Below the pieces are notes generated by a model that did no database searches, was not told the DNA's origin, and saw only the letters and a program-made list of their open reading frames with translations. From Chaetoceros tenuissimus (Eukaryota; Bacillariophyta; Thalassiosirophyceae; Chaetocerotales; Chaetocerotaceae), in the NCBI GenBank assembly GCA_021927905.1, contig BLLK01000074.1:248001-312000 (forward strand): DNA of 64,000 nucleotides, given 5' to 3'. Both the position numbers and the translations under genes were made by a program. Shown here in pieces: positions 1 through 64,000 of the stretch; positions within the stretch are counted from its first letter, which is position 1, and each line of letters opens with the position of its first letter.

Positions 1-144
1 CAATTGAATAAAACGATGTATTGATGATACTCGCCTGACTGGGTATCTTCAATAACAATGTGACTACATGTAGAATTATGCAACGGGAAATTGGTTCTAA
101 TCCAAAAAAGAGCTCGATAAATCTACATTTGTAATTATTACATA

Positions 145-1497
145 TTATATGTGCAAAGTTTGCCTATTCCATTTGACATGGATCTGATCTTTTGAATCGT
201 CTTTTACACCATTTGGTGCCCATTTACCCAACTCTGAATCCTTCATTGGGAAATCACTTGTAAAGTTGAGGTCAATTTTAAGTCGTCTTGATGCATATGA
301 TAAAAGTTCGAACCACACTCTTCTTGTTGTAAAATTATCAAGGTTCGGAGCGCAACCATTTTTCAACATTTCTTCTACACGAGGTGCATTTACATGATTC
401 ATGTCGCTGAGAGATAATAATTTCAGAAAAGTTTGATTAACTGATTCCTGATGTTTTTGAGAAAGTAACCATGGTTTGCTCTGACCCGTCCAGTGAGTTA
501 TTTGATGATCTATCCACCCTCCCTGTAATTCTTTATTCTTATTGAAACGATCGTAGCTTTCCTCTTCATGACATGTCGAGTTATAGTCAAATGCTTTTCC
601 CTGTCGCACTTCTTCACCACATCGCCAATGTTCCATCTTACTTGGATGTAAAATACTAACTGATCTCTTGACATATTTTGTCCAGTAATACAGAAACCCC
701 TGATCAGCATCTCCACCATAAAACTCCCATTTTGTTGTATTTTGTGGTCGTCTCCATTCATGATCCCAGTGATCAGGAGGTCGGATCTCATACCATCCTC
801 TATCTGTATCCCAATCTCTACCTTGTTTGTATCTTTTATGAACATCATCAAAGACTCGTTCAGCGTCCAACGCATTCGGTTCAAGCATGAACAATCCACC
901 ATTGGTTGCTTCGATCTTCCCTATCCGTATGACATTTGGCTCCAAAGTTGCATTTATACCCATACTATTTGTAAAGACATAATCAAGATTACATGTCGGC
1001 TGTACATCACTATCCAAATACATTACTCGATCATACTCTGTCAAGGCCAATAACCTAAACTTGTCAAACATTGCCGTAAAGAAATTGTCCACATTCGCTT
1101 TTGGTATATACTCCAGTTTTATCCCTGCTCTATGAAATAAATCTTCTTGTTCGGGTGTGAAGGTCGTAGCAGTTGAGTCTTTGTGAATTCGAACCATAAC
1201 TACAATATCAGCTGTCGAGTTCACGACATGTTTGAAGAACTCATTTGCAACGAGTATTCCATAGAATGCACCATTGGAATATAGAGTCTCTGGGAAAACG
1301 CCAGCAAGTAGAAATGTATATGCGAATTTTGGACTATGGATCTTGTGCTTCTCTTTTTGTGATGGCTCTATGGGTGATGAAGAAAGAATATCAGGCATTC
1401 CTCGAAAATTGTTGAGAGTTTCCTCTAGTATTCTCAAGTTGAACAAGAGAGATAGGAAAACTACTGATATAAGCGCTGCATTCTTCGCTGAGACCAT
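145..1497 (-). CDS. GT8-like glycosyltransferase, type II membrane protein
   Basis: Intact 450-residue ORF. Residues about 7-22 form one hydrophobic signal-anchor, as in type II Golgi enzymes, so the catalytic part should face the lumen. The core resembles glycogenin/galactinol-synthase type GT8 enzymes: FLLAG and GAFYG early, then YLDSDVQP with the DxD metal-binding triplet at D162-D164, then ATNGGLFML and a GGDADQGFL stretch that fits the substrate-binding part of the fold. Several N-glycosylation sequons (NST, NAT, NTT, NQT, NFT) agree with passage through the ER. It should transfer a sugar from a nucleotide sugar; donor and acceptor cannot be told. It is divergent with the phosphatase gene at 1884. 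No intron is evident. Family fairly sure, substrate unknown. Confidence 0.8.
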   Translation of the reverse strand: MVSAKNAALISVVFLSLLFNLRILEETLNNFRGMPDILSSSPIEPSQKEKHKIHSPKFAYTFLLAGVFPETLYSNGAFYGILVANEFFKHVVNSTADIVVMVRIHKDSTATTFTPEQEDLFHRAGIKLEYIPKANVDNFFTAMFDKFRLLALTEYDRVMYLDSDVQPTCNLDYVFTNSMGINATLEPNVIRIGKIEATNGGLFMLEPNALDAERVFDDVHKRYKQGRDWDTDRGWYEIRPPDHWDHEWRRPQNTTKWEFYGGDADQGFLYYWTKYVKRSVSILHPSKMEHWRCGEEVRQGKAFDYNSTCHEEESYDRFNKNKELQGGWIDHQITHWTGQSKPWLLSQKHQESVNQTFLKLLSLSDMNHVNAPRVEEMLKNGCAPNLDNFTTRRVWFELLSYASRRLKIDLNFTSDFPMKDSELGKWAPNGVKDDSKDQIHVKWNRQTLHI

Positions 1498-1883
1498 TGT
1501 ATGCTAATTCTGAGCATCTATTAATAAATCTTTTGTGGATTGTGGAGTACTTCTGACTCCAGACTCAATCGCTTGTGGTTTAGTCTCAATAAGGATTGTA
1601 CCTTACGGTGTCTTACTTTTCTTCTTCTTTTGGCGAGAAACAACTCTGTCATTTACTATTTTAGTTTTTGACAGAAAAGAATGAGGTAAAAACCGTCCTT
1701 TACCTGCTCAAGATTTGGACATTGTTCGAAGAGAAGAGCCAGACCGTTCGTTCGTCGTTGTTTTAGTAGTTCACTTTCACTCTACACTTTTCCCAGCCGA
1801 AGCCGAACAATTATTTCAATACTCTGTTTAGGCACTAGGCTCACATCTCTATTTCCCTTGTGCAGCATTATTGAAAGAAAGGA
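1498..1883. promoter_or_regulatory. Shared intergenic region between divergent genes
   Basis: This 386-bp gap separates the starts of the glycosyltransferase (minus) and the phosphatase (plus), so both promoters and 5' leaders must lie here. Pyrimidine-rich runs are present near 1620 and 1780. I see no clear TATA box or palindromic operator. Confidence 0.4.
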
Positions 1884-3382
1884 ATGGCTAGTAAACAAGA
1901 GAAGGATGTGTCTTCTTGGATACCATTCAGTCTATTCATCTGCACAAGTCTCATTAAATTATACAACACCAAAAACTCCAGTGTGAAATTCAAACAAGAA
2001 AATGAAACGGAATCAACTGACTTTGCTTCAAATGAAGAGACTCTGTATACATTGGCGAGAAGTAGACATCGTCTATCATTTGATCATACTCATGAACTGC
2101 AAACTAGGCAAGAGGACAATCAACACTTTGAACATTGCTCCAATCGATCCTCTCGATCTCTAAATACTTCACCGAGGTATAATCCTGAGTCACAAGATAT
2201 GGGAGCCTATGATAGCTTTCAAGATCTCATAGAGAGTAGATCATGTGATGACGATGATACTTGTCAATTAGAAGTAGAAACACGAAAGTCTACGTCCGTC
2301 GAGAAATATTTACACATGCTCAATGGTAGCTTTAGTTCCTTCCATGAAGATATAGATGAAAATGAAGAAGTCATTCAAGAAGAATTAAGTTTGCAAAATG
2401 TAAATACATCACAGACATCAAGGTTTTCACGGTGGAGATCTGCATATAATAAAATTATTATGCCGAATAAAGTGATTATGATTCGACATGGTCAGAGTGA
2501 AGGCAATGTGAATGAATCTATTTATGCCAAGAAACCTGATAATGAAATATGTTTGACAAGATTAGGTTGGGAACAAGCCAGAATGGCTGGAAAAGTACTT
2601 CGTGAAATATTGGATGAGAAAAATGATGGTTCTACTATACACTTTATCGTCAGTCCCTATGTGCGAACTATGGAGACGTTTCATGGTCTATTATCCGCTT
2701 GGTCAGATCCTGATGTTGATTTTGCACATATTCAAGATCCAGAGAAAAAGAAGCGTATGTGGTACAAGAAAATAAAATCATTTGGTATCACTTGGGCTGA
2801 AGATCCAAGAATACGCGAACAGGACTTTGGAAATTATCAAGATAGGGATACAATCAATATTGCAAAAAAGGAAAGACACAAATTCGGGGCCTTTTATTAT
2901 AGATTTCCCAATGGTGAGAGTGCGAGTGATGTATATGATAGAGCTTCGACATTTTTAGATTCTCTCTGGAGAAGTTTTGATGCAAATCGTAGTCAGCACT
3001 ATGTTTTAGGTACGTTTTTCAGAAAAAGATTCTACGATCAAGTTCCGCGTTTTCCCAGGCTGACTTTTTTATTTTCTCAGTAACCCATGGTATATCCGTA
3101 AGAGTGTTGCTTATGCGGTACTTCCGATACTCAGTAGATGAATTCCATATGCTGAGCAATCCCAAGAATTGTGAAATGGTTGTATTGGGACATGATGGCA
3201 AGGGAAAGTTGGATCTTCATGGTAGATGCGAGTTAGAACTTGCTGAGAAAGATACCACGGAAGGAACTGAAGATGCTTCTGATAGAATATCTGTAACAGG
3301 ATTCAAATTCTTCAAACGCTTACGTGTTCTCCCGAAAAAGTATCAGAATTTGAGATCAATACGGATCTCTTCGCAAGGGTAA
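1884..3382 (+). CDS. Histidine phosphatase (phosphoglycerate mutase-like), two exons
   Basis: Exons 1884-3009 and 3081-3382 are joined across a 71-bp GT-AG intron (GTACG to TCTCAG), giving 475 residues. The catalytic motif IRHGQSEGN lies at about residues 200-208, with the phospho-accepting His at 202. FIVSPYVRTMET follows, and the second catalytic His motif VTHG is created exactly across the splice junction, which proves the intron. The first 180 residues are polar and Ser/Asp/Glu-rich with no family match. The domain resembles eukaryotic phosphatases of the RHG superfamily with a KIKSFG segment after the first half; substrate unknown. The C-terminal tail after GHDGKG is charged. Start chosen as the first ATG of the long ORF. 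Confidence 0.85.
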
Positions 3383-3498
3383 ACTAAAGAAAAAGACAAG
3401 TCACGAGCTTTGGGAAAAAAGGGTGCTTACAATAAATTAATTATAAAATTGTATAGAAATGTTTACAAAATGATAATACAATATGTGCACATGTCGTG

Positions 3499-4326
3499 TT
3501 ACAGTGTAGTGTTTTCATCTTGGAGACCGGCTGGGTCTGAATGCTGTAATAATAATTGATGATTACTTGAGCTTTCATCAGACTCTGTAGAGACAGTGAG
3601 AGCTGAGTTCCTCCTCTCATATTTGACTTCCGACGGCTGGAGGTAATCCGACTGGTGTAATTGTTTGGCGGTAGCTAGGATCATTGCGGCGGTCGCACTT
3701 CCTCGTCGTTGATACCTTCGTCTTTTGGGGGCACTTTCAAAGGGACATCCTTCACTGAAGGAAACAGACTTTGGCATTGAGTTTTTGCGTTCTACTTTTC
3801 TCTTTTTCAGGCTAGGTACCGATACAGGTCCGAGTTGAAATGCTTCTGGTTGTGATACTCTCATATCTGATAAATTCATTGCAGAACCAACAGAACTTCG
3901 TCGGGAAAATGAACCAGAAGCTCCGTTTCTGAAGTAAGGAGAGGTTGTCTCGGTGGATAAAGAATTAATCATGCTGCGGTCTTTCCTAGTCTTTTGGGGC
4001 TCTTCTATTTGTTGGCTGCGTTGTGCTATTTGTGTGTTCTTGAATAATTGTGTGTTCTTGAGTTCAATCGTTTGATGTAACAAGAAGCCGCTGTCATAAA
4101 ATATGCCTCTCTCTTGATTTAGAGAGAAGGCTGTGTCTTCCCCCTCATTCATATGGTGAGGCTTCTGATTGATGTGATCCATGCGTTTCGATGTGTATGG
4201 AAATGTCGCACCGTCGGTGGATTTAATGCTTCTCTGGAATGTTTCTATACGAGGCAGTCTTTCATCTGAATCAAAGCAAACTCCTTCTGCAAACGCCATG
4301 GATTGCATTATAAAGTCTAGGTTCAT
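3499..4326 (-). CDS. Ser/Arg-rich protein with phosphorylation-like motifs, unknown function
   Basis: Intact 275-residue ORF starting at ATG 4326. No catalytic domain is recognisable. It is rich in Ser and has basic clusters that could be nuclear localisation signals (KKRKVERK and PKRRRYQRRG). RRSS, RRGS and RRNS match the RRxS consensus of basophilic kinases. KSVSF fits the RVxF docking motif for PP1 phosphatase. A similar style (RRxS sites and a VSFSE string) recurs in the gene at 39716-40903, so the two may be distant relatives or convergent kinase targets. No intron seen. That it is a gene is likely; any role as a nuclear phosphoprotein is inference. Confidence 0.6.
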   Translation of the reverse strand: MNLDFIMQSMAFAEGVCFDSDERLPRIETFQRSIKSTDGATFPYTSKRMDHINQKPHHMNEGEDTAFSLNQERGIFYDSGFLLHQTIELKNTQLFKNTQIAQRSQQIEEPQKTRKDRSMINSLSTETTSPYFRNGASGSFSRRSSVGSAMNLSDMRVSQPEAFQLGPVSVPSLKKRKVERKNSMPKSVSFSEGCPFESAPKRRRYQRRGSATAAMILATAKQLHQSDYLQPSEVKYERRNSALTVSTESDESSSNHQLLLQHSDPAGLQDENTTL

Positions 4327-4864
4327 TCTCGATCTATAAATTCTCTATTTATGAAGTTATAGAAGAAAGGGGAACTCTTTATCTTTATCAAATTGCATGA
4401 ACAGTTGTACGATGGTCATGCCGGGAAAATGAACAAGAATATCACAAAGTGAGATTTACACGGGTCATTGCAATTGGAAATCAAGGGTCATAAGCTTATT
4501 TCAGCTAACTTTGCTGAATTTATGTAATTTAGGATCTTGTAAACAGAGGAAAATCTGTATGAAATCTGTTCAACTTCCAGCAGTTCTTACGAACTTCTAA
4601 ACAACAGTAGTGTATTGAAATCGTTACATACCTTACCTTAGGATCTGCAAAGGTTATGTTAACACAATTTACACATGAGAGATTTCTGCTTTTTAACATG
4701 GGAAGGTAGGCAAGGAGGAAAGCAAGTGACCCGTCGTAAAATTACTATTGCATGTGCCTTACATTAAATTGTATTGAAGTGAGGACGAGGCCGCATAAGA
4801 AGTCCTTTGGGAAGCCTACAAACCTTAAATCCGGAAACGTAAGTAGATCACGTATCTCATTTCT

Positions 4865-5026
4865 ATCTCCACCACCTCATTGAAAGGCATCGAACAAGAT
4901 CGGTCATTGCACCCGTGTGATGTTGTAATTGTTTCAGGTACATAGTAATAAGGAGTTTTGAGAAACTTTAAGCTTGATGATCTCCGCCACCTACTTGAAA
5001 GGCATAGAACCAGATTGGTCATTGTA
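4865..5026. repeat. 47-bp imperfect direct repeat
   Basis: Units 4865-4911 and 4980-5026 align without gaps over 47 bp with 7 differences (both contain TTGAAAGGCAT and GGTCATTG). The spacer is 68 bp. Not coding in any consistent frame; looks like an old local duplication. Confidence 0.7.
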
Positions 5027-5099
5027 ACTATCAACATAGGCATACTACCTAATCTATGTAACTTTGTACAATTCGGATTATTTCTTCCCCTTCTTTTCT

Positions 5100-5180
5100 T
5101 TTTTTTGTGGGGATCGAACCCACAACCACACGATTTCAGAGTCGGCTATTATTGCATAATAGGGTGCTACTGCAAAAAAA
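5100..5180 (-). other. tRNA-like element with pol III B box (degenerate tRNA or tRNA-derived repeat)
   Basis: On the minus strand a perfect T-arm is present: stem GTGGG/CCCAC around loop TTCGATC, giving a canonical B box GGTTCGATCCC. The outer strands are seven T and seven A, so they could pair as an acceptor stem, but a poly-T/poly-A stem is not that of a working tRNA. Upstream lies a 7-bp hairpin (CTATTAT GCA ATAATAG) where the D-arm should be, and a weak anticodon arm with loop CTCTGAA. The A box is poor. I read this as a degenerate tRNA or the head of a tRNA-derived short repeat, not a functional tRNA. Confidence 0.35.
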
Positions 5181-5206
5181 AATCTGTAAGTGCCTGCGGC
5201 GCACCG

Positions 5207-5304
5207 CCACAAAGTGTTAGAGGTGGTCACAAAGTGGTAGAGGGCGAGTCGCTGCGCTCCTTTTACCGCCCTCTAACACTTTGTGAACCTCTAACACTTT
5301 GTGG
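5207..5304. repeat. GC-rich near-perfect inverted repeat (foldback)
   Basis: Left arm 5207-5246 and right arm 5267-5304 are reverse complements with only a few mismatches and a 2-base gap, around a 20-base loop. Each arm holds two copies of a ACAAAGTG-type word. The foldback is bracketed by a direct repeat TGCCTGCGGCGC (5191 and 5306). The segment is visibly richer in G+C than its surroundings. Confidence 0.8.
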
Positions 5305-5801
5305 TGCCTGCGGCGCCCTAAAGAAAGGATGCACACGTACGCTGCGCGGCGGCGAACCCTTGGACTCTCCCGTGATCAGCTTATTGGTTGGTTTTAATGC
5401 GAATTTGTTGGTTATGTAGAAGTTAGTATGTTTTGTACTGGAGTCATTTTGGGTCATTTGACAGGTGTCAAATTGTGTATGATTCGGATCCAATTGTATA
5501 ATTTCGGATTCCTGCATCAACATAATCATGTGTGCGTGCTACAGTGATCCGTATAAGGAATTTGTGTGATTTTTACAAACCATTCGTAGGGAGTCTTTCA
5601 ACATTATTACCAATCTATTGACGTACCCAGGGTTAATATCTACTAACACGATTCTAGGATTTGCGGAAGTGGAATCGTAAGACTTGAAACTGTATACTGC
5701 TATGAGTAGAAGTTATCATGAAATGAACTTATAACTTATGAATATTACTGGTTGTTTATTATAAAAATTGCAGAGTCGCTCCCACCGCTTGCTCCCACAC
5801 T

Positions 5802-6548
5802 CTAAAGCAATGACATTTGCGAAAAAGAAAGCATGTTATCGCTAATAATTTGCGAGCCTTTTTGTGTAATAGCATCAGCTACTGGATTTCCCAATGTTTT
5901 CGCACTTTCGATGATGACTGGATCAAAATCGCCTGCATGTAAGTCAAGTTTCGTTCGGCTTTCTTGGCTCTTCTCCATAAATGCTTTTAATCTTTTATTG
6001 GTTTCTTTCATTTGCTTCTCCAGATCATCACTAGAGAGTAGGCAGAGGATCTTTGGGCGCTTGATCTTTTTAGTATTTGTCTTTCTGGTGTTTGTACTTG
6101 GTGGTATTTCAATCATTCTTGGTATATCTGGATTATTTATTTCACTCAATAATAAACCCATTTCTCTAACATCTTGATACAATGCTTCTTCATCTAGTTC
6201 TGAGGAGTTAACTTCTTGTTGGTACGCCGCGGGTGGTGCTATAATGAGCTCGTCATTCATCATGAGTGATGTTTCCTTCAATAACGCATCATGAAGATAT
6301 TCGTCAAATGAACCTCCAGAGCTTCTTTTCCTTTTTGAAAAACTAAAGCTATCCATTAAGATATCTCTGTTTTGATCATATCCATTGTCATTATCAAAGT
6401 AGCTTTCGCGAAAGTTCTTCTGTAGTTCATCATCCTCGTTTGCTTCGTCCTCTCCATTGTCACTAAAGTAACCTCCAAATAATGCATTTTCGAAGCTATC
6501 CTCATCTCCAAGATTCATCATGGAATCATAGGCTGAGAAATGTTTCAT
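5802..6548 (-). CDS. Acidic protein of unknown function
   Basis: Intact 248-residue ORF from ATG 6548. Residues 1-60 are strongly acidic with many Asp, Glu and Asn. A basic patch SKRKRSS follows at about 72. A second basic stretch, NTKKIKRPK at about 160, precedes a helical segment (residues about 172-200) rich in Lys, Glu and Gln that could form a coiled coil. No known domain is visible. An acidic N-terminus with basic patches would fit a nuclear protein, but that is inference. Single exon. Confidence 0.6.
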   Translation of the reverse strand: MKHFSAYDSMMNLGDEDSFENALFGGYFSDNGEDEANEDDELQKNFRESYFDNDNGYDQNRDILMDSFSFSKRKRSSGGSFDEYLHDALLKETSLMMNDELIIAPPAAYQQEVNSSELDEEALYQDVREMGLLLSEINNPDIPRMIEIPPSTNTRKTNTKKIKRPKILCLLSSDDLEKQMKETNKRLKAFMEKSQESRTKLDLHAGDFDPVIIESAKTLGNPVADAITQKGSQIISDNMLSFSQMSLL

Positions 6549-6905
6549 TGTGACGTGATGGAGACTTTGAAATACAGTTAATACTAAAGTATCGATCGAA
6601 ACCTAATAAGAAAACTGCTTCAATATGTAATAAAATGGGATGTGAAATGACAGTTTCGGAGTTTTGTAACCTAATCGTTGATCTGAATCAGATTCTGAAT
6701 CACCAATGAAATAGCCTAATTAGCTCAAGATTGTCGTCGATATTAGTAGTAAGACTTTTTAGGACCTAGTATTTTAGTATTTTCATACTATTTCATTCAA
6801 AAGTTTATTAAGAACATGAATTTCGTGAGAATATGAATATAAGCATGTTTTCCAAAGGATACAGTAATAATGTTCCAGAAGAAAGCATAAAGAATAATAA
6901 AAAGA
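6549..6905. other. Intergenic, nothing recognised
   Basis: 357 bp of AT-rich sequence between two minus-strand genes. It should carry the 3' end of the upstream gene at 6906 and the promoter of the gene ending at 6548. A TGACGTG word lies 4 bases before the latter's start (6552). Nothing else stands out. Confidence 0.5.
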
Positions 6906-8219
6906 TTACACTATGGTACTGTTGGGAGTGTCTAACTCCAAGTCAAACTTGTCTGTTACATATATGCCTTCGATACCGCGTTTCGGCCATGCCTCTGTTT
7001 GTAACTCCGTGAAAATTTGCAGCTCTCTTTCGGTGAGCGGCGTTGATAAGAAAGCTGCCCATAACCTCTCAAGGAAATGTTCCACAATACTTATATCACT
7101 GCCATTCTCGAGGATATTGATTACATGAGGCAAGTCTTGTTCGAGGAAATTCTTATTTTGTAGTATGTTTGTGCCAGGCAGTGCAAAAGCGCCTCCAAAA
7201 CAAACCTCCACAGCAACCATGTTTGGAAAATACCACTTTAAATCTTGTTTGATAAATTGACGAAGGTCCATGTATCCTGCAGTAAAATTATTTCCTCCTA
7301 CCATGTGCGTGGGATCATTGAATCTTACATATCTACGCAATGCAAATCCCTCCAACATGTATGGATGGTGATATGTAGAAGGCATTAAGGTCGCTCCAAC
7401 TCGTTGGATTCTATTAATACCACAAATGAAACGTCCTTTGGATGCAAAATTCCACATCTCTTCAAGACTTCTCCAGTGACTTCTACCAAGGATTCCAATA
7501 CCTCTAATATGAGTGTTCCCAGTCTGAGATTTTGTTGTATCTTTTAGGAAAAACACTACCTTTTTCCTAGCGGATTCTTCTGTCTCGTTTCTAATAAAGT
7601 TATTTATGTAATGGGCAACTCCCAAGTCGCAACCACCTTTGTTAATCAATGTATGTATTTGATATTCAATGCGTGAACGTTCATGATTCCTTTCATTTAA
7701 TTTCAGCTTGATCTTTTCTTCTATAAGTGTCTCTTGACCACATTTTGACATTACAATCAAATTTATTTGTTTGACATAGTCTGGAAGAAGTGCATTAATT
7801 TCATCAATAGTTTCTGTAAAATCTGTTTTGCAAAATGTAACTACGACATCTACAATTGAATGACTAGAAGGCATTTGAAAATTTTCTGGAGATATATAAC
7901 GACCTTTCCACAAGTCTAATAATTTCATAGTTTCATTTTGTATTTCCGAGAATGATAGGAGGTCTTGCTTGGTCATTTCATTTTGTTTTTGTTGTGGAGT
8001 TTCTGCTTGACGACTATTTATGGTAACTTCTGATTCACTTGTGTTATACAAGGCATAATAGGTCTCATTCGAAGCTGCAGACTTTGATACTTCAGATTTC
8101 TCCTTGACTGGCTTTGATACTAAAAGTTTCTCCTTAACTTTATACTCAGTTAATTCCTTGAGGAGAATTACGTTGGAGATGACCGCGAATACAAAGAATA
8201 TAACATGTATACCATGCAT
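6906..8219 (-). CDS. DUF3431-like membrane-anchored protein
   Basis: Intact 437-residue ORF. Residues 4-22 form a hydrophobic signal-anchor, followed by a Ser/Lys/Glu-rich stem to about residue 110. The globular part has the pattern of DUF3431-type proteins of fungi and algae: a strand VDVVVTFCKTDFTE, a second strand INLIVMSKCGQE, then KGGCDLGVAHYINNFI and a VVFFLKDTT strand, as in families that look like unusual glycosyltransferases. Sequons NET, NTS, NFT, NGS and NST suggest a secretory lumenal domain. It could act in Golgi glycan modification, but the family has no assigned reaction. No intron evident. Confidence 0.65.
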   Translation of the reverse strand: MHGIHVIFFVFAVISNVILLKELTEYKVKEKLLVSKPVKEKSEVSKSAASNETYYALYNTSESEVTINSRQAETPQQKQNEMTKQDLLSFSEIQNETMKLLDLWKGRYISPENFQMPSSHSIVDVVVTFCKTDFTETIDEINALLPDYVKQINLIVMSKCGQETLIEEKIKLKLNERNHERSRIEYQIHTLINKGGCDLGVAHYINNFIRNETEESARKKVVFFLKDTTKSQTGNTHIRGIGILGRSHWRSLEEMWNFASKGRFICGINRIQRVGATLMPSTYHHPYMLEGFALRRYVRFNDPTHMVGGNNFTAGYMDLRQFIKQDLKWYFPNMVAVEVCFGGAFALPGTNILQNKNFLEQDLPHVINILENGSDISIVEHFLERLWAAFLSTPLTERELQIFTELQTEAWPKRGIEGIYVTDKFDLELDTPNSTIV

Positions 8220-8977
8220 CTTGCTATTGTTGTGTAGATGAAGATGGAAGATGTTACTGTAGATTACCTATGCGATTTTTCTCTGACTTGAAACAAACGA
8301 GATTAGATAGGCTTAGATCATAAGTTGATTGGAAACTGTTTACTTTGCTGTTGTTGGTACAGAAGTGAAAAGTAACAAAAGAAATTTGGACAAAAAATAA
8401 TTTCCCAAAAGAAATGAGAACTTTCATCGCTGAAGTTCATCAATCGATATAAATAGCTCTGTTGACAGTCGCAAAGAGTCTATACTCTTCTCCTTACTCA
8501 AAAGGGTTGCAGTCGTATCTGTAGATCTGCGAATTTCCAATTCAAACATTTGAAAATTATTGTTTTGTTTACTGTCGCCTCTTCCTCGTTCCTTCTTCAC
8601 CACTCTTGAAGCTTTGATAGTGGCTTCAAAGAAAGATACATATTATCCGACTACCAAAGCCAACTTTCCCATCTGTAGTTCTCTCCATTGCCTTTTCTCT
8701 TTGAATTTCGTGGTTTGAAACTGTCTTCTTTTGCAATAAACGTACATCTTTTTCTCTCAATTTCATACATACAAAGAAACTACTGTGCAGTGTTTATAAA
8801 TTTCTTCAACAAAATTAGTTAAAAAGTTTTTCATTATATGTTATATATGCAATAAATATGTAATATGTATAAGCAATAGTAGTCTCTCTAAATCTGTACA
8901 ACTCCATTCTCCAATCTCGATCCAGAACTGCATCCATTTTCCTCTCCATTCCAACATTCCAATCTACATCCTACCTC
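8220..8977. other. Intergenic, promoter side of the 6906-8219 gene
   Basis: 758 bp without a supportable gene. A TATA-like GATATAAATAG lies near 8449-8459, about 230 bp from the start at 8219. The half near 8800-8960 is probably the 3' UTR of the next minus-strand gene. No repeats seen. Confidence 0.45.
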
Positions 8978-9640
8978 TCATAAAATATCTCTCATGGCTT
9001 CGGTCAATCTAGGAAGAACTTCATCATCGGTCAAAAAGGATAGACAAGACATGGGTCCTTCCGATTTATACTTGTCTAGAAACATATTGACAGCATGGCA
9101 GGATGCATCATGATTTTGTTTCATGCGATCTTCCATCCTCATCACAGTTTCAGGTGATAATAGCCCATGGGCTGTTGGGAAGGATGGAAGTGTATCCGAT
9201 GAACTAAGTACGGAATTGGAGAGTGGGGTAGCTTGTAACTTGGAGGAAGAAGACGCAGTAGTTCGCGGTTTCTCCGAGTGTTTGTAAAAGGCTTGTGATG
9301 CCATGTGAGATGGTTTGGAAGTATCTTGATTGGGTGCATAGAAAAGAGCCGATGAAGTTCTTTTCCGTCTGCCATTTCGCTTTTGATTGGAGACGTCTTG
9401 TGAAGGTGCACCTTGTTCAGAGTTTTTTCTATCTGGTACGAGGCAGAGTGTGCGAACTCTACTTGTATGAAGTGAAGCTCTTGATGCCTGATTTGGTAGT
9501 GCAAGAGCATATCTAGGATGTGTTGAGCTAGTTGCATCTCTTGTAGAAGCAACAGATGGCAAGGTATTGACAGTAAAGGCTTGTGTTCCTTGTAAAGAAC
9601 ACGTACTGACTGCTGCGATAAGTAGGATTGAGTTTTTCAT
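8978..9640 (-). CDS. Plastid-targeted protein of unknown function
   Basis: Intact 220-residue ORF. The N-terminus is a signal peptide (hydrophobic residues 4-14) ending in TQAFTVN; Phe directly after the cleavage site is the hallmark of the diatom bipartite plastid signal. The next 60 residues are rich in Ser, Thr and Arg with almost no acidic residues, as expected for a transit peptide. The mature part is Ser-rich until a conserved-looking C-terminal helix region from LLSPETVMRMEDRMKQ to the end, which includes two Cys residues. No domain is recognised. Plastid import is well supported; function is not. Confidence 0.65.
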   Translation of the reverse strand: MKNSILLIAAVSTCSLQGTQAFTVNTLPSVASTRDATSSTHPRYALALPNQASRASLHTSRVRTLCLVPDRKNSEQGAPSQDVSNQKRNGRRKRTSSALFYAPNQDTSKPSHMASQAFYKHSEKPRTTASSSSKLQATPLSNSVLSSSDTLPSFPTAHGLLSPETVMRMEDRMKQNHDASCHAVNMFLDKYKSEGPMSCLSFLTDDEVLPRLTEAMRDIL

Positions 9641-10318
9641 GTTTCTCTTTTGCTGTAATGTTCTTGTGTTGGTATAGACTATGGTATGATGTGTATGTGT
9701 CCGTAGTTATAACAATAGTGGTTGGCTGCAGTATTTTCAGATTCTATTTTTCGATACTAGATAGAAGAAGCATAGATTCGATTCTTCTAGATTCAAAAAA
9801 TCTTTTTCGTGTTGACACAAAAAGGCAGGTTCTCGTACAAATTCTCTACTATAGATTCATATAAAGGCCAAGAGACTCCAAAAGCTACAAGATACAATCT
9901 ATTGGATATCTTTTGCACAAGTTTGAAAAAACTGAACAAAGGCACAGGCAAATAGTACTGTAAAGGGTTCTGCTACGGTTGTTTGATTCCTTTCTGACTT
10001 GTTTTTTCTTTGAAAGCTTGACATCGATGTAATCACGGAATTTTTACTCTGGTCCACGTACGTACCACGTACGTACTAGCTACGTACCGAACACGGTACT
10101 GACTGAGTTGGTATTTTTCAATTTTATGTGGCTAGGCTTGAAATTCTTATTTGGATCGAAATCTTTTTTAACGGAAGAGGTCTTCTGCTGGTTCGCGTTT
10201 CCAGAGTGTTCCCATCGTATCAAGTACTACACTCTGTGGTACTCGTATCCATACGACCTATTGAATCTATCCAAACTATTACCTTACAAAAACATCAAAC
10301 ACTAATTCAATTTGAAAA
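9641..10318. promoter_or_regulatory. Divergent promoter region with an ACGT-palindrome cluster
   Basis: 678 bp between two divergent genes. At 10055-10088 there are four ACGTAC-type words in 34 bp (CCACGTACGTACC, CACGTACGTAC, CTACGTACC). ACGT cores are bound by bZIP factors in plants and algae. The cluster is about 230 bp upstream of the HIR start. The rest shows nothing firm. Confidence 0.4.
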
Positions 10319-11284
10319 ATGGTTCTTCCTTGCTTCATATGTGTCCGAACTCAAGAGGTTGGCGTAGTAGAGGATCTCGGTAACTTCAAGAAACTATTGG
10401 ATCCGGGCTTCCACTGCATCCCTTTTCCTCTCTCTCAAGTTGCTGGAACTCTTTCACTCAGAATTCAGCAGTTGGATGTTACCTGTGAGACCAAGACTAA
10501 AGATAATGTGTTTGTCAGAGTAGAGGTTGCTGTTCAGTATCGTGTCATTACGGTAAGTACAAAGAGAGGTGTAGTTAGTTAGATAGATAGAATGTTCGTA
10601 TCTAGTTTAGATTGGGTAGTATCCATGTTCTCTTTTTCAAATTCTAATTTCACTTCTCTCTTACCCTAGGAATCAGCATTCGATGCCTACTACCGTCTAT
10701 CTGATCCAAGAGGACAGATCCAATCCTACGTATTCGACGTTGTAAGATCTACCGTACCTAGAATGGAACTCGATGAATCTTTCGCTTCCAAAAAGCAAAT
10801 CGCACAGGAGGTACTCCAACAACTCGAAAACGTCATGAAAGACTACGGATACGAAATTCTAAATGCACTCGTGACTGATCTTGCACCAGATGCAAGAGTC
10901 AAAGCGAGTATGAATGAAATTAACGCTTCGAAAAGACTCAAAGAGGCTGCGTCTCATAAAGCTGAAGCGGATAAAGTGCAGCAAATCAAGGCTGCAGAGG
11001 CGGATGCGGAATCGAGATATTTGTCTGGTCTTGGAGTTGCGAGACAGAGAAAGGCTATCGTGGAAGGGCTTCAGTCTTCCATTGCGGAGTTTAGTGATAC
11101 TGTCGAAGGAGTTTCGAGTAAAGATGTCATGGATATTTTGATCTTGACTCAGTACTTTGATACCCTTGGAGCGGTTGGGGCGAATAATCTCATCTTGGAG
11201 CATGAGCCAGCTGCTGTTGCAATGTTGCAGGCTCAAGTCAACAGGAGCTTGGGAAAGAATAGATCCAAAGGGTTTCTCTCCTGA
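10319..11284 (+). CDS. HIR-type SPFH/Band 7 protein (stomatin/prohibitin superfamily)
   Basis: Exons 10319-10552 and 10670-11284 join in phase 0 across a 117-bp intron (GTAAGT to CCCTAG), giving 282 residues, the usual length of plant hypersensitive-induced-reaction proteins. Signature segments match that family: QEVGVVEDLGNF, a block with VFDVVRSTVPRMELDE and a long helix containing MNEINASKRLKEAASHKAEA, then GVARQRKAIVEGL, and SSKDVMDILILTQYFDTLGA near the end. The protein should coat the inner face of the plasma membrane and help form microdomains. The usual myristoylated Gly2 is missing; Cys5 and Cys8 could be palmitoylated instead (inference). Confidence 0.9.
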
Positions 11285-11774
11285 ATCGAGACGACTCGTC
11301 AGTCTAAGTCGCCAAAGAATCGAAACTATCGAAAGGAAAAGGAGACAGCTGAATTTGATTGTTAATGGAGGAGTTGGCTGAGGGTACAATTTTGTTGAGA
11401 AAAAATGGAAGAATTTGTGTATGTCACTGTCAATCCTCTAATCTCACTGAAATACATATATGTAAAGAATAAAAAGTTCATGTTTCAACCAAATAGAGTT
11501 TGAATGTTTATTGAGAGTGATTTACTTTGAGAGTTTGTTGGTTTTATGTTGGGAACATTATTCAGGTATAGAAGATGAATAAAGGGAAGAGATTTGCTTC
11601 GACAGAGCTATAAAAATGGGTAGTAGGCAAAATAAGATGGATATAGACAGCCCAATCTCATCATGCCAAGTCCATTTCCATCTTATCAAAACTAAACATC
11701 AAGCTTACTTTCTAGCTGATGCTCATCTCATAGTAACAAAAGACTAAAGCGCAATCGTCGCCTCAATCGGAAAA
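11285..11774. other. Intergenic, start of a tandem-duplication unit
   Basis: 490 bp. A GGATATAGACAGCCCAAT word near 11639 recurs near 13247 before the second F-box gene, marking the upstream edge of the duplicated unit. No other feature is seen. Confidence 0.55.
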
Positions 11775-12959
11775 ATGAATGCAAATACAAATGAACATGA
11801 GGCAGATGTTGTCAACACATGCAACAACTCCACCATACAATTTCCTACTATTCTACCGCAAGCGTTCTTGATAGCTATTGTTTTGCTCATAGCCATGAAC
11901 GCAGTAATTGTTGCCTCGACCAGAAAAATGAGTACAAATGTAAATGAACAACACGAGGGGAATGATCTCATCACCAAGAGCAAGAGCAACTCCAGCATTC
12001 CACTTCCTACTCATATTCTTCGTCATTGCTTATCCTTCCTTGGTTCCTCTGATAATTACTACTTCTTGGCTTCAGTGTCCAAGGACTTCAAGACTGTGGT
12101 TGAGCAATTGTACGGTGATAATCGAAATACTTCAGCTGAGAGTATCATTGCTACTGTCTCGAGATGCAATCATGTTATTGATCTTATTATGGGAGACACG
12201 GAGCTAGCGGAAGAAGAAAAAGCAGTAATTGCTGAAAAAATTGCGAAAGTCATATTCTACAATGATAAAGTAGTTATTTTTGAACAGTCAGTTATGCCGA
12301 AATGTGAAACTTCCGAGGGAATAAGGAAGATAGTAGGATATGCAATAACTGAAAGAAGTACGGAAATCATGAGGACAATCATCAAGAACAAGGAAAACGT
12401 GCAGATTATGAAGGATCAGATGGTGGAAGATGGCGTTCCTCTAGCTGTATTTGTATCAGCTGCTTGTGATGTTTCTATGATCAAGGAACTTATCGACCAT
12501 GGAGTAGAATTTAAAGGGGAGTCATTGGTCTTTGCTTTGAATCGCGATGATCTTCAAACGTTTGAGTACCTACTAGACACAGTTGAGGTATATACCGAAC
12601 CTCTAGCTATCATTCGTAAGGCTCTTGTACATCAGAAGTACATTGATGCCTTTGAAATGTTGATGACAAAGGAATGCTTTCGTGTCATAGATCTAAGGAT
12701 TGTTTTACTTCGTCTGGTTGTTACTTCTCATGCAACTTTGGATCTCGTTCAGTTTCTCCTAGGACACTCAAGTCATGAGATTGAAATAGATGAATCATTT
12801 TTTCGTCATCTAATTTTTGCTTGTATAGAAGAGAGACGCATGGATTTATTGACATATATCAACTCATCCATCCAAGAAATTAATGTGGAGTCTTGCATTC
12901 TCTTTTTCCAAGCCATTGACGATGAAGAAACTGTTGAGTTCCTCAGAGATTTGCTTTGA
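11775..12959 (+). CDS. F-box-like/ankyrin-like protein with one membrane segment, copy 1
   Basis: Intact 394-residue ORF. Residues about 29-47 (LPQAFLIAIVLLIAMNAVIV) are a possible membrane helix. IPLPTHILRHCLSFLG with NYYFLASVSKDFK at residues 76-108 resembles an F-box. The rest holds degenerate ankyrin-like units, for example SAACDVSMIKELIDHGV and FALNRDDLQTFEYLLD. Proteins of this make-up are expanded in diatoms. An F-box would link an SCF ubiquitin ligase to a target bound by the repeats, but the F-box match is moderate. A membrane helix before the F-box is odd. The next gene is a tandem copy. Confidence 0.65.
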   Translation: MNANTNEHEADVVNTCNNSTIQFPTILPQAFLIAIVLLIAMNAVIVASTRKMSTNVNEQHEGNDLITKSKSNSSIPLPTHILRHCLSFLGSSDNYYFLASVSKDFKTVVEQLYGDNRNTSAESIIATVSRCNHVIDLIMGDTELAEEEKAVIAEKIAKVIFYNDKVVIFEQSVMPKCETSEGIRKIVGYAITERSTEIMRTIIKNKENVQIMKDQMVEDGVPLAVFVSAACDVSMIKELIDHGVEFKGESLVFALNRDDLQTFEYLLDTVEVYTEPLAIIRKALVHQKYIDAFEMLMTKECFRVIDLRIVLLRLVVTSHATLDLVQFLLGHSSHEIEIDESFFRHLIFACIEERRMDLLTYINSSIQEINVESCILFFQAIDDEETVEFLRDLL

Positions 12960-13373
12960 AGATACTACTAATTTCATTGATGACATAATTTAGTATCTAA
13001 GGTACTTATATAAATAATAACTTCTCATAATAAGTATAGCGCTTTCGAATTCGTCGAAAAATATTTCTTCTTTGATTCTAAAAATAAAGCGATATAACAG
13101 AAACGACCACATGCGAAAACCAATCCACATACATATTTTGGGAGAGACGAACTTGGATTGTCCAATTGCTGCGATCTGTAGACAACTTTCACTAGGGGGA
13201 GCTTCCGCATCAAAGTAGTGGATAGTGCAAATAGCCATAGTTGATGGATATAGACAGCCCAATCAATTTACTTTGTCCATTTCGATCAATCCAAGTTGAA
13301 GCCACAAGGTTAGTCCTTGGCTTTTGCTCTGGTTTCAGCCATAAATAGAGCAATTGTTGGCTAAGTCGGAAAC
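12960..13373. other. Spacer between tandem F-box-like copies
   Basis: 414 bp; the last about 130 bp repeat the 5' flank of copy 1 in diverged form (ATATAGACAGCCCAAT). Nothing else seen. Confidence 0.55.
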
Positions 13374-14539
13374 ATGAGTGCAAATGCAAATGAATACGAG
13401 GCAGAAGTTGTCAACACGAGCTACTCCACTATACAACTTCCTAATGATGTACTGCAAGCTTTCTTGATTGGTATTGCTCTGCTCGTAGTTGTGAAAGCAG
13501 TAGTTGTTATCTCAAGTAGAAACATGAGTCCAAATGCAAATGAGCAACACGAGGCAGATTATCTTGTCACCAAGAGCAAGAGCAACTCCACCATTCCACT
13601 TCCTACTCATATTCTTCGCCATTGCTTATCCTTCCTTGGGTCCACTGACAATTACTACTTCTTAGCTTCTGTTTGCAAGGACTTCAAGACTGCAGTTGAG
13701 CAGTTGTACGGTGACAATCGAAATACCTCAGCTGAGAGTATCATTGCCACCGTGTCGACTTGTAACCATGTTCATGGTTTAATCTTTGAAGACATGGATC
13801 TAATGGAAGATGAAAAAATGGTTATTATAATGATAGAGTAGATATTTTGAAAGGGTCATTCATGCCAGTTGGTACAACCGTCGTCAAAGAGATAATGCTC
13901 ATAGTCTTTGCAATAGTTTATAGAAGCACAGAAATCATGAGGGTTATCATCAAGGATAAGGAAAACGTGCAGTTTATGAAGGATCACACGAGTGATAATG
14001 ATGTTCCCATAGCATCGTATGCTCCTGCTGCCTGTGATGTGTCCATGATCAAGGAACTCATTAGATCTGGAGTAGCATTTAATGCCACTTCGTTGCTCTT
14101 TGCTTTGCGACGTGATGATCTTGCAACTTTTGAGTACCTCCTAGACGTAGCGAAGGTACGAATATCAGATAGAAAAGAAAAGGAAAAGGGGGAACGTATT
14201 GTTTTTGAAGCCCTTTTGCATGAAAAGTACAAAGATGCTTTCGAAATGTTGATGAGAAACGGATTTATCTGCTTTACAAATCTTAGGGAGGCTTTAATCT
14301 ACATGATCGCTCTTAAAAATCCTACGTTGGATCGTGTCAAATTTCTTTTGAACGAGATTGAAACAGATGATAGTGATGAATTTTTCCATCGTCTGGTTTC
14401 TGTTTGCGTAAAAATGAGACGCATGGATATTTTGAGTTACATCAATACATCCATTCGAGATATCGACGTAGAGTCTTACATTCTCGATGTATTCAACGAC
14501 GATGAAGAAGCTGTTGAGTTCCTTAGAGGAATGCTTTGA
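13374..14539 (+). pseudogene. F-box-like/ankyrin-like protein, copy 2, frame-broken
   Basis: Tandem paralogue of 11775-12959. The first 155 codons (13374-13841) include the membrane segment and the F-box, which is nearly identical to copy 1 (IPLPTHILRHCLSFLG). The reading frame then ends, and homology continues in another frame to 14539 (ITRSTEIMR-like and ACDVSMIKELI segments). Alignment with copy 1 shows a deletion of about 26 bases near 13818, between two GAAAAA runs, which removes part of a helix and shifts frame. Either a recent pseudogene, a truncated F-box-only product, or a sequencing error; a frame-restoring intron is not evident. Confidence 0.7.
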
Positions 14540-15048
14540 AGTTTAGGTAGTAATGTAAAGAATGTAATAAATTTATTCCAAAACAATCTCAGAGACAAAC
14601 ATACTTGACGAAAGTGTAGAGCGACATCATACAGTAAGGGAACACTAGAAGTATCGCTAGACTCCCGCCTTTCAATGTTCGATATCACCATTGTTTTGGA
14701 AGTTTTCGAATTATAGCCATTACAAACTTCCAAAACAATGGTGATAACTATGCAAAAAGTTGTAAAATAAATATATGTCTGCACATTAGGAGGGAGAAAT
14801 TTCACCTAATTCTAAGGCTTAATATTAACGATAGAAGATACACAGTGGGGAACTTCCAAGAAAATTGAATCGAATCACACATACGTACTTACCCCTAAAT
14901 AGAAGAATAAGTAACCGACTTCCTTCGGACCTTCATCTCTTCCAAGTTGACTTTCCTTTCTACAGTAGCGACAATCCTTCTTTGAGTCCGTCTTCTGTGT
15001 CAAGTGAGACTCCATCGGTTAGCACTGAAACTCTTAAACACTAAAAGG
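14540..15048. other. Intergenic with a perfect hairpin
   Basis: 509 bp between the F-box copy and the MYND gene. Apart from the inverted repeat at 14683-14746, a short pyrimidine-rich promoter-like stretch precedes 15049. A minus-strand ORF crossing here is judged spurious. Confidence 0.5.
14683..14746. repeat. Perfect 23-bp inverted repeat with 18-base loop
   Basis: Arm 14683-14705 (starting TATCACCATTG) is an exact reverse complement of 14724-14746. The stem is AT-rich with a TTTTGGAAG core. Possible uses are a cruciform, an mRNA 3' hairpin for the upstream gene, or a small-RNA precursor. Confidence 0.85.
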
Positions 15049-16369
15049 ATGGGTAAACAAAGTAAAGATCAAAGAAAGGGATGTAAAGAAGAAAGGGGTA
15101 AACGCCTCAAAAAGTTTGACATTTTAAACTCGACAATATTAAGTTTGCAGGACAGAGATGATGAACTTCACAAAGAACGTCGACTTCGAGAAGCAAAAAC
15201 AGTTGTTCTGAAACAATTGAATTTGATTCAAAGCCACAAAGAAGATCTCATGAAGATTTCAAAGAATACTTGGTACAAGAGAGTAATTTTTCGCTGCTTC
15301 AACATGCTCATGATATTAGAACTTCGTTGCAAGGAGCACGAAAATGCCTACAATTGGTACTTGCAAGCAGTAGAAGTCAATGGACCAAATGATCCTTTGT
15401 TGAAGGGTTTTGCTTTTTACTCTGATCTTGCCTTGCTTCGACTCAAAGGACGAGAGCATTCTAAACAAACTTTCCAAGTTGTCGAAGAAGTGATTCGAAA
15501 GCATAAAAATATGACAGCCAAGTCTGTACAATCATTTGTAGAACTTGTAGCTGTAGAGTATCGTAGACTTAAGAAATACGGCTATGCTCAAAGAGTTATT
15601 GATACACTTTGGGAATCTCCTTATAAAAAAGGGTTAATGGTTCGAGAAAGACTTTCAATACTCTGCTCGGGGATAGAAGACCTAAGATTTGGAGATCATT
15701 CTTATGATGAGATCTTTAAGGGGGTCTGTAATTTTAGTGGTCTCATCTTTTCCGTGCTACCTCTTCTACAAGAGGAGCAGGACATTGACCCATACACTCT
15801 CTCTACTGGATGTCTAATTGCTTCAATTATCCAATTCTTCTTTTCGTACTACGACAAGAATCTGCAACGTCGTCTTGAGAAAGAGTCAATTACGTTGTTG
15901 GAGAAATATCTGGACACGAAACTGCACTTGTATGAATCATATTGTTACATGTGACGAAAGGATTACCAAAAATCAAGTAACTCTTGTTTGTAAAGACTGT
16001 AGAGCTGCAAACTACTGTAGTATTAAATGTCAGAGAGATTCTTTCATTTGGCATGAAGATATTGGATGCAAACATCTTGGACATAAAAGCTTCTGCCCTC
16101 TTTTGAAAGCATATCGAAAGTACCGAAACAACCAAGAGGCAGATAAGGAAGGACATCTTGAACGCAAATTTGAGAGAGCTAGTAAACGTTTCCTGTGGCA
16201 TGGTTTTGGGTTGAAGTATATGGTTACCTCCGAATTGAAGTGTCAAGGCTATGCTACCTGTGCAGACTGTTCCAAGAAGCTACATCCAGAAGAACACTAC
16301 GGTTTCGAATTGAACGAACGTTGGCTCTGTAAAGAGTGCTGTCCAAAAAATGAAAAGAGTAGCGCTTGA
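15049..16369 (+). pseudogene. MYND zinc-finger protein, frame break before the finger
   Basis: Frame 1 runs from ATG 15049 to 15954 and encodes a helical, TPR-like region (NAYNWYLQAVEVNGPND, FYSDLALLRLKG). Homology continues in a second frame to 16369 with a MYND finger: CDERI, then VCKDCRAANYCSIKCQ, then HEDIGCKHLGHKSFC, followed by a Cys-rich tail (CATCADCSKKLHPEEH and CKECC) like a LIM half. The switch falls just before 15960, next to the first Cys pair of the finger, and fits loss of two bases (or gain of one). No intron borders explain it. It may be a recent pseudogene, an error, or a frameshifted gene. MYND fingers bind proline-rich partners. Confidence 0.65.
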
Positions 16370-16521
16370 CTATGATTAGACCAACTAGAAACAAATTTAA
16401 AACATCTAACTACATCATTACTTAGAATACACACTTTCTTTTTCTCAAAATTTATAATTTTACAGCACAGTACAAGTAAGTCCCCCGAGATAAGTTAAAC
16501 AGTGCGATTATATAGCACAAC

Positions 16522-18198
16522 TTAGCAGTCACCATAGCCCCTATTCTCTCTATTAGGATCGTAATATGCATCACTGGTGTCTAGGTCAGGATTACTCACT
16601 TGACCTAAATCGTAGAGAATAGAGGATTGGCGTGGCCTATAAGAAGATTCCCCCGTCATGGGTCTATTAGTAGAATCACAAGTAGAGGGTCTAGGCATAC
16701 AGGGAGTTTGGTATGGCAAAGGGTTTCGTTGAATTTCGGATTGAGTACGTTGTGAACCAAAGCTCCAAAAGCGACCTAAGGAATGAGTAGAAGTTCCACC
16801 AAAGCTGACACCAGAGTTATTGGTCCTAAATGAAAGATCTCCATCGGATTCAATCCGTGATCTTTGCGTTTCTTCAGCCAACATTTCTAAGCGTTTTGGC
16901 TCTTGGTTCTTGGGTGAGTCTTCTTGATTTTGGCCTTGAGAAGATGCTATCGAGGTAGATCCAGTATCTATTCTTGCTCTAGGACTTGGGAGGCTAAATT
17001 CATCAGCTCCATTATTTGTTCGGGAGGCAGTAGATACCGAAGCGGTCTGTGCAGTGGATACGGCCTTGGATTGGTCATCCTTATCAGCAGCAGGCAAGTC
17101 CATTTCTACATCGCCTTCCTCTTCATCAATATCTTCAATTTCATAAGTCTTGGTGATGACGAGGCAAAAGTTATCATCTTTTGGTGCTTTTGTCCAATCC
17201 AGTTTCCATGCAACTAAACAATACAAACCTAGGACAATCATTTCCACCAATCCATAGAGCAGAGGCACAGCCATTGCATTCGCAACATCATTTGGGTCAT
17301 CAAACATTGCCAAAACTGCCGAGGTTGCAATTCCAACATTTTGGTAACAACATTCTACCGAAAGGGTAACAATTTCAGGCTTCTCAAGCCTTGCAAATCT
17401 GGCAATCAAATTTGCCAAAAATAATCCAGCGACACAAGGCATAGAAACTCCGACATAGAAACTCCAATGCTGTTCCCAAGGCTTTGGTACCGTTGCACCT
17501 TCTTCCGCTTTACCAATAGTGGTTGTACTAAAAATTCCCGAGAGAACAATCAATGCTAATCCCGAGAAGGAACCTAATGCATTCGCAATTTTATGAAACC
17601 TCTTGGAATTCGTTTTATAACTTGCATAAATTCCAGTAACAATGGCTCCAATCACAATGGAGAGTGATATAAAAAGCGCTACAAAATCAACCGATTTCAA
17701 GACATCAACTTCCGCTCCATCTTCGGATTTGGTGGAATCAAATTTATAAGCAGCATGTGCGTACAGCATAAGGTTAGCTGGTAAGAGTCCAATACTCAAT
17801 ATGGTAGAAAGAGCAGTCATGGCTACGGAGAGTGCCAGATCTGCATTGAAAAGTGAGCACCACCAGTTGGAATAACTTCCTCCTGGACTAGACGTGACAA
17901 TGAGTAACGTGATTCCCATGGAAGTGGTGAGGCCCTGATCTTTGAGACTGAGTACAGCTATAAAGCCCAAGAGTGGCATAATGATGAACTGCATAGCTAT
18001 TCCTGTCAAGATGGCATATCTGTTTCCTAGTTGTCGTTTAAGATTTCGTACATCGACGGTTCCAGCCATTCCGAAGATGAGTAGAAACAGCAATAGGTTG
18101 GTGGCTATTTCGATGAGTATTTGGGCTACATCTGGCGATGATTCTATGTCAGCTTCTGCCGTCTGTAGATACCGTATGTATTTTATTATATTCTTCAT
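16522..18198 (-). CDS. SLC10/BASS-family sodium-coupled transporter
   Basis: Intact 558-residue ORF. Residues about 30-345 carry nine or ten membrane helices with the family's hallmarks: AMQFIIMPLLGF, then TSSPGGSYSNWWCSLFNADL and LSTILSIGLLPANL, and later SVECCYQNVGIATSAVLA. Such proteins move organic acids such as bile acids, pyruvate or sulphated compounds with sodium. No plastid signal is seen, so it is probably in the plasma membrane or an endomembrane; this makes it more like animal SLC10 than plastid BASS. The last 210 residues are a cytosolic Ser/Arg/Gln-rich tail with no domain, unusually long for the family and probably regulatory. Confidence 0.88.
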   Translation of the reverse strand: MKNIIKYIRYLQTAEADIESSPDVAQILIEIATNLLLFLLIFGMAGTVDVRNLKRQLGNRYAILTGIAMQFIIMPLLGFIAVLSLKDQGLTTSMGITLLIVTSSPGGSYSNWWCSLFNADLALSVAMTALSTILSIGLLPANLMLYAHAAYKFDSTKSEDGAEVDVLKSVDFVALFISLSIVIGAIVTGIYASYKTNSKRFHKIANALGSFSGLALIVLSGIFSTTTIGKAEEGATVPKPWEQHWSFYVGVSMPCVAGLFLANLIARFARLEKPEIVTLSVECCYQNVGIATSAVLAMFDDPNDVANAMAVPLLYGLVEMIVLGLYCLVAWKLDWTKAPKDDNFCLVITKTYEIEDIDEEEGDVEMDLPAADKDDQSKAVSTAQTASVSTASRTNNGADEFSLPSPRARIDTGSTSIASSQGQNQEDSPKNQEPKRLEMLAEETQRSRIESDGDLSFRTNNSGVSFGGTSTHSLGRFWSFGSQRTQSEIQRNPLPYQTPCMPRPSTCDSTNRPMTGESSYRPRQSSILYDLGQVSNPDLDTSDAYYDPNRENRGYGDC

Positions 18199-19410
18199 TT
18201 CTGCAGTTGCTCTTGTTGCATATAATATGGTGATGAATATAATATATAGATGGGAAATAGAAGCTTGGGTCCTCGCCTCGGAGTTTGTTCGTGCTTAATC
18301 TTAGAGAACACTAAGGACTCTTGTAAGGGATCGAAACTTCTTTTGTAGGAAAGGAAGAAATGAAGGTTTGATCTTTTTTATGAGATGGGCAGCAAACTGT
18401 GTTTCTCAGCGTAGATGGAAAATGAAAGTATCGTGATGTGAGACTTCACGTTTTTTCTAGCGAGATTTGAGGAACGTGATGATAAGCTATGGTTCTCCCT
18501 TTTCTCGATTAGCCTTCGCTACTTTGCTACGGTGACTCTATGTAGGACACAAAAAGCCTTCCTATCAGGAGATTTCGTTGAAAAATATATTTATACCACA
18601 CAAGCTGAACCAGTTCGCATATAATAAGAATTGCTATCTACCGGAAGTGATGGGCACAGTGGAATGTAGGTCTCTACTTGCACGTTATTAGTGAAGAAGG
18701 CTTTTATTGTTTGGCTTTATGGTGCAGCTAGTTAAGATACGTAAGTAGTTCCAAAAGGCACAGAAGAACGCCTTCAAATTGTGGCACAGATTTTTTACGA
18801 CCTTTTTCGCCAATTTTCACAAGACTGAGGTTATGGAATAACGGCTCTAGCGTGCTCAAAAAATATTTTGTTTCGTGGAGTGCTAAAATAGACTAAAACA
18901 AGATTTCGTAAAAACGATGCAAGAATGAATTGGTTCATTCATTCGTACTTTAACTTATGGAGCTGTATTAGGGAGAAAATGATATTTATATTATATAGGT
19001 TGCCGTTGAGTTGGAAATCATGGAATATTGATATTCTAGAGACATGTTTTTAATTTATTTTTAAAAGACAAGTATTTGCTTTTAGAATAATGCTGTCAAG
19101 CTATCATATTACGTAAGCAGATTGCAATCAAATGCGTTGTCTTCCTATGATAGAAAAGTAATCAACGGACGAGACATTTTCTGATGATTGGCTGTGAGTG
19201 GTCGATACAGTCCTTCTATACCTCTTCTCCTCTTTGACTTTTTTCTATAAAGATACTTTCTAGTTGACTTGTGCTTGGCCCAATGACCTTTCAGAAAAAA
19301 GATTTGTCAAACACATCATCATCTGTTCTTTCGATTTCTCTCGCTATCTAGGGACTTGTGCATCATAAGTAATTCAAAGAGACCCCTATCACCCTCCTCT
19401 CATAAAAACA
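18199..19410. other. Intergenic, no gene seen
   Basis: 1.2 kb between divergent genes. AT-rich with scattered T-runs. Only a pyrimidine-rich stretch at 19210-19350 before the hydrolase stands out as promoter or leader. Confidence 0.5.
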
Positions 19411-20407
19411 ATGTATCGCTTGATTGCAACCCTTGCACTATTGGCATCAACTTCATTTGCATTCGTACATAATCCATCCATTTCCTATCTCTCAGCACTC
19501 AAAATGTCGGAAGCGCCAACAGCACCATTGACTCTCAACCCAGAAGAGACTGCATGTATCTTTATCGAATTCCAGAATGAGTTCACTACTGAAGGAGGAG
19601 CACTCTATGACGCTGTCAAGGAGTGTATGGAGAAGACTGGGACTCTAGGAAATGCTAGAAAGGTTATGGATACTGCCAGAGCTGCTGGATGTACCATTAT
19701 TCATGTTCCTATTGCTTTTGAAAAGGTGAGATTTGAGATGTTCTTGGGAGTTTCATGGACTGAGCTTTATGTAATATGATTTCAATTCGCTCACCATCCT
19801 ATTCATGAACTTATAGGGTCATTCAGAGATTGCAAAGGAGCCATATGGAATTCTTGCAGGAATCAAGGAAGGAGAATTGTTCAAAGCTGGAGAATGGGGA
19901 AGTGAAATTTGTGATCTCATGAAGCCAGCTGAAGGTGACTTGGTGGCCAAGGGTAAAGCTGGGCTTTGTGGATTTGCTTCCACCAATCTTGACTTTCTTT
20001 TGCGTCAAAATGGAATCAAGAACGTTTGTCTTGCTGGATTCTTGACCAATTGTTGTGTGGAGAGTTCCATGAGATCTGCATATGAACTTGGGTACAGTGT
20101 TTATACTCTAAAGGATTGCTGGTGAGTACCATTGTTTGAATAGTACTTTGGTTGATATGCTTTTACATAAATTTGGGACGGACGGAACTAATACATGTAA
20201 CATCTAATTTTGCGAATCAATAGCGCTGCAACTAGTGTTGCTGCTCAGGATGCAACTTTCGAGCACAACTTTGGAATGTTTTCAGTCCCAACCACCTCTG
20301 AGGTAAGTTTGCGTTAGTGTAATATTATCTTGTATCTTATTCTTGATTGTTAATATGTGCTGACTCTTTATTTGATTTAGGAAATCATGGGCGCTTTCAA
20401 AGCGTAA
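19411..20407 (+). CDS. Plastid-targeted isochorismatase-like cysteine hydrolase, four exons
   Basis: Exons 19411-19725, 19817-20121, 20224-20302 and 20381-20407 give 241 residues. The N-terminus ends its signal peptide at SFAFVHNP, a diatom plastid-import site. The fold shows a first strand CIFIEFQNEF, a catalytic Lys region GKAGLCGFASTNLDFLL and the nucleophile Cys in LTNCCVESSMRSAYELGY, followed by LKDCCAATSVAAQDA, which is created across the intron at 20122. The usual catalytic Asp of the first strand (DxQ) is Glu here, a conservative but noteworthy change. Members cleave vinyl ethers, amides or nicotinamide; the substrate cannot be told. Confidence 0.88.
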
Positions 20408-20761
20408 ATGTACAACATTACTCTCAGCTTAGGTAAAGATGCTCTCGAGAATCTTTTTTACAAAGACTAGACTAGACCAAAGGTTAATAAAAAGCTTTGT
20501 TATTATTGTAAATAAATACTTATGAAAAATGGAAATAGTTTTAAAAAATCAAGAGTATGCAAAGACGGGTGGCACATCTGGACTAACTATGCTACTACGG
20601 AAGTTTTGTGCCGCATTGAATTGTACAGGAAAAAAAAAGACATTAATACAAAAACTTTAGTCCTCTTGATGTTCATCGAGACAAATGCATGTGGTCATGA
20701 TTCACAGAACTTCTTGTAGGATATGTAATGTAAATTTGTTTATAGTAAAATCTATTCGAAC
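20408..20761. other. Intergenic between convergent genes
   Basis: 354 bp holding the 3' ends of two convergent genes. AATAAA-like words occur at 20487 and 20510. Nothing else. Confidence 0.5.
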
Positions 20762-22380
20762 TTATGCAGTCTTCTCCTTCTTTGGCTTCATAAAACTAGT
20801 AATTCCTACCAAAAGAAGTCCAATTCCAAATCCAATAGTTGGACTGGTAACAGCAGTTCCGATACCAGTTCCCCATCCAACGATAATATCGGTTCCCTTC
20901 ATTGCTAGCAAATCCTTTGGCATTACAACTCCCTTTACAACAGCACTCATGATAACTGCTGCCAAAGCAGCCTGTGGAGTTGGACTCATGACAGTCATAA
21001 AAGGCATCATGTAAATCCAAATAAATGCAGTCACAATACAAGACAATTGGGAAGTAGTTCCTGCCATACGAGAAACAAGGGAACGAGACATTGATCCACT
21101 AACTGGTGCAGAACCAGTAATAGCTGCAACACCACATGCAACTCCCTGTGCAATCAACTCACGTGGTGCAGACCACTGAACTCCATTCTCTGCTTCAAAT
21201 GTAGATGCGATACCCATGATAGAAAGGAAGTTCACTGCTGCGAAAAGAGTTGCACTAATGATAAGAGTAACATATGATCCTCCAAACTGCTCTACAACAG
21301 GTGCATTCAAAAGATCCTTTGGATTCATAAGTTCCACTGGAATTCTAATTGGTCCAAGTTTGATTCCTGCATCTGGGTCAAGTTGTGGAATTTCTCCAAC
21401 TACATTTCCAGGATAATCGAATTTCATGCTCATCATAGTTGCAAGAGCGGTTGCGATAATCACCTCAGTTCCAGGTGGAAGGAATTTAGGAAGGTATTTA
21501 CCTCCCTTCATTACAAATGCAGTACAGATGATGAAAAGAGGAGCAGCAATCATTCCCCAGTCTCCCGGATGAGTGATGGCATAGAAAAGATTGGTGACAC
21601 TTACTGCACCAGTTGCTGCTGGAAAATTACTCTTACAGAATGAAACAAATGGAGCAAATGCAGATTCTGCAACCAAAATTTTGAGTTCCTTTGACCCCTT
21701 GGTAAAAAGACCACTTGGCATAGCCGATGCAACAACTCCAACCGAACATCCCCACTGAAGAACGAATTAAGTTAGTAATTTTGTACATAGATATTTGCAT
21801 TGATACTAACATGACAATATAAATTTCAACAAGACGCACCTTGAATCCCTTACGAACATTGCTTGGAACCATACCAGCTAATTTTCCGAATCCAACAATT
21901 CCAAGAAGAGCACTGCATAGACCTACCCACATAGAGTATGCAGCTACCAACTTGACATATTCCTCTTCTCCATGAGCAGCGACATAACTTTCACCGTCCA
22001 AGTCTGCCTTTGCCATGAGCGCAGTGATACTGGTTACACCACAACTCATGAATGGACTTCCAGTTGAGAGTCCCCATGCGAGAAGAGATGGACCTGCTGT
22101 TGCAAGTCCACGATAGGATGCATATCCTACTCCCTGTGCATAAGCCACAAGCTGTGGAACAGATGTTGCAGCCATGATTGTTCCAGCGATTGCATCGCGT
22201 ACTGGACTATAATTTCATGATTCAGTGAGATAAATAAAAGAATATAAAAATAGAAACAAGGAACTGAAGTGAAAGAAGGCGAAGTAACTGTCTTGTACTT
22301 TTTGATTGGATATATCGTTGGCTATGCCTTAAACGATCATTTCTAACTTACTTGAATTTTGGAGCTTCTGGCTTGGACAT
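20762..22380 (-). CDS. SulP-family anion transporter without STAS domain, three exons
   Basis: Exons (minus strand) 22352-22380, 21840-22206 and 20762-21754, with introns of 145 and 85 bp, give 462 residues. The start MSKPEAPK lies in a 29-base first exon. Family features: ATSVPQLVAYAQGVG after DAIAGTI, GVTSITALMAK, then FLPPGTEVIIATALATMMS, and the block from APRELIAQGVACGV to TGSAPVSGSMSRSLVSRMAG. The protein ends in FMKPKKEKTA directly after the last helix, so the cytosolic STAS domain present in most SulP proteins is absent. It should carry sulfate or bicarbonate in the plasma membrane or an internal membrane. It is convergent with the hydrolase. Confidence 0.85.
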
Positions 22381-23241
22381 GATTTCAGATTTCTATTACT
22401 AGCTTCAATCAGTTCTTATGCTCTACAGAGTTAGGCAGATCCAAATACCAATTGTATTGAATACAAGTACGGAGAAGAAAAGTACTATCAACAGTTGTAA
22501 CTGAATCTTTTAGCAGAAGTGAAACGTATGTAGATCTTGATGCGTTGAACGAAGACGTGTTGCAAAAATGGAGGGAAATAAAAGGCCTAGATTTGGTGTC
22601 ATCGTGTCAAGCTTTTTTCAGCGTCATCGTCTCGTCGGTGGGAAAGTTCATTCCAATTTCAATGCAAATTTTGAATGAAATTGCAGAGAGTAGACTCTCA
22701 AGTGCTATGCTTTTTAATTGTTCATCTATATCCACAGCCATTTCCCTCAAAAATACATAGAAAGTAAAACACCTTTATGGACAAAAGCAAAAAGAGAAAC
22801 AAGCCTAATGTGCATTGGAGATCATATCTTTGTGAATTTTGTGTACCGTAGCTAGTTAGCTTGAATGTACATAAAAATAAGAGAAACTGTAAACAAGAAA
22901 TGACTCCTGAAAAATTACAATGATGCACAATGATGTTGCATAGTTTGTCCTTTTCTCGGAAAAAGAAAAAATATAAAATCTTCGGCATGACAAGAGTATT
23001 TCTTACTTCTTCCGAGAGTTTGTACAAACATCTAGCCATATCCTCCTTGTAAATAATTTCAGTAACAGTTCTTCAAAGATGCATCATCCCCCAAAGAAGT
23101 TCTATAATATATTATTGTATATGTGATCTATGCAAATGTCACATTTCTACATTGTTGTGATTGAATTTGTCCGAACTATTGATTTGAAATGAGAGAAGGC
23201 CAGTGAGAAGACTACCTACGGAAGACTGGAATCATCTGAGC
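22381..23241. other. Intergenic, no gene seen
   Basis: 861 bp. Short ORFs on both strands lack codon-like composition or domains. Nothing supportable. Confidence 0.45.
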
Positions 23242-24019
23242 ATGTATCGTCTATTCATCACAATAATACATTCTACATGTTCCCATTATTTTTACATGAT
23301 CACTAGTGAGGAACCAATGAATAGAAGTATACAGCACAATTCAATCAAGAAATACTGCCATGATGAAGAAGAAATACGGATGGTGGGTTCTCTTCTTGGC
23401 TCAAAAGCACCTCTCAAGCAGAAATCTCAAGATACTAGCTTTGGACTCAAATCGTTTCAATCTGTAGTAGCAATTCATAGTAGCAATTCATAAGAAAAGA
23501 TTTGGAAGAAAGACTTCAGATTTGGCGCCAGAAGAAGTCAACAATGATGAAGAGATTGGTTTCATGAAGAGCATGGTAGAGATTCAAACATTGTGCAACA
23601 ATTTAGAGCAAGACTGTACAATTCTCATTCGTGAAAATTGCAGTTACAATCAAACTCTTTGTACAGCATTTGTTTTTGCCATGCTCCTAGCAATAGTCTC
23701 GGCTTTTGGATCAACACTTGAACATCAGCATCATCAGGAAGCATTCGAAACAAAAAGAGGACTTTTACGGAAACAGCAATCACCACAACCAAAATACAAC
23801 CAAAGGACATTACAAATGGATCAACACGAATTCATTTTAAAGGACGAATATCTCAAGCTACAGGATTTAAACAGAAATGTTTGGGAAGTTGAAAACGAAA
23901 AGAGAGAGCTGCAAAGGAAGCAGCAAACATTGAAAGATGAGCTTTTGCATTTGAGGCAGGTGGAGGAGGATAGGTATGAGAGATATGTTCATCTTTTGAA
24001 GGGCCATAAGAATATCTAG
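23242..24019 (+). pseudogene. Single-pass membrane protein with coiled coil, split by a 13-bp tandem duplication
   Basis: Frame 1 runs from ATG 23242 to a stop at 23491-23493. A second frame continues to 24019. The 13-base unit TAGTAGCAATTCA is present twice in tandem (23465-23477 and 23478-23490); with one copy the two frames would be continuous. The N-terminal half is polar. The C-terminal half has one membrane helix (CTAFVFAMLLAIVSAF) and then about 75 residues of coiled coil rich in Glu, Lys, Gln and Leu. No known family. Either a fresh loss-of-function allele, an error, or two short genes. The start is a guess. Confidence 0.5.
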
Positions 24020-24344
24020 ATAGTTAATAATTATATTTATAATCATTTCAACTTTAGATAGCGCACCAACATTCTATGTTCGATGCCTTACGTACTCAGT
24101 CTACAATCGCCTTTGTTATTGGATAATAGAACGACGACAGAGAGGAAATGTACAATTGATTCTTTTCGCGTGAAAAAATGAATCATGTCATGAGCCATCA
24201 CCAATGACACATCGCGGAGACAGCTTCAGAACTCTTCTCATCATTGATCACGATTGCTAAACATCCTATTCTCATCAAAGTGGTGATAAAAAAATAAAAA
24301 GACTCACATAACTATTAGAATACAACTTTAAAATACATCATAGC
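24020..24344. other. Intergenic, nothing recognised
   Basis: 325 bp of promoter-sized sequence between two plus-strand genes. No repeats or motifs found. Confidence 0.45.
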
Positions 24345-25000
24345 ATGTACCAACTATCCCACCCGCAAAACATTACTCCTATTCCTGAAGGCGACATTGA
24401 GCAAGGAATGCAAAAGATGCAACAACTTGGAGTAGACAAAACTGCAGTAGCGCAAATATGTTGTTGTGGCTCAAGGCAAGTCCTTACAAATACAAAAACA
24501 AAACCTACAAGAATAATTGAAGAATACGTCTAAACTTCTTTGACATCTCAATCATCAGAACTGCGAGTATATGGTGGTTTTTCCTGTCTATACTTTTTGA
24601 ATTAGTAGGTCTCATCTTGAGTTTCAATATCATACGAGTAGCAAATTGGGTCATTATTTTAGTTGTAACCTTGGTTAGCATCCTCCTTCTTACCTTGTCA
24701 ATTCAAGGTCTCAACAGCAGCATACAAAACATCATGCACAAAGTCATGGTTGGTTTTGGAGGGTTCATACTCAAAGCTATATTGAATCTTATCGGACTAA
24801 TTATCATTACCACTTCTTGGAAATCATTATTGGAGAAGACGGATCTTCCCCATGATGTTGACAACTACAACTATGGTCTTCGCAATGCCTTCATTATCAT
24901 TAGTTTTGCCTCTGTTCTTTTCTACAGTGTGGGTGCTGCAGTTGTTTTCCAATTCATGAAAGAGATTGCGGTTGGAATCTTTTCATCATCATTTTTATAG
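24345..25000 (+). CDS. Four-helix membrane protein, probable GC-AG intron
   Basis: Exons 24345-24475 and 24559-25000 join to 190 residues. The intron begins AG|GCAAGT, the consensus for GC-AG introns, and ends ATCATCAG. Joining puts the Cys-rich ICCCGSR directly before SIWWFFLSILFELVGLIL. Four hydrophobic segments follow (about residues 46-62, 70-90, 104-122 and 148-172), a tetraspan layout. No family is recognised; a role cannot be assigned. Without splicing, the first ORF stops at 62 codons and the second lacks an ATG, which argues for the intron. Confidence 0.6.
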
Positions 25001-25181
25001 GATCCATGAACAATTGACGTAAAGTTAGTATTATACTAAGTAGAATTTACACATGACCTCGAAGCATGTCATTGGTTACTATATTTGATTTAAACTAAGA
25101 AAACTGTATTCATTTCGCATGGATGAAAACATACAGAGATTATGTAACACTTTGTTGCGTCAACTGTTAACAACAAATACA

Positions 25182-25252
25182 GCGCCAGTGGTTTAGTGGT
25201 AAAATCCAACGTTGCCATCGTTGGGCCCCGAGTTCGATTCTCGGCTGGCGCA
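25182..25252 (+). tRNA. tRNA-Gly (GCC)
   Basis: 71-nt cloverleaf. Acceptor GCGCCAG pairs with CTGGCGC, followed by discriminator A. D-arm from GTGGTTTAGTGGTAAAAT; anticodon stem CAACG/CGTTG with loop TTGCCAT, anticodon GCC; T-arm CCGAG TTCGATT CTCGG. No intron. A run of nine T directly after the gene is the pol III terminator. Confidence 0.97.
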
Positions 25253-25757
25253 TTTTTTTTTGCCCTCTTTTTAGACATCAGAATGCTTTGATCCCATCAG
25301 ACGACTACCTACTTGTAGCGGATAACTTGACACATCAGTTGCAGCGCGCACTTTTGTAAGTACCTCTTCTTACTGAGAAGAGGACCTCTCGCTTGAGAAA
25401 GATGTGTTTTTTCCAACCTAATGCTTTTGCTCAGTTGTCAGGATCTTCTGCGTGGGGATCGTAATCATGGAGTGCCTCTCTTGCCTATGTCTGACATGGT
25501 GACATGAGAACTGTGGTTGCTGGTATTTTATATCTTGTTGGGGTTCAGGTTGCAACGCATAAGTGGCAGATAGTTGTGTGTTGGGTTGCGCTTTCCTTGT
25601 ATGTTGGGTAGGAGGGATGGATATTGTATCTTGTATCATTGACAGTGGTAAGTGCGATGGAGATTGTAGATTTCAATACAGTGAACGCAATTACTTTAGA
25701 TCAATACTTTTGTAATATTACTTCTCTCCTTGAGTATGAGTTAGTCCCTGACTCAAA
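25253..25757. other. Left flank of the 4-kb block
   Basis: 505 bp. It opens with the tRNA terminator, then the left 42-bp direct repeat (25263-25304). A small hairpin CTCTTCT/AGAAGAG lies at 25366-25384. The remainder should be the 3' UTR of the minus-strand gene. Confidence 0.5.
25263..25304. repeat. 42-bp direct repeat, left copy
   Basis: Matches 29291-29332 at 37 of 42 positions, same orientation, without gaps. The common core is TTTGATCCCATCAGA. It starts 10 bases after the tRNA-Gly. The two copies bracket exactly the 4-kb block holding the 960-residue gene. Confidence 0.8.
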
Positions 25758-28700
25758 CTACTTTGTCTTTGCAGATACATATTTTCGTTTCACTCCATCA
25801 AACTTCTTCCACATTAGGTCATCCTGTTCTTCTCGAGGCATCATAACAATCTTAGTTTCACGAGCATCATGTGTAAACAATGAGATTCCTGCATTTGCAA
25901 TATCCATCATGACTTTTGGCAAAATAGTATTCCTACGGTTTTCTGGCCTGATTTCATTCCACTTTGGAACGTATTTTCTCATGATTGCTTCGACTTTCAA
26001 ATTCCCAGGATGTAGATATCCTCCAGTTTCAGCACCTGAGGTAAATAATCCTGCATTTGAATAAATATATGTGTCATTTGCTCTTTTTTCTAAAAACTCA
26101 TGAAATTGTAACAAGCGATGGAAATAAAGCATTGCATCCTTGACAGTAGGAGCACGACCATGATATTTTGTCAAGGTCCTAATCAGGTTTGTTCTTTTTG
26201 TTTTGATTCTCCTTTCACCTGCAGTTGTTACCAGGCATCGTAATTTGTCAGCAACCATATTCTTCAGAAGCATTTCAGGTTGGTCGCCATAGTGATGGTC
26301 AATTGCTTGAAATAAGTGAACATGTTCCTGTCGGGTCCATGTCACATTACTTGATGGTTCATCACGGAGATAATTGGTATTGTCAATGAATTTCTTGTAA
26401 AGTTCCTTCTTTTCTTCTGGATCAGATGTTTGATATACTTTCAAAATCAAACCAACAAGCATTGAGATGTGAGTTTTGAATTCATCTACATTTCTCGAGT
26501 ATCTACGGACATTCCCCTTCAGATCATCTTTTGCAAGTTCATTTTTGACAAATTCAAGTTGATTTCCATTTGTTGGTCCCCTCACGTACACAGTCTTAGA
26601 ATCGAACTGAGATGCCGTTTATCTGTGAGTAATTGATCTGATTATATTTGAATATGCACAATAAATTACAACTTACACTTCCTTTCCATTTGTAACCATT
26701 AGGATTGACCATGGTATATCGTCGAGTTACATTCAAGTTACCATAGCTGCCGTCAAACAGGTTCATGTGGTTAGGAACAAAAAGTGATTTCAGTAACAGG
26801 GAAGTATGATATGGTGGTACATTCAGCAAATTGAAATTCTCTACTAGGAATGATGCTTGAAGGGCGGCGTCACTTGTTGGTACATTTGCACCTCCTTCTC
26901 TCCACTTGCATAGGGATAAAAAGTAATGAATCACTTGATAATGTAGAAGCAATTGGACTCTGCGCTCAGTAGAGGCAATCTCTTTTCTTGGATCAAGTGC
27001 AGGACAGGAACTATTCATGAACATATTAATAGATCCATTTTTTGAAGTAGCAACAGTCGTTGGACCATGACTAGAAGTAATTGTAGCAAAAATAGACCAG
27101 TCTTTATCCTGTAATGCAACATCGAGCAAGTTTTTTCTATTTGTATATTTTGTTGCTGTGCTATTCAAAAGTGTAATACCAAAACTTCTATTTGCTTCAG
27201 ATATGTTCTCTTCAAATTCATCATTCACACCTAATGCGGCATCACACTCGTCAGGTGTATATTCAGTTGAGTACGGACCTTTGCCTAGGACTGGAGGATC
27301 AGGAAAGGCATCACGGTGGTGTACTGGGCAACTCAAACAGGATGTTAGCCACTCCCGAACAAGAACATTTACAGAAAGATGGATACCATTCCTATTTAGA
27401 AACTCTGTGTCAGGTCGCCAAGTATCAAGAAAACCACAAAAAAGAAGGTAGAAATTAGGACCAAGCTTTTTCTCACAACATCGAAACATGAACCATGCTG
27501 CATCCATACACCTGTAATATAACGAAATCTAATTAGTAAAGTAAAAAATAGAAATATAAAACAGAATTTCACTTACAACTTTTTTCTCTCCTGAAACATT
27601 GCATTGTCACCAACGCTGAACTCGTTAGGATTAAACCATAAATGGCTTTCTAAACCAGCTAGTCGAGTGATCGAAGTTTCAACAAATCGCATGGCAAGTG
27701 GTCTCCTCAACCCATAATTTTTACCTCCATTCAGAATTGTCTGATAGATGATTTTGCGAAAGATTGGGGTTGCATCACTTGCAAGTAATTTTTTGATTCC
27801 GTTGATGAATACTTCATCAACTTTCTTCTCCACATCATCTGATGCATTGTAGAATGACACGAGTTGAATATATTTTTGTCCCTTGGAAAGAGAATAATCA
27901 CCCTGACGACGACCATCTCCATTGATTCCAATTTTGATAATTACAATCTTTCCCTTCCAAATTCCAATTATTGCGTAAACTCCAACTTTTAAAACTGATT
28001 TCTTAGTTTGGTTCTTTTCTCGAGCAATTCTTCTGATTGGTATTCTTTCTCGACTGGCAGCAAATTTTAGCTGATGTTTGTAGTCTATGCCAAGACTCTC
28101 CAGATATTCAGCTGCTGCACTTGGATCATAATCTGTGGACAGCAATTTGGCAATTTTATCTCCAATATCTGCTTTGATCTGAACCTCTTCCATATTGACA
28201 GATTTGTGGAGGTAATCTTTTTTTAGGGTTCGTGGGTTCATGTGGAATATATCGTCTACGTCAGCATCTCTTTCATCTTCTTGGAAATTGTATTCAATAT
28301 CAAATGATTCGCAAGAAACATCACTACAGAGACTTTCGTCATCATTGAGCTCCTCTCGTGGAGGTTCTAAATTGTGCTCCTCCTCTCGTCGAATGTCGCC
28401 GGTCTTGTGCCCCTTCCTTTCGGCATCATCATTTGATTCTACATTTCGTTTGCGTTTGCGAGAATCTTCGTCAATAGAAGCTTGATTTTCATCCTGCTCA
28501 CTACTCCTGTGTTACCAAACCATAATTAATATTAAAAGGAAGAAGAGACATGATTGGAAACAATATTTGACTTACTCATTAGAGGTAGGCATTCGACTTG
28601 ATTCAAAATGCTTTTCAAAATGTGTCGCTTTTACTGGAGATTCCGTCTCCCCCAACGCTTGATTGCTTGATTCATTCAATGCGATTGGTCTACATGGACC

Positions 28701-28844
28701 AGTAGAAAGGTTTGATACATGCATTGCTGTGCGGTTTGGTGTTTGTGGTGAATGGCATGCGTTTACGTCATTTTGATTGAAGCTCCATGGACGGCATGCA
28801 TTAGACGAACGCACACACAACTTGGAAGGCGACTCTGAATCCAT
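25758..28844 (-). CDS. Large protein of unknown function with possible GIY-YIG-like segment, four exons
   Basis: Exons (minus strand) 28576-28844, 27577-28506, 26677-27511 and 25758-26606 join in frame across introns of 69, 65 and 70 bp to 960 residues. Residues 1-170 are polar, with basic SRKRKRNVESN and acidic runs, as in nuclear proteins. At about residues 245-310, GVYAIIGIWKGK, IIKIGINGDGRRQGDY and later Val/Asp/Lys-rich helices recall the GIY-YIG/T5orf172 nuclease pattern (Y at start, KIGI, Arg). After that come SCLSCPVHH and long helical regions with no match. It lies alone between 42-bp direct repeats beside a tRNA, so it may be a mobile-element gene; this is inference. Confidence 0.6.
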
Positions 28845-29853
28845 TGATCTAATTGGAGACTAAATAGAAGGAATCGTATTGTATTCGAATCGCTATTGAT
28901 GTTAGTGATTGGAGTGCTGTGTGTAATGCAGTGCTAATGTGTTTCAATTTGATTCAAGTGGAAGAGGTTTCATTTTTTGCTCTGAGTTCGATGTTGGTGA
29001 AGGAAAACGATGTCTGTCGAAGGCGGTTCTGTGATGGTTCCAATTGGGCTATTGACCTATTATTGAAAACGTTCTTTCTTTCTCCTTTGGGGTGAAAAGT
29101 CTTCCCCCCTTTTGTACTTACCTGAATCCCAAAGTGCATTTACGAAGAAAAGATTTTTTTTATTTCCTACACTGATTTATTTGTTTTTGCTTTCATGAGT
29201 TGTTCCAAAACCTTTTTACTTTCATTTGATTCAATTTTGAAAAAGTAAAATTTTTATTTTTTTTGTTTTGGCTGATCGTAGCGAACTTTTCCATCTTTTT
29301 AGACGTGAGAATGTTTTGATCCCATCAGATGATCATTTTTTCAAATTTTCAATTTTCAATACAAACAGACCCTACATGTTATGGTACTCGTTTCCACCTG
29401 GAATTTCACGCTGATTTCATTTTTGATATCAGAATTGAACATCCATCAATCTTTCTTTCAGCCATAGCGTGTAGAACTTTTGAAGTAGGTGTCATCTTTT
29501 TGCTTCAATCTAAGTAGTAAAAGGTATGTATGTCCCTTGGCCTCTTGCCAAAGTTATTGAGCTCTATAATTTCCAACCTTTATTTTCAAATATTACCAAT
29601 GCTACATAATCACACTTATAGTAGCTTAAATTTACTCCACAACCTACGCACTCGTACAAGCTTTTGCTCCAATGCTCCTTCTTTAGTCGAATTTCAAACT
29701 CAGAGTAACTTCAGCATTTAGTATTATCATTACTTGACTATCTTATCTTATTCCACCTGACAGTCTTTGTTTTGTCACCTTTTATGCCTTTACTCTTACT
29801 CTTGGCTTAGATCATTCTCTATCTTCAAGATTTTAACTATTGCAAGACATCTC
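28845..29853. other. Right flank of the 4-kb block and intergenic
   Basis: 1.0 kb. It holds the promoter side of the 960-residue gene, the right 42-bp direct repeat (29291-29332), and then AT-rich sequence down to the TPR gene. No coding region is supported. Confidence 0.5.
29291..29332. repeat. 42-bp direct repeat, right copy
   Basis: Right partner of 25263-25304; five substitutions, no gaps. Homology stops at once on both sides, so the copies are discrete. Confidence 0.8.
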
Positions 29854-30935
29854 TTAGTATTTTGCAGTTGTGATGTTATCAGCAATTTCTTGATATTTCG
29901 CGGCCTCATCATCACGATTGAGGAAATTCTTCAATAGACCCGCAAGGAATCCATATGTATTTATAAGGTGTGTTTTGTTGGGGTAAACCGCAGACTCTTG
30001 AACGGCCCGAGTTTTCTCCAGCATCTCAACTGCATCATCGTATTTGCCTTGATTGTTGTAAACATACGATATATTATAATACGTGATACCAAGTGATGGA
30101 TTGTTGGGATCAAGAACTTTCTCTTTGATGACTATACATTTCTTGTACATCTCTATGGCGTCGTCGTATTTGCCTTGATCATCGTAGATCGATGCTATGT
30201 TATTGTAGGTTGTAGCAAGTGATGGATCGTTGGGATCAAGGACTTTCTCTTCTAGGGTTTTATTCAACAAGGTTAAAGCCTCATCGTATTTACCTTGGTT
30301 GTTGTAGACCGATACCATGTTATTATAAGTGGTTGCAAGATCAGGATCACTGGGATTCAGAGTTTTCTCTTGAATCATGCGGCATTTCTCGTACAAAATC
30401 AATGCCTCGTCATATTTGCCTTGATCATCGTAGATCGATGCTATGTTATTGTAGGTTGTAGCAAGTGATGGATCGTTGGGATCAAGTACTTTCTCTTCTA
30501 GGGTTTTATTCAACAAGGTTAAAGCCTCATCGTATTTACCTTGGTTGTTGTAGACCGATACCATGTTATTATAAGTGGTAGCAAGATCAGGATCACTGGG
30601 ATTCAGAGTTTTCTCTTGAATCATGCGGCATTTCTCGTACAAAATCAATGCCTCGTCATATTTGCCTTGATCATCGTAGATCGATGCCATGTTATTGTAG
30701 TTTGTAGCAAGCGATGGGATCGTTGGGATCAAGAACTTTCTCATTGATGTCCAATGCTACTTTTCCAATCACAATGTTCTTGTCTCCCAACGCCATTAAA
30801 GTTTACATCATTGAATCTAGACTTTGTAGCACTTTCATAGCTCAAGTAACTCTGGAAAAAGCGAGACACATTGTTCAGGTCGATTTCTAATTGAGCCTTG
30901 GCTTTTTCGTAATACTCTTGTTCATCATTATCCAC
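29854..30935 (-). pseudogene. Kinesin-light-chain-like TPR protein with 246-bp internal repeats, N-terminal frame breaks
   Basis: The main frame (29854-30744) has about seven TPR units of 40-42 residues (LATTYNNMVSVYNNQGKYDE type). Two neighbouring TPRs form an 82-residue unit that recurs at a 246-bp period (compare 30175, 30421 and 30667), nearly identical at DNA level. Upstream, a plausible start (ATG 30935, MDNDEQEYYEKAKAQ) lies in a different frame; the first TPR linker contains GGG where the other copies have GG (near 30717), and a second frame change falls near 30790. These could be sequencing errors in repeats or real decay. TPR arrays bind partner peptides. It lies 71 bp from the next gene, same strand. 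Confidence 0.6.
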
Positions 30936-31006
30936 ATAGTTTTCAGGATGATACTGTCTTCTTTTATCTTATTCTACGTACCCCTGGCGAAATTGATCCA
31001 ATCTCC

Positions 31007-32401
31007 TCAAAACATTTCCCTAGCAGTCTTTGTTTTTCTACTCTTGATGTCACCTTCTACGCCTTTACTCTTGGCGTAGTCGTCACACGCAACACACCCC
31101 GCAACTTCGGTCCACGATTTGTTATTCACTCGAAGACACGCTCGTACATCATTTCCAAAAGGGTCCAGTGAATTGATATCATGGTCACACTCTTCAACCA
31201 AATACTTGAGAGCAAGGAGTTGCCCATTTTCTGTAGCCAAATGCATAGGTGGTTTGTAATTGAACACTTTCTCTGCAGTAGCTTTCGAATCTGCTCCTTT
31301 TTCCACCAACATTTTGGCAAGTTCAACTTTTCCAGTGTAGCATGCCCATGCAACTGGAGCACTGTCTTTGCGAGTTAGCATGACTTTGGTACGCTCATCC
31401 GTAGCTAACCATTCTGCAATGGCAAAGTTACCTCTCCGTGAAGCCCATTCAAGAGCATTCAATCCATACCCTCGAACTGTAATGTCACCGATATCTGGGA
31501 CACTGCCATCAGGTTTACGACCAGAAATAGAAATTTGATGAAGAACATAGGGAAGCATATTCTTTGCTCTATCAATGTCATTGAAAACTCCACATGAAAG
31601 TAAGAACTGATCGATAGGATTCATTTCACTCACATCTGAAAAGTATTCAGATCTGGAAAAACTTCCTATAGCTTGCATAGTTTGCATTCTCATTCCCTGT
31701 GCAATCTTGTTGAATCCAGCAATTCCAAGCGCATTCTTTATTCCTTCTTCCGCTTGTGGGGAAGCGAAATAATGTCCAGGCTGTTCATTTCCTCTAATCT
31801 CACCGTTATAGGTTACCAAATAAAGAGCTTTCCCATTGTTCAATGCATTACAATTAACTCCAATGGATCCATACCCCGATGCTTCACTACTGGAAAAGTT
31901 CTTGACTTTTGTATCTCCCATTCTAGTTTTAGCCGCTTTTCGTTCTTTTTTACTAGCCTTGTAATCATCCTTGAATTTCTCACAAACAAGTTTATGCTCA
32001 GGATATGCACACTTTTGACAAGTGCGTGAACAATACAATACATTCTTACATCCCTCACATCTCATTAACTTTTCACCACCGTCTTCTTCCACCTTCCCGC
32101 ACCATACACATAAATCATGTGCTAATTGCGCTACAAAATCCTGACCAGACGATGGTTTACACATCCCTTCTTGTGTACCAGCATAGACTGGTTTATTCTT
32201 TGACTTTTTCTTTTTCGAAGAGGTGGATATCTTTGCTTCGGACATGTTTTGCGTAACCTTTTGGATAGAGATTTCTACATTTTGTTCGACACATGTTTTG
32301 CATCTTCTTTGTGACTTGGCTTGAAATTGCTTTTTGCTAAAGTTTTCTTTTGAGAGATTCTGATTGCATGCACTACAGAGTTTCTTGTCGTCATCACTCA
32401 T
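31007..32401 (-). CDS. Stc1-like, MYND and ankyrin-repeat protein
   Basis: Intact 464-residue ORF. Residues 7-38 (LCSACNQNLSKENFSKKQF, then RCKTC) match the paired-Cys Stc1-like pattern known from the fission-yeast RNAi-heterochromatin linker. Residues about 96-141 are a MYND finger: CVWCGKVEE, CEGCKNVLYCSRTCQ, then HKLVC. A basic linker follows. From about 310, ankyrin-like units appear (GLNALEWASRRGNFAIAEWL, SAPVAWACYTGKVELAKMLVEKGAD, PMHLATENGQLLALKYLVEE). The domain order Stc1-MYND-ankyrin is notable. It probably acts as a protein adaptor; a link to RNA silencing would rest on the Stc1 likeness alone. Confidence 0.8.
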   Translation of the reverse strand: MSDDDKKLCSACNQNLSKENFSKKQFQAKSQRRCKTCVEQNVEISIQKVTQNMSEAKISTSSKKKKSKNKPVYAGTQEGMCKPSSGQDFVAQLAHDLCVWCGKVEEDGGEKLMRCEGCKNVLYCSRTCQKCAYPEHKLVCEKFKDDYKASKKERKAAKTRMGDTKVKNFSSSEASGYGSIGVNCNALNNGKALYLVTYNGEIRGNEQPGHYFASPQAEEGIKNALGIAGFNKIAQGMRMQTMQAIGSFSRSEYFSDVSEMNPIDQFLLSCGVFNDIDRAKNMLPYVLHQISISGRKPDGSVPDIGDITVRGYGLNALEWASRRGNFAIAEWLATDERTKVMLTRKDSAPVAWACYTGKVELAKMLVEKGADSKATAEKVFNYKPPMHLATENGQLLALKYLVEECDHDINSLDPFGNDVRACLRVNNKSWTEVAGCVACDDYAKSKGVEGDIKSRKTKTAREMF

Positions 32402-32972
32402 TTTTACTACTATTGATTAGTTCTTCTTGCTTGTGTTATGAGCTTATCTTTATTCTATTGTGTTTGAGATTGGAGAGATATAACAGGTACAAGATCCAAG
32501 AAAAAACTCAAAAATGAGTGGACAGAAATACAATGATTTCTCGCATTGGTGTCAACTGTCAACATATTCCTACTACGACATCTTCAAATCAGCAAATCAG
32601 CACTACCACCTCATATTCGTAGGTGTTACATACGAAATTACTTCAATTATTTTTTGTTGTAGCTTGCTCATAATTGACTTTTGCTACAGTTACAGTTACC
32701 AGTGCTTTATCCTTGTAGTTTTATCTTTTATCGACTGGTACGAGCAAGATCTAAAGTTTTACTCCTTCATTTAATCTATGTACTACCAATGCTACATACT
32801 GTCTCTTTTCTACATAAGCCCAAAGAAATGCATTTCAAGCCTATTGTTACTATTTCTTAGCTTCTAGCGTTTCTCATGTATATATTTTGTTCACTCGCAA
32901 TTACACGCGTATGGTACTCTCCCACAACAAAATAGATGTCATCCCACAGTCCAGTTCATTTCATTTCGTGGT
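32402..32972. other. Intergenic, no gene seen
   Basis: 571 bp between two minus-strand genes; AT-rich, no motif that I would defend. Confidence 0.45.
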
Positions 32973-34223
32973 TTACTTTTCATCCTTCTTCTTATCATCA
33001 ACTTCATCGTCCTTACGTCTTGCGAATATATTTCCTTCACTATCAAAGTCCAACATGTCCACTGTTGGCATTCTATCATCTACCGCTTTCGAAATCAAAG
33101 GAACCTTGTTTGGTTCTTGTCCCAAAAGTGATGATACTGTACAATATCCCAATACAGCCAACAAAGAAACAAAGATTGCATCAGAAGAAATGACTGAAAG
33201 GATCCCAGGTAGCTGGACATTTGCACTATTCAAAAGCCCTCCAAATAGCAGAGAAATTAAACCCGGGAAAAAGAGTGCAATGTCAAGCAAGATAGCTTGT
33301 TGCATGTTATATCTGATCAATCTGTTAATGGATGGATTTCCTCCCAAGAATTGAAGCGCAAGGAATGCTGCAAACCCACTGAATGGAATGACTTTGTACA
33401 CTGTGAATGAAAAATGAGTTAGAATACCATGTTTGTCAAAGGAACAAAATAACAACCACGAATTTACTCGCACTTTGAACTTACATGAATACAAAACAGC
33501 AAGAATAATGACAAATGGATTGGAAGCAGCTCCATCATCCGCCAATATATATCTTCCATATTGGACACCATCCAACAATGGAAACAAATATGGCAAAATA
33601 CTCAAGAATTTATCACTCATGGTCGGCTTGCCATCATTCAAAATAGCAATTTTCGCTTGTGCCATAGCAGCAATCTCCGCCTCCCTCTGCGCCATCTTTT
33701 TCGCTTCTGCCGCCAATCGCTTCTCTTCTCGACTCAACGCTTCCAATTTATTCCGAAACTGATCAATTGTTACAAATTCATCCAATTGAAGTGCACCATC
33801 ACCCGATGCATCAAATTCCTTCATGAGTTCCTGCACTCTCTTTTCGCTCAAGTCAATTTTAAGTTCCTTTTCAAGACCCGCTTTGAGTTCTTGGAGGGAT
33901 ATTTCTCCATCTTGATTAGTGTCGAATTTGTTAAAAGCCTTTTCAGCCGCGTCTGCTAGTTGTTGTGCCTTTTCTGCTTCGAGTTTTGCAGCGTCTGCGC
34001 GTAGTTTTGCCGCCATGCTTTTGAGTCTTTCAATTTCATCATCTGCATCTTCTGCCATAAAGAGTGCAGTTTTGTAGTTTGGACTCTTGTGTGATGAGAT
34101 GATGGGAGAAGGAGCGTATCTTGATGGAGTCGATATACTATATGCAGTTGGTCGGATGCTGAATGCATGAGTATTGACTGCAAGGTACAATACAGTGATG
34201 AGTGTAGTCTGTTTCAAATACAT
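32973..34223 (-). CDS. Plastid Tic20-like membrane protein with EF-hand pair, two exons
   Basis: Exons (minus strand) 33485-34223 and 32973-33400, with an 84-bp in-frame intron, give 388 residues. The signal peptide ends at THAFSIR, a plastid-import site. Two EF-hand loops follow: DTNQDGEISLQE and DASGDGALQLDE, both with the acidic and Gly positions needed for calcium. A basic/Ala-rich helix leads to a Tic20-like membrane domain: ILPYLFPLLDGVQYGRYIL, IPFSGFAAFLALQFL, INRLIRYNMQQAILLDIAL. Tic20 is a core channel part of the inner-envelope import machinery. Coupling it to calcium sensors in one chain is unusual. It is divergent from the plastid RRM gene 517 bp away. Confidence 0.8.
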   Translation of the reverse strand: MYLKQTTLITVLYLAVNTHAFSIRPTAYSISTPSRYAPSPIISSHKSPNYKTALFMAEDADDEIERLKSMAAKLRADAAKLEAEKAQQLADAAEKAFNKFDTNQDGEISLQELKAGLEKELKIDLSEKRVQELMKEFDASGDGALQLDEFVTIDQFRNKLEALSREEKRLAAEAKKMAQREAEIAAMAQAKIAILNDGKPTMSDKFLSILPYLFPLLDGVQYGRYILADDGAASNPFVIILAVLYSCKFKVRVNSWLLFCSFDKHGILTHFSFTVYKVIPFSGFAAFLALQFLGGNPSINRLIRYNMQQAILLDIALFFPGLISLLFGGLLNSANVQLPGILSVISSDAIFVSLLAVLGYCTVSSLLGQEPNKVPLISKAVDDRMPTVDMLDFDSEGNIFARRKDDEVDDKKKDEK

Positions 34224-34740
34224 TTTTTAAGAGTGATGTGTTGTTTCTTTTTTGCGTTTTGTAAAATTATGAAAGAAGAAATGAAGTTCAGTAGTCAAGT
34301 TGTAGATGTCTCTATTCTATTTCAGGACTGCGTCAGATAAAGAGATGAAGACTATCAGAATATATTTGAATTCTTAATTGTGATGTGTTGACACAAGAGA
34401 GACTGATGATTAGATCCAGTGATGAGTGTTGAAGAAGAAGGGTGTTTTGTTTTGCAAAGTGGAAAAAAGATACAGTCAGTATCTTTTGGTGACGTCACGA
34501 GCAACCATCCAATGAAAATATCTAAATGGCTATGGGCATTGCTAGATATTGATAGCCGGACGAAGCTGGACGAAGGCAAGATGAAACACCTGGACAGCCA
34601 AGAGAAATATACCAGCAGCAAGTAAGTGCGTACCATACTTACATAATAGCAGTAATTGTATTGTTTATTCCATTTCAACTGCTCAAGAATCAACTCCACT
34701 CACTGCATCAAAAAAATAGAAATAATAAAAGCATCAAAAT
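34224..34740. promoter_or_regulatory. Divergent promoter between two plastid-protein genes
   Basis: 517 bp between the starts of the Tic20-like and triple-RRM genes, both predicted plastid proteins. It contains a perfect TGACGTCA palindrome (34490-34497) and a CCAATG word at 34509. Shared control of the pair is possible. Confidence 0.5.
34490..34497. promoter_or_regulatory. CRE-type palindrome TGACGTCA
   Basis: Perfect cAMP-response-element palindrome, about 245 bp from the RRM start and 267 bp from the Tic20-like start. In diatoms, TGACGT/ACGTCA elements bound by bZIP factors mediate CO2- and cAMP-responsive transcription. One 8-bp site may be chance. Confidence 0.45.
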
Positions 34741-36048
34741 ATGATTTTCCAAAAACAGTCCATTGCAATCATTCTGGCATGTGTAGCATCCACTGCATCG
34801 GCATTCTCATTGATTCCATCTTCTACAAGAACAGCAATCGTTACCAAACCTTTATCCATTGCGAATTATGGAACGCAGACCTCCTCTCCACTCTTCATGT
34901 CAGATAATGATGTTGTAGCAACTACAGAAGAAACTCCTGCAGAAGAAGGAGACAGTTCTGAATCTGAAAAGCCACAAGAAGATATTTCCAAAGTTGCATA
35001 TGTTGTCAATCTCAATTATGGTAAGTACACACAATGGTACATGTCACATGTATTTCTTTTTTCAAAAAGAGTATCCCATTTCCTAACTTGAAAATCATTA
35101 GACACACCATTCGCAGACATTAAAGAAACCTTTGCAAAATATGGAACAGTGGAAAAAGTATTTGTAGCAAAAAACAAAGAAACGGGTAAAAACAAGGGAA
35201 TTGCATTCGTAACCATGTCCACTGAGGAAGAACGTGATGCAGCAATTGAAGCACTCAATGACAAAGAATTGGATGGAAGAGTTGTATACGTGAACAAGGC
35301 TAAGCCTCGTGGATCTAGAAATGGTTCAAACTCCAACTTGACCAAACTTTATATTGGAAATATAGCGTTTGATACCTCTGCGGAAGATTTGACGAGTGTT
35401 TTTTCGGAATATGGAGAGTTGACCAATGTTTATTTGCCAGTGGATAGATTTTCTGGTCAGCCTCGTGGTTTTGCGTTTTTGGAAATGGAAAAGGATGCGG
35501 CTGAAAAGGCTATTGAAGCTTGTAATGGAATGAGTTTTGGAGGAAGAACGATTGATGTCAAGGTTAGTCTTCCAAGAGGAGTCAAGGCGCCACCTAGAAA
35601 AAGTAAGTGACACGTGTATTTTTATATATGTGGTATATGGATATGATAGATGAACATGTATCCATTGGTGCAATTCAATCCTAAATATCTACGCTTATAC
35701 TATACATACCACTCACTTCTTTTTCTTCCAGATGAGACCAAGCTTTATGTTGGAAATGTATCATTCGACACTGAAATAAACACCCTTCGTGAATTATTCC
35801 AAGAATATGGTCCAGTAATTGATTTGTACATGCCTCTCGACCAAAGCACAGGAAGTTCCCGCGGATTTGCATTTGTAACACTTGAACCAGAAAACGCTCT
35901 TCGTGCAATTGAAGAAGTAGATGGATGGGAGGTTGATGGAAGAGAGCTAAGAGTCAATGAAGCACAGCCAAAGGGTAGTGGAAACAATAACAACAATGGA
36001 AATTACAATGACGAGGCGGCACAGCAAGATGAAGTGAATGAATGGTAA
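34741..36048 (+). CDS. Plastid-targeted RNA-binding protein with three RRMs, three exons
   Basis: Exons 34741-35020, 35102-35602 and 35732-36048 give 365 residues. The signal peptide ends at ASAFSLIP, the classic diatom ASAFAP site. Three RRMs follow, each with both RNP motifs: VAYVVNL and KGIAFVTM; KLYIGNI and RGFAFLEM; KLYVGNV and RGFAFVTL. The first RNP2 is interrupted by intron 1 and the third domain starts at intron 2. The acidic linker after the transit peptide and the RRM array recall plant chloroplast ribonucleoproteins, which stabilise, edit and process plastid mRNAs. The C-terminus is Asn/Gly-rich. Strong call for family and compartment. Confidence 0.92.
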
Positions 36049-36187
36049 ACTATGACTTGGCTAAGAAATAAATGCGTACACTTATTCAATTTTGTATGTA
36101 ACTCTCACTAGATTATTATTTATGTAATGTATCGTGACTGTTACGATGCTGCCCCATAGCATGTGCTAATTTGATATTTTTGTTTAC

Positions 36188-36719
36188 TCACTTCATGATA
36201 CTCTTTGGATAGCGATCAAATAGCATCTTGGAAGTTACAATCCCAGCAACTTCATATCCCGTCGTTGTAGAATGTGTATCATCTACATCCATTGCATCAG
36301 TTTCTCCCGATAATTTTATTCTCTTGTTTGATTCACTACTGTCACTTGAATCACTATTAGCTGTCGATTGTTTTGGTTTCATGACTACAAATGGTCGCTT
36401 TAGCTTTTCTATCTTTCCTTTTAATTCATGAGAAGCAATTGTCATCACTGGCGAGCCCTACATATCCAATGGGAACACATGGTAACGAGATTAGAATAAT
36501 GCAGAGTTGATTATAAAGGCAAAAGAAACCAGTGTCACATACCTCTGCATCAAATTGAACAGATCCTAATTCCATTGACTCGCCATCTGGTTCACTTTTG
36601 GGACAGATGAGTTCCCCATTGAGCTCCAACAGCGACCACTCTTGAGGTGTATCATCATCTTCATCTTGTTTATGGATCGGTAAGACAATCATTTCTATGG
36701 TTCTTTCCTTTTCTGACAA
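36188..36719 (-). CDS. CTF8: Ctf8, subunit of the Ctf18-RFC clamp loader, two exons
   Basis: Exons (minus strand) 36543-36719 and 36188-36457 join in phase 0 over an 85-bp intron to 148 residues. The short protein follows the Ctf8 plan: WSLLELNGELICP near the start, then FDAEGSPVMTIASHELKGKI spanning the splice, KLKRPFVVMKP, and the C-terminal YEVAGIVTSKMLFDRYPKSI. Ctf8 with Dcc1 and Ctf18 forms an alternative RFC complex that loads PCNA and aids sister-chromatid cohesion in the nucleus. A Ser/Asp-rich insertion separates the two conserved blocks. Confidence 0.88.
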
Positions 36720-37301
36720 TTGTTCTTTCTATGTTTCTTCTCTTTTAGTGTAGCAATGGGTTCGGTATATAGATGTCTCAGTGATTAGTGATACAAGTGG
36801 AGAGTCTAATTCAATTCATAAAAGCTTATTCACACAGAAAGCTTGTCGCTTGTCGCTTTTGCTGTTTCCTCTGTTTCCCCCCCCAAACAAGGCAGTGGCC
36901 CAAAAGTTAATTATGGTAAAAAGCTTCATTGAGTCCCGTAAAGCATATGGAGACTAACAACTCCGTGTTAATTAAATGGCTAGTTATATGAGTCCCGTGA
37001 GCATATGGAGGCTAACAACTCCGTGTTAATTACATGGCTAGCTAATTGCGGCCAAAAAGCATATGGAGTTACTTTTTGGCTCCAATTTTTGGAGGGGGTA
37101 AGAATTCGCTCAAAAGATTTCATTTTATGCTTTCTACTTGGTTACAAAAGTGGCATAAGTAAATGAAAGTGAAAAGCTACTGAATAAATAATCTTCAAGA
37201 TATTACTTCTCTAGATGCACTCGTGACCAAGAGGGAATAAGCAGAGTATCTGAATAAAGAGCCCAGCATCTCGAACACAGAGGAAGAGGGAGAGCATCTA
37301 A
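36720..37301. other. Intergenic with tandem repeat and hairpin
   Basis: 582 bp between divergent genes; contains the 59-bp tandem repeat and the 9-bp hairpin listed separately, and a C-run at 36879. Confidence 0.55.
36931..37046. repeat. 59-bp-period tandem repeat, two copies, plus adjacent hairpin
   Basis: Copy 1 (36931-36987) and copy 2 (36990-37046) share GAGTCCCGT, GCATATGGAG and CTAACAACTCCGTGTTAATT with only a few changes. A third partial GCATATGGAG lies inside a hairpin at 37051-37080 (stem GCCAAAAAG/CTTTTTGGC, 12-base loop). It lies upstream of the dehydratase gene. Confidence 0.8.
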
Positions 37302-38459
37302 ATGTTATTCATCTCATTACTCAAAACTCAGTTGTATCTACTACTGACAACATCTTTATTTCACATCACGACATCCTTTGCAAATCCAGAACCTACACAA
37401 AAGAACCATCCAAGCATGATGCATGAATATAAACTATTGAGAACCTTGACACAACTGGAATCATCGCATCTCCTTCCATCTATTTTAAAAAGGACGATAC
37501 CACAACTCGATTCTAATTGTTACAAAGGATCCAGTGGAAGAATAGGTATACTAGGCGGTAGTGAAAAATACACAGGGGCACCGTATTATGCAGCCATGTC
37601 GGCATTACGCACAGGTGCAGATTTAGCCACTGTATTCTGTGCTCAAGAGGCGGCTATACCCATCAAATCTTATTCACCAGAGTTAATGGTCGACAGTGTT
37701 TATTCTGCTTCCAATATGCAATCTGACGATGAAAACATTGTTGAAAAGGAAATTGACGATATGGTTCATAAAGTCGTTTCTTCTTTGGAGAGATTACATT
37801 GTGTTGTGATTGGTCCTGGACTAGGAAGGGATGTAAATGTTTTAAAGGCTACTGCTAGAATTATTCAAGAAGCGAGACAATTGGGAGTGAATTTGGTACT
37901 TGATGCTGATGCATTGTATTTATTATCTTTGAAGGAATATCATTATTTGATTTTGAAAAAGAGTCAAAGTGAATGTACGAAAACGGGTTTTTTGATACTG
38001 ACTCCCAATGTTGTAGAATACAAACGTTTGGTGGATAATGTTGCCAATGGAAATGAAGATGAATTCAGACAGTCTGTAGAAGAAATGATTGTGATCAAGA
38101 AGGGTCATCACGATGTGATTGAAACCATAGGTGTACCAAGTAATAGCGATGAAAACATTTTGATATCTGAAGAGCAAGGGGGCTTGAAAAGAAGTGGGGG
38201 TATAGGAGATGTTTTGTGTGGAGTAACTGGATCCTTTTCCGCTTGGAATAGAATTCTTTCCAATCAAGCGGTGGAAGAACCATCCACTCAGGATAAAAAT
38301 ACAAGCATGCTTTTATCCTGTTGGTTAGCTTCGGCAGTTACAAAAAGATCCACAAAGAATGCCTTCGATAAAAGAAAACGTAGTATGACTGCTCCAGATA
38401 TACTGGAGGAAATCGGAGATATTGTCGATCATTTATCAAAATCAACTATAGCTAGGTAA
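37302..38459 (+). CDS. NAXD: ATP-dependent (S)-NAD(P)H-hydrate dehydratase
   Basis: Intact 385-residue ORF. It repairs the damaged hydrated cofactors NADHX and NADPHX using ATP. Ribokinase-like motifs of the CARKD family are clear: GRIGILGGSEKYTGAPYYAA, ALRTGADL, CVVIGPGLGR, VLDADALYLL, LTPNVVEYKRL, and GGLKRSGGIGDVLCG with the catalytic Asp. The first 25 residues are hydrophobic and end in SFANPE, so a signal peptide is likely and the enzyme may enter the secretory route or plastid/mitochondrion; the site is not a good ASAFAP match. The partner epimerase is not in this window. Confidence 0.93.
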   Translation: MLFISLLKTQLYLLLTTSLFHITTSFANPEPTQKNHPSMMHEYKLLRTLTQLESSHLLPSILKRTIPQLDSNCYKGSSGRIGILGGSEKYTGAPYYAAMSALRTGADLATVFCAQEAAIPIKSYSPELMVDSVYSASNMQSDDENIVEKEIDDMVHKVVSSLERLHCVVIGPGLGRDVNVLKATARIIQEARQLGVNLVLDADALYLLSLKEYHYLILKKSQSECTKTGFLILTPNVVEYKRLVDNVANGNEDEFRQSVEEMIVIKKGHHDVIETIGVPSNSDENILISEEQGGLKRSGGIGDVLCGVTGSFSAWNRILSNQAVEEPSTQDKNTSMLLSCWLASAVTKRSTKNAFDKRKRSMTAPDILEEIGDIVDHLSKSTIAR

Positions 38460-39715
38460 ACTAGGAAGTACAGTAGTACTTATATTGAATATAAGTGTTG
38501 GCACATATACTGCCACATACGTATTTGAGTCTTCGAGCTGGTATATTTTAGAAATGACTCAGCGTTGAGGTGTTATATCACGCTTGTAAGTTGCATTCGT
38601 TGCAAAAGTATTGGTTTCTCATCTGGATACCTTGAACTGCTGAATGACGCAGGCCATTCTATTTGAAGGAGACTAGAATTGATGGTACTGAATATTGGGA
38701 ATGATTCTTCAAGGGGTACAAAGAAAACAAGCAATCGTTTCAAAAAGTATGCATTCAGGCTTTCTGTTCTTTGTCAGAGAAAGGAAACTGATTATTAACT
38801 TCAAGGGGATCCGAGTAAAGACGTAAAGTATTTAATCGTTTCAAAAGTATTGGTTTCGATGTGGATACTCTATCGGTATTATGTTTCTTCGAACTCGTTT
38901 CTGATTTGGATATTTACGAGGGACTCTGGTGAATTATTTCGCTATCTACTTCAAACGAGAAGAATCAATTTCCATGGAACACTCCAAAAGAAAGAATAAA
39001 AATAAAACGAATTCAGTAAAATGGGAAGTTTTTCTTCAAAATATCACTTTCCAACTCTTGTGTCGCAAAACTGAACTCAAACAAGCCTTCATCATAACAG
39101 TATGTACGATTGCAAATGTATTGCGTGTGAAATTCTTCTATTGAAATCCTTCATAGAAGAATGAAAATATCACTTCTTTGTCTCAACGGGGTAGGTCTGC
39201 ATCTCAAAAACGTCATATGGTGTCATCCACCCGCCTAAAGTTGGACAATTTACTTATGGCCAGTTCTCAGAACACCTCTTAAACTCAATAAAACTGCATC
39301 ATAAGATATATATTTACCTAAAGAGTATGCCTCAAATCTAATGACTCATTATGAACATTTATATGGACCTCCAAATAAAATCTCATTGCATTATACCTAT
39401 TAAAGTGTACCTTCCATCTGGTTCATCCTCAGACATTGTTTAGTTCATTTTTCCAAAAAAGTGATATTTTTGTCACGTACCGTTGCAAGTTCTCTTGGGA
39501 CAATGGGAAATTGAGGTGGTTGAGAACACCTGTATGCAGTTGTGGGAAGCAGTAATCGTCTTGCACTTCAGTAAGAAAGGAAGGAGCCCTAGGATTCCAA
39601 ATCTATCAATTAGGAAGCTATTGAAAAAGAATTGCCTTTTCTCATAAATATCACAAAGTTACATTCTGAAGCATATAAGCTTAACAGAGGAACAGATAAC
39701 TCTCTTGCATCGGAT
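38460..39715. other. Intergenic with short scattered repeats
   Basis: 1.26 kb without a supportable gene. A CAAAAGTATTGGTTTC word occurs at 38603 and 38842, each followed by a TGGATAC word, and AATCGTTTCAAAA words recur (38734, 38834). They look like remains of a degenerate repeat. Confidence 0.45.
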
Positions 39716-40903
39716 ATGAATATTACAATGAGCAATCAACGTCGTCAATCTCCCAACACAGGAGATGAAGCCACAAACGAACCTCCTATTTCTCGCAGAT
39801 TGAGTAGAATCAGCAGAACAGAAAGTGTTGTCAGTTTCAGTGAAGACACTGTCTTTGACAGAAGAATGAGATCTGATTCTGTATCTTTGTTAGAAGATCA
39901 GACTAGCTCTTCATCTCCTCGTAATAGAGGAAACGAGGCCAAGACTTACCCAAAGAGTTGCTTCAAGAGACAGTCAACTCGTTCAACTTCCTCTACTTCT
40001 CAAACAAATGCCCCCGTTTCAGACCTGAACAATTCTCGAAGAAGCTCTATCCGGAGAATGGAAATGAGTTCCAGTAACTACCAGGAACATGAGAGCCCAG
40101 TTCACAAAGGAAAGCCTGCTGAGAGACAAGTGGACCTAGAAAAGAAGGATCCATCAATCATCCTTGACATGTTGATTGGCTTTGAAGTCGATGTATCTGC
40201 ACCAAGAGTGAGAAGAAGGTCCATTGCTAGAAGATCTGCATTAAGTACAGCAAATCATCCATCTGATACTTGGTCTACTGGAGATGCTGATACAGACGAC
40301 GTCGAGGAAGACTGTGACAACAGTATGACTAAGGAAGATGAAGAACGTATTTTTCAATGTTCTGAATTGCTATCTCAGCGAATCCCAGAGGACTCTGATC
40401 ATATCAACCTAGCCTCAAAAGATCAGATACGTCGATCCTCGAAAATTGCTAATGCTGCTGATACACGTAGAAGGCATACACTGAATTACTTTTCAGGACA
40501 TGCACTCAGAAGGCCATCAGCCTCTGAAAGAATCACGAAACGACCTTCCTTTGAATACTCGGGCAACTTTGCCAAAGTATCAAAGAGTTTACCAAATATT
40601 GCACTATGGAAATACTCTACACTCCATGACAATGAACGTATTGTCACAGATAACGCCAATGAAGAATTTGCTATTGATCTCAAGTCCAAGGATGAGAAAG
40701 CACGCCCTGCGAAGCGATTTTCATTGAAGCAGACTTTATCCTTCTTTCAAAAAGTTGCTGAAGACTATGATGAGAAAAAAGGAGACGAAGATGAAGACGA
40801 AGAAGAGAATGTGTTACTGAAAAACTTGAGAAAGATTGACAGTAACAATTTGTTAAGTATATACCGTGGGAATAAGGAAGATGATAGCTCAGACGACGAG
40901 TAG
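39716..40903 (+). CDS. Ser/Arg-rich protein with many basophilic kinase sites
   Basis: 395 residues from the first ATG at 39716. It lacks any known domain. It carries an exceptional number of RRxS/RRxT sites (RRLS, RRSS twice or more, RRRS, RRHT, RRPS, KRFS), a VVSFSED string like the VSFSE of 3499-4326, and an acidic end DEKKGDEDEDEEEN. IILDMLIGFEVDV is the only hydrophobic patch. It may be a scaffold regulated by PKA- or CaMK-type kinases. Single exon. Function unknown. Confidence 0.6.
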   Translation: MNITMSNQRRQSPNTGDEATNEPPISRRLSRISRTESVVSFSEDTVFDRRMRSDSVSLLEDQTSSSSPRNRGNEAKTYPKSCFKRQSTRSTSSTSQTNAPVSDLNNSRRSSIRRMEMSSSNYQEHESPVHKGKPAERQVDLEKKDPSIILDMLIGFEVDVSAPRVRRRSIARRSALSTANHPSDTWSTGDADTDDVEEDCDNSMTKEDEERIFQCSELLSQRIPEDSDHINLASKDQIRRSSKIANAADTRRRHTLNYFSGHALRRPSASERITKRPSFEYSGNFAKVSKSLPNIALWKYSTLHDNERIVTDNANEEFAIDLKSKDEKARPAKRFSLKQTLSFFQKVAEDYDEKKGDEDEDEEENVLLKNLRKIDSNNLLSIYRGNKEDDSSDDE

Positions 40904-41159
40904 TAAAGGGGCATACTTTCACATAAATTTAATCAATTTTAAAGGATATTCAATTACTCCATTGTTCAGTAGAATAGAAACATAGTGTATTTATAACGGC
41001 TTCAGTAGTTTCTTAAAGCTACAGTGACTGAATTGAAGTTTGTTTGACTACCTTTTATGTTATATTGTGCTTCAAGAAATAATCATACCAATACTACTAC
41101 TGGGAAGAATACTCATGTCCAAGAAATATAAAACACAGTAGCAACTCTCGACAAGCATT

Positions 41160-43030
41160 CTACTGTTGCTGTCCCTTTGCAAGAGTAATACGATCATCAA
41201 TTCTCAAAATTGTAATTGCAGCTTCGGTAGCAAATCGCAAAGATTTGATCTTCGAGATTGCGGGCTCGACCACTCCAGCAGCAAGATTGTCACGGATGGC
41301 ACCCTCTACAAGGTCAAGTCCAATATTCTTGAGAGCCTTTTCTTCCTCAGTAGCATCAGCCTTTTGACTCTTTGCATGGGATGCTCGAAGTTTCGCAACA
41401 AGCTCAGAGCTATCCTTTGCAGCATTGACAGCAAGAGTCTTTGGAATAATGAGTAATGCATCTGCAAATTCTTGAATGGCAAGCTGTTCTCTAGTATGAA
41501 GTGTAGTTGCATACTCTTCAAGATGAACGGAAAGTGCAGCTTCGACAGCACCACCTCCACAAACAAGGGTACTACTTTCAAGCATTCTCTTGATGACACA
41601 CAAGGAATCATGAAGAGCACGGTCCATTTCATCCAGCATGTATTCATTAGCTCCACGAAGCACAATGGTGGAAGCTCCACTTCCTTGGCATCCATGTACA
41701 TAAAGCATTTCTCCATCTCCAATACGTTCTTCTCTGACAGCGGTACATTTTCCAAGACAATCAGGGTCAAATGTTTCATTACCATCCATGTCTGCCATGG
41801 TAACAACAAGTTTACCTCCAGTAGCCTTTGCCAAACGTTTCAGGTCATCCTTGTTACATCTACGTGCACATATTATTCCCGCTTCGACAAAGTACTTCAT
41901 ACAAAGATCATCGACTCCCTTGGTAGTAAGCACAACCTTTGCTCCATTTTCAATAATTTTGGTGATGCGTTCTTTGGTAATATCCATTTCTCTCTTTTTG
42001 ATATTTTCAATTTCAGCAGGATCTTTCACAACCACTTGTACTCCCATGGCCATACGATGTCTCTGTAGATTCATATCCAAAAATGCAATTTTGATGGGTT
42101 CCTCTACAGACCCTTCGACAGCAGTCGGCATGCCTTGTGCTGCACGCATAGCATTGATTGCAAACCCTCCCTTGATGAAATGAGATTCCAATGCAGATTT
42201 CCCATGTGCCTTTAGAATATGAATGGCCGACAAAGGGTACTTCATTTTGACTTTCTTTTCACCCTCTTTTGCATCTTGAGAAGTGGATGCTGCTGAATGA
42301 ATCATATTTTCCAATCCTGCCGCATCGGCCATGGTAGCCTTCATTCCAACCGATTTGACAGCATCTACCGCCATTTGTGCAAAGAACTCCCCTTCTTTTC
42401 CAATAATTTTCGAACTCATACTAGTCTTGGCGGCCATGAGTAAATGATCATCATTGAGTTCGGACACTTTCATCACCATGTTTTTCTTTAGAAATTTGAC
42501 AGCCTGTTTGAGAGCCGTTCTCAATCCTGAGATAATGGTGGTGGGATGAATCCCAGATTTGACAAGTTCATTGCTTCGTCTCAATAATTCGGATGCGACA
42601 ATGACGACGGAGGTGGTACCATCTCCCACTTCTGAGTCTTGGAGTTGTGCCAGGTCAACGAGTACGCGTGCTGCTGGATGTTCGACTTCGAGTTGTGCGA
42701 GGATGGTTGCTCCGTCGTTTGTGATGAGTACGTCTCCAATGTCGTCTACGAGCATTTTGTCGAGGCCAACCGGTCCCAATGAGGTTTTGACAATGTTGGC
42801 TACGGCTAGTGCTGCTGTTACGTTGCCTGTTCTTACATCTTGACCGCTTTCTCTTTGGCCTTGGATGAACTGGAGTAGATTAGAGTAGAGTATTAGTATT
42901 AGGAGGAGGGAGAAGGAAAGAGAAGGTCAGTATATCCAGTAGAGATGATGATAGAAATCTTTTCAAATTTGAAAAATAAAAAAAGAGAGAGACTCACCAA
43001 TCCGGTTCCATCTGCTGTTGGTGCCGACAT
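41160..43030 (-). CDS. CCT1: CCT/TRiC chaperonin alpha subunit
   Basis: Exons (minus strand) 42998-43030 and 41160-42869 join in phase 0 across a 128-bp intron to 580 residues. The first exon encodes only 11 residues. It aligns with TCP1-alpha throughout: ESGQDVRTGNVTAA, SLGPVGLDKMLVDDIGDV, TNDGATIL, VGDGTTSVV with the catalytic Asp, AAKTSMSSKIIG, KAHGKSALES, VEAGIICARR, GGGAVEAALS, REQLAIQEFADALLIIPKTL and FATEAAITILRIDD. It is one of eight subunits of the cytosolic ring that folds actin and tubulin. An extra STSQDAKEGEKK segment in the intermediate/apical region makes it slightly longer than usual. Confidence 0.97.
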
Positions 43031-43382
43031 GTTTTAGTTGCTAGACTATGGGATAGAGTACTTAGATGAAATAGTAACAGACTGTTGTTACTATGTACTA
43101 ATAGAGAGGTCGTGCTATCTATTCAATAGATAGTACTTTTTGAATTGAAATTGAAGTTGGCTTTTGGAGAGCAGACCGTTCGAAATTTAGAAACAAAGGG
43201 GAAGAAAAGGTGAAAACCAGAAGTATAATAAAGATGGGACTAAAAAAAGTCAGCGAACCCTGGTGCACCGTAAAGGTCAAATTTCAAAGATTTCTTTCAT
43301 TTTCAATTTTGTTTCATAATTCAACTATCTATAATTTGTAATTTGTTAGAAAAACTCAATTGTAGGATATTATTAAAGAAGG
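43031..43382. promoter_or_regulatory. Divergent promoter between CCT1 and a DUF6824-like gene
   Basis: 352 bp between two starts. Purine/pyrimidine runs only; no defined motif. Confidence 0.4.
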
Positions 43383-44056
43383 ATGCCGGTGAGTATATCA
43401 ATCTTGCTGCTTGGGGTAGCAAAGGTTGTGTTTCATGCATTGTATTTTTCATGTATGCCTCCAATTGTTTGTTTGTACACTGGACATGTCCATCGCATAT
43501 CTCAGCATCCCAACTGCTCATCTCGCAATTCTTCTTTCTTTTTGTAGGCTACACACTCAGTTCAAAGACAAACTCCTATCCCACTAGTGTTTGGTAAAGT
43601 GAATCAGAAGTGGTACGTACATGAATGTAATTTCTTTTGATAGCTTTTCCATTTCATCTCTTCTCAATTCATTACACATACTACATCATTTCAATTCGAT
43701 TTCACAGGCGTGACATTAGACAAACAAACTACGCATATAGACACTGGATGAGACACATGTATCTTCTTTACTTTCAAAAGAATAAGATGGAAAAGACAGC
43801 ATTTACAAGGTCTCTAGTAGAATATCTTCGTAGAGACAACATCTCTTGTCTCAAACGTATTCCTGGAACTGGTGAGTTGGTTGAGATGAGTGACAAGGAG
43901 CTACGCTTGAGATTGGCACAGGCATTTTGTGAGAAATGGGTCAAAAGAGATCTCATTGAGGAAAATGCAATGGAACCTCTATCCTTCAGAACCTTCTTAC
44001 TTGGCACTCCTCATGAGATCCAAAAAGTCTATGACATGTTCAGAAGAGAAGAGTAA
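43383..44056 (+). CDS. DUF6824-like protein A, three exons with a 6-base first exon
   Basis: Exons 43383-43388, 43548-43612 and 43708-44056 give 139 residues. The 6-base start exon (ATG CCG) is proposed because the second exon lacks an ATG; its donor GTGAGT is good. Domain pattern: PIPLVFGKVNQKW, then YAYRHWM, MEKTAFTRSLVEYLRRD, and LVEMSDKELRLRLAQAF. This matches the small domain (FGxG, N, Y, EKxxx, alpha-helical end) widely found in diatom proteins as DUF6824 and suspected of DNA or protein binding. Introns sit at the same places in the related genes at 45322 and 48320. Confidence 0.65.
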
Positions 44057-45321
44057 GTCCTCATGACACAAACCTGGGGGAACTGCTTACTTTGTGTGAG
44101 TCAAACCTTTTAGAGATCAAATGAAGTACAGTAGAACAATTTTATATATTTTCATAATACGTTTTTAACCCCACAATACATTGTTGTATCTTGAAATATA
44201 TTCATCTAAATGATAGACACTATTGTCATCAATGGCATAGTAATTTCATATCTTGATTGTCATTACGCTGTCTTTCAACCATCTTCAATTAAAAATTCAA
44301 AAACAGTTCTTATACGTCCTTCTCTTCAGCCCGTCTCGAAAAGGAATCTAATCCATATGAAATATTTGTCAATACAGTTTCATCCAAAATTTGAGTAAAG
44401 TCAAACTCATCATTCGACTATTACCATATACAACAAGAGAAGATGAAGGCCTACAATCGCGGCTTGAATTCTCTGTCGTGGCTACAATCCAAAACATTTC
44501 GAACTATCAAGGTACATTTACGATTCAAAGAGTTGACTGCCAGATAGGTGCATATGGAGCGATTTCCAAACTCATTATTAGCGAAGCACTATCTAATTGT
44601 AGCGTTCTTTCGATTTCAATTGAGCTTATGTCCAAAGTTTTTTCATGATCTACCAAAGGATTTAATTGTAGCGTTCTTTCGATTTCAATTGAGCTTATGT
44701 CCAAAGTTTTTTCATGATCTACCAAAGGATTAAACTATCCATGTTCACTACAGAGAAATGCCGATTTGGAATCTCACCCAATGCATCATCGATGCGAAGC
44801 CATGCCATGCCTTCAACTTGATTGGATAATTTGAGTGAAAGCTATTCAAGAGGTTCTAAATGTTCTTCCTGCTTCTCTTCAATCATGAAATCTAACCTTC
44901 TCACGAAAGCTCACGAATCATCTAGCCTTCCCATTCATCCTTCATGAGTGTGTGAAGATATGTGATGTAAGGCGTGGCCTGATTGACTAGTCAAGTGTAA
45001 TCTGTTCTCAACTGTTCCTCATACTATACTAGGCTTCTCTTCATCAATTTGAATAGTATAGACTTCTCTCTAGCCTTCCCTGCATTACTCAATAGCAGCT
45101 GATTTTGTAAATTCTTTCTACTCATGATCCTCAACGAGGCCAATTTTGAGACATATTATGAAAGCGGAACTGAAAAGTTGGGAAGCCACAACCCCAATCC
45201 TCTTCTCCCATGAGAAGATATTCCTCTTCTCCCATGAGAAGCTATTCGAGGTCGCGTATACGAATGCAATTACAACTTTCTCCCCTTGCATATATTTATT
45301 GATGTTACCATATCAATTCAA
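44057..45321. other. Intergenic with a 69-bp tandem duplication
   Basis: 1.27 kb between DUF6824-like genes A and B. Apart from the tandem repeat at 44594-44731 and a CTTCTCCCATGAGAAG palindrome-like word near 45204 repeated at 45228, nothing was recognised. Confidence 0.5.
44594..44731. repeat. 69-bp tandem duplication, two near-identical copies
   Basis: Units 44594-44662 and 44663-44731 are identical over almost their full length (both hold GTAGCGTTCTTTCGATTTC and TTCATGATCTACC). The identity points to a recent slip or unequal exchange. Confidence 0.9.
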
Positions 45322-46159
45322 ATGATGGTAAGTATGCATTGTAACAAAGATAGATAGATTCCCTCTACAATTTCAAGTGCCTCGAAAAGAGATACCTGCA
45401 TTTTCGTAATGAGCATATTCTTTTTAATCACACCTTTGATCATGTCTCACATTCTTGACATCTCTAGACTGCAAATGGAAATCAAGTCTGTATTCGTATT
45501 GTCTGGGGAAGATTCAATAGCAGATGGTATGTAAATGTCGCTCTCATTCTTCTATAGTATGTTTGTATTCGTTTATGAAATGACGAACTGAACAGGTTTC
45601 ATTACCGACCAGGAGTGAAACTCGAGAATCAAACGAAGTCTACAGACGTTGGATGAAATGCATGTACCCTCACTATTCTCATTTACGAAAAGGAGAGAAA
45701 ACCAAGTTCACCTTATCCTTGGTCAAAACTCTCCGCAAAGACAAAATCCTTTGTCAAAAATGCATTACTGGCTCCAATAAGTTGGTTGAAATGAGCGACA
45801 ACGAACTGCGCATACGATTATCACAGGCTCTTCGTGAGCAATGGGTAAAAGAACCGACTGAAGGCATGGATTCAAATGAAATCCTATCTTTTCGAAATTT
45901 TTTCCTTCAACAGGAACATGGTCATATTGATAATGAAGAGACTGCAACATCTCAAGATGACGATCTATCAGTCACTGAATCTGAACTCGAAGTGAAAGAC
46001 GAAGATGATGAAATGTTCTCTATCGAAGGTGATTTCTCGGAAATTGACCCTGTTGAATTTGATGGACTGCTTATTGGCCCGCGTGAAATCCGAGAACTAT
46101 ATGACAGGTTCAGAAGCGAACCAAAAGCCAGCCATAAACCGTACCACGTTCTCGGTTGA
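45322..46159 (+). CDS. DUF6824-like protein B, three exons with acidic C-terminus
   Basis: Exons 45322-45327 (ATG ATG), 45468-45526 and 45613-46159 give 203 residues. The second intron uses acceptor CGACCAG at 45612 rather than the nearer AACAG; only that choice keeps the domain in frame. Domain: CIRIVWGRFNSRW, NEVYRRWM, GEKTKFTLSLVKTLRKD, LVEMSDNELRIRLSQAL. The C-terminal 90 residues are acidic and Ser-rich (TATSQDDDLSVTESE, KDEDDEMF) and end with IRELYDRFRSE, which resembles IQKVYDMFRRE at the end of protein A. A paralogue of A and C; function unknown. Confidence 0.65.
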
Positions 46160-48319
46160 CGAATTCCATAATCATCTTTGAATGCATCATCCAATACATG
46201 ATGCTGTTCATTCATTACCAATTGTTTTATCATGTACATTTGCATCAACAACTTTTCTGACATGCCTTTTTACATTCCACAATCTATGCATTTTTGTAAA
46301 GAGGAAGATCTTTAACTATTCTGTCTCCTAAAACAGGCATCATCATAACTTTCATTTCGAAACTCTCCGTTTCATTTTAACTTCAACATGCTCTCTTCTC
46401 GTCACCTTCTGTCATTCTGACTACGAAGGTGCTTGTGAGGAGGCATAAACAACTAAAGTAAAGGAGTAATAAGTAAAATGTAAAGAAAGAAGAACCCGAT
46501 GCACATCGCATAATAAGGACTCTGCACTCTGCTTGTTCAATAATGTGGGCTGTTGAAGAATGAGAAGGGGTGATTTTTATTATAGCACCCCTTCTTAATG
46601 TATAATTCGTGCACAAGTCGTAGAGTTTATTTTTATTTATTATTGCCCTACTATTGCCCTTCGTGACAAGACTCAAAAGTCACCCGGACAGTAAGCATTC
46701 TTTTTAATCATTCTTGATACAGTTTTAGTTTCTACATTTAAGCCCCTCTTCTTGTTTAGTTGCACGTGCCTCACTCAATCTTTTGGAAACTGTGTTTTTC
46801 ATGATAAAGTCGGAAATATTTACTAATGTACCACAGTTAACGGAGAGGAAAGGAAGTCATTCACTGGAGTAGTCATGTCTTCATTACTGTTCAGACGCAC
46901 AAGCCCTGCCTTCGATAGTCTTTTATCTGGTTGTGTTTTTGAGTAGCGATGGCATGAATAGAGCATAGATTGAACTGTTTATTGACCTCAGACAGGAGGG
47001 AAGGTGACTGAGGGAAGGCGAAGGCATTCACTCCTGGGATGCTCGATAAGTATTCCTTTACTTGTTCAATCCCTGAACAGTATCGCGTTGTTTGTACAGC
47101 AATCATCTAGGCACGATACACGTTATCGCTCACATGAGTTCATAAGCGCGGTATGATTGATTTATGGAATCGTTTTCATGGGAAGATGTATAGACTTCTT
47201 GGTATTTGACACAAGTTTGAAGCCTCAACGGCCAGACGCTTCTTGTATTTGCTCTTGTAGAAAGGACTTCTTTCATTGATTATTATTACTATGATCATCA
47301 CAACTAGCTTCAATCGTGCCGGTGGACTTTTTCAAAGCACTTTTCTGGAACAAAAGACTTCTCCACATTACGCCGACAGTGTTTGGGGGTAGGTTTCTCA
47401 AGGGAGCACTGTGCTGTTCTCTTTTTGATTCAAAGTTTAGTATTCATTTCAAGGTCTTTACTTGCACTCATATCATAACGAAGTATATACGTAATACATA
47501 GAGCAGGCTGCAAGGTGATAGCCTTCTTCATACGCGTGAGTAATGTGTATCAGGCTTCACAGGAGGAGATCATGGCATCAATTTTTGCTAGAAAGCCAAG
47601 AGAGCGAAAGCTCTCCATTTGATGGACAATGAATCACATCGCATGTTTTGATAATAAAAATGGGATCGTCGAAAGAACTTATAGGTGAACTCGTTTTTGT
47701 ATCCTACCACATAGAACATACCTCGATGAGAGACCTAACCTCGAGGCAGATACGAACAAGTGATGCAAAGTTTTGATTTCGCAGTATTTGGATTTTATAT
47801 GGAATATGCTCCATGGCGTTGATGCGAAAGTGAGAAGAAATAAGATGTTCTTCAGAAGCGGTATTTTTTGTCGCGGTTTTATGAAGCTACAAAATATTCC
47901 CTGGTTCAATTTAGGAGCAGATGCTGGACCAAAAATATTTGATAGCAATCTCACTAGATGCCAAAATGAGGACTATACAATCTCGGGTCGAGAGCGGGCA
48001 TAGTTATATGACTTCTAGTTTGCGCAGTTGAGTGCTATATCCGCCATTTTTGGTTCCGCGGTGTAGTTTTTGCGGAGGTTTCTAATACGGCAAAGATGCT
48101 GATTCATGATAATGTCTATGAAGGATAAATGGAAATGGAAAAAGTATTTTTTACATCCACTGCAAAGGGTATTGGCAAAAGAAGACAGCTAGGTATTGTA
48201 CACATATATTTACTTTTATCTATTGGGTATTGGAAATGATGGGCAGCCTTGCACACAAAGGAATATGTTGAGAAGCAATTCCCGATTAAGAACTTGTGGT
48301 GGCGCAGATTTTATTAGAA
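46160..48319. other. Long intergenic interval, no gene seen
   Basis: 2.16 kb. ORFs here are short and lack coding character. A short imperfect hairpin (GCATCAT...ATGATGC) sits at 46183-46204, just after gene B, and may be a 3' processing signal. I found no repeat or RNA gene. Confidence 0.45.
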
Positions 48320-49070
48320 TCAATCATGGAATGTATCAAGAACAAACTCGCGTAGTTCTTCCATTTCTTCTAGAGTTGCATGGAGCCCGCTCAATGGGAG
48401 AGGCTCGAGGTCATCCGCCATGTCATTCTGAATAGTTTCAAAATCACTTTCAACAGAGATGCTGTCTTGACTAGATGCAGATACCGTGTCTTCATCACTA
48501 GATACAACTGGTTGGGAGAAGATACTAAAGTACGATGCAACATTTGAATTATTTCCATTGAACCACTTGAACGGTTTTCTCGACCATTTCTCGCGAAAAG
48601 CTTGAGCCAATCTGGGGCGGAGATCTTTAGGATTATCAATCTCAGTCAAGACCTTGTTTTTATATTGGAGGCAGCGAGTATTTTCTAAGCGGAAGAAATC
48701 TTCGGCTAGTCCTGCTGTATATTTTGTCTTGTCGGTTCTAGTGGATAGACTGGAGTAATGAGGTTTCACACCTCTCATGAATTTCTTGTAGTGTTGGGTA
48801 GCTTCAGTATTGAGTGGACTATATATTGATTGAGATATGGTTAGAATATGAATTATGGAGCTGGAATACACGTTGAGTGAATCTTTTACACACCTTGTGT
48901 CAGGAAATTTCCCCCAGACGATGTCACTAGCTTTTGGAGTTACAATCTAAGAGAAAGAAGAAGTGTGAGAATGAATGAATCCCTTCGGATGGAATACGTT
49001 TACATGCATGGCTCTATCTGTTGACCCAATAGAGACTAAGGATGTATCTAAAATTCATTTTACGTACCAT
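48320..49070 (-). CDS. DUF6824-like protein C, three exons with a one-codon first exon
   Basis: Exons (minus strand) 49068-49070 (ATG only), 48894-48946 and 48320-48818 give 184 residues; the start exon is inferred from ATG|GTACGT and the need for an ATG. Domain: KASDIVWGKFPDTR, ATQHYKKFM, TKYTAGLAEDFFR, LRPRLAQAFREKW. The C-terminus is acidic and Ser-rich (SSDEDTVSASSQDS), like that of protein B, and ends with EMEELREFVLDTF. It lies on the opposite strand to A and B. Divergent but clearly the same family by sequence and intron positions. Confidence 0.6.
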
Positions 49071-49546
49071 ATCTTTAGATTTGAAAGTTAAGAGTAGAGA
49101 GATGGATTGAAAAAAAGAAGAGATGAAGTTTTGTGTTCAGCTGGGCTGATGCTTCTGTCGTCGGTGTAGTAGGGCGTCCTTTGTGTTGGTAAAAGCGGAA
49201 TTCTTTTGGCGGGCGTGCAGCACTCCGACTTAGAATTATTCAGCTAGCAGTTATAGCCACATAAATGTTCCATCATTGGTCATGGATGGAGACCGATTGC
49301 AAGAAGTAATGATCAGAGACATCTACCCAAGAAGTATAAATTACTTATTGAGAACTGTACGAAAGTGCAACTAATTGCCTTTAATTTTACAAATACAAAG
49401 TATTACACTACCCCATACAGATTACTGGAAGGAAAACTGATGAGTTCCTTTTAAGTTTGACTGAGTAGCTCGTTCTCCATTCGCTCTACAGCGGCTATGA
49501 CTAATTATAAATTTGTGAAATGCGAACTTGCACTTGGCCAGATTTC

Positions 49547-49669
49547 CTGAATATCTCTCTTTCTTCTTGAAAACAATCCCAGCCTCTATGCTTATTTACT
49601 CAAATTTCAAGAATCTTTTTCATATCTGAATATCTCTCTTTGTCCTCGAAAACAATCCCAATCCTCTAT
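49547..49669. repeat. 44-bp direct repeat at 79-bp spacing
   Basis: Units 49547-49589 and 49626-49669 share CTGAATATCTCTCTTT and GAAAACAATCCCA with a handful of changes and one indel. The second overlaps the 3' end of a small ORF, so the duplication may be of a coding tail. Confidence 0.75.
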
Positions 49670-49820
49670 ACGATACGTCCTCAGCTGAATCTTTTTGTGG
49701 ATTCACTTTCTTCCATACTTTCTTTGCAAATCTTCCAAGGTTCGGCTTCTTCTTTTTGATTATGAAATCATCAATTTTGATGGGATGGTATATCTTTTCG
49801 TGATCTTTTGTATCTGTCAT
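49620..49820 (-). CDS. Possible small basic protein
   Basis: 66-codon ORF from ATG 49820. Lys-rich, with an amphipathic-looking stretch (KPNLGRFAKKVWKKVNP). No homologue is recognised and there is no independent sign of expression; its last codons fall in the 44-bp direct repeat. It could be real or chance. Confidence 0.25.
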   Translation of the reverse strand: MTDTKDHEKIYHPIKIDDFIIKKKKPNLGRFAKKVWKKVNPQKDSAEDVSYRGLGLFSRTKRDIQI

Positions 49821-50247
49821 TTATGCATAGAAATGAATGTTGAGTGTATTGTTTTATTACTCTTGCGAATTTATATTTTGGAGTTTCAAATGGAAACACG
49901 TTTATGCAACTGCATCACCATCACTTTTATTTCAACTTTACATCATTATTTTTAAAGTAGGCTTCTCATCTGAAGAACTCAATAGCCATTTGAGATCTGA
50001 TGCAGATTGCCAGATGACAATGACACCGATGACTCATCACTCCCGCAAACCCTCATCACAGCTCATCACTCTTAAATCTACGTAGTACGTACGTAGAAGA
50101 GAAGCATCAAAAAAGTTGTCCCCCGAAAAAAGAGAAAAGAGAAGACCGGGAAGCGGGAAGAGTGAGTTTACTTCTTACTTCCTCGTACGAGTACAAGGAA
50201 GAAAAGTAAATTAGATCAAAAAGATCAACTTATCTAAAATAAGCAAG

Positions 50248-50339
50248 ATGACTTTCAGTTCATCGATACGAGGTGCTTTGATAGCAAGATGCGTCACAGC
50301 TGGCGTCTCTACCTTGTGTTCCTTTCTTCTAGTTGTCTT
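50248..50339 (+). pseudogene. GPCR-like gene, piece 1 (first membrane helix)
   Basis: ATG 50248 opens a frame coding for 30 residues that form a single membrane helix (GVSTLCSFLLVVF) and stop making sense at the repeat starting 50340. After the codon GTC TT, the continuation (T ATT TCG CAG, then SETGLKSPYSRIIFG) is found on the minus strand from 52528. This is the missing first helix of the receptor whose pieces 2 and 3 are at 51731-52528 and 53693-54358. Host gene, now disrupted. Confidence 0.75.
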
Positions 50340-50382
50340 CATCCAAAGTGGGTCCAGCGCCAAGTGTACCCTGGAGCGCCAT
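50340..50382. repeat. Terminal inverted repeat, left
   Basis: Begins CATCCAAAGTG, contains GGTCCAGCGCCAAGTGTACC, then CTGGAGCGCCATT. About 31 of the first 35 bases match 52529-52563. In the present order both copies face the same way; they were inverted before the 51731-53692 inversion. Confidence 0.85.
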
Positions 50383-50621
50383 TATTTACTTAACGTTCCA
50401 GCGCCATTCTAGTGTTTTTAGCTTAGTTGGTTAATATCCCTAGGTAGGAGTTTTGTACCAGCAGCGCCATCAAAATAACCAGCTCCATTTTTATGGCGCT
50501 GAGCTTTTGCACATAATGGCGCTGGAACCTACATATTTCACACGATTCAACCAAATTAGCTTTTGAGAGAAAACACTCTCCGACACGATTGGAAGCTATA
50601 TTAGTGCGATTGGAAGCTATC

Positions 50622-50767
50622 TTAGTACTTACCAAACGTCTACAAAAACCGATATTCGCTCATCACATTTCTAAATGTACCATTCCAAATTGCCATGTTA
50701 GTACTTATTTAACCTCTACAAAAACCGATATTCGCTCATCACATTTCTAAATGTACCATTCCAAATT
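50622..50767. repeat. 76-bp-period tandem repeat inside the transposon end
   Basis: A 52-bp block (starting CTACAAAAACCGATATTCGC) is identical at 50640-50691 and 50716-50767, with TTAGTACTTA before each. Just upstream a GATTGGAAGCTAT word is also doubled at a 21-bp period (50588, 50609). It lies between the left TIR and the 3' end of the element's gene. Confidence 0.9.
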
Positions 50768-50803
50768 TGAATCTTATTACTAGTCGTTTATTTATTACTA
50801 CGA

Positions 50804-51730
50804 TTATACATAGCGCCTTTTTTGTTTCATACCTTGTACAGCTATGTAGTATCCCGACTCAACTCTTCCACTAAAGGTGCTTCTCTGTCTTTTACGTGAT
50901 TTCACCTGACTTTTGTTTTTATATAGATAATCATCCTCAAACTTCACACTTTCATCAAGAATTCTACTGTTTTCAACCTCCTCATATTTACGATTGTAGT
51001 ATGTTGCACATGTAAGCGTATCATATATTGATTTTGTCGAACAGAGTTTTGCACCAATTGGTTCATGATCTTCTCTAAACTTTGGACGATGACGCGATTC
51101 TTTTGATATCACAATCTCCTTTCTCCCTGCTTTAGACCATAATTGAAATCCTAGTTCAACAACAACGTATGCAAAAGCTTCATCAGAAACTGTCAGAATT
51201 TCCGAAATCTTCATCCTCTTTTTTTGTTCACAAAAAACTCTTTTACGGACCGTTTTACAAGCAAAACATTCTAGAAAATAGACATACGCTTTCTTTGCTA
51301 TTTCTCCCAATTTTTCATCCGTGAAATCTGATCTGTAATTCGTCAGACTCTCACCTTTGTTCCACTTATACTGAGTATATATCAAGAAATTTTGAAACTC
51401 AGTTTTAGCTTCATCGAATTCCGGACACTCCGCTCCCATATTCTTTACGTAATCCACAAATTCTGTTTTCTGTAGCAAATAATCTAAAAAACAAATGAGC
51501 TTTTTCGAAGATTCAAAGAACAATATATATATATATCTATACCTTACCTTGTACAAACGAAGCCTTCATTCCGTCAACTACAGAATTTCTAATATTTACA
51601 AACGTCTTTTTGACTGTCCTTCCATGTGTCTGCCAAAACGTAACTAGATTTGTTACACTCAGTGAATCCCGACCAAGCAATGGTAGGCCAAGTTCTACAC
51701 TAAGATACTCAAGGCATCCTTCACACATTT
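50804..51730 (-). pseudogene. Transposon-borne gene, 3' part (unknown protein)
   Basis: Coding on the minus strand from the breakpoint at 51730: exon to 51548, 64-bp intron (51484-51547, GTAAGG to TTTTAG), exon 51483-50804. About 287 residues: EYLSVELGLPLLGRDSL, VTFWQTHGRTVKK, then after the splice a helical region with EIAKKAYVYFLECFACKT, VELGFQLWSKAGRKE, and a basic C-terminus with KSRKRQRS. No known domain; the basic tail would suit DNA binding or nuclear entry. Its natural 5' part is at 53019-53692, on the other strand; here it has been joined out of frame to receptor piece 2. Confidence 0.6.
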
Positions 51731-52528
51731 GGATAGCACAAATAGAGAGGATTGAAATATGGCTGACTTGGTAAGCACAAGTTTCAAGGCCTGTTTCTCG
51801 TAACGTTGGAATGCGGAAAGCTCTTCTTGCTGGTTCTGTTCTGGCTCCTTATTTTCATCAACCTCTACCTCTTGAGGACTATTATCTGATTTCTCATCAG
51901 GACTATCATCTGTTTCTTTTTCTTCTGCTTTCTTCGCGGTTCCCTGTTTTGTCGGCTGGAGCTGCTTTTCGGATGTGTATACATGTAGAGTAAATGCTCC
52001 CAAAACAGTGAGCAATGCAACAAAAATAGCAGCCAATGGTAAAACTATCAAAATAGCTCCTACGAGGTGTGCTCCTTTGCCTCGAATACATTCAATTTCA
52101 TCATTTGTATTACATCCAGTTGGAGATGGACCCAAATAACACATTGCACCTCTTCGCATCGGATTGATCATTCCCTTTCCTGCCGCAAGAGAAGGTACTA
52201 CTATAGAATACATCCAAATGATTATATGTAACCATTTCTCTTGCCCATTTGCAAAGTCTTGTGGTTTGACCTTATACTTGACTCGTTTCAGAAAATAATA
52301 GGTAAGGTGTAATGTATACAATGGGACAGCGAGAGAACCTGCGATAGTGAAGAAGCCGACTGCACTGCAACTCTGTACATTGCCTCTACCAAAGATATGC
52401 TGAGGATCTACTGGAGCAGCGAATGGAGAAGCAAATATTCCAATACTTTGAAGCACGTCGGCAATAGAAAGACCGAAGATGATTCTACTGTAAGGACTTT
52501 TGAGCCCTGTCTCTGACTGCGAAATAAA
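51731..52528 (-). pseudogene. GPCR-like gene, piece 2 (helices 2 to half of 6)
   Basis: Minus-strand coding from 52528 to 51731, about 265 residues. Helix 2 YSRIIFGLSIADVLQSIGI, helix 3 CSAVGFFTIAGSLAVPLYTL with the extracellular Cys, helix 4 HIIIWMYSIVVPSLAAG, helix 5 LIVLPLAAIFVALLTVLGAF, a long acidic/Gln-rich third loop, then the start of helix 6 (KSAIFQSSLFVLS). The layout is that of the cAMP-receptor-like GPCRs known in diatoms and Dictyostelium. The frame breaks off at 51731, where transposon DNA begins. Signalling partner and ligand unknown. Confidence 0.75.
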
Positions 52529-52568
52529 CATCCAAATGTGGTCCAGCGCCAAGTGTACCATGGAGCTG
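52529..52568. repeat. Terminal inverted repeat, right
   Basis: Partner of 50340-50382 (CATCCAAATGT, GGTCCAGCGCCAAGTGTACC, ATGGAGC). It abuts receptor piece 2 exactly where piece 1 should join. Confidence 0.85.
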
Positions 52569-53018
52569 CATTTTCATGTCAACAGCGCCATATTTTTGTC
52601 TTCTTGGAGCATTGACACGTGTCAATAGGTATAAAAAAAAACATCTACCTGCGCGTATCCTACATGGTCCTGGAGGATAATAAAAATGGCGCTGGAGGAA
52701 TATAATCTCTAACCTCCTCCCTTCTTTCCTCTTTCTATCTTCTTTCTAACCCAAATACACAAGACTCAAGCATAAATTACACTGATTTTCTGCTCTCATC
52801 CGTTGAACTTTATTTTTACTCATTTTTCTATTTGGACACGCACCTTGATTTCACTTACTATTATGTTGTTCTTCTTCTAGCTCACATATTGCACTTTTCT
52901 TTTTATTTCAATTTCATAATCATCCCGATTGATTCTTGTGACCGCTTATCGTTAGCACCATCTAACCTTGAGTGTCCTAGTTTCCACTCTGGTACCTTCT
53001 ATCAAAAACAGCAATATA
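52569..53018. other. Transposon subterminal region and leader of its gene
   Basis: 450 bp with CAGCGCCAT (52583) and its inverse ATGGCGCTG (52686), a palindrome-like GACACGTGTC at 52615-52624, and a pyrimidine-rich stretch before the gene start. Confidence 0.6.
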
Positions 53019-53692
53019 ATGCCAGCTTCATCGAATTCAAACAAACGAAGATCAAACTCTGCTTGTCAAACTCAAGGAACCCGATGTATCTTCACCGCAT
53101 CTGAAAGCTGCTCTCTCTTGTCGAAGCATGTTATTACAACACGCATTTCTCTAAACGAAGCAAATCTTCTTCACCCTCAAGAGAATCCACAAATTTATAT
53201 CGAATGCAATTCCTTTGAAAAATATAACAAAAGTTCTCTTGTTGCATTTTCAACTTCCAAAGATAAGAAGACAAATACCAAAAACAACTGGCACCTTGGT
53301 GCTGTCTTATGTCTTCATCCAGAAAAGGTCGTAATCGCAAGAATTAAACTCAACACAGACAATTACTTTGCAGAATCAACTCATTCATTCAACATCATCA
53401 ATGGGGATTACGTCGAGGTCATTTATTTGAACATAGTATCTCCATCTTCTATTGCAGAAGACGGATTTATATCTTCTTCCTCCGATGGACCTTCATGCAT
53501 TAATATATCCAACTTTTCCTCGATCTCTGTCCCAGACATATCCAAATTACCAAAAATCTTTCAAATCCAAGAATGTAAATTTAGTGATCGAAACTTCCCT
53601 TTCCCTCGGCTAGTCTTTGACACTCATCACAAAACTAGAAAGTCATCACTTGCACATCCTAACATGAAGCAAATATATTGCACTGATAACCA
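53019..53692 (+). pseudogene. Transposon-borne gene, 5' part (unknown protein)
   Basis: Starts at ATG 53019 (MPASSNSNKRRSNS), about 224 residues, ending near the breakpoint at 53692. Polar and Ser-rich at the start, then HVITTRISLNEANLLHP, a beta-rich stretch (WHLGAVLCLHPEKVVIARI, NIINGDYVEVIYLNIV), a Ser-rich linker and FPRLVFDTHHKTRKS. The last codons (TGC ACT GAT AAC C) run in frame into AA ATG TGT GAA at 51730 on the other strand, so this is the missing front of 50804-51730. No known domain. Confidence 0.6.
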
Positions 53693-54358
53693 TATGTATA
53701 TATTTTTGCATTTTTACTTGTGTATTCTGGGCCTTTGCTTGGGATCGGTTCAGGCATGATTCCTAACGAGTTAGTCGTTTGGTGGTTTTCCGTGTTTTAT
53801 CCTCTTGGAGGTGAGACCCGATTGATTCATGTTCATTTCACTTTTGCATACAAAGCAAAGCAAAATGTCGATTTTCTCATCCCAATCATGTTTTCTATAA
53901 CAGGACTTTTCAATATTTTGATCTATACTCGACCAAAAGTACAGGCTCTAAGAAAGATTATAGATATATCTAGATTCATGGGTTTCATTGTAGTTGTTGT
54001 AGCTGGTGGAGAAACTCCAAATGTCATGGATTATATATCTGCTGACCATCAACAAGATGATGACAATCATTCAATATCTCCATCTAGAAATTCCGCTCTA
54101 GAAAGAGTCTGCAAAGCATTAGGGTACGATTTTGGGGATGACTTTGACATTGATGCAGAAGTGCAACGAGTCATGAGAGGAGACTATGGTGAAGATAGGA
54201 ATGCTATCCAGAATGCGCGCATCAGTAATGAAAATTCTAGTGTTTTTGTGGAATCAAATGCGAAGATATACAACTCTGGAAAAGAGAGTGGAAAAGACGG
54301 TCTTTCATCTTGCCTTTCTATTACAAATGAAACTTTTCAGGATGATAATGCTGCTTAA
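53693..54358 (+). pseudogene. GPCR-like gene, piece 3 (end of helix 6, helix 7, tail)
   Basis: Coding from 53693 (YVYIFAFLLVYSGPLLG, second half of helix 6), then helix 7 NELVVWWFSVFYPLGG, a 93-bp in-frame intron (53811-53903, GTGAGA to TAACAG), and LFNILIYTRPKVQALRK, the conserved end of helix 7 in this receptor family. A cytosolic tail of about 130 residues rich in Asp, Asn and Ser follows. It has no start codon or signal of its own: upstream in frame there are two stops just before the breakpoint. It continues receptor piece 2. Confidence 0.75.
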
Positions 54359-54780
54359 ATCATTCAAAACAATACCTATATCAAGTTATCGGTAGTTTTT
54401 ATTCGTGACCTTATTGTAGGTATGAACACATACGTTTTTCTAGAGATTGCTTGATTTTGGTAATATTTACATCATCATAATTGCTCTAAATTTTCACTAT
54501 AAGTTGATCTGAAACAAAAGCTGTCAAAAGCTGGAGACGTTATTAAAATTACCAATGACGCGAAACGCAATAGCCATTTGCAGGATATAAAGCACATGCC
54601 AGATAACAATGACCATTCATTCACTCATTCTCACATAGAAGATAGAAGAGAAGAAAGAAAAAACGAAGAAAACAATTGATACTTTTACCTTATTAGTAAT
54701 GCCAACAAGTCTGCAAAGATACATCAACAAACTAAAGGTAAAAATAAATACTTACTGAATAGTTACATCTCTTAGCAACC
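54359..54780. other. Intergenic, nothing recognised
   Basis: 422 bp, AT-rich; promoter and leader of the next gene. Confidence 0.45.
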
Positions 54781-55341
54781 ATGAACTCTTCAGCTCTCTT
54801 GAGACGAACCGCAACGCAACAACATGCAGCTCATGAATCCAAAATAAAAATTGCCCTCACAGCCACCACGTTAACAGCTATATCTCTCCTATTGTACAAA
54901 CCTCTATCAAAGTATGGAATTCAAGGAACACTTCGATTAATTTGGGAAGGAGATGCAGTACCTCCCCATATCCGTGATCAACTTGACAAACTCGATACCA
55001 TAAACTCCAAACTATTGAAACAAAGTAAGAAACTCAAGAAAATAAACACTACAATGGAAATGGCCAAATTGAATTCTGTCGATGAAGAAGTAGATGCAAA
55101 TCAAGATGCAGATTCAATATCACCCAAACGACATTATATACTGATTCAAATCCCATCACTTGAAAAAGATTTGGGAATGTTGAGTTATACTTTGGATCAA
55201 ATTGCTGCAGAGATTGATAAATTGAAAAGTCACGGTGATACTGATTTACGACAGCAAAAGAAGGACATGAGTAAACGCGTAGTTGAAATGATGAATCTAT
55301 GTGATTCTTATCTAAAGGAGTGTGGAGTAGAAAATAGTTAA
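54781..55341 (+). CDS. Membrane-anchored coiled-coil protein of unknown function
   Basis: Intact 186-residue ORF. The N-terminus is basic (MNSSALLRRTATQQ), followed by one hydrophobic helix at about 24-40 (IALTATTLTAISLLLY). The rest is two helical segments predicted as coiled coil (IRDQLDKLDTINSKLLKQSK and LEKDLGMLSYTLDQIAAEID). The basic start with a single helix could place it in mitochondria or the peroxisome membrane. No family recognised. Single exon. Confidence 0.6.
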   Translation: MNSSALLRRTATQQHAAHESKIKIALTATTLTAISLLLYKPLSKYGIQGTLRLIWEGDAVPPHIRDQLDKLDTINSKLLKQSKKLKKINTTMEMAKLNSVDEEVDANQDADSISPKRHYILIQIPSLEKDLGMLSYTLDQIAAEIDKLKSHGDTDLRQQKKDMSKRVVEMMNLCDSYLKECGVENS

Positions 55342-55509
55342 AGACGTAAAGTCACGAGTTTTTCTAATTGAAATAATAACTTAATAGTATTTATAACGGC
55401 ATAGAGTAAAACAAGGAAACAAAAGATTCAATCTCTTGTTTCCTATACTTCTCTACCTTCTAAGCTCTCTCCCATGTGCATTTTATTTCTCTTTCCCACC
55501 GTTTTGAAT

Positions 55510-56324
55510 TCAGTTATCAACAATGGTAAATTTTAAATCCGATTCTCCAAACCCAAGAACCAACCCATCGATAATTTCCAAAGGAACATGATCTTCAATA
55601 GCCTCTCCTAGAAAGCTAGTTCCATTAGTACTACCCGTATCTGTGTAAAAAAGCTTATCACCATCAGCACTCGACTGATATTCAAATTTTCCATGACAAG
55701 TGGAGACTTCCGAGTCTTTGTAGAGAGAAATACCACGCTGAGTAAACTTTTTACCCTTGCTACGACCAATATCACAAGGACGCGATGGTCTTGGTTTCAA
55801 GAGAAAGGTTGCACCTTCATGAGGACCCGTCATGACTTCAATGAAAAGATTGTAATATTGCTTCCTGGATCGAGTCGATTTCTTTGTTTCTTGTTGGACT
55901 TGTTCGATTGGTTCCTGTTGCTTTTCTTCTTGAGATTCAAGTGGGTCTGTGTCTTGTTCATCCGTGTTGTTTTCAATTGCTAATTTGTGTAGTTCCCAGA
56001 TATCCTTTTCGGCATGGATGTAGACTTGTTCGAGTGCTTGAATGAGTTCATTGGCCTTGTTGGTGACTTGTGCTTGGCTTTGATCGTGATAGTAATTGAG
56101 GAGCTCTTCAATGGTCCAATTTTCATTCGGTTCTAATAGATGAAGAGACGAGTAGCAAGTTAGAAGACGATTAAAGGGTGAAAGAGTAAAGAACCAGATG
56201 CAAGAGGAAGAATAGACGAATGAAAGCAACGAAAGAATTTGAAATTGACTTTGCTACAGATGATTCAATCGAACGTACCTCCTTGAGCCGCCGACTGATT
56301 TCCGCTCACAGTTGCAACCTGCAT
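55510..56324 (-). CDS. FHA-domain protein, two exons
   Basis: Exons (minus strand) 56279-56324 and 55510-56132 join over a 146-bp intron to 222 residues. Residues about 20-60 are helical; a Glu/Gln-rich linker follows. The FHA domain fills the C-terminus: FIEVMTGPHEGATFLL, CDIGRSKGKKF, STCHGKFEYQ with the phosphothreonine-contacting Ser and the structural His, and YTDTGSTNGTSFLG. FHA domains bind phosphothreonine peptides in DNA-damage and cell-cycle signalling. No kinase or nuclease domain is attached. Confidence 0.9.
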
Positions 56325-56666
56325 TTTAAAATTCAATGTCTGGTATGTAGATAAAGTTGATAGAAAGCGACTGCTGATTACTTCTTGGTAGAGTTTCGTT
56401 CTATTGATGTGTGTTTGCATTAAAAGAAATTGCTTTTTGTTGTGCTGCTTTGCAGCAACGGAAAAGAGAAAAGAGATCAGAAGCATCTGTCAATCTAGGC
56501 CATTTAGTCTGTACCAAAGACTAATTTAGCTGACCTCTAGCTAACCATTTTCCTTTCATTTGAGAAAACTTTTCATAAAATATTATTCTTTTTACTTACA
56601 TATTCAATATACATACAAACATTACTATTTAGCTTTTTAATTCAAGTGATATACCTATATATATTA
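56325..56666. other. Intergenic, nothing recognised
   Basis: 342 bp between two minus-strand genes, AT-rich with ATATATAT words near 56655. No feature to report. Confidence 0.45.
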
Positions 56667-58772
56667 TCATGATTTGTCATTCATATCACCATGCAATCGC
56701 ATCCAAATCAATGAAAAGAAAGCCTTTTGACTGCCGTATTTCATTTTCCTACGTTCATCCTCATGAGTCTCTTGCAAAACTTTTAATTTCTGTTTTAGTT
56801 CTTTGGAAACTCCGTGACATTTATACAAATGACCAGAGAACGAAAGTAATCCCTTTCTTGAATCCGAAATTGTTTTAATTTGTGATGGAAAGAATCTACC
56901 TCCCTTTGCCAACTTGTAGCAGTTTGTACAATTTATACATTGCAGCCCGGCAAAGCCCTCCTTGAGTGTTTTACGCATACCCTTTACTTCTTTTGATCTC
57001 AAGATAGTTTTGCAATAGTTTGATAACACCAATTGAGAAAAGGATGTACCAAATTCTGATTCTTGTAGTTCGGATAAGGAAACAATGGGTGAGCTTGGGT
57101 CATCAACATCAACCTTCTTGTCTTTGTAATTCTTGATACTTGTAGCACTCAAGATTTTCTTGGATGGCTGGTTTATTGTCTTCTTGTTAGTTTTGACTTT
57201 ATTCTGTTCTTTGACTGTTACATCGTTGGAACTCATTTTGGGTGAGCTTGGGTCATCAACCTTGTCTTTGTAATTCTTCATACTTGCAGCACTCAAGATT
57301 TTCTTGGATGGGTGGTTTATTGTCTTCTTGTCAGTTTTGACTTTCTGTTTTTTGACTGTTACATCGTTGGAACTCATTTTGTCCATGGATTGCATCGGAT
57401 CTGGAAAGTCTGTTTCATTATTTTTTGCATTGTTGTACATTTGATGTAGTTCATTCGGATCTTCCACCGTCACGAGTCTATCAAAGTCGCGACCAAATTC
57501 CGACAAAGTATCGACATGACTAGCAGTAACAGCACGTGTATGTAATGGTGGTTGATTTTTTTGGAAAAGTTGATCACAATCAAAATTATCCAGTTGCTGA
57601 TAGTCACTGGATGGAGAAATTGAATCTGAACGATCATTGTATGCTGAAAAGTCTTCTGAATCCGCATTATCAACATTAGCATGATGCCTTTGCTCCATAT
57701 TTGATCCTAAACTGTGAAGAGGTAAAGGTTCAATATTATCCAAAGATTCTTCAATTGGATCAATGTTTGACCCCGAACTGTGAATAGGCAAGGGCTCAAT
57801 ATTATCCAAAGATTCTTCAATTGGATCAATGTTTGACCCCGAACTGTGAATAGGTAAGGGTTCAATGTTGTCCAAAGATTCAGCTGGTTCAAAATGTAAA
57901 TCATGTTGCATATATATAGATCTCCACTTATGAGAGCCATAATCGGCTGGTAAAGAATAGCATGAATCCGCCTTCGCTGCATTATTAATATTTGCAGACA
58001 TGAAGTTGCTTTCTTGACCATATATAGCTTGGTTAAGTCCATTCTTTTGGTTGTGATTGAAACAACTTGAAGTAGAAGAAGGTAGGGTTGTATCGACGGA
58101 AGAGTTGAATTCAGGCTTGATATCATGGTTATTCCGCTTGCTAGGTTGTATTTGATTGAGTGTTTTAAAGCGCAAGTAGGCCGAGGACATGTTTTCATCA
58201 GAATTAGAAACTTTGTTCTTTTCCCTAGCTTCTCTACGCTGTCTCATATTTGGAACATTGTAAAAGGAATATGGATCTGATGTTTCATGGTCTGGGATTT
58301 TTTCTATCTCAGTATATCCTGTGATAGACCTTCTTTTTGCGTCATGACTCACTGAACTATATGCTTTTCGAGATGATCTACTTGGTGGTATTTCATAATA
58401 GCTACTTTCATAGTTGCTATATTCTTGACTAGCAACACTATGTGTGCCAAAGTCTCTCTTTTTTGAACTGACGACAGAGCTAGCACCATCGTAGGAAGGT
58501 TGGTATGCATCACGGGGTGCATCCAGATTGTTTATAGTAAACTTTTCGATGCCCTCTTCGTTTTTTGACTCATGATAATATGCACAGTCATCAACAATAT
58601 CATGATGTTCCGTGTCAAGGGGATGTTCATTGATAAATTGATACAAAGCATTGTGTTTTGCGTCTTGCAGTGTAGGGGGCTCCTGTCCGTTTTCGCTAGG
58701 GTAGCCACAGTCAAAGTTCTCCAGTACACTTGGCAGAGGTCGAAGTGCCTCACCATCTTCATAAGAATCCAT
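56667..58772 (-). CDS. Diatom-type protein with C-terminal Cys/His domain, paralogue 1
   Basis: Intact 701-residue ORF. Residues 1-550 are polar and disordered. They include three 22-residue repeats (SLDNIEPLPIHSSGSNIDPI type, about residues 297-360) and two copies of a basic unit (MSSNDVTVK, then PSKKILSA). The C-terminal 140 residues are conserved with the next gene: GFAGLQCINC, GGRFFPSQIKTISDSRKGLL, HLYKCHGVS, and YGSQKAFFSLIWMRLHGD. The spacing of two Cys, then His and Cys, suggests a zinc site. Such domains occur in many diatom proteins of unknown role; a nuclear DNA-binding job is inference. Tandem with 59248-61272, same strand. Confidence 0.7.
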   Translation of the reverse strand: MDSYEDGEALRPLPSVLENFDCGYPSENGQEPPTLQDAKHNALYQFINEHPLDTEHHDIVDDCAYYHESKNEEGIEKFTINNLDAPRDAYQPSYDGASSVVSSKKRDFGTHSVASQEYSNYESSYYEIPPSRSSRKAYSSVSHDAKRRSITGYTEIEKIPDHETSDPYSFYNVPNMRQRREAREKNKVSNSDENMSSAYLRFKTLNQIQPSKRNNHDIKPEFNSSVDTTLPSSTSSCFNHNQKNGLNQAIYGQESNFMSANINNAAKADSCYSLPADYGSHKWRSIYMQHDLHFEPAESLDNIEPLPIHSSGSNIDPIEESLDNIEPLPIHSSGSNIDPIEESLDNIEPLPLHSLGSNMEQRHHANVDNADSEDFSAYNDRSDSISPSSDYQQLDNFDCDQLFQKNQPPLHTRAVTASHVDTLSEFGRDFDRLVTVEDPNELHQMYNNAKNNETDFPDPMQSMDKMSSNDVTVKKQKVKTDKKTINHPSKKILSAASMKNYKDKVDDPSSPKMSSNDVTVKEQNKVKTNKKTINQPSKKILSATSIKNYKDKKVDVDDPSSPIVSLSELQESEFGTSFSQLVLSNYCKTILRSKEVKGMRKTLKEGFAGLQCINCTNCYKLAKGGRFFPSQIKTISDSRKGLLSFSGHLYKCHGVSKELKQKLKVLQETHEDERRKMKYGSQKAFFSLIWMRLHGDMNDKS

Positions 58773-59247
58773 TCTGAACTACTGGCTTGAGAGTTGTGTG
58801 GGCTGGGCAAAACACAAGAAAGCAGAAAGAGATTATAGGCAATCTCGACGTTTAACCTTTTAGTCACGGATCCAACCAGTATGGCAACCTATTATGTTCA
58901 TTTTCTTCGAAAACACACAAATGATACAGATTGTTGAAATGTGAAAGAAATATAGTCATGTCAAGACATTACTTTATCCTTTCATTTTAATTTACTTAAA
59001 GGGCTTTCAACAGGAAAGTCGTAAATCTTACACAGTTAGTTGAACAGCCTACAAACGTTTTTCCGAACTTCCTTTCATTCTTGCGCAAATACTATGATGA
59101 AATGTGAGCTTCTCTTCAAGTAAATACTATGCCAAAGAATCATCATGGGCACCTAGGGTCATTTCAAAGAACTTGCGAAATGTTTTGTTACTAAGAAGTA
59201 AACTTGACAGCAGAATAAGTAAAGCATTATAATAAAAAAAGGAAAAG
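58773..59247. other. Spacer between tandem paralogues
   Basis: 475 bp. Promoter of paralogue 1 and 3' end of paralogue 2; nothing else seen. Confidence 0.45.
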
Positions 59248-61272
59248 CTACTTTGTCTTCCCTTTCTTGTTGAAAATATAATCTTTGTGTAATCGATGCC
59301 ATACCACTACAAAGAACTTCTTTTGACTTCCATAACTCTGCGATTCTCTTTCAATTTCATGTGTTTTATGATATTCCTTCAATTTTAATTTCTTCTCTGC
59401 AGGAAATTCATTACACTTCAATAGATGAGAATAAAAAGTGAGCAAAGACTTTTTTGTATCTGATAAAGTCTTGATTGTTGATGGGAAATATCGACCGCCC
59501 AACCGCCTCTCTTTACCACAACAATGAGCGCACATTAATCCAGGATACCCAGGTTCTAATCCTCGCCTTTTTCCAATAAGATCTCCTTGTCCGAATTCAG
59601 TTTTTGTAAATTCTCGCATTGTGTATTTACAAAATTGTGTACCAATATTGTTCAATCCTCCTGTTTTAAGTTCACTCTTGTAGACCATACGGTCGTCAGC
59701 ATCGTTTCCTTCGGGGTTCAATGCCAATTCTTCAATTGGATCGTCTCCTACTTTCTTTTTACGGGTAATTTTGGGTTTCGGAGAAGCTTCATCAACTGTA
59801 GGTTTTGAAGTAGCCTTCTTATTTGTGGTATTTTTGTTGTTTTGTTTCTCTTCTTGTTGCACTGAAGATAACGAATAGACTTTATCTGGTTTGGACTCCA
59901 CCTGATGTTCATAATTGTCGGATGAAATTAGAAAGTCATCTCCAAGTGATTCGACGTAGTTATCTTCGTCTTCAGAACTTTCTTTGTGTGTTTCTAAACG
60001 TGCTGCAAATACGGGTGCAGATTTGCATGATGTCATATCAAGTTCTATTTTTCGTGATGACTGGTATGTATCTTCTTGTGCTCCGGAAAAGGATAGGGGA
60101 AAGCTGTTTCCGCCGAAACTCGAGAAAGTACTCAAATTCTCTCCATATGTAAATGCTCCATTTGGCATAGAATGAGAAGAAAGTTCCTTCTTGGCGTGGT
60201 CGACATTTTTATGGTCCGCATCCCAATCAAAGTTTTTGACATCAAGACCTTCCAAGTCATCCAAATCACCACATGATATAATATCATCTTCTTCGTCGTC
60301 ATCATCGTTCCTATCTCGACCAGGCAGATTATAATATTCATATGATCCCACTGGGTCTTCTGCAGGTTCAGCTTCTTTCACAGCAAATTCTTGCTTCATT
60401 CCACCTACCTCGGAAGCGCGTCTTTTAATGGTGCGGTCAGGTTGCATATTAAAATCATAGTCTAATGATGCGATGCTCCTCTTGCCACAATCTGAAATTT
60501 CAGAATGAGCATATCTACTCCCAGGACCTCTATAGTTTCTCATTATTCCTGGTTCTGAATATATGGACACATCATTGCTTCCGCGTCTTCTTGCTCTTTG
60601 AAAATTATCTATATTTTGCCAATTCTGCTGCAAATGGTAGGTACCTTTTTCAGAATTAATTGATTCAGATATGACTGAAGCAGCACCATGATCGTAATGG
60701 GAATGGTTGCTAGTGGGAGCAAATTCATCTATACGTTGAAATTCACGCAGAGTAGGGGATGCATTGCCATTAGGTGTCCAACCGCCAGTGCACGAGGAAG
60801 CACTAGCAGCATATCCAGCTGAACGAATAGTCTGGGGCTGCATTACATTTGAGTCGGAATAAGCGTGTGTTTCCTGGATAATATAGTTTGCACTATTTCT
60901 TAGACTGGACATATCAAAATGGCGTGACGATGAACCTACTGACGCAGTCTCAATAGGAACAGTGGTGGCGGTATAAGAAGATGCATGTTCATAGTGAAAA
61001 GGCTTAAAAGCCACATTTTGGCCGAACATATGAGCGTTGGCTTGCTCGGCTTCATTTTTCGTCCGCTCTAGGTCTGCAGAAATATTTTTCAGCTCCTCTT
61101 CTATTCTTGCTCTTTCTCGATCCTTTCCGTTAGTGTTGTGAAGGGCATCCCAGTCATGATGGTCATCGTCATGGAATGTTGATGAGTGTATTGAATGTTC
61201 AGTTTCTGCTATATCACTTTGATTGAGTGAAGGAGGCAAGTAGAAAGGATCTTCGTCACCAAGATGATCCAT
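59248..61272 (-). CDS. Diatom-type protein with C-terminal Cys/His domain, paralogue 2
   Basis: Intact 674-residue ORF. A short Glu/Lys coiled coil lies at about 50-80 (ARIEEELKNISADLERTKN). Most of the protein is polar with a strongly acidic block (NDDDDEEDDIISCGD). The C-terminal domain mirrors paralogue 1 with all putative metal ligands kept: GYPGLMCAHCCG, GGRYFPSTIKTLSDTKKSLL, HLLKCNEFP, and YGSQKKFFVVVWHRLHKD. Outside this domain the two proteins share little. A tandem duplication followed by divergence of the disordered region is the simplest history. Confidence 0.7.
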   Translation of the reverse strand: MDHLGDEDPFYLPPSLNQSDIAETEHSIHSSTFHDDDHHDWDALHNTNGKDRERARIEEELKNISADLERTKNEAEQANAHMFGQNVAFKPFHYEHASSYTATTVPIETASVGSSSRHFDMSSLRNSANYIIQETHAYSDSNVMQPQTIRSAGYAASASSCTGGWTPNGNASPTLREFQRIDEFAPTSNHSHYDHGAASVISESINSEKGTYHLQQNWQNIDNFQRARRRGSNDVSIYSEPGIMRNYRGPGSRYAHSEISDCGKRSIASLDYDFNMQPDRTIKRRASEVGGMKQEFAVKEAEPAEDPVGSYEYYNLPGRDRNDDDDEEDDIISCGDLDDLEGLDVKNFDWDADHKNVDHAKKELSSHSMPNGAFTYGENLSTFSSFGGNSFPLSFSGAQEDTYQSSRKIELDMTSCKSAPVFAARLETHKESSEDEDNYVESLGDDFLISSDNYEHQVESKPDKVYSLSSVQQEEKQNNKNTTNKKATSKPTVDEASPKPKITRKKKVGDDPIEELALNPEGNDADDRMVYKSELKTGGLNNIGTQFCKYTMREFTKTEFGQGDLIGKRRGLEPGYPGLMCAHCCGKERRLGGRYFPSTIKTLSDTKKSLLTFYSHLLKCNEFPAEKKLKLKEYHKTHEIERESQSYGSQKKFFVVVWHRLHKDYIFNKKGKTK

Positions 61273-61358
61273 GATGAAAAAAATATTAGATAATGGCGAG
61301 GTGAAAAATAGTTAAAAATTCACCTGAACGCTGCTATGTTTTAGGGATTCTAGTGTAA

Positions 61359-61845
61359 GGGTTGCGCAATGAGTTAGGACAAATTGATCATAAATAACAT
61401 GCGAGTCAGTTAGAATAATTAGCCATTAACAAAGTGAGACCTCTCAAGTTAGTACTTGGAAAGGGGGGTAAGGGGGACGCAGTCCCACCACACCTCAAGT
61501 TCCTGATAAGCGGGAATAAAATCAAATATGAATACTTCACTTTTCGTTGAGACTTATCTTTCAATTCTTATAAGAGTGAGGGAAGAGAACATTCTAGGTT
61601 TCTCCACTCTAGACATACAATCGATTTGACTCTTTCATATATCTAAAGCTTCACAGTACACTTAGAACCTCAACGCCAAGATGAGACCTTGCTGCAACAG
61701 GAGATGGCGCTATGTCACTTCTCCACAAGGTCAACATCCTCTAACGTGCAATCCAGCACTTTCGAAAATCAGATAAAGACTTTACTACTTGAAAAACACT
61801 AAGAGCAACGCTATGACTCATAATGTCTTCCGGAAGCTCTTGATC
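61359..61845. repeat. 487-bp perfect direct repeat, copy 1
   Basis: Identical to 62285-62771 as far as I can read, from GGGTTGCGCAATGAG to GGAAGCTCTTGATC. It has no long ORF. It might be one long terminal repeat of a very short LTR-type element or one unit of a 926-bp tandem duplication. The ends are not TG/CA and I see no target duplication. Confidence 0.85.
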
Positions 61846-62284
61846 GGGATGGTGGGTGGGTAAAAAATTTTCTTTCAAGTTCCATACAAGGTAGCTAGCC
61901 TTCCATACAACCAAAATTTCAACTTTCTATGAGCACACTGCAATAAAGTTATTGTTGGCTTTCTTCCTGACACCTTTTCTGACGTGTCTAATTTCAATGG
62001 CCTACATTTTACATTCGTCATTTCTCCTATGTACACCTATCTCTGATTCAAACAATTTCCACCTTCGTACGTCATGCTTATCAGTATTACCTTGCCTGTC
62101 AAGTGCATCATACATTGCTACCGTAGAATTCATACTGTAGACTGGCGGCGCTGTCTGGCAGATGCTTACTGACACGGTGTCTTCAAGCGTTAATTAGACG
62201 TTCCGAAGATTCTCCTGATCGGCATTTATTGATCCTCAATTTTCCATTTTCTTTCTTATCCCTATTGAACTGGAGGTGCGAGTT
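61846..62284. other. 439-bp spacer between the direct repeats
   Basis: Contains a 62-codon ORF judged spurious and no primer-binding-site-like or polypurine match that I would defend. Confidence 0.5.
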
Positions 62285-62771
62285 GGGTTGCGCAATGAGT
62301 TAGGACAAATTGATCATAAATAACATGCGAGTCAGTTAGAATAATTAGCCATTAACAAAGTGAGACCTCTCAAGTTAGTACTTGGAAAGGGGGGTAAGGG
62401 GGACGCAGTCCCACCACACCTCAAGTTCCTGATAAGCGGGAATAAAATCAAATATGAATACTTCACTTTTCGTTGAGACTTATCTTTCAATTCTTATAAG
62501 AGTGAGGGAAGAGAACATTCTAGGTTTCTCCACTCTAGACATACAATCGATTTGACTCTTTCATATATCTAAAGCTTCACAGTACACTTAGAACCTCAAC
62601 GCCAAGATGAGACCTTGCTGCAACAGGAGATGGCGCTATGTCACTTCTCCACAAGGTCAACATCCTCTAACGTGCAATCCAGCACTTTCGAAAATCAGAT
62701 AAAGACTTTACTACTTGAAAAACACTAAGAGCAACGCTATGACTCATAATGTCTTCCGGAAGCTCTTGATC
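62285..62771. repeat. 487-bp perfect direct repeat, copy 2
   Basis: Second copy of 61359-61845, same orientation, 926 bp apart start to start. Apparent full identity implies a very recent duplication, gene conversion or an assembly artefact. Confidence 0.85.
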
Positions 62772-63229
62772 TCCCCCTCATCATTTACTACCTCACCATG
62801 TCTCTCTGTACAATGTCGATCTCACAAAGTATAATTTCATGCCACGTGCTCTGGCTGAAACCTACTACATTGTACCGAGAAGGCTTGTTTGGTTGGAAAT
62901 GCTAGGCTGGTATCCCTGCCTCGCTCTTCATCTGTTTCCAGCTCTTGAATAAAAAGATCTTGATAGAGATGACGTTCTTTTGAAGTCCTTTTTTCTATGT
63001 TCCCTTGAGCAACCTATGCGTATCCTCTCTCCTATGGTAATCAGCCAAAGTATCAGAGTCATAGGGTGTAGCTTTACTTGCAGGTTGCTGTAGATCTACT
63101 TGCAAGCTTCCTGGTTTCTTTAGATATGAACTGAAGAAGTCTGTCGTGAGTGAAATGTTCATAAATAAAATAATGAAACCTGAATACCTAGAGTCAGCCA
63201 ACAAGGCGCCTATGCTACAAGTTCTTTGA
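62772..63229. other. Intergenic, nothing recognised
   Basis: 458 bp between the direct repeat and the tandem repeat region. No gene or motif. Confidence 0.4.
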
Positions 63230-63695
63230 TAAGCCATCAACCCATTCGTTGACCTTTCCTAAAATGACGATGTTTCCCAACACGAAATACCTATGATCCA
63301 ACTTCTTCGACAAGTCATTGACCCACTCGCTGACTTTTTCCCATATCAAAAGATGATCTGTGTAAACTTGAACAAACTATGAAACAAATCCTTCGGTAAG
63401 GCATCGACCCATTTGTTGACCTTTTCCCATATCGAAAGATGATATATATATAATATAAAACTGAGTACTGAAAGTCACCAACCCATGCGTGATGATCTTC
63501 ACAAACAAATACCTATGATGCAAATCCTTCGGCAAGCCATCGACCCATTCGTTGACCTTTTCCCATATCGAAAGATTATATATAATAAAGATTGAGTACT
63601 GAAAGTCACCAACCCATGCGTGACGATCTTCACAAATGAATACCTATGATGTAACTCCTTCGGCAAGCCATCGACCCATTCGTTGACGTTGCCCA
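63230..63695 (-). repeat. Degenerate tandem repeats encoding KVNEWVDGLPK-like units
   Basis: Five copies of a block (plus-strand CATCGACCCATTCGTTGACC type) lie near 63237, 63317, 63401, 63538 and 63669, at spacings of about 80, 84, 137 and 131 bp. On the minus strand each reads as KVNEWVDGLPKELHHRY or close, in shifting frames. The two longer units also repeat a CCAACCCATGCGTGA segment. It may be a decayed repeat-protein gene or exons of one running off other copies. Confidence 0.65.
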
Positions 63696-64000
63696 AGCCT
63701 AAAAGATCCCAAGTCTATTCCACTTTCTTTTCTATCCCTCCACCTTCTCATGCACTCTTTTCTGATCTCATCAACAGCTATTCCCCATGTGCAACTAAAA
63801 GCTGTGCATGCTAGCAACTATCTAATCTATCCTGAGAAGGCTGCACATTCTCTGAATATTTTCCATCTACCTTCTATCCCTTTCCTTCCAAGCTTTGATT
63901 CTCTCCTTCATATATTCCATCCAAAATCCTATATGCTCCTCAGTCTATCAGTGATCATTCAGCGGGTATATTTCCTTTGTTGTGTCCTTACGTGATATGG
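63696..64000. other. Window end, nothing recognised
   Basis: 305 bp with a short plus-strand ORF (63750-63995) of low-complexity composition; I do not call it a gene. Confidence 0.4.

Follow-up and report, generated by a model that had tools for sequence, protein, structure and literature searches.

A receptor gene of the diatom Chaetoceros tenuissimus carries a transposon insertion flanked by a 2-bp target duplication, and the locus as assembled contains two further junctions at which the pieces are joined out of frame, with the middle of the transposon missing in comparison with both of its relatives. The sequence of events favored by parsimony is a transposon insertion, followed by breaks, loss of the transposon middle and inverted rejoining of a fragment, and a probability of about 0.78 is given to this history. 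The window, that is, the whole stretch of 64,000 nucleotides analyzed (C58:248001-312000), lies in a 41.0-Mb assembly of 68 contigs, in which a protein on contig C38 is CTEN210_12761 of C. tenuissimus. The initial annotation of the window had proposed that a transposon entered a GPCR gene and that an inversion came after it. The scrambled order of the pieces is real as assembled, with receptor pieces on the plus, minus and plus strands and two non-receptor pieces between them, and a single inversion was the right core idea. The proposal is supported by identical or near-identical copies of the transposon and by receptor relatives that are continuous through both joins, but it has to be amended in that the transposon middle was also lost. 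The features of the locus are as follows (window coordinates):

50248..50339, plus strand: receptor piece 1, beginning with the start codon and extending into helix 1 (MTFSSSIRGALIARCVTAGVSTLCSFLLVVF)
50338..50339: TT, left copy of the 2-bp target-site duplication, from flank comparison
50340..51741, minus strand: left part of the Plavaka-like transposon, with the left terminal repeat, the subterminal region and the 3' part of gene B on the minus strand
51741..51742: junction 1, between transposon interior and receptor helix 6, with 0 shared bases
51742..52528, minus strand: receptor piece 2, inverted, with helices 2-5, the third intracellular loop and the first half of helix 6
52527..52528: TT (AA on the plus strand), right copy of the target-site duplication, moved along with the inversion
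52529..53697, plus strand: right part of the transposon, inverted, with the right terminal repeat and the 5' part of gene A
53697..53699: junction 2, a T common to both sides, then AT, a repeat of the end of receptor piece 2
53698..54358, plus strand: receptor piece 3, with the remainder of helix 6, helix 7 and the C-terminal tail
53811..53903, plus strand: probable GT-AG intron of 93 bp inside receptor piece 3

The receptor frame is broken at each join. Reading on from piece 1 leads into the transposon end, with a stop at 50412; reading on from piece 2 leads into transposon sequence in a frame other than that of gene B, with a stop at 51695. The reading frame of gene A, which begins in the window at 53019, enters receptor piece 3 in a frame other than that of the receptor and meets a stop at 53759. 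Both chimeras are broken, as had been proposed, each being out of frame at the true joins, and the allele is presumably without function.

The joins were placed by comparison with two other copies of the transposon, C14 and C38. Window positions 50338-51741 are identical to C38 (1404/1404) and to C14 (1402/1402), and positions 52527-53697 are identical to C38 (1171/1171) and differ from C14 by 1 mismatch in 1170, so that the two window pieces together have 1 mismatch in 2572 bases against C14. Past both window breaks, C14 and C38 run on, with 1760 bp (C14) and 5120 bp (C38) that have no window counterpart. Judged from these identities, the true breakpoints are at 51741/51742 and about 53697/53698; those proposed earlier, 51730/51731 and 53692/53693, fall short by 11 and 5 bases of the points to which identity with C38 extends. 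Common to C14 and C38 are 913 bp adjoining break a (that of the left part) and 99 bp adjoining break b, and the ancestral element therefore very likely contained them. What stood in the middle otherwise differs between C14 and C38, and the window copy shows internal loss with both ends retained. Relocation of the middle to another site was considered and rejected, as the search found it only in C38, with parts in C14.

In C38, the right piece corresponds to the start of gene A, an open frame (L035 977-2947), and the left piece to the end of gene B, represented by two overlapping frames (6312-7043 and 7015-7776) that were interpreted as the exons of a single gene. Between these genes, the opposite strand has two open frames. 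The gene A product is found elsewhere in public contigs as a 635-aa protein, P0082, with 99% identity. As the pieces fall in two genes of the C14 and C38 elements, a single second gene is not supported, and the in-frame continuity on which it had been based, one of four agreements put forward as independent, is a coincidence. The window copy contains parts of genes A and B only, with no transposase, and is non-autonomous and rearranged. The start of gene A occurs at three places in the genome, the window included; the other two retain the sequence adjoining the breaks, and in neither of them was the deletion of the window copy seen.

When one TT is dropped, 51742 is joined to 53700 and the 93-bp intron is removed, the rebuilt receptor has 480 residues and 0 internal stops. 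Its helix-1 and helix-6 joins align gap-free with P0011, P0014, P0012, P0013, P0015 and P0017, six relatives chosen from 72 listed matches, and the nearest relatives among the candidates scored are 73-74% identical to it. The residues that the inferred intron would encode are absent from four full-length relatives (P0012, P0013, P0015, and P0017). P0013 has two additional residues two positions past the helix-1 join. Helix 6 of P0011 served as the reference for a scan of 1665 join pairs, in which the four top pairs encode an identical protein (a score of 30 out of 35), and one of these, 51742/53700, agrees with the transposon boundary. The claim that helix 6 becomes continuous at CTATCC/TATGTA was not confirmed: this join of the initial annotation gives SSLFVLSYVYIFAF in helix 6, six residues more than the SSLYIFAF, or a sequence near it, of the relatives. 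Piece 2 has matches at no fewer than 151 places in the C. tenuissimus genome, the closest non-self match having 62% identity among the listed matches that span nearly all of the piece. No uninverted or empty allele of the receptor locus was found, the best non-window protein reaching 74% among the 7998 candidates scored, those sharing most words.

The receptor family is predicted to have the seven-helix GPCR fold, on the evidence of a model of the relative P0012 (mean pLDDT 79.4), for which there were 1774 PDB matches at E up to 10, each of the 50 listed being a GPCR or a complex that contains one. Pfam profiles point weakly in the same direction. In a 7tm_1 scan of six relatives, P0027 lay above the cut-off (33.0 vs 30.5), P0012, P0019, P0026 and P0061 lay below it, and P0013 had no 7tm_1 match; window receptor pieces 2 and 3 had no 7tm match in the Pfam scan. 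The receptor appears to belong to the same large family as the rhodopsin-like 7TM receptors of C. tenuissimus, the window member being disrupted.

The two repeats of about 40 bp at 50340 and 52529, which are 86% identical over 44 nt and lie in the same orientation, had already been recognized, and they are the two ends of a transposon family. A 21-base piece of the transposon end was found at 24 genome sites with up to 3 mismatches, compared with 0 for a reversed-pattern control, and by position these sites form nine inverted pairs, one direct pair and four single ends. The direct pair is that of the window, the only one of 10, and this supports the inversion account. The TT duplication described earlier is indeed a 2-bp target-site duplication, and all 10 paired copies, window included, have one when the flanks are judged by eye (C14 TG, C38 TT, C17 TT, C32 AA, C36 TA, C40 TG, C58b CT, C59 TA, C34 TA, and window TT). 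The copies that carry the genes seen in the window are 7.69 kb (C38) and 4.33 kb (C14) long; further forms of the family measure 3.56 and 0.75 kb. Five copies of 3559 bp are 0-2 bases apart, and the family has therefore been mobile recently. Between C14 and C38 there are a 433-bp gap and 195 bp in place of 3.1 kb of C38, and a short telomere-like stretch is present at the start of the C38 transposase part.

The family is best described as Plavaka-like (CMC group) and not as proven Plavaka. PlavakaB of Agaricomycotina fungi (CMC/CMCT group) is described in a passage of PMC12730594 as having 2- or 3-bp target duplications and CATCA..TGATG ends. The diatom family likewise has 2-bp target duplications. 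Its ends are similar in that CATC..GATG is found in both, but they read CATCC..GGATG, with four of the five terminal bases in agreement. The C-terminal half of the transposase appears homologous: it contains the H(3)H pair, and one E is invariant. The host, on the other hand, is a diatom, the window copy is without transposase and the C38 copy has the C-terminal part only. Of nine homologues of the C38 transposase fragment, including that of C38 itself, four have a precomputed PF18759 assignment; on re-scanning of four homologues, P0005 passed (29.2 vs 26.3), P0006 fell just below (25.9), and P0003 and P0004 had no match. The C38 transposase frame itself had no Pfam match, and in a scan of five transposon frames four were matchless and gene A had four weak matches, all below the cut-off. 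Plavaka transposases are marked by DDE catalytic residues, with C(2)C and H(3-4)H lying between the second D and the E. In the alignment, where these residues were identified by eye, H266 and H270 of H(3)H and E290 are invariant in 8/8 rows, and the D of GDTEGG in C38 occupies the position expected of the second D. Both cysteines of C(2)C occur in three of the seven covering rows (P0003, P0004, and P0007), C38 and three others being without the first. The N-terminal part in which the first catalytic D is expected is missing from C38, and P0009 matches at 458-495 only.

More distant transposase relatives are present in C13 (27-35%, with one TGA inside a match) and in C52 (five pieces, three with an internal stop). 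They were rejected as members of the same family, since the stretches examined contained no end that matched over 22 bases with 7 or fewer mismatches. No complete close transposase was found in the assembly, despite the near-identical copies; its source may lie in unassembled sequence or on the other haplotype, or may have been lost. A search of literature titles and abstract openings, which did not extend to transposon databases, found no report of Plavaka in a diatom; the passage seen in PMC12633428 concerns a green alga.

The history favored here begins with the entry of a Plavaka-like element into helix 1 of a member of the GPCR family, with duplication of TT. Both ends still lie beside receptor target sequence, which indicates that the insertion came first and that the ends did not move again. 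Later breaks would have fallen at two sites within the transposon and at one in the codons of helix 6, whereupon the transposon middle was lost and a 1.96-kb fragment, which runs from break b to the helix-6 break and comprises the right part of the transposon and receptor helices 2-6, was put back in the reverse orientation. Loss and inversion probably occurred as one event; the repair was presumably end joining that used 0-1 bp of homology and filled in 2 bp (AT) at the break in the receptor. The CC/CCA microhomology with one extra A that had been reported does not apply to the true junctions, which share 0 bases (junction 1) and 1 base (junction 2, T). With the join 51742/53700, the AT at 53698-53699 is left over, the T at 53697 being common with the transposon, and AT, or TAT if the shared T is counted, flanks the receptor break on either side. 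Movement of the ends, or recombination between two inverted copies, was rejected as the cause of the inversion, since both ends still adjoin their TT flanks and the break in the receptor lies against internal, not terminal, transposon sequence. A 13-mer resembling the terminal repeat near break a (51723-51735, 2 mismatches) was also rejected as a cutting site, the break lying 6 bp outside it; one such 13-mer is found in the body of C38, compared with 0.075 on average in 40 base shuffles, a test picked after the fact.

The clean inversion of 51731-53692 in the initial annotation, with one second gene and microhomology at the breaks, gives the order and orientation of the pieces as they are, and the frames align by eye at its breakpoints. 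It is nevertheless almost certainly incorrect, as C14 and C38 separate the pieces by 1.76 or 5.12 kb, gene A belongs to a separate protein and helix 6 would gain residues. An assembly artefact, in which the inverted order stems from a chimeric nanopore read or from an error in haplotype merging and the locus is a plain transposon insertion, is improbable. According to a passage of PMC8613185, the published genome of strain NIES-3715 (41 Mb), from which the window probably derives, is a MiSeq/MinION hybrid assembly made with MaSuRCA and merged to one haplotype with HaploMerger2, with an estimated heterozygosity of 1.56%. Against an artefact, the two junctions overlap by 0 and 1 bp, show a 2-bp receptor repeat and resemble repair, and about 1 kb of transposon or more (the 913 + 99 bp common to C14 and C38) would also have to disappear exactly at the junctions. 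Joins made by an assembler are expected to share longer sequence. Two separate events, in which a copy already without its middle was inserted and a later inversion broke at the old scar, are very unlikely: copies with altered interiors do exist in the family (C14, C38, and the 3.56-kb and 0.75-kb forms), but the second break would have to hit the scar within a base or so in about 2.6 kb, and neither of the other two places with the start of gene A has the deletion.

A special case of the favored history is failed local transposition, in which the element was excised, the gap was partly refilled from the sister copy, an aborted re-insertion left a 2-nt staggered break in helix 6 and the freed fragment was rejoined inverted. 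This is unlikely, albeit the most plausible of the alternatives. The derivatives of abortive gap repair known for Ac/Ds and PIF/Harbinger are alike in keeping their ends, losing the middle and occasionally having an internal inversion, which a passage of PMC2213677 attributes to abortive gap repair in a PIF/Harbinger family; the inversion here, however, also includes 787 bp of host gene. The helix-6 repeat of 2 bp (3 with the shared T) has the length of the family's target duplication, and the interiors of the window, C14 and C38 copies all differ, which is in line with interrupted gap repair and is not proof of it. On the other side, no transposon end is joined at helix 6, this is one event only, and a 2-nt fill-in is common in end joining of any kind. 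It is likewise unlikely that a transposase-made break drove the inversion. On this reading, the excised element would have attempted re-insertion at a distance of 787 bp within the gene without success, and the joint repair of its half-refilled donor gap and a 2-nt staggered target break would have inverted the intervening piece. If true, small host-gene inversions coupled to internal loss would arise repeatedly from this family, in addition to the footprints and deletion derivatives that are usual.

On the favored history of insertion, breakage and inverted rejoining, this locus would be a base-resolved case of a young transposon insertion that became a compound rearrangement within a receptor gene and that can be read against near-identical copies elsewhere in the genome, and a clear trace of genome damage that is otherwise ordinary in kind. 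It also carries a warning that apparent in-frame fusions, judged by eye across such breaks, can be accidental. For the diatom itself, the analysis describes a recently mobile transposon family that is Plavaka-like.

Sequences belonging to, or resembling, the Plavaka-like transposon that splits the receptor gene lie both in the window and elsewhere in the assembly, and those considered here, together with one pair of short blocks flanking the receptor, are as follows.

Window 50616-50767: two 76-bp units in tandem, inside the transposon
Window 49976-49992 and 54564-54580: two 17-bp blocks that resemble each other
L035 (C38:1474700-1483500), about 4917-4939, in element orientation about 3302-3324: telomere-like stretch
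L044 2597-2630 (C18:84096 onward): single transposon-family end
C29:212578 (L063) and C29:297680 (L064): two single transposon ends, in opposite orientation
L061 (C13:1300500-1310400): long open frame of 1243 aa
C32, C36, C40, C58:635516 and C59 (L037-L041): five 3559-bp transposon copies

The 76-bp tandem units are 92% alike, and the pair is also found in the C14 and C38 copies of the transposon. The 17-bp blocks, which agree at 16/17 positions, may represent a promoter element common to the receptor and the next open frame downstream; one block lies upstream of each.

In the C38 copy, the telomere-like stretch is placed where this copy diverges from C14, immediately ahead of the truncated transposase frame, and may mark a break that was patched with telomere repeat. 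Within it, roughly two and a half units of TTAGGG run up against CCCTAA.

The single ends on C29, with 85 kb between them and their orientations opposed, match at 94% over about 320 bp, mostly the element's end. Because the match also takes in some 21 bp of flank common to both, the pair is perhaps an inverted duplication. The single end on C18 stands just upstream of a different GPCR gene, with a few bases separating it from that gene's likely start codon.

The C13 open frame, which has a TGA inside one match, is a distant relative of the Plavaka-like transposase, and the end type of the transposon family was not found in the L061 stretch around it.

The five 3559-bp copies show only 0-2 differences in any pairwise comparison, and in the one copy checked (C40) the largest frame is ≤96 aa. 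These copies are a non-autonomous form of the transposon that has recently spread.
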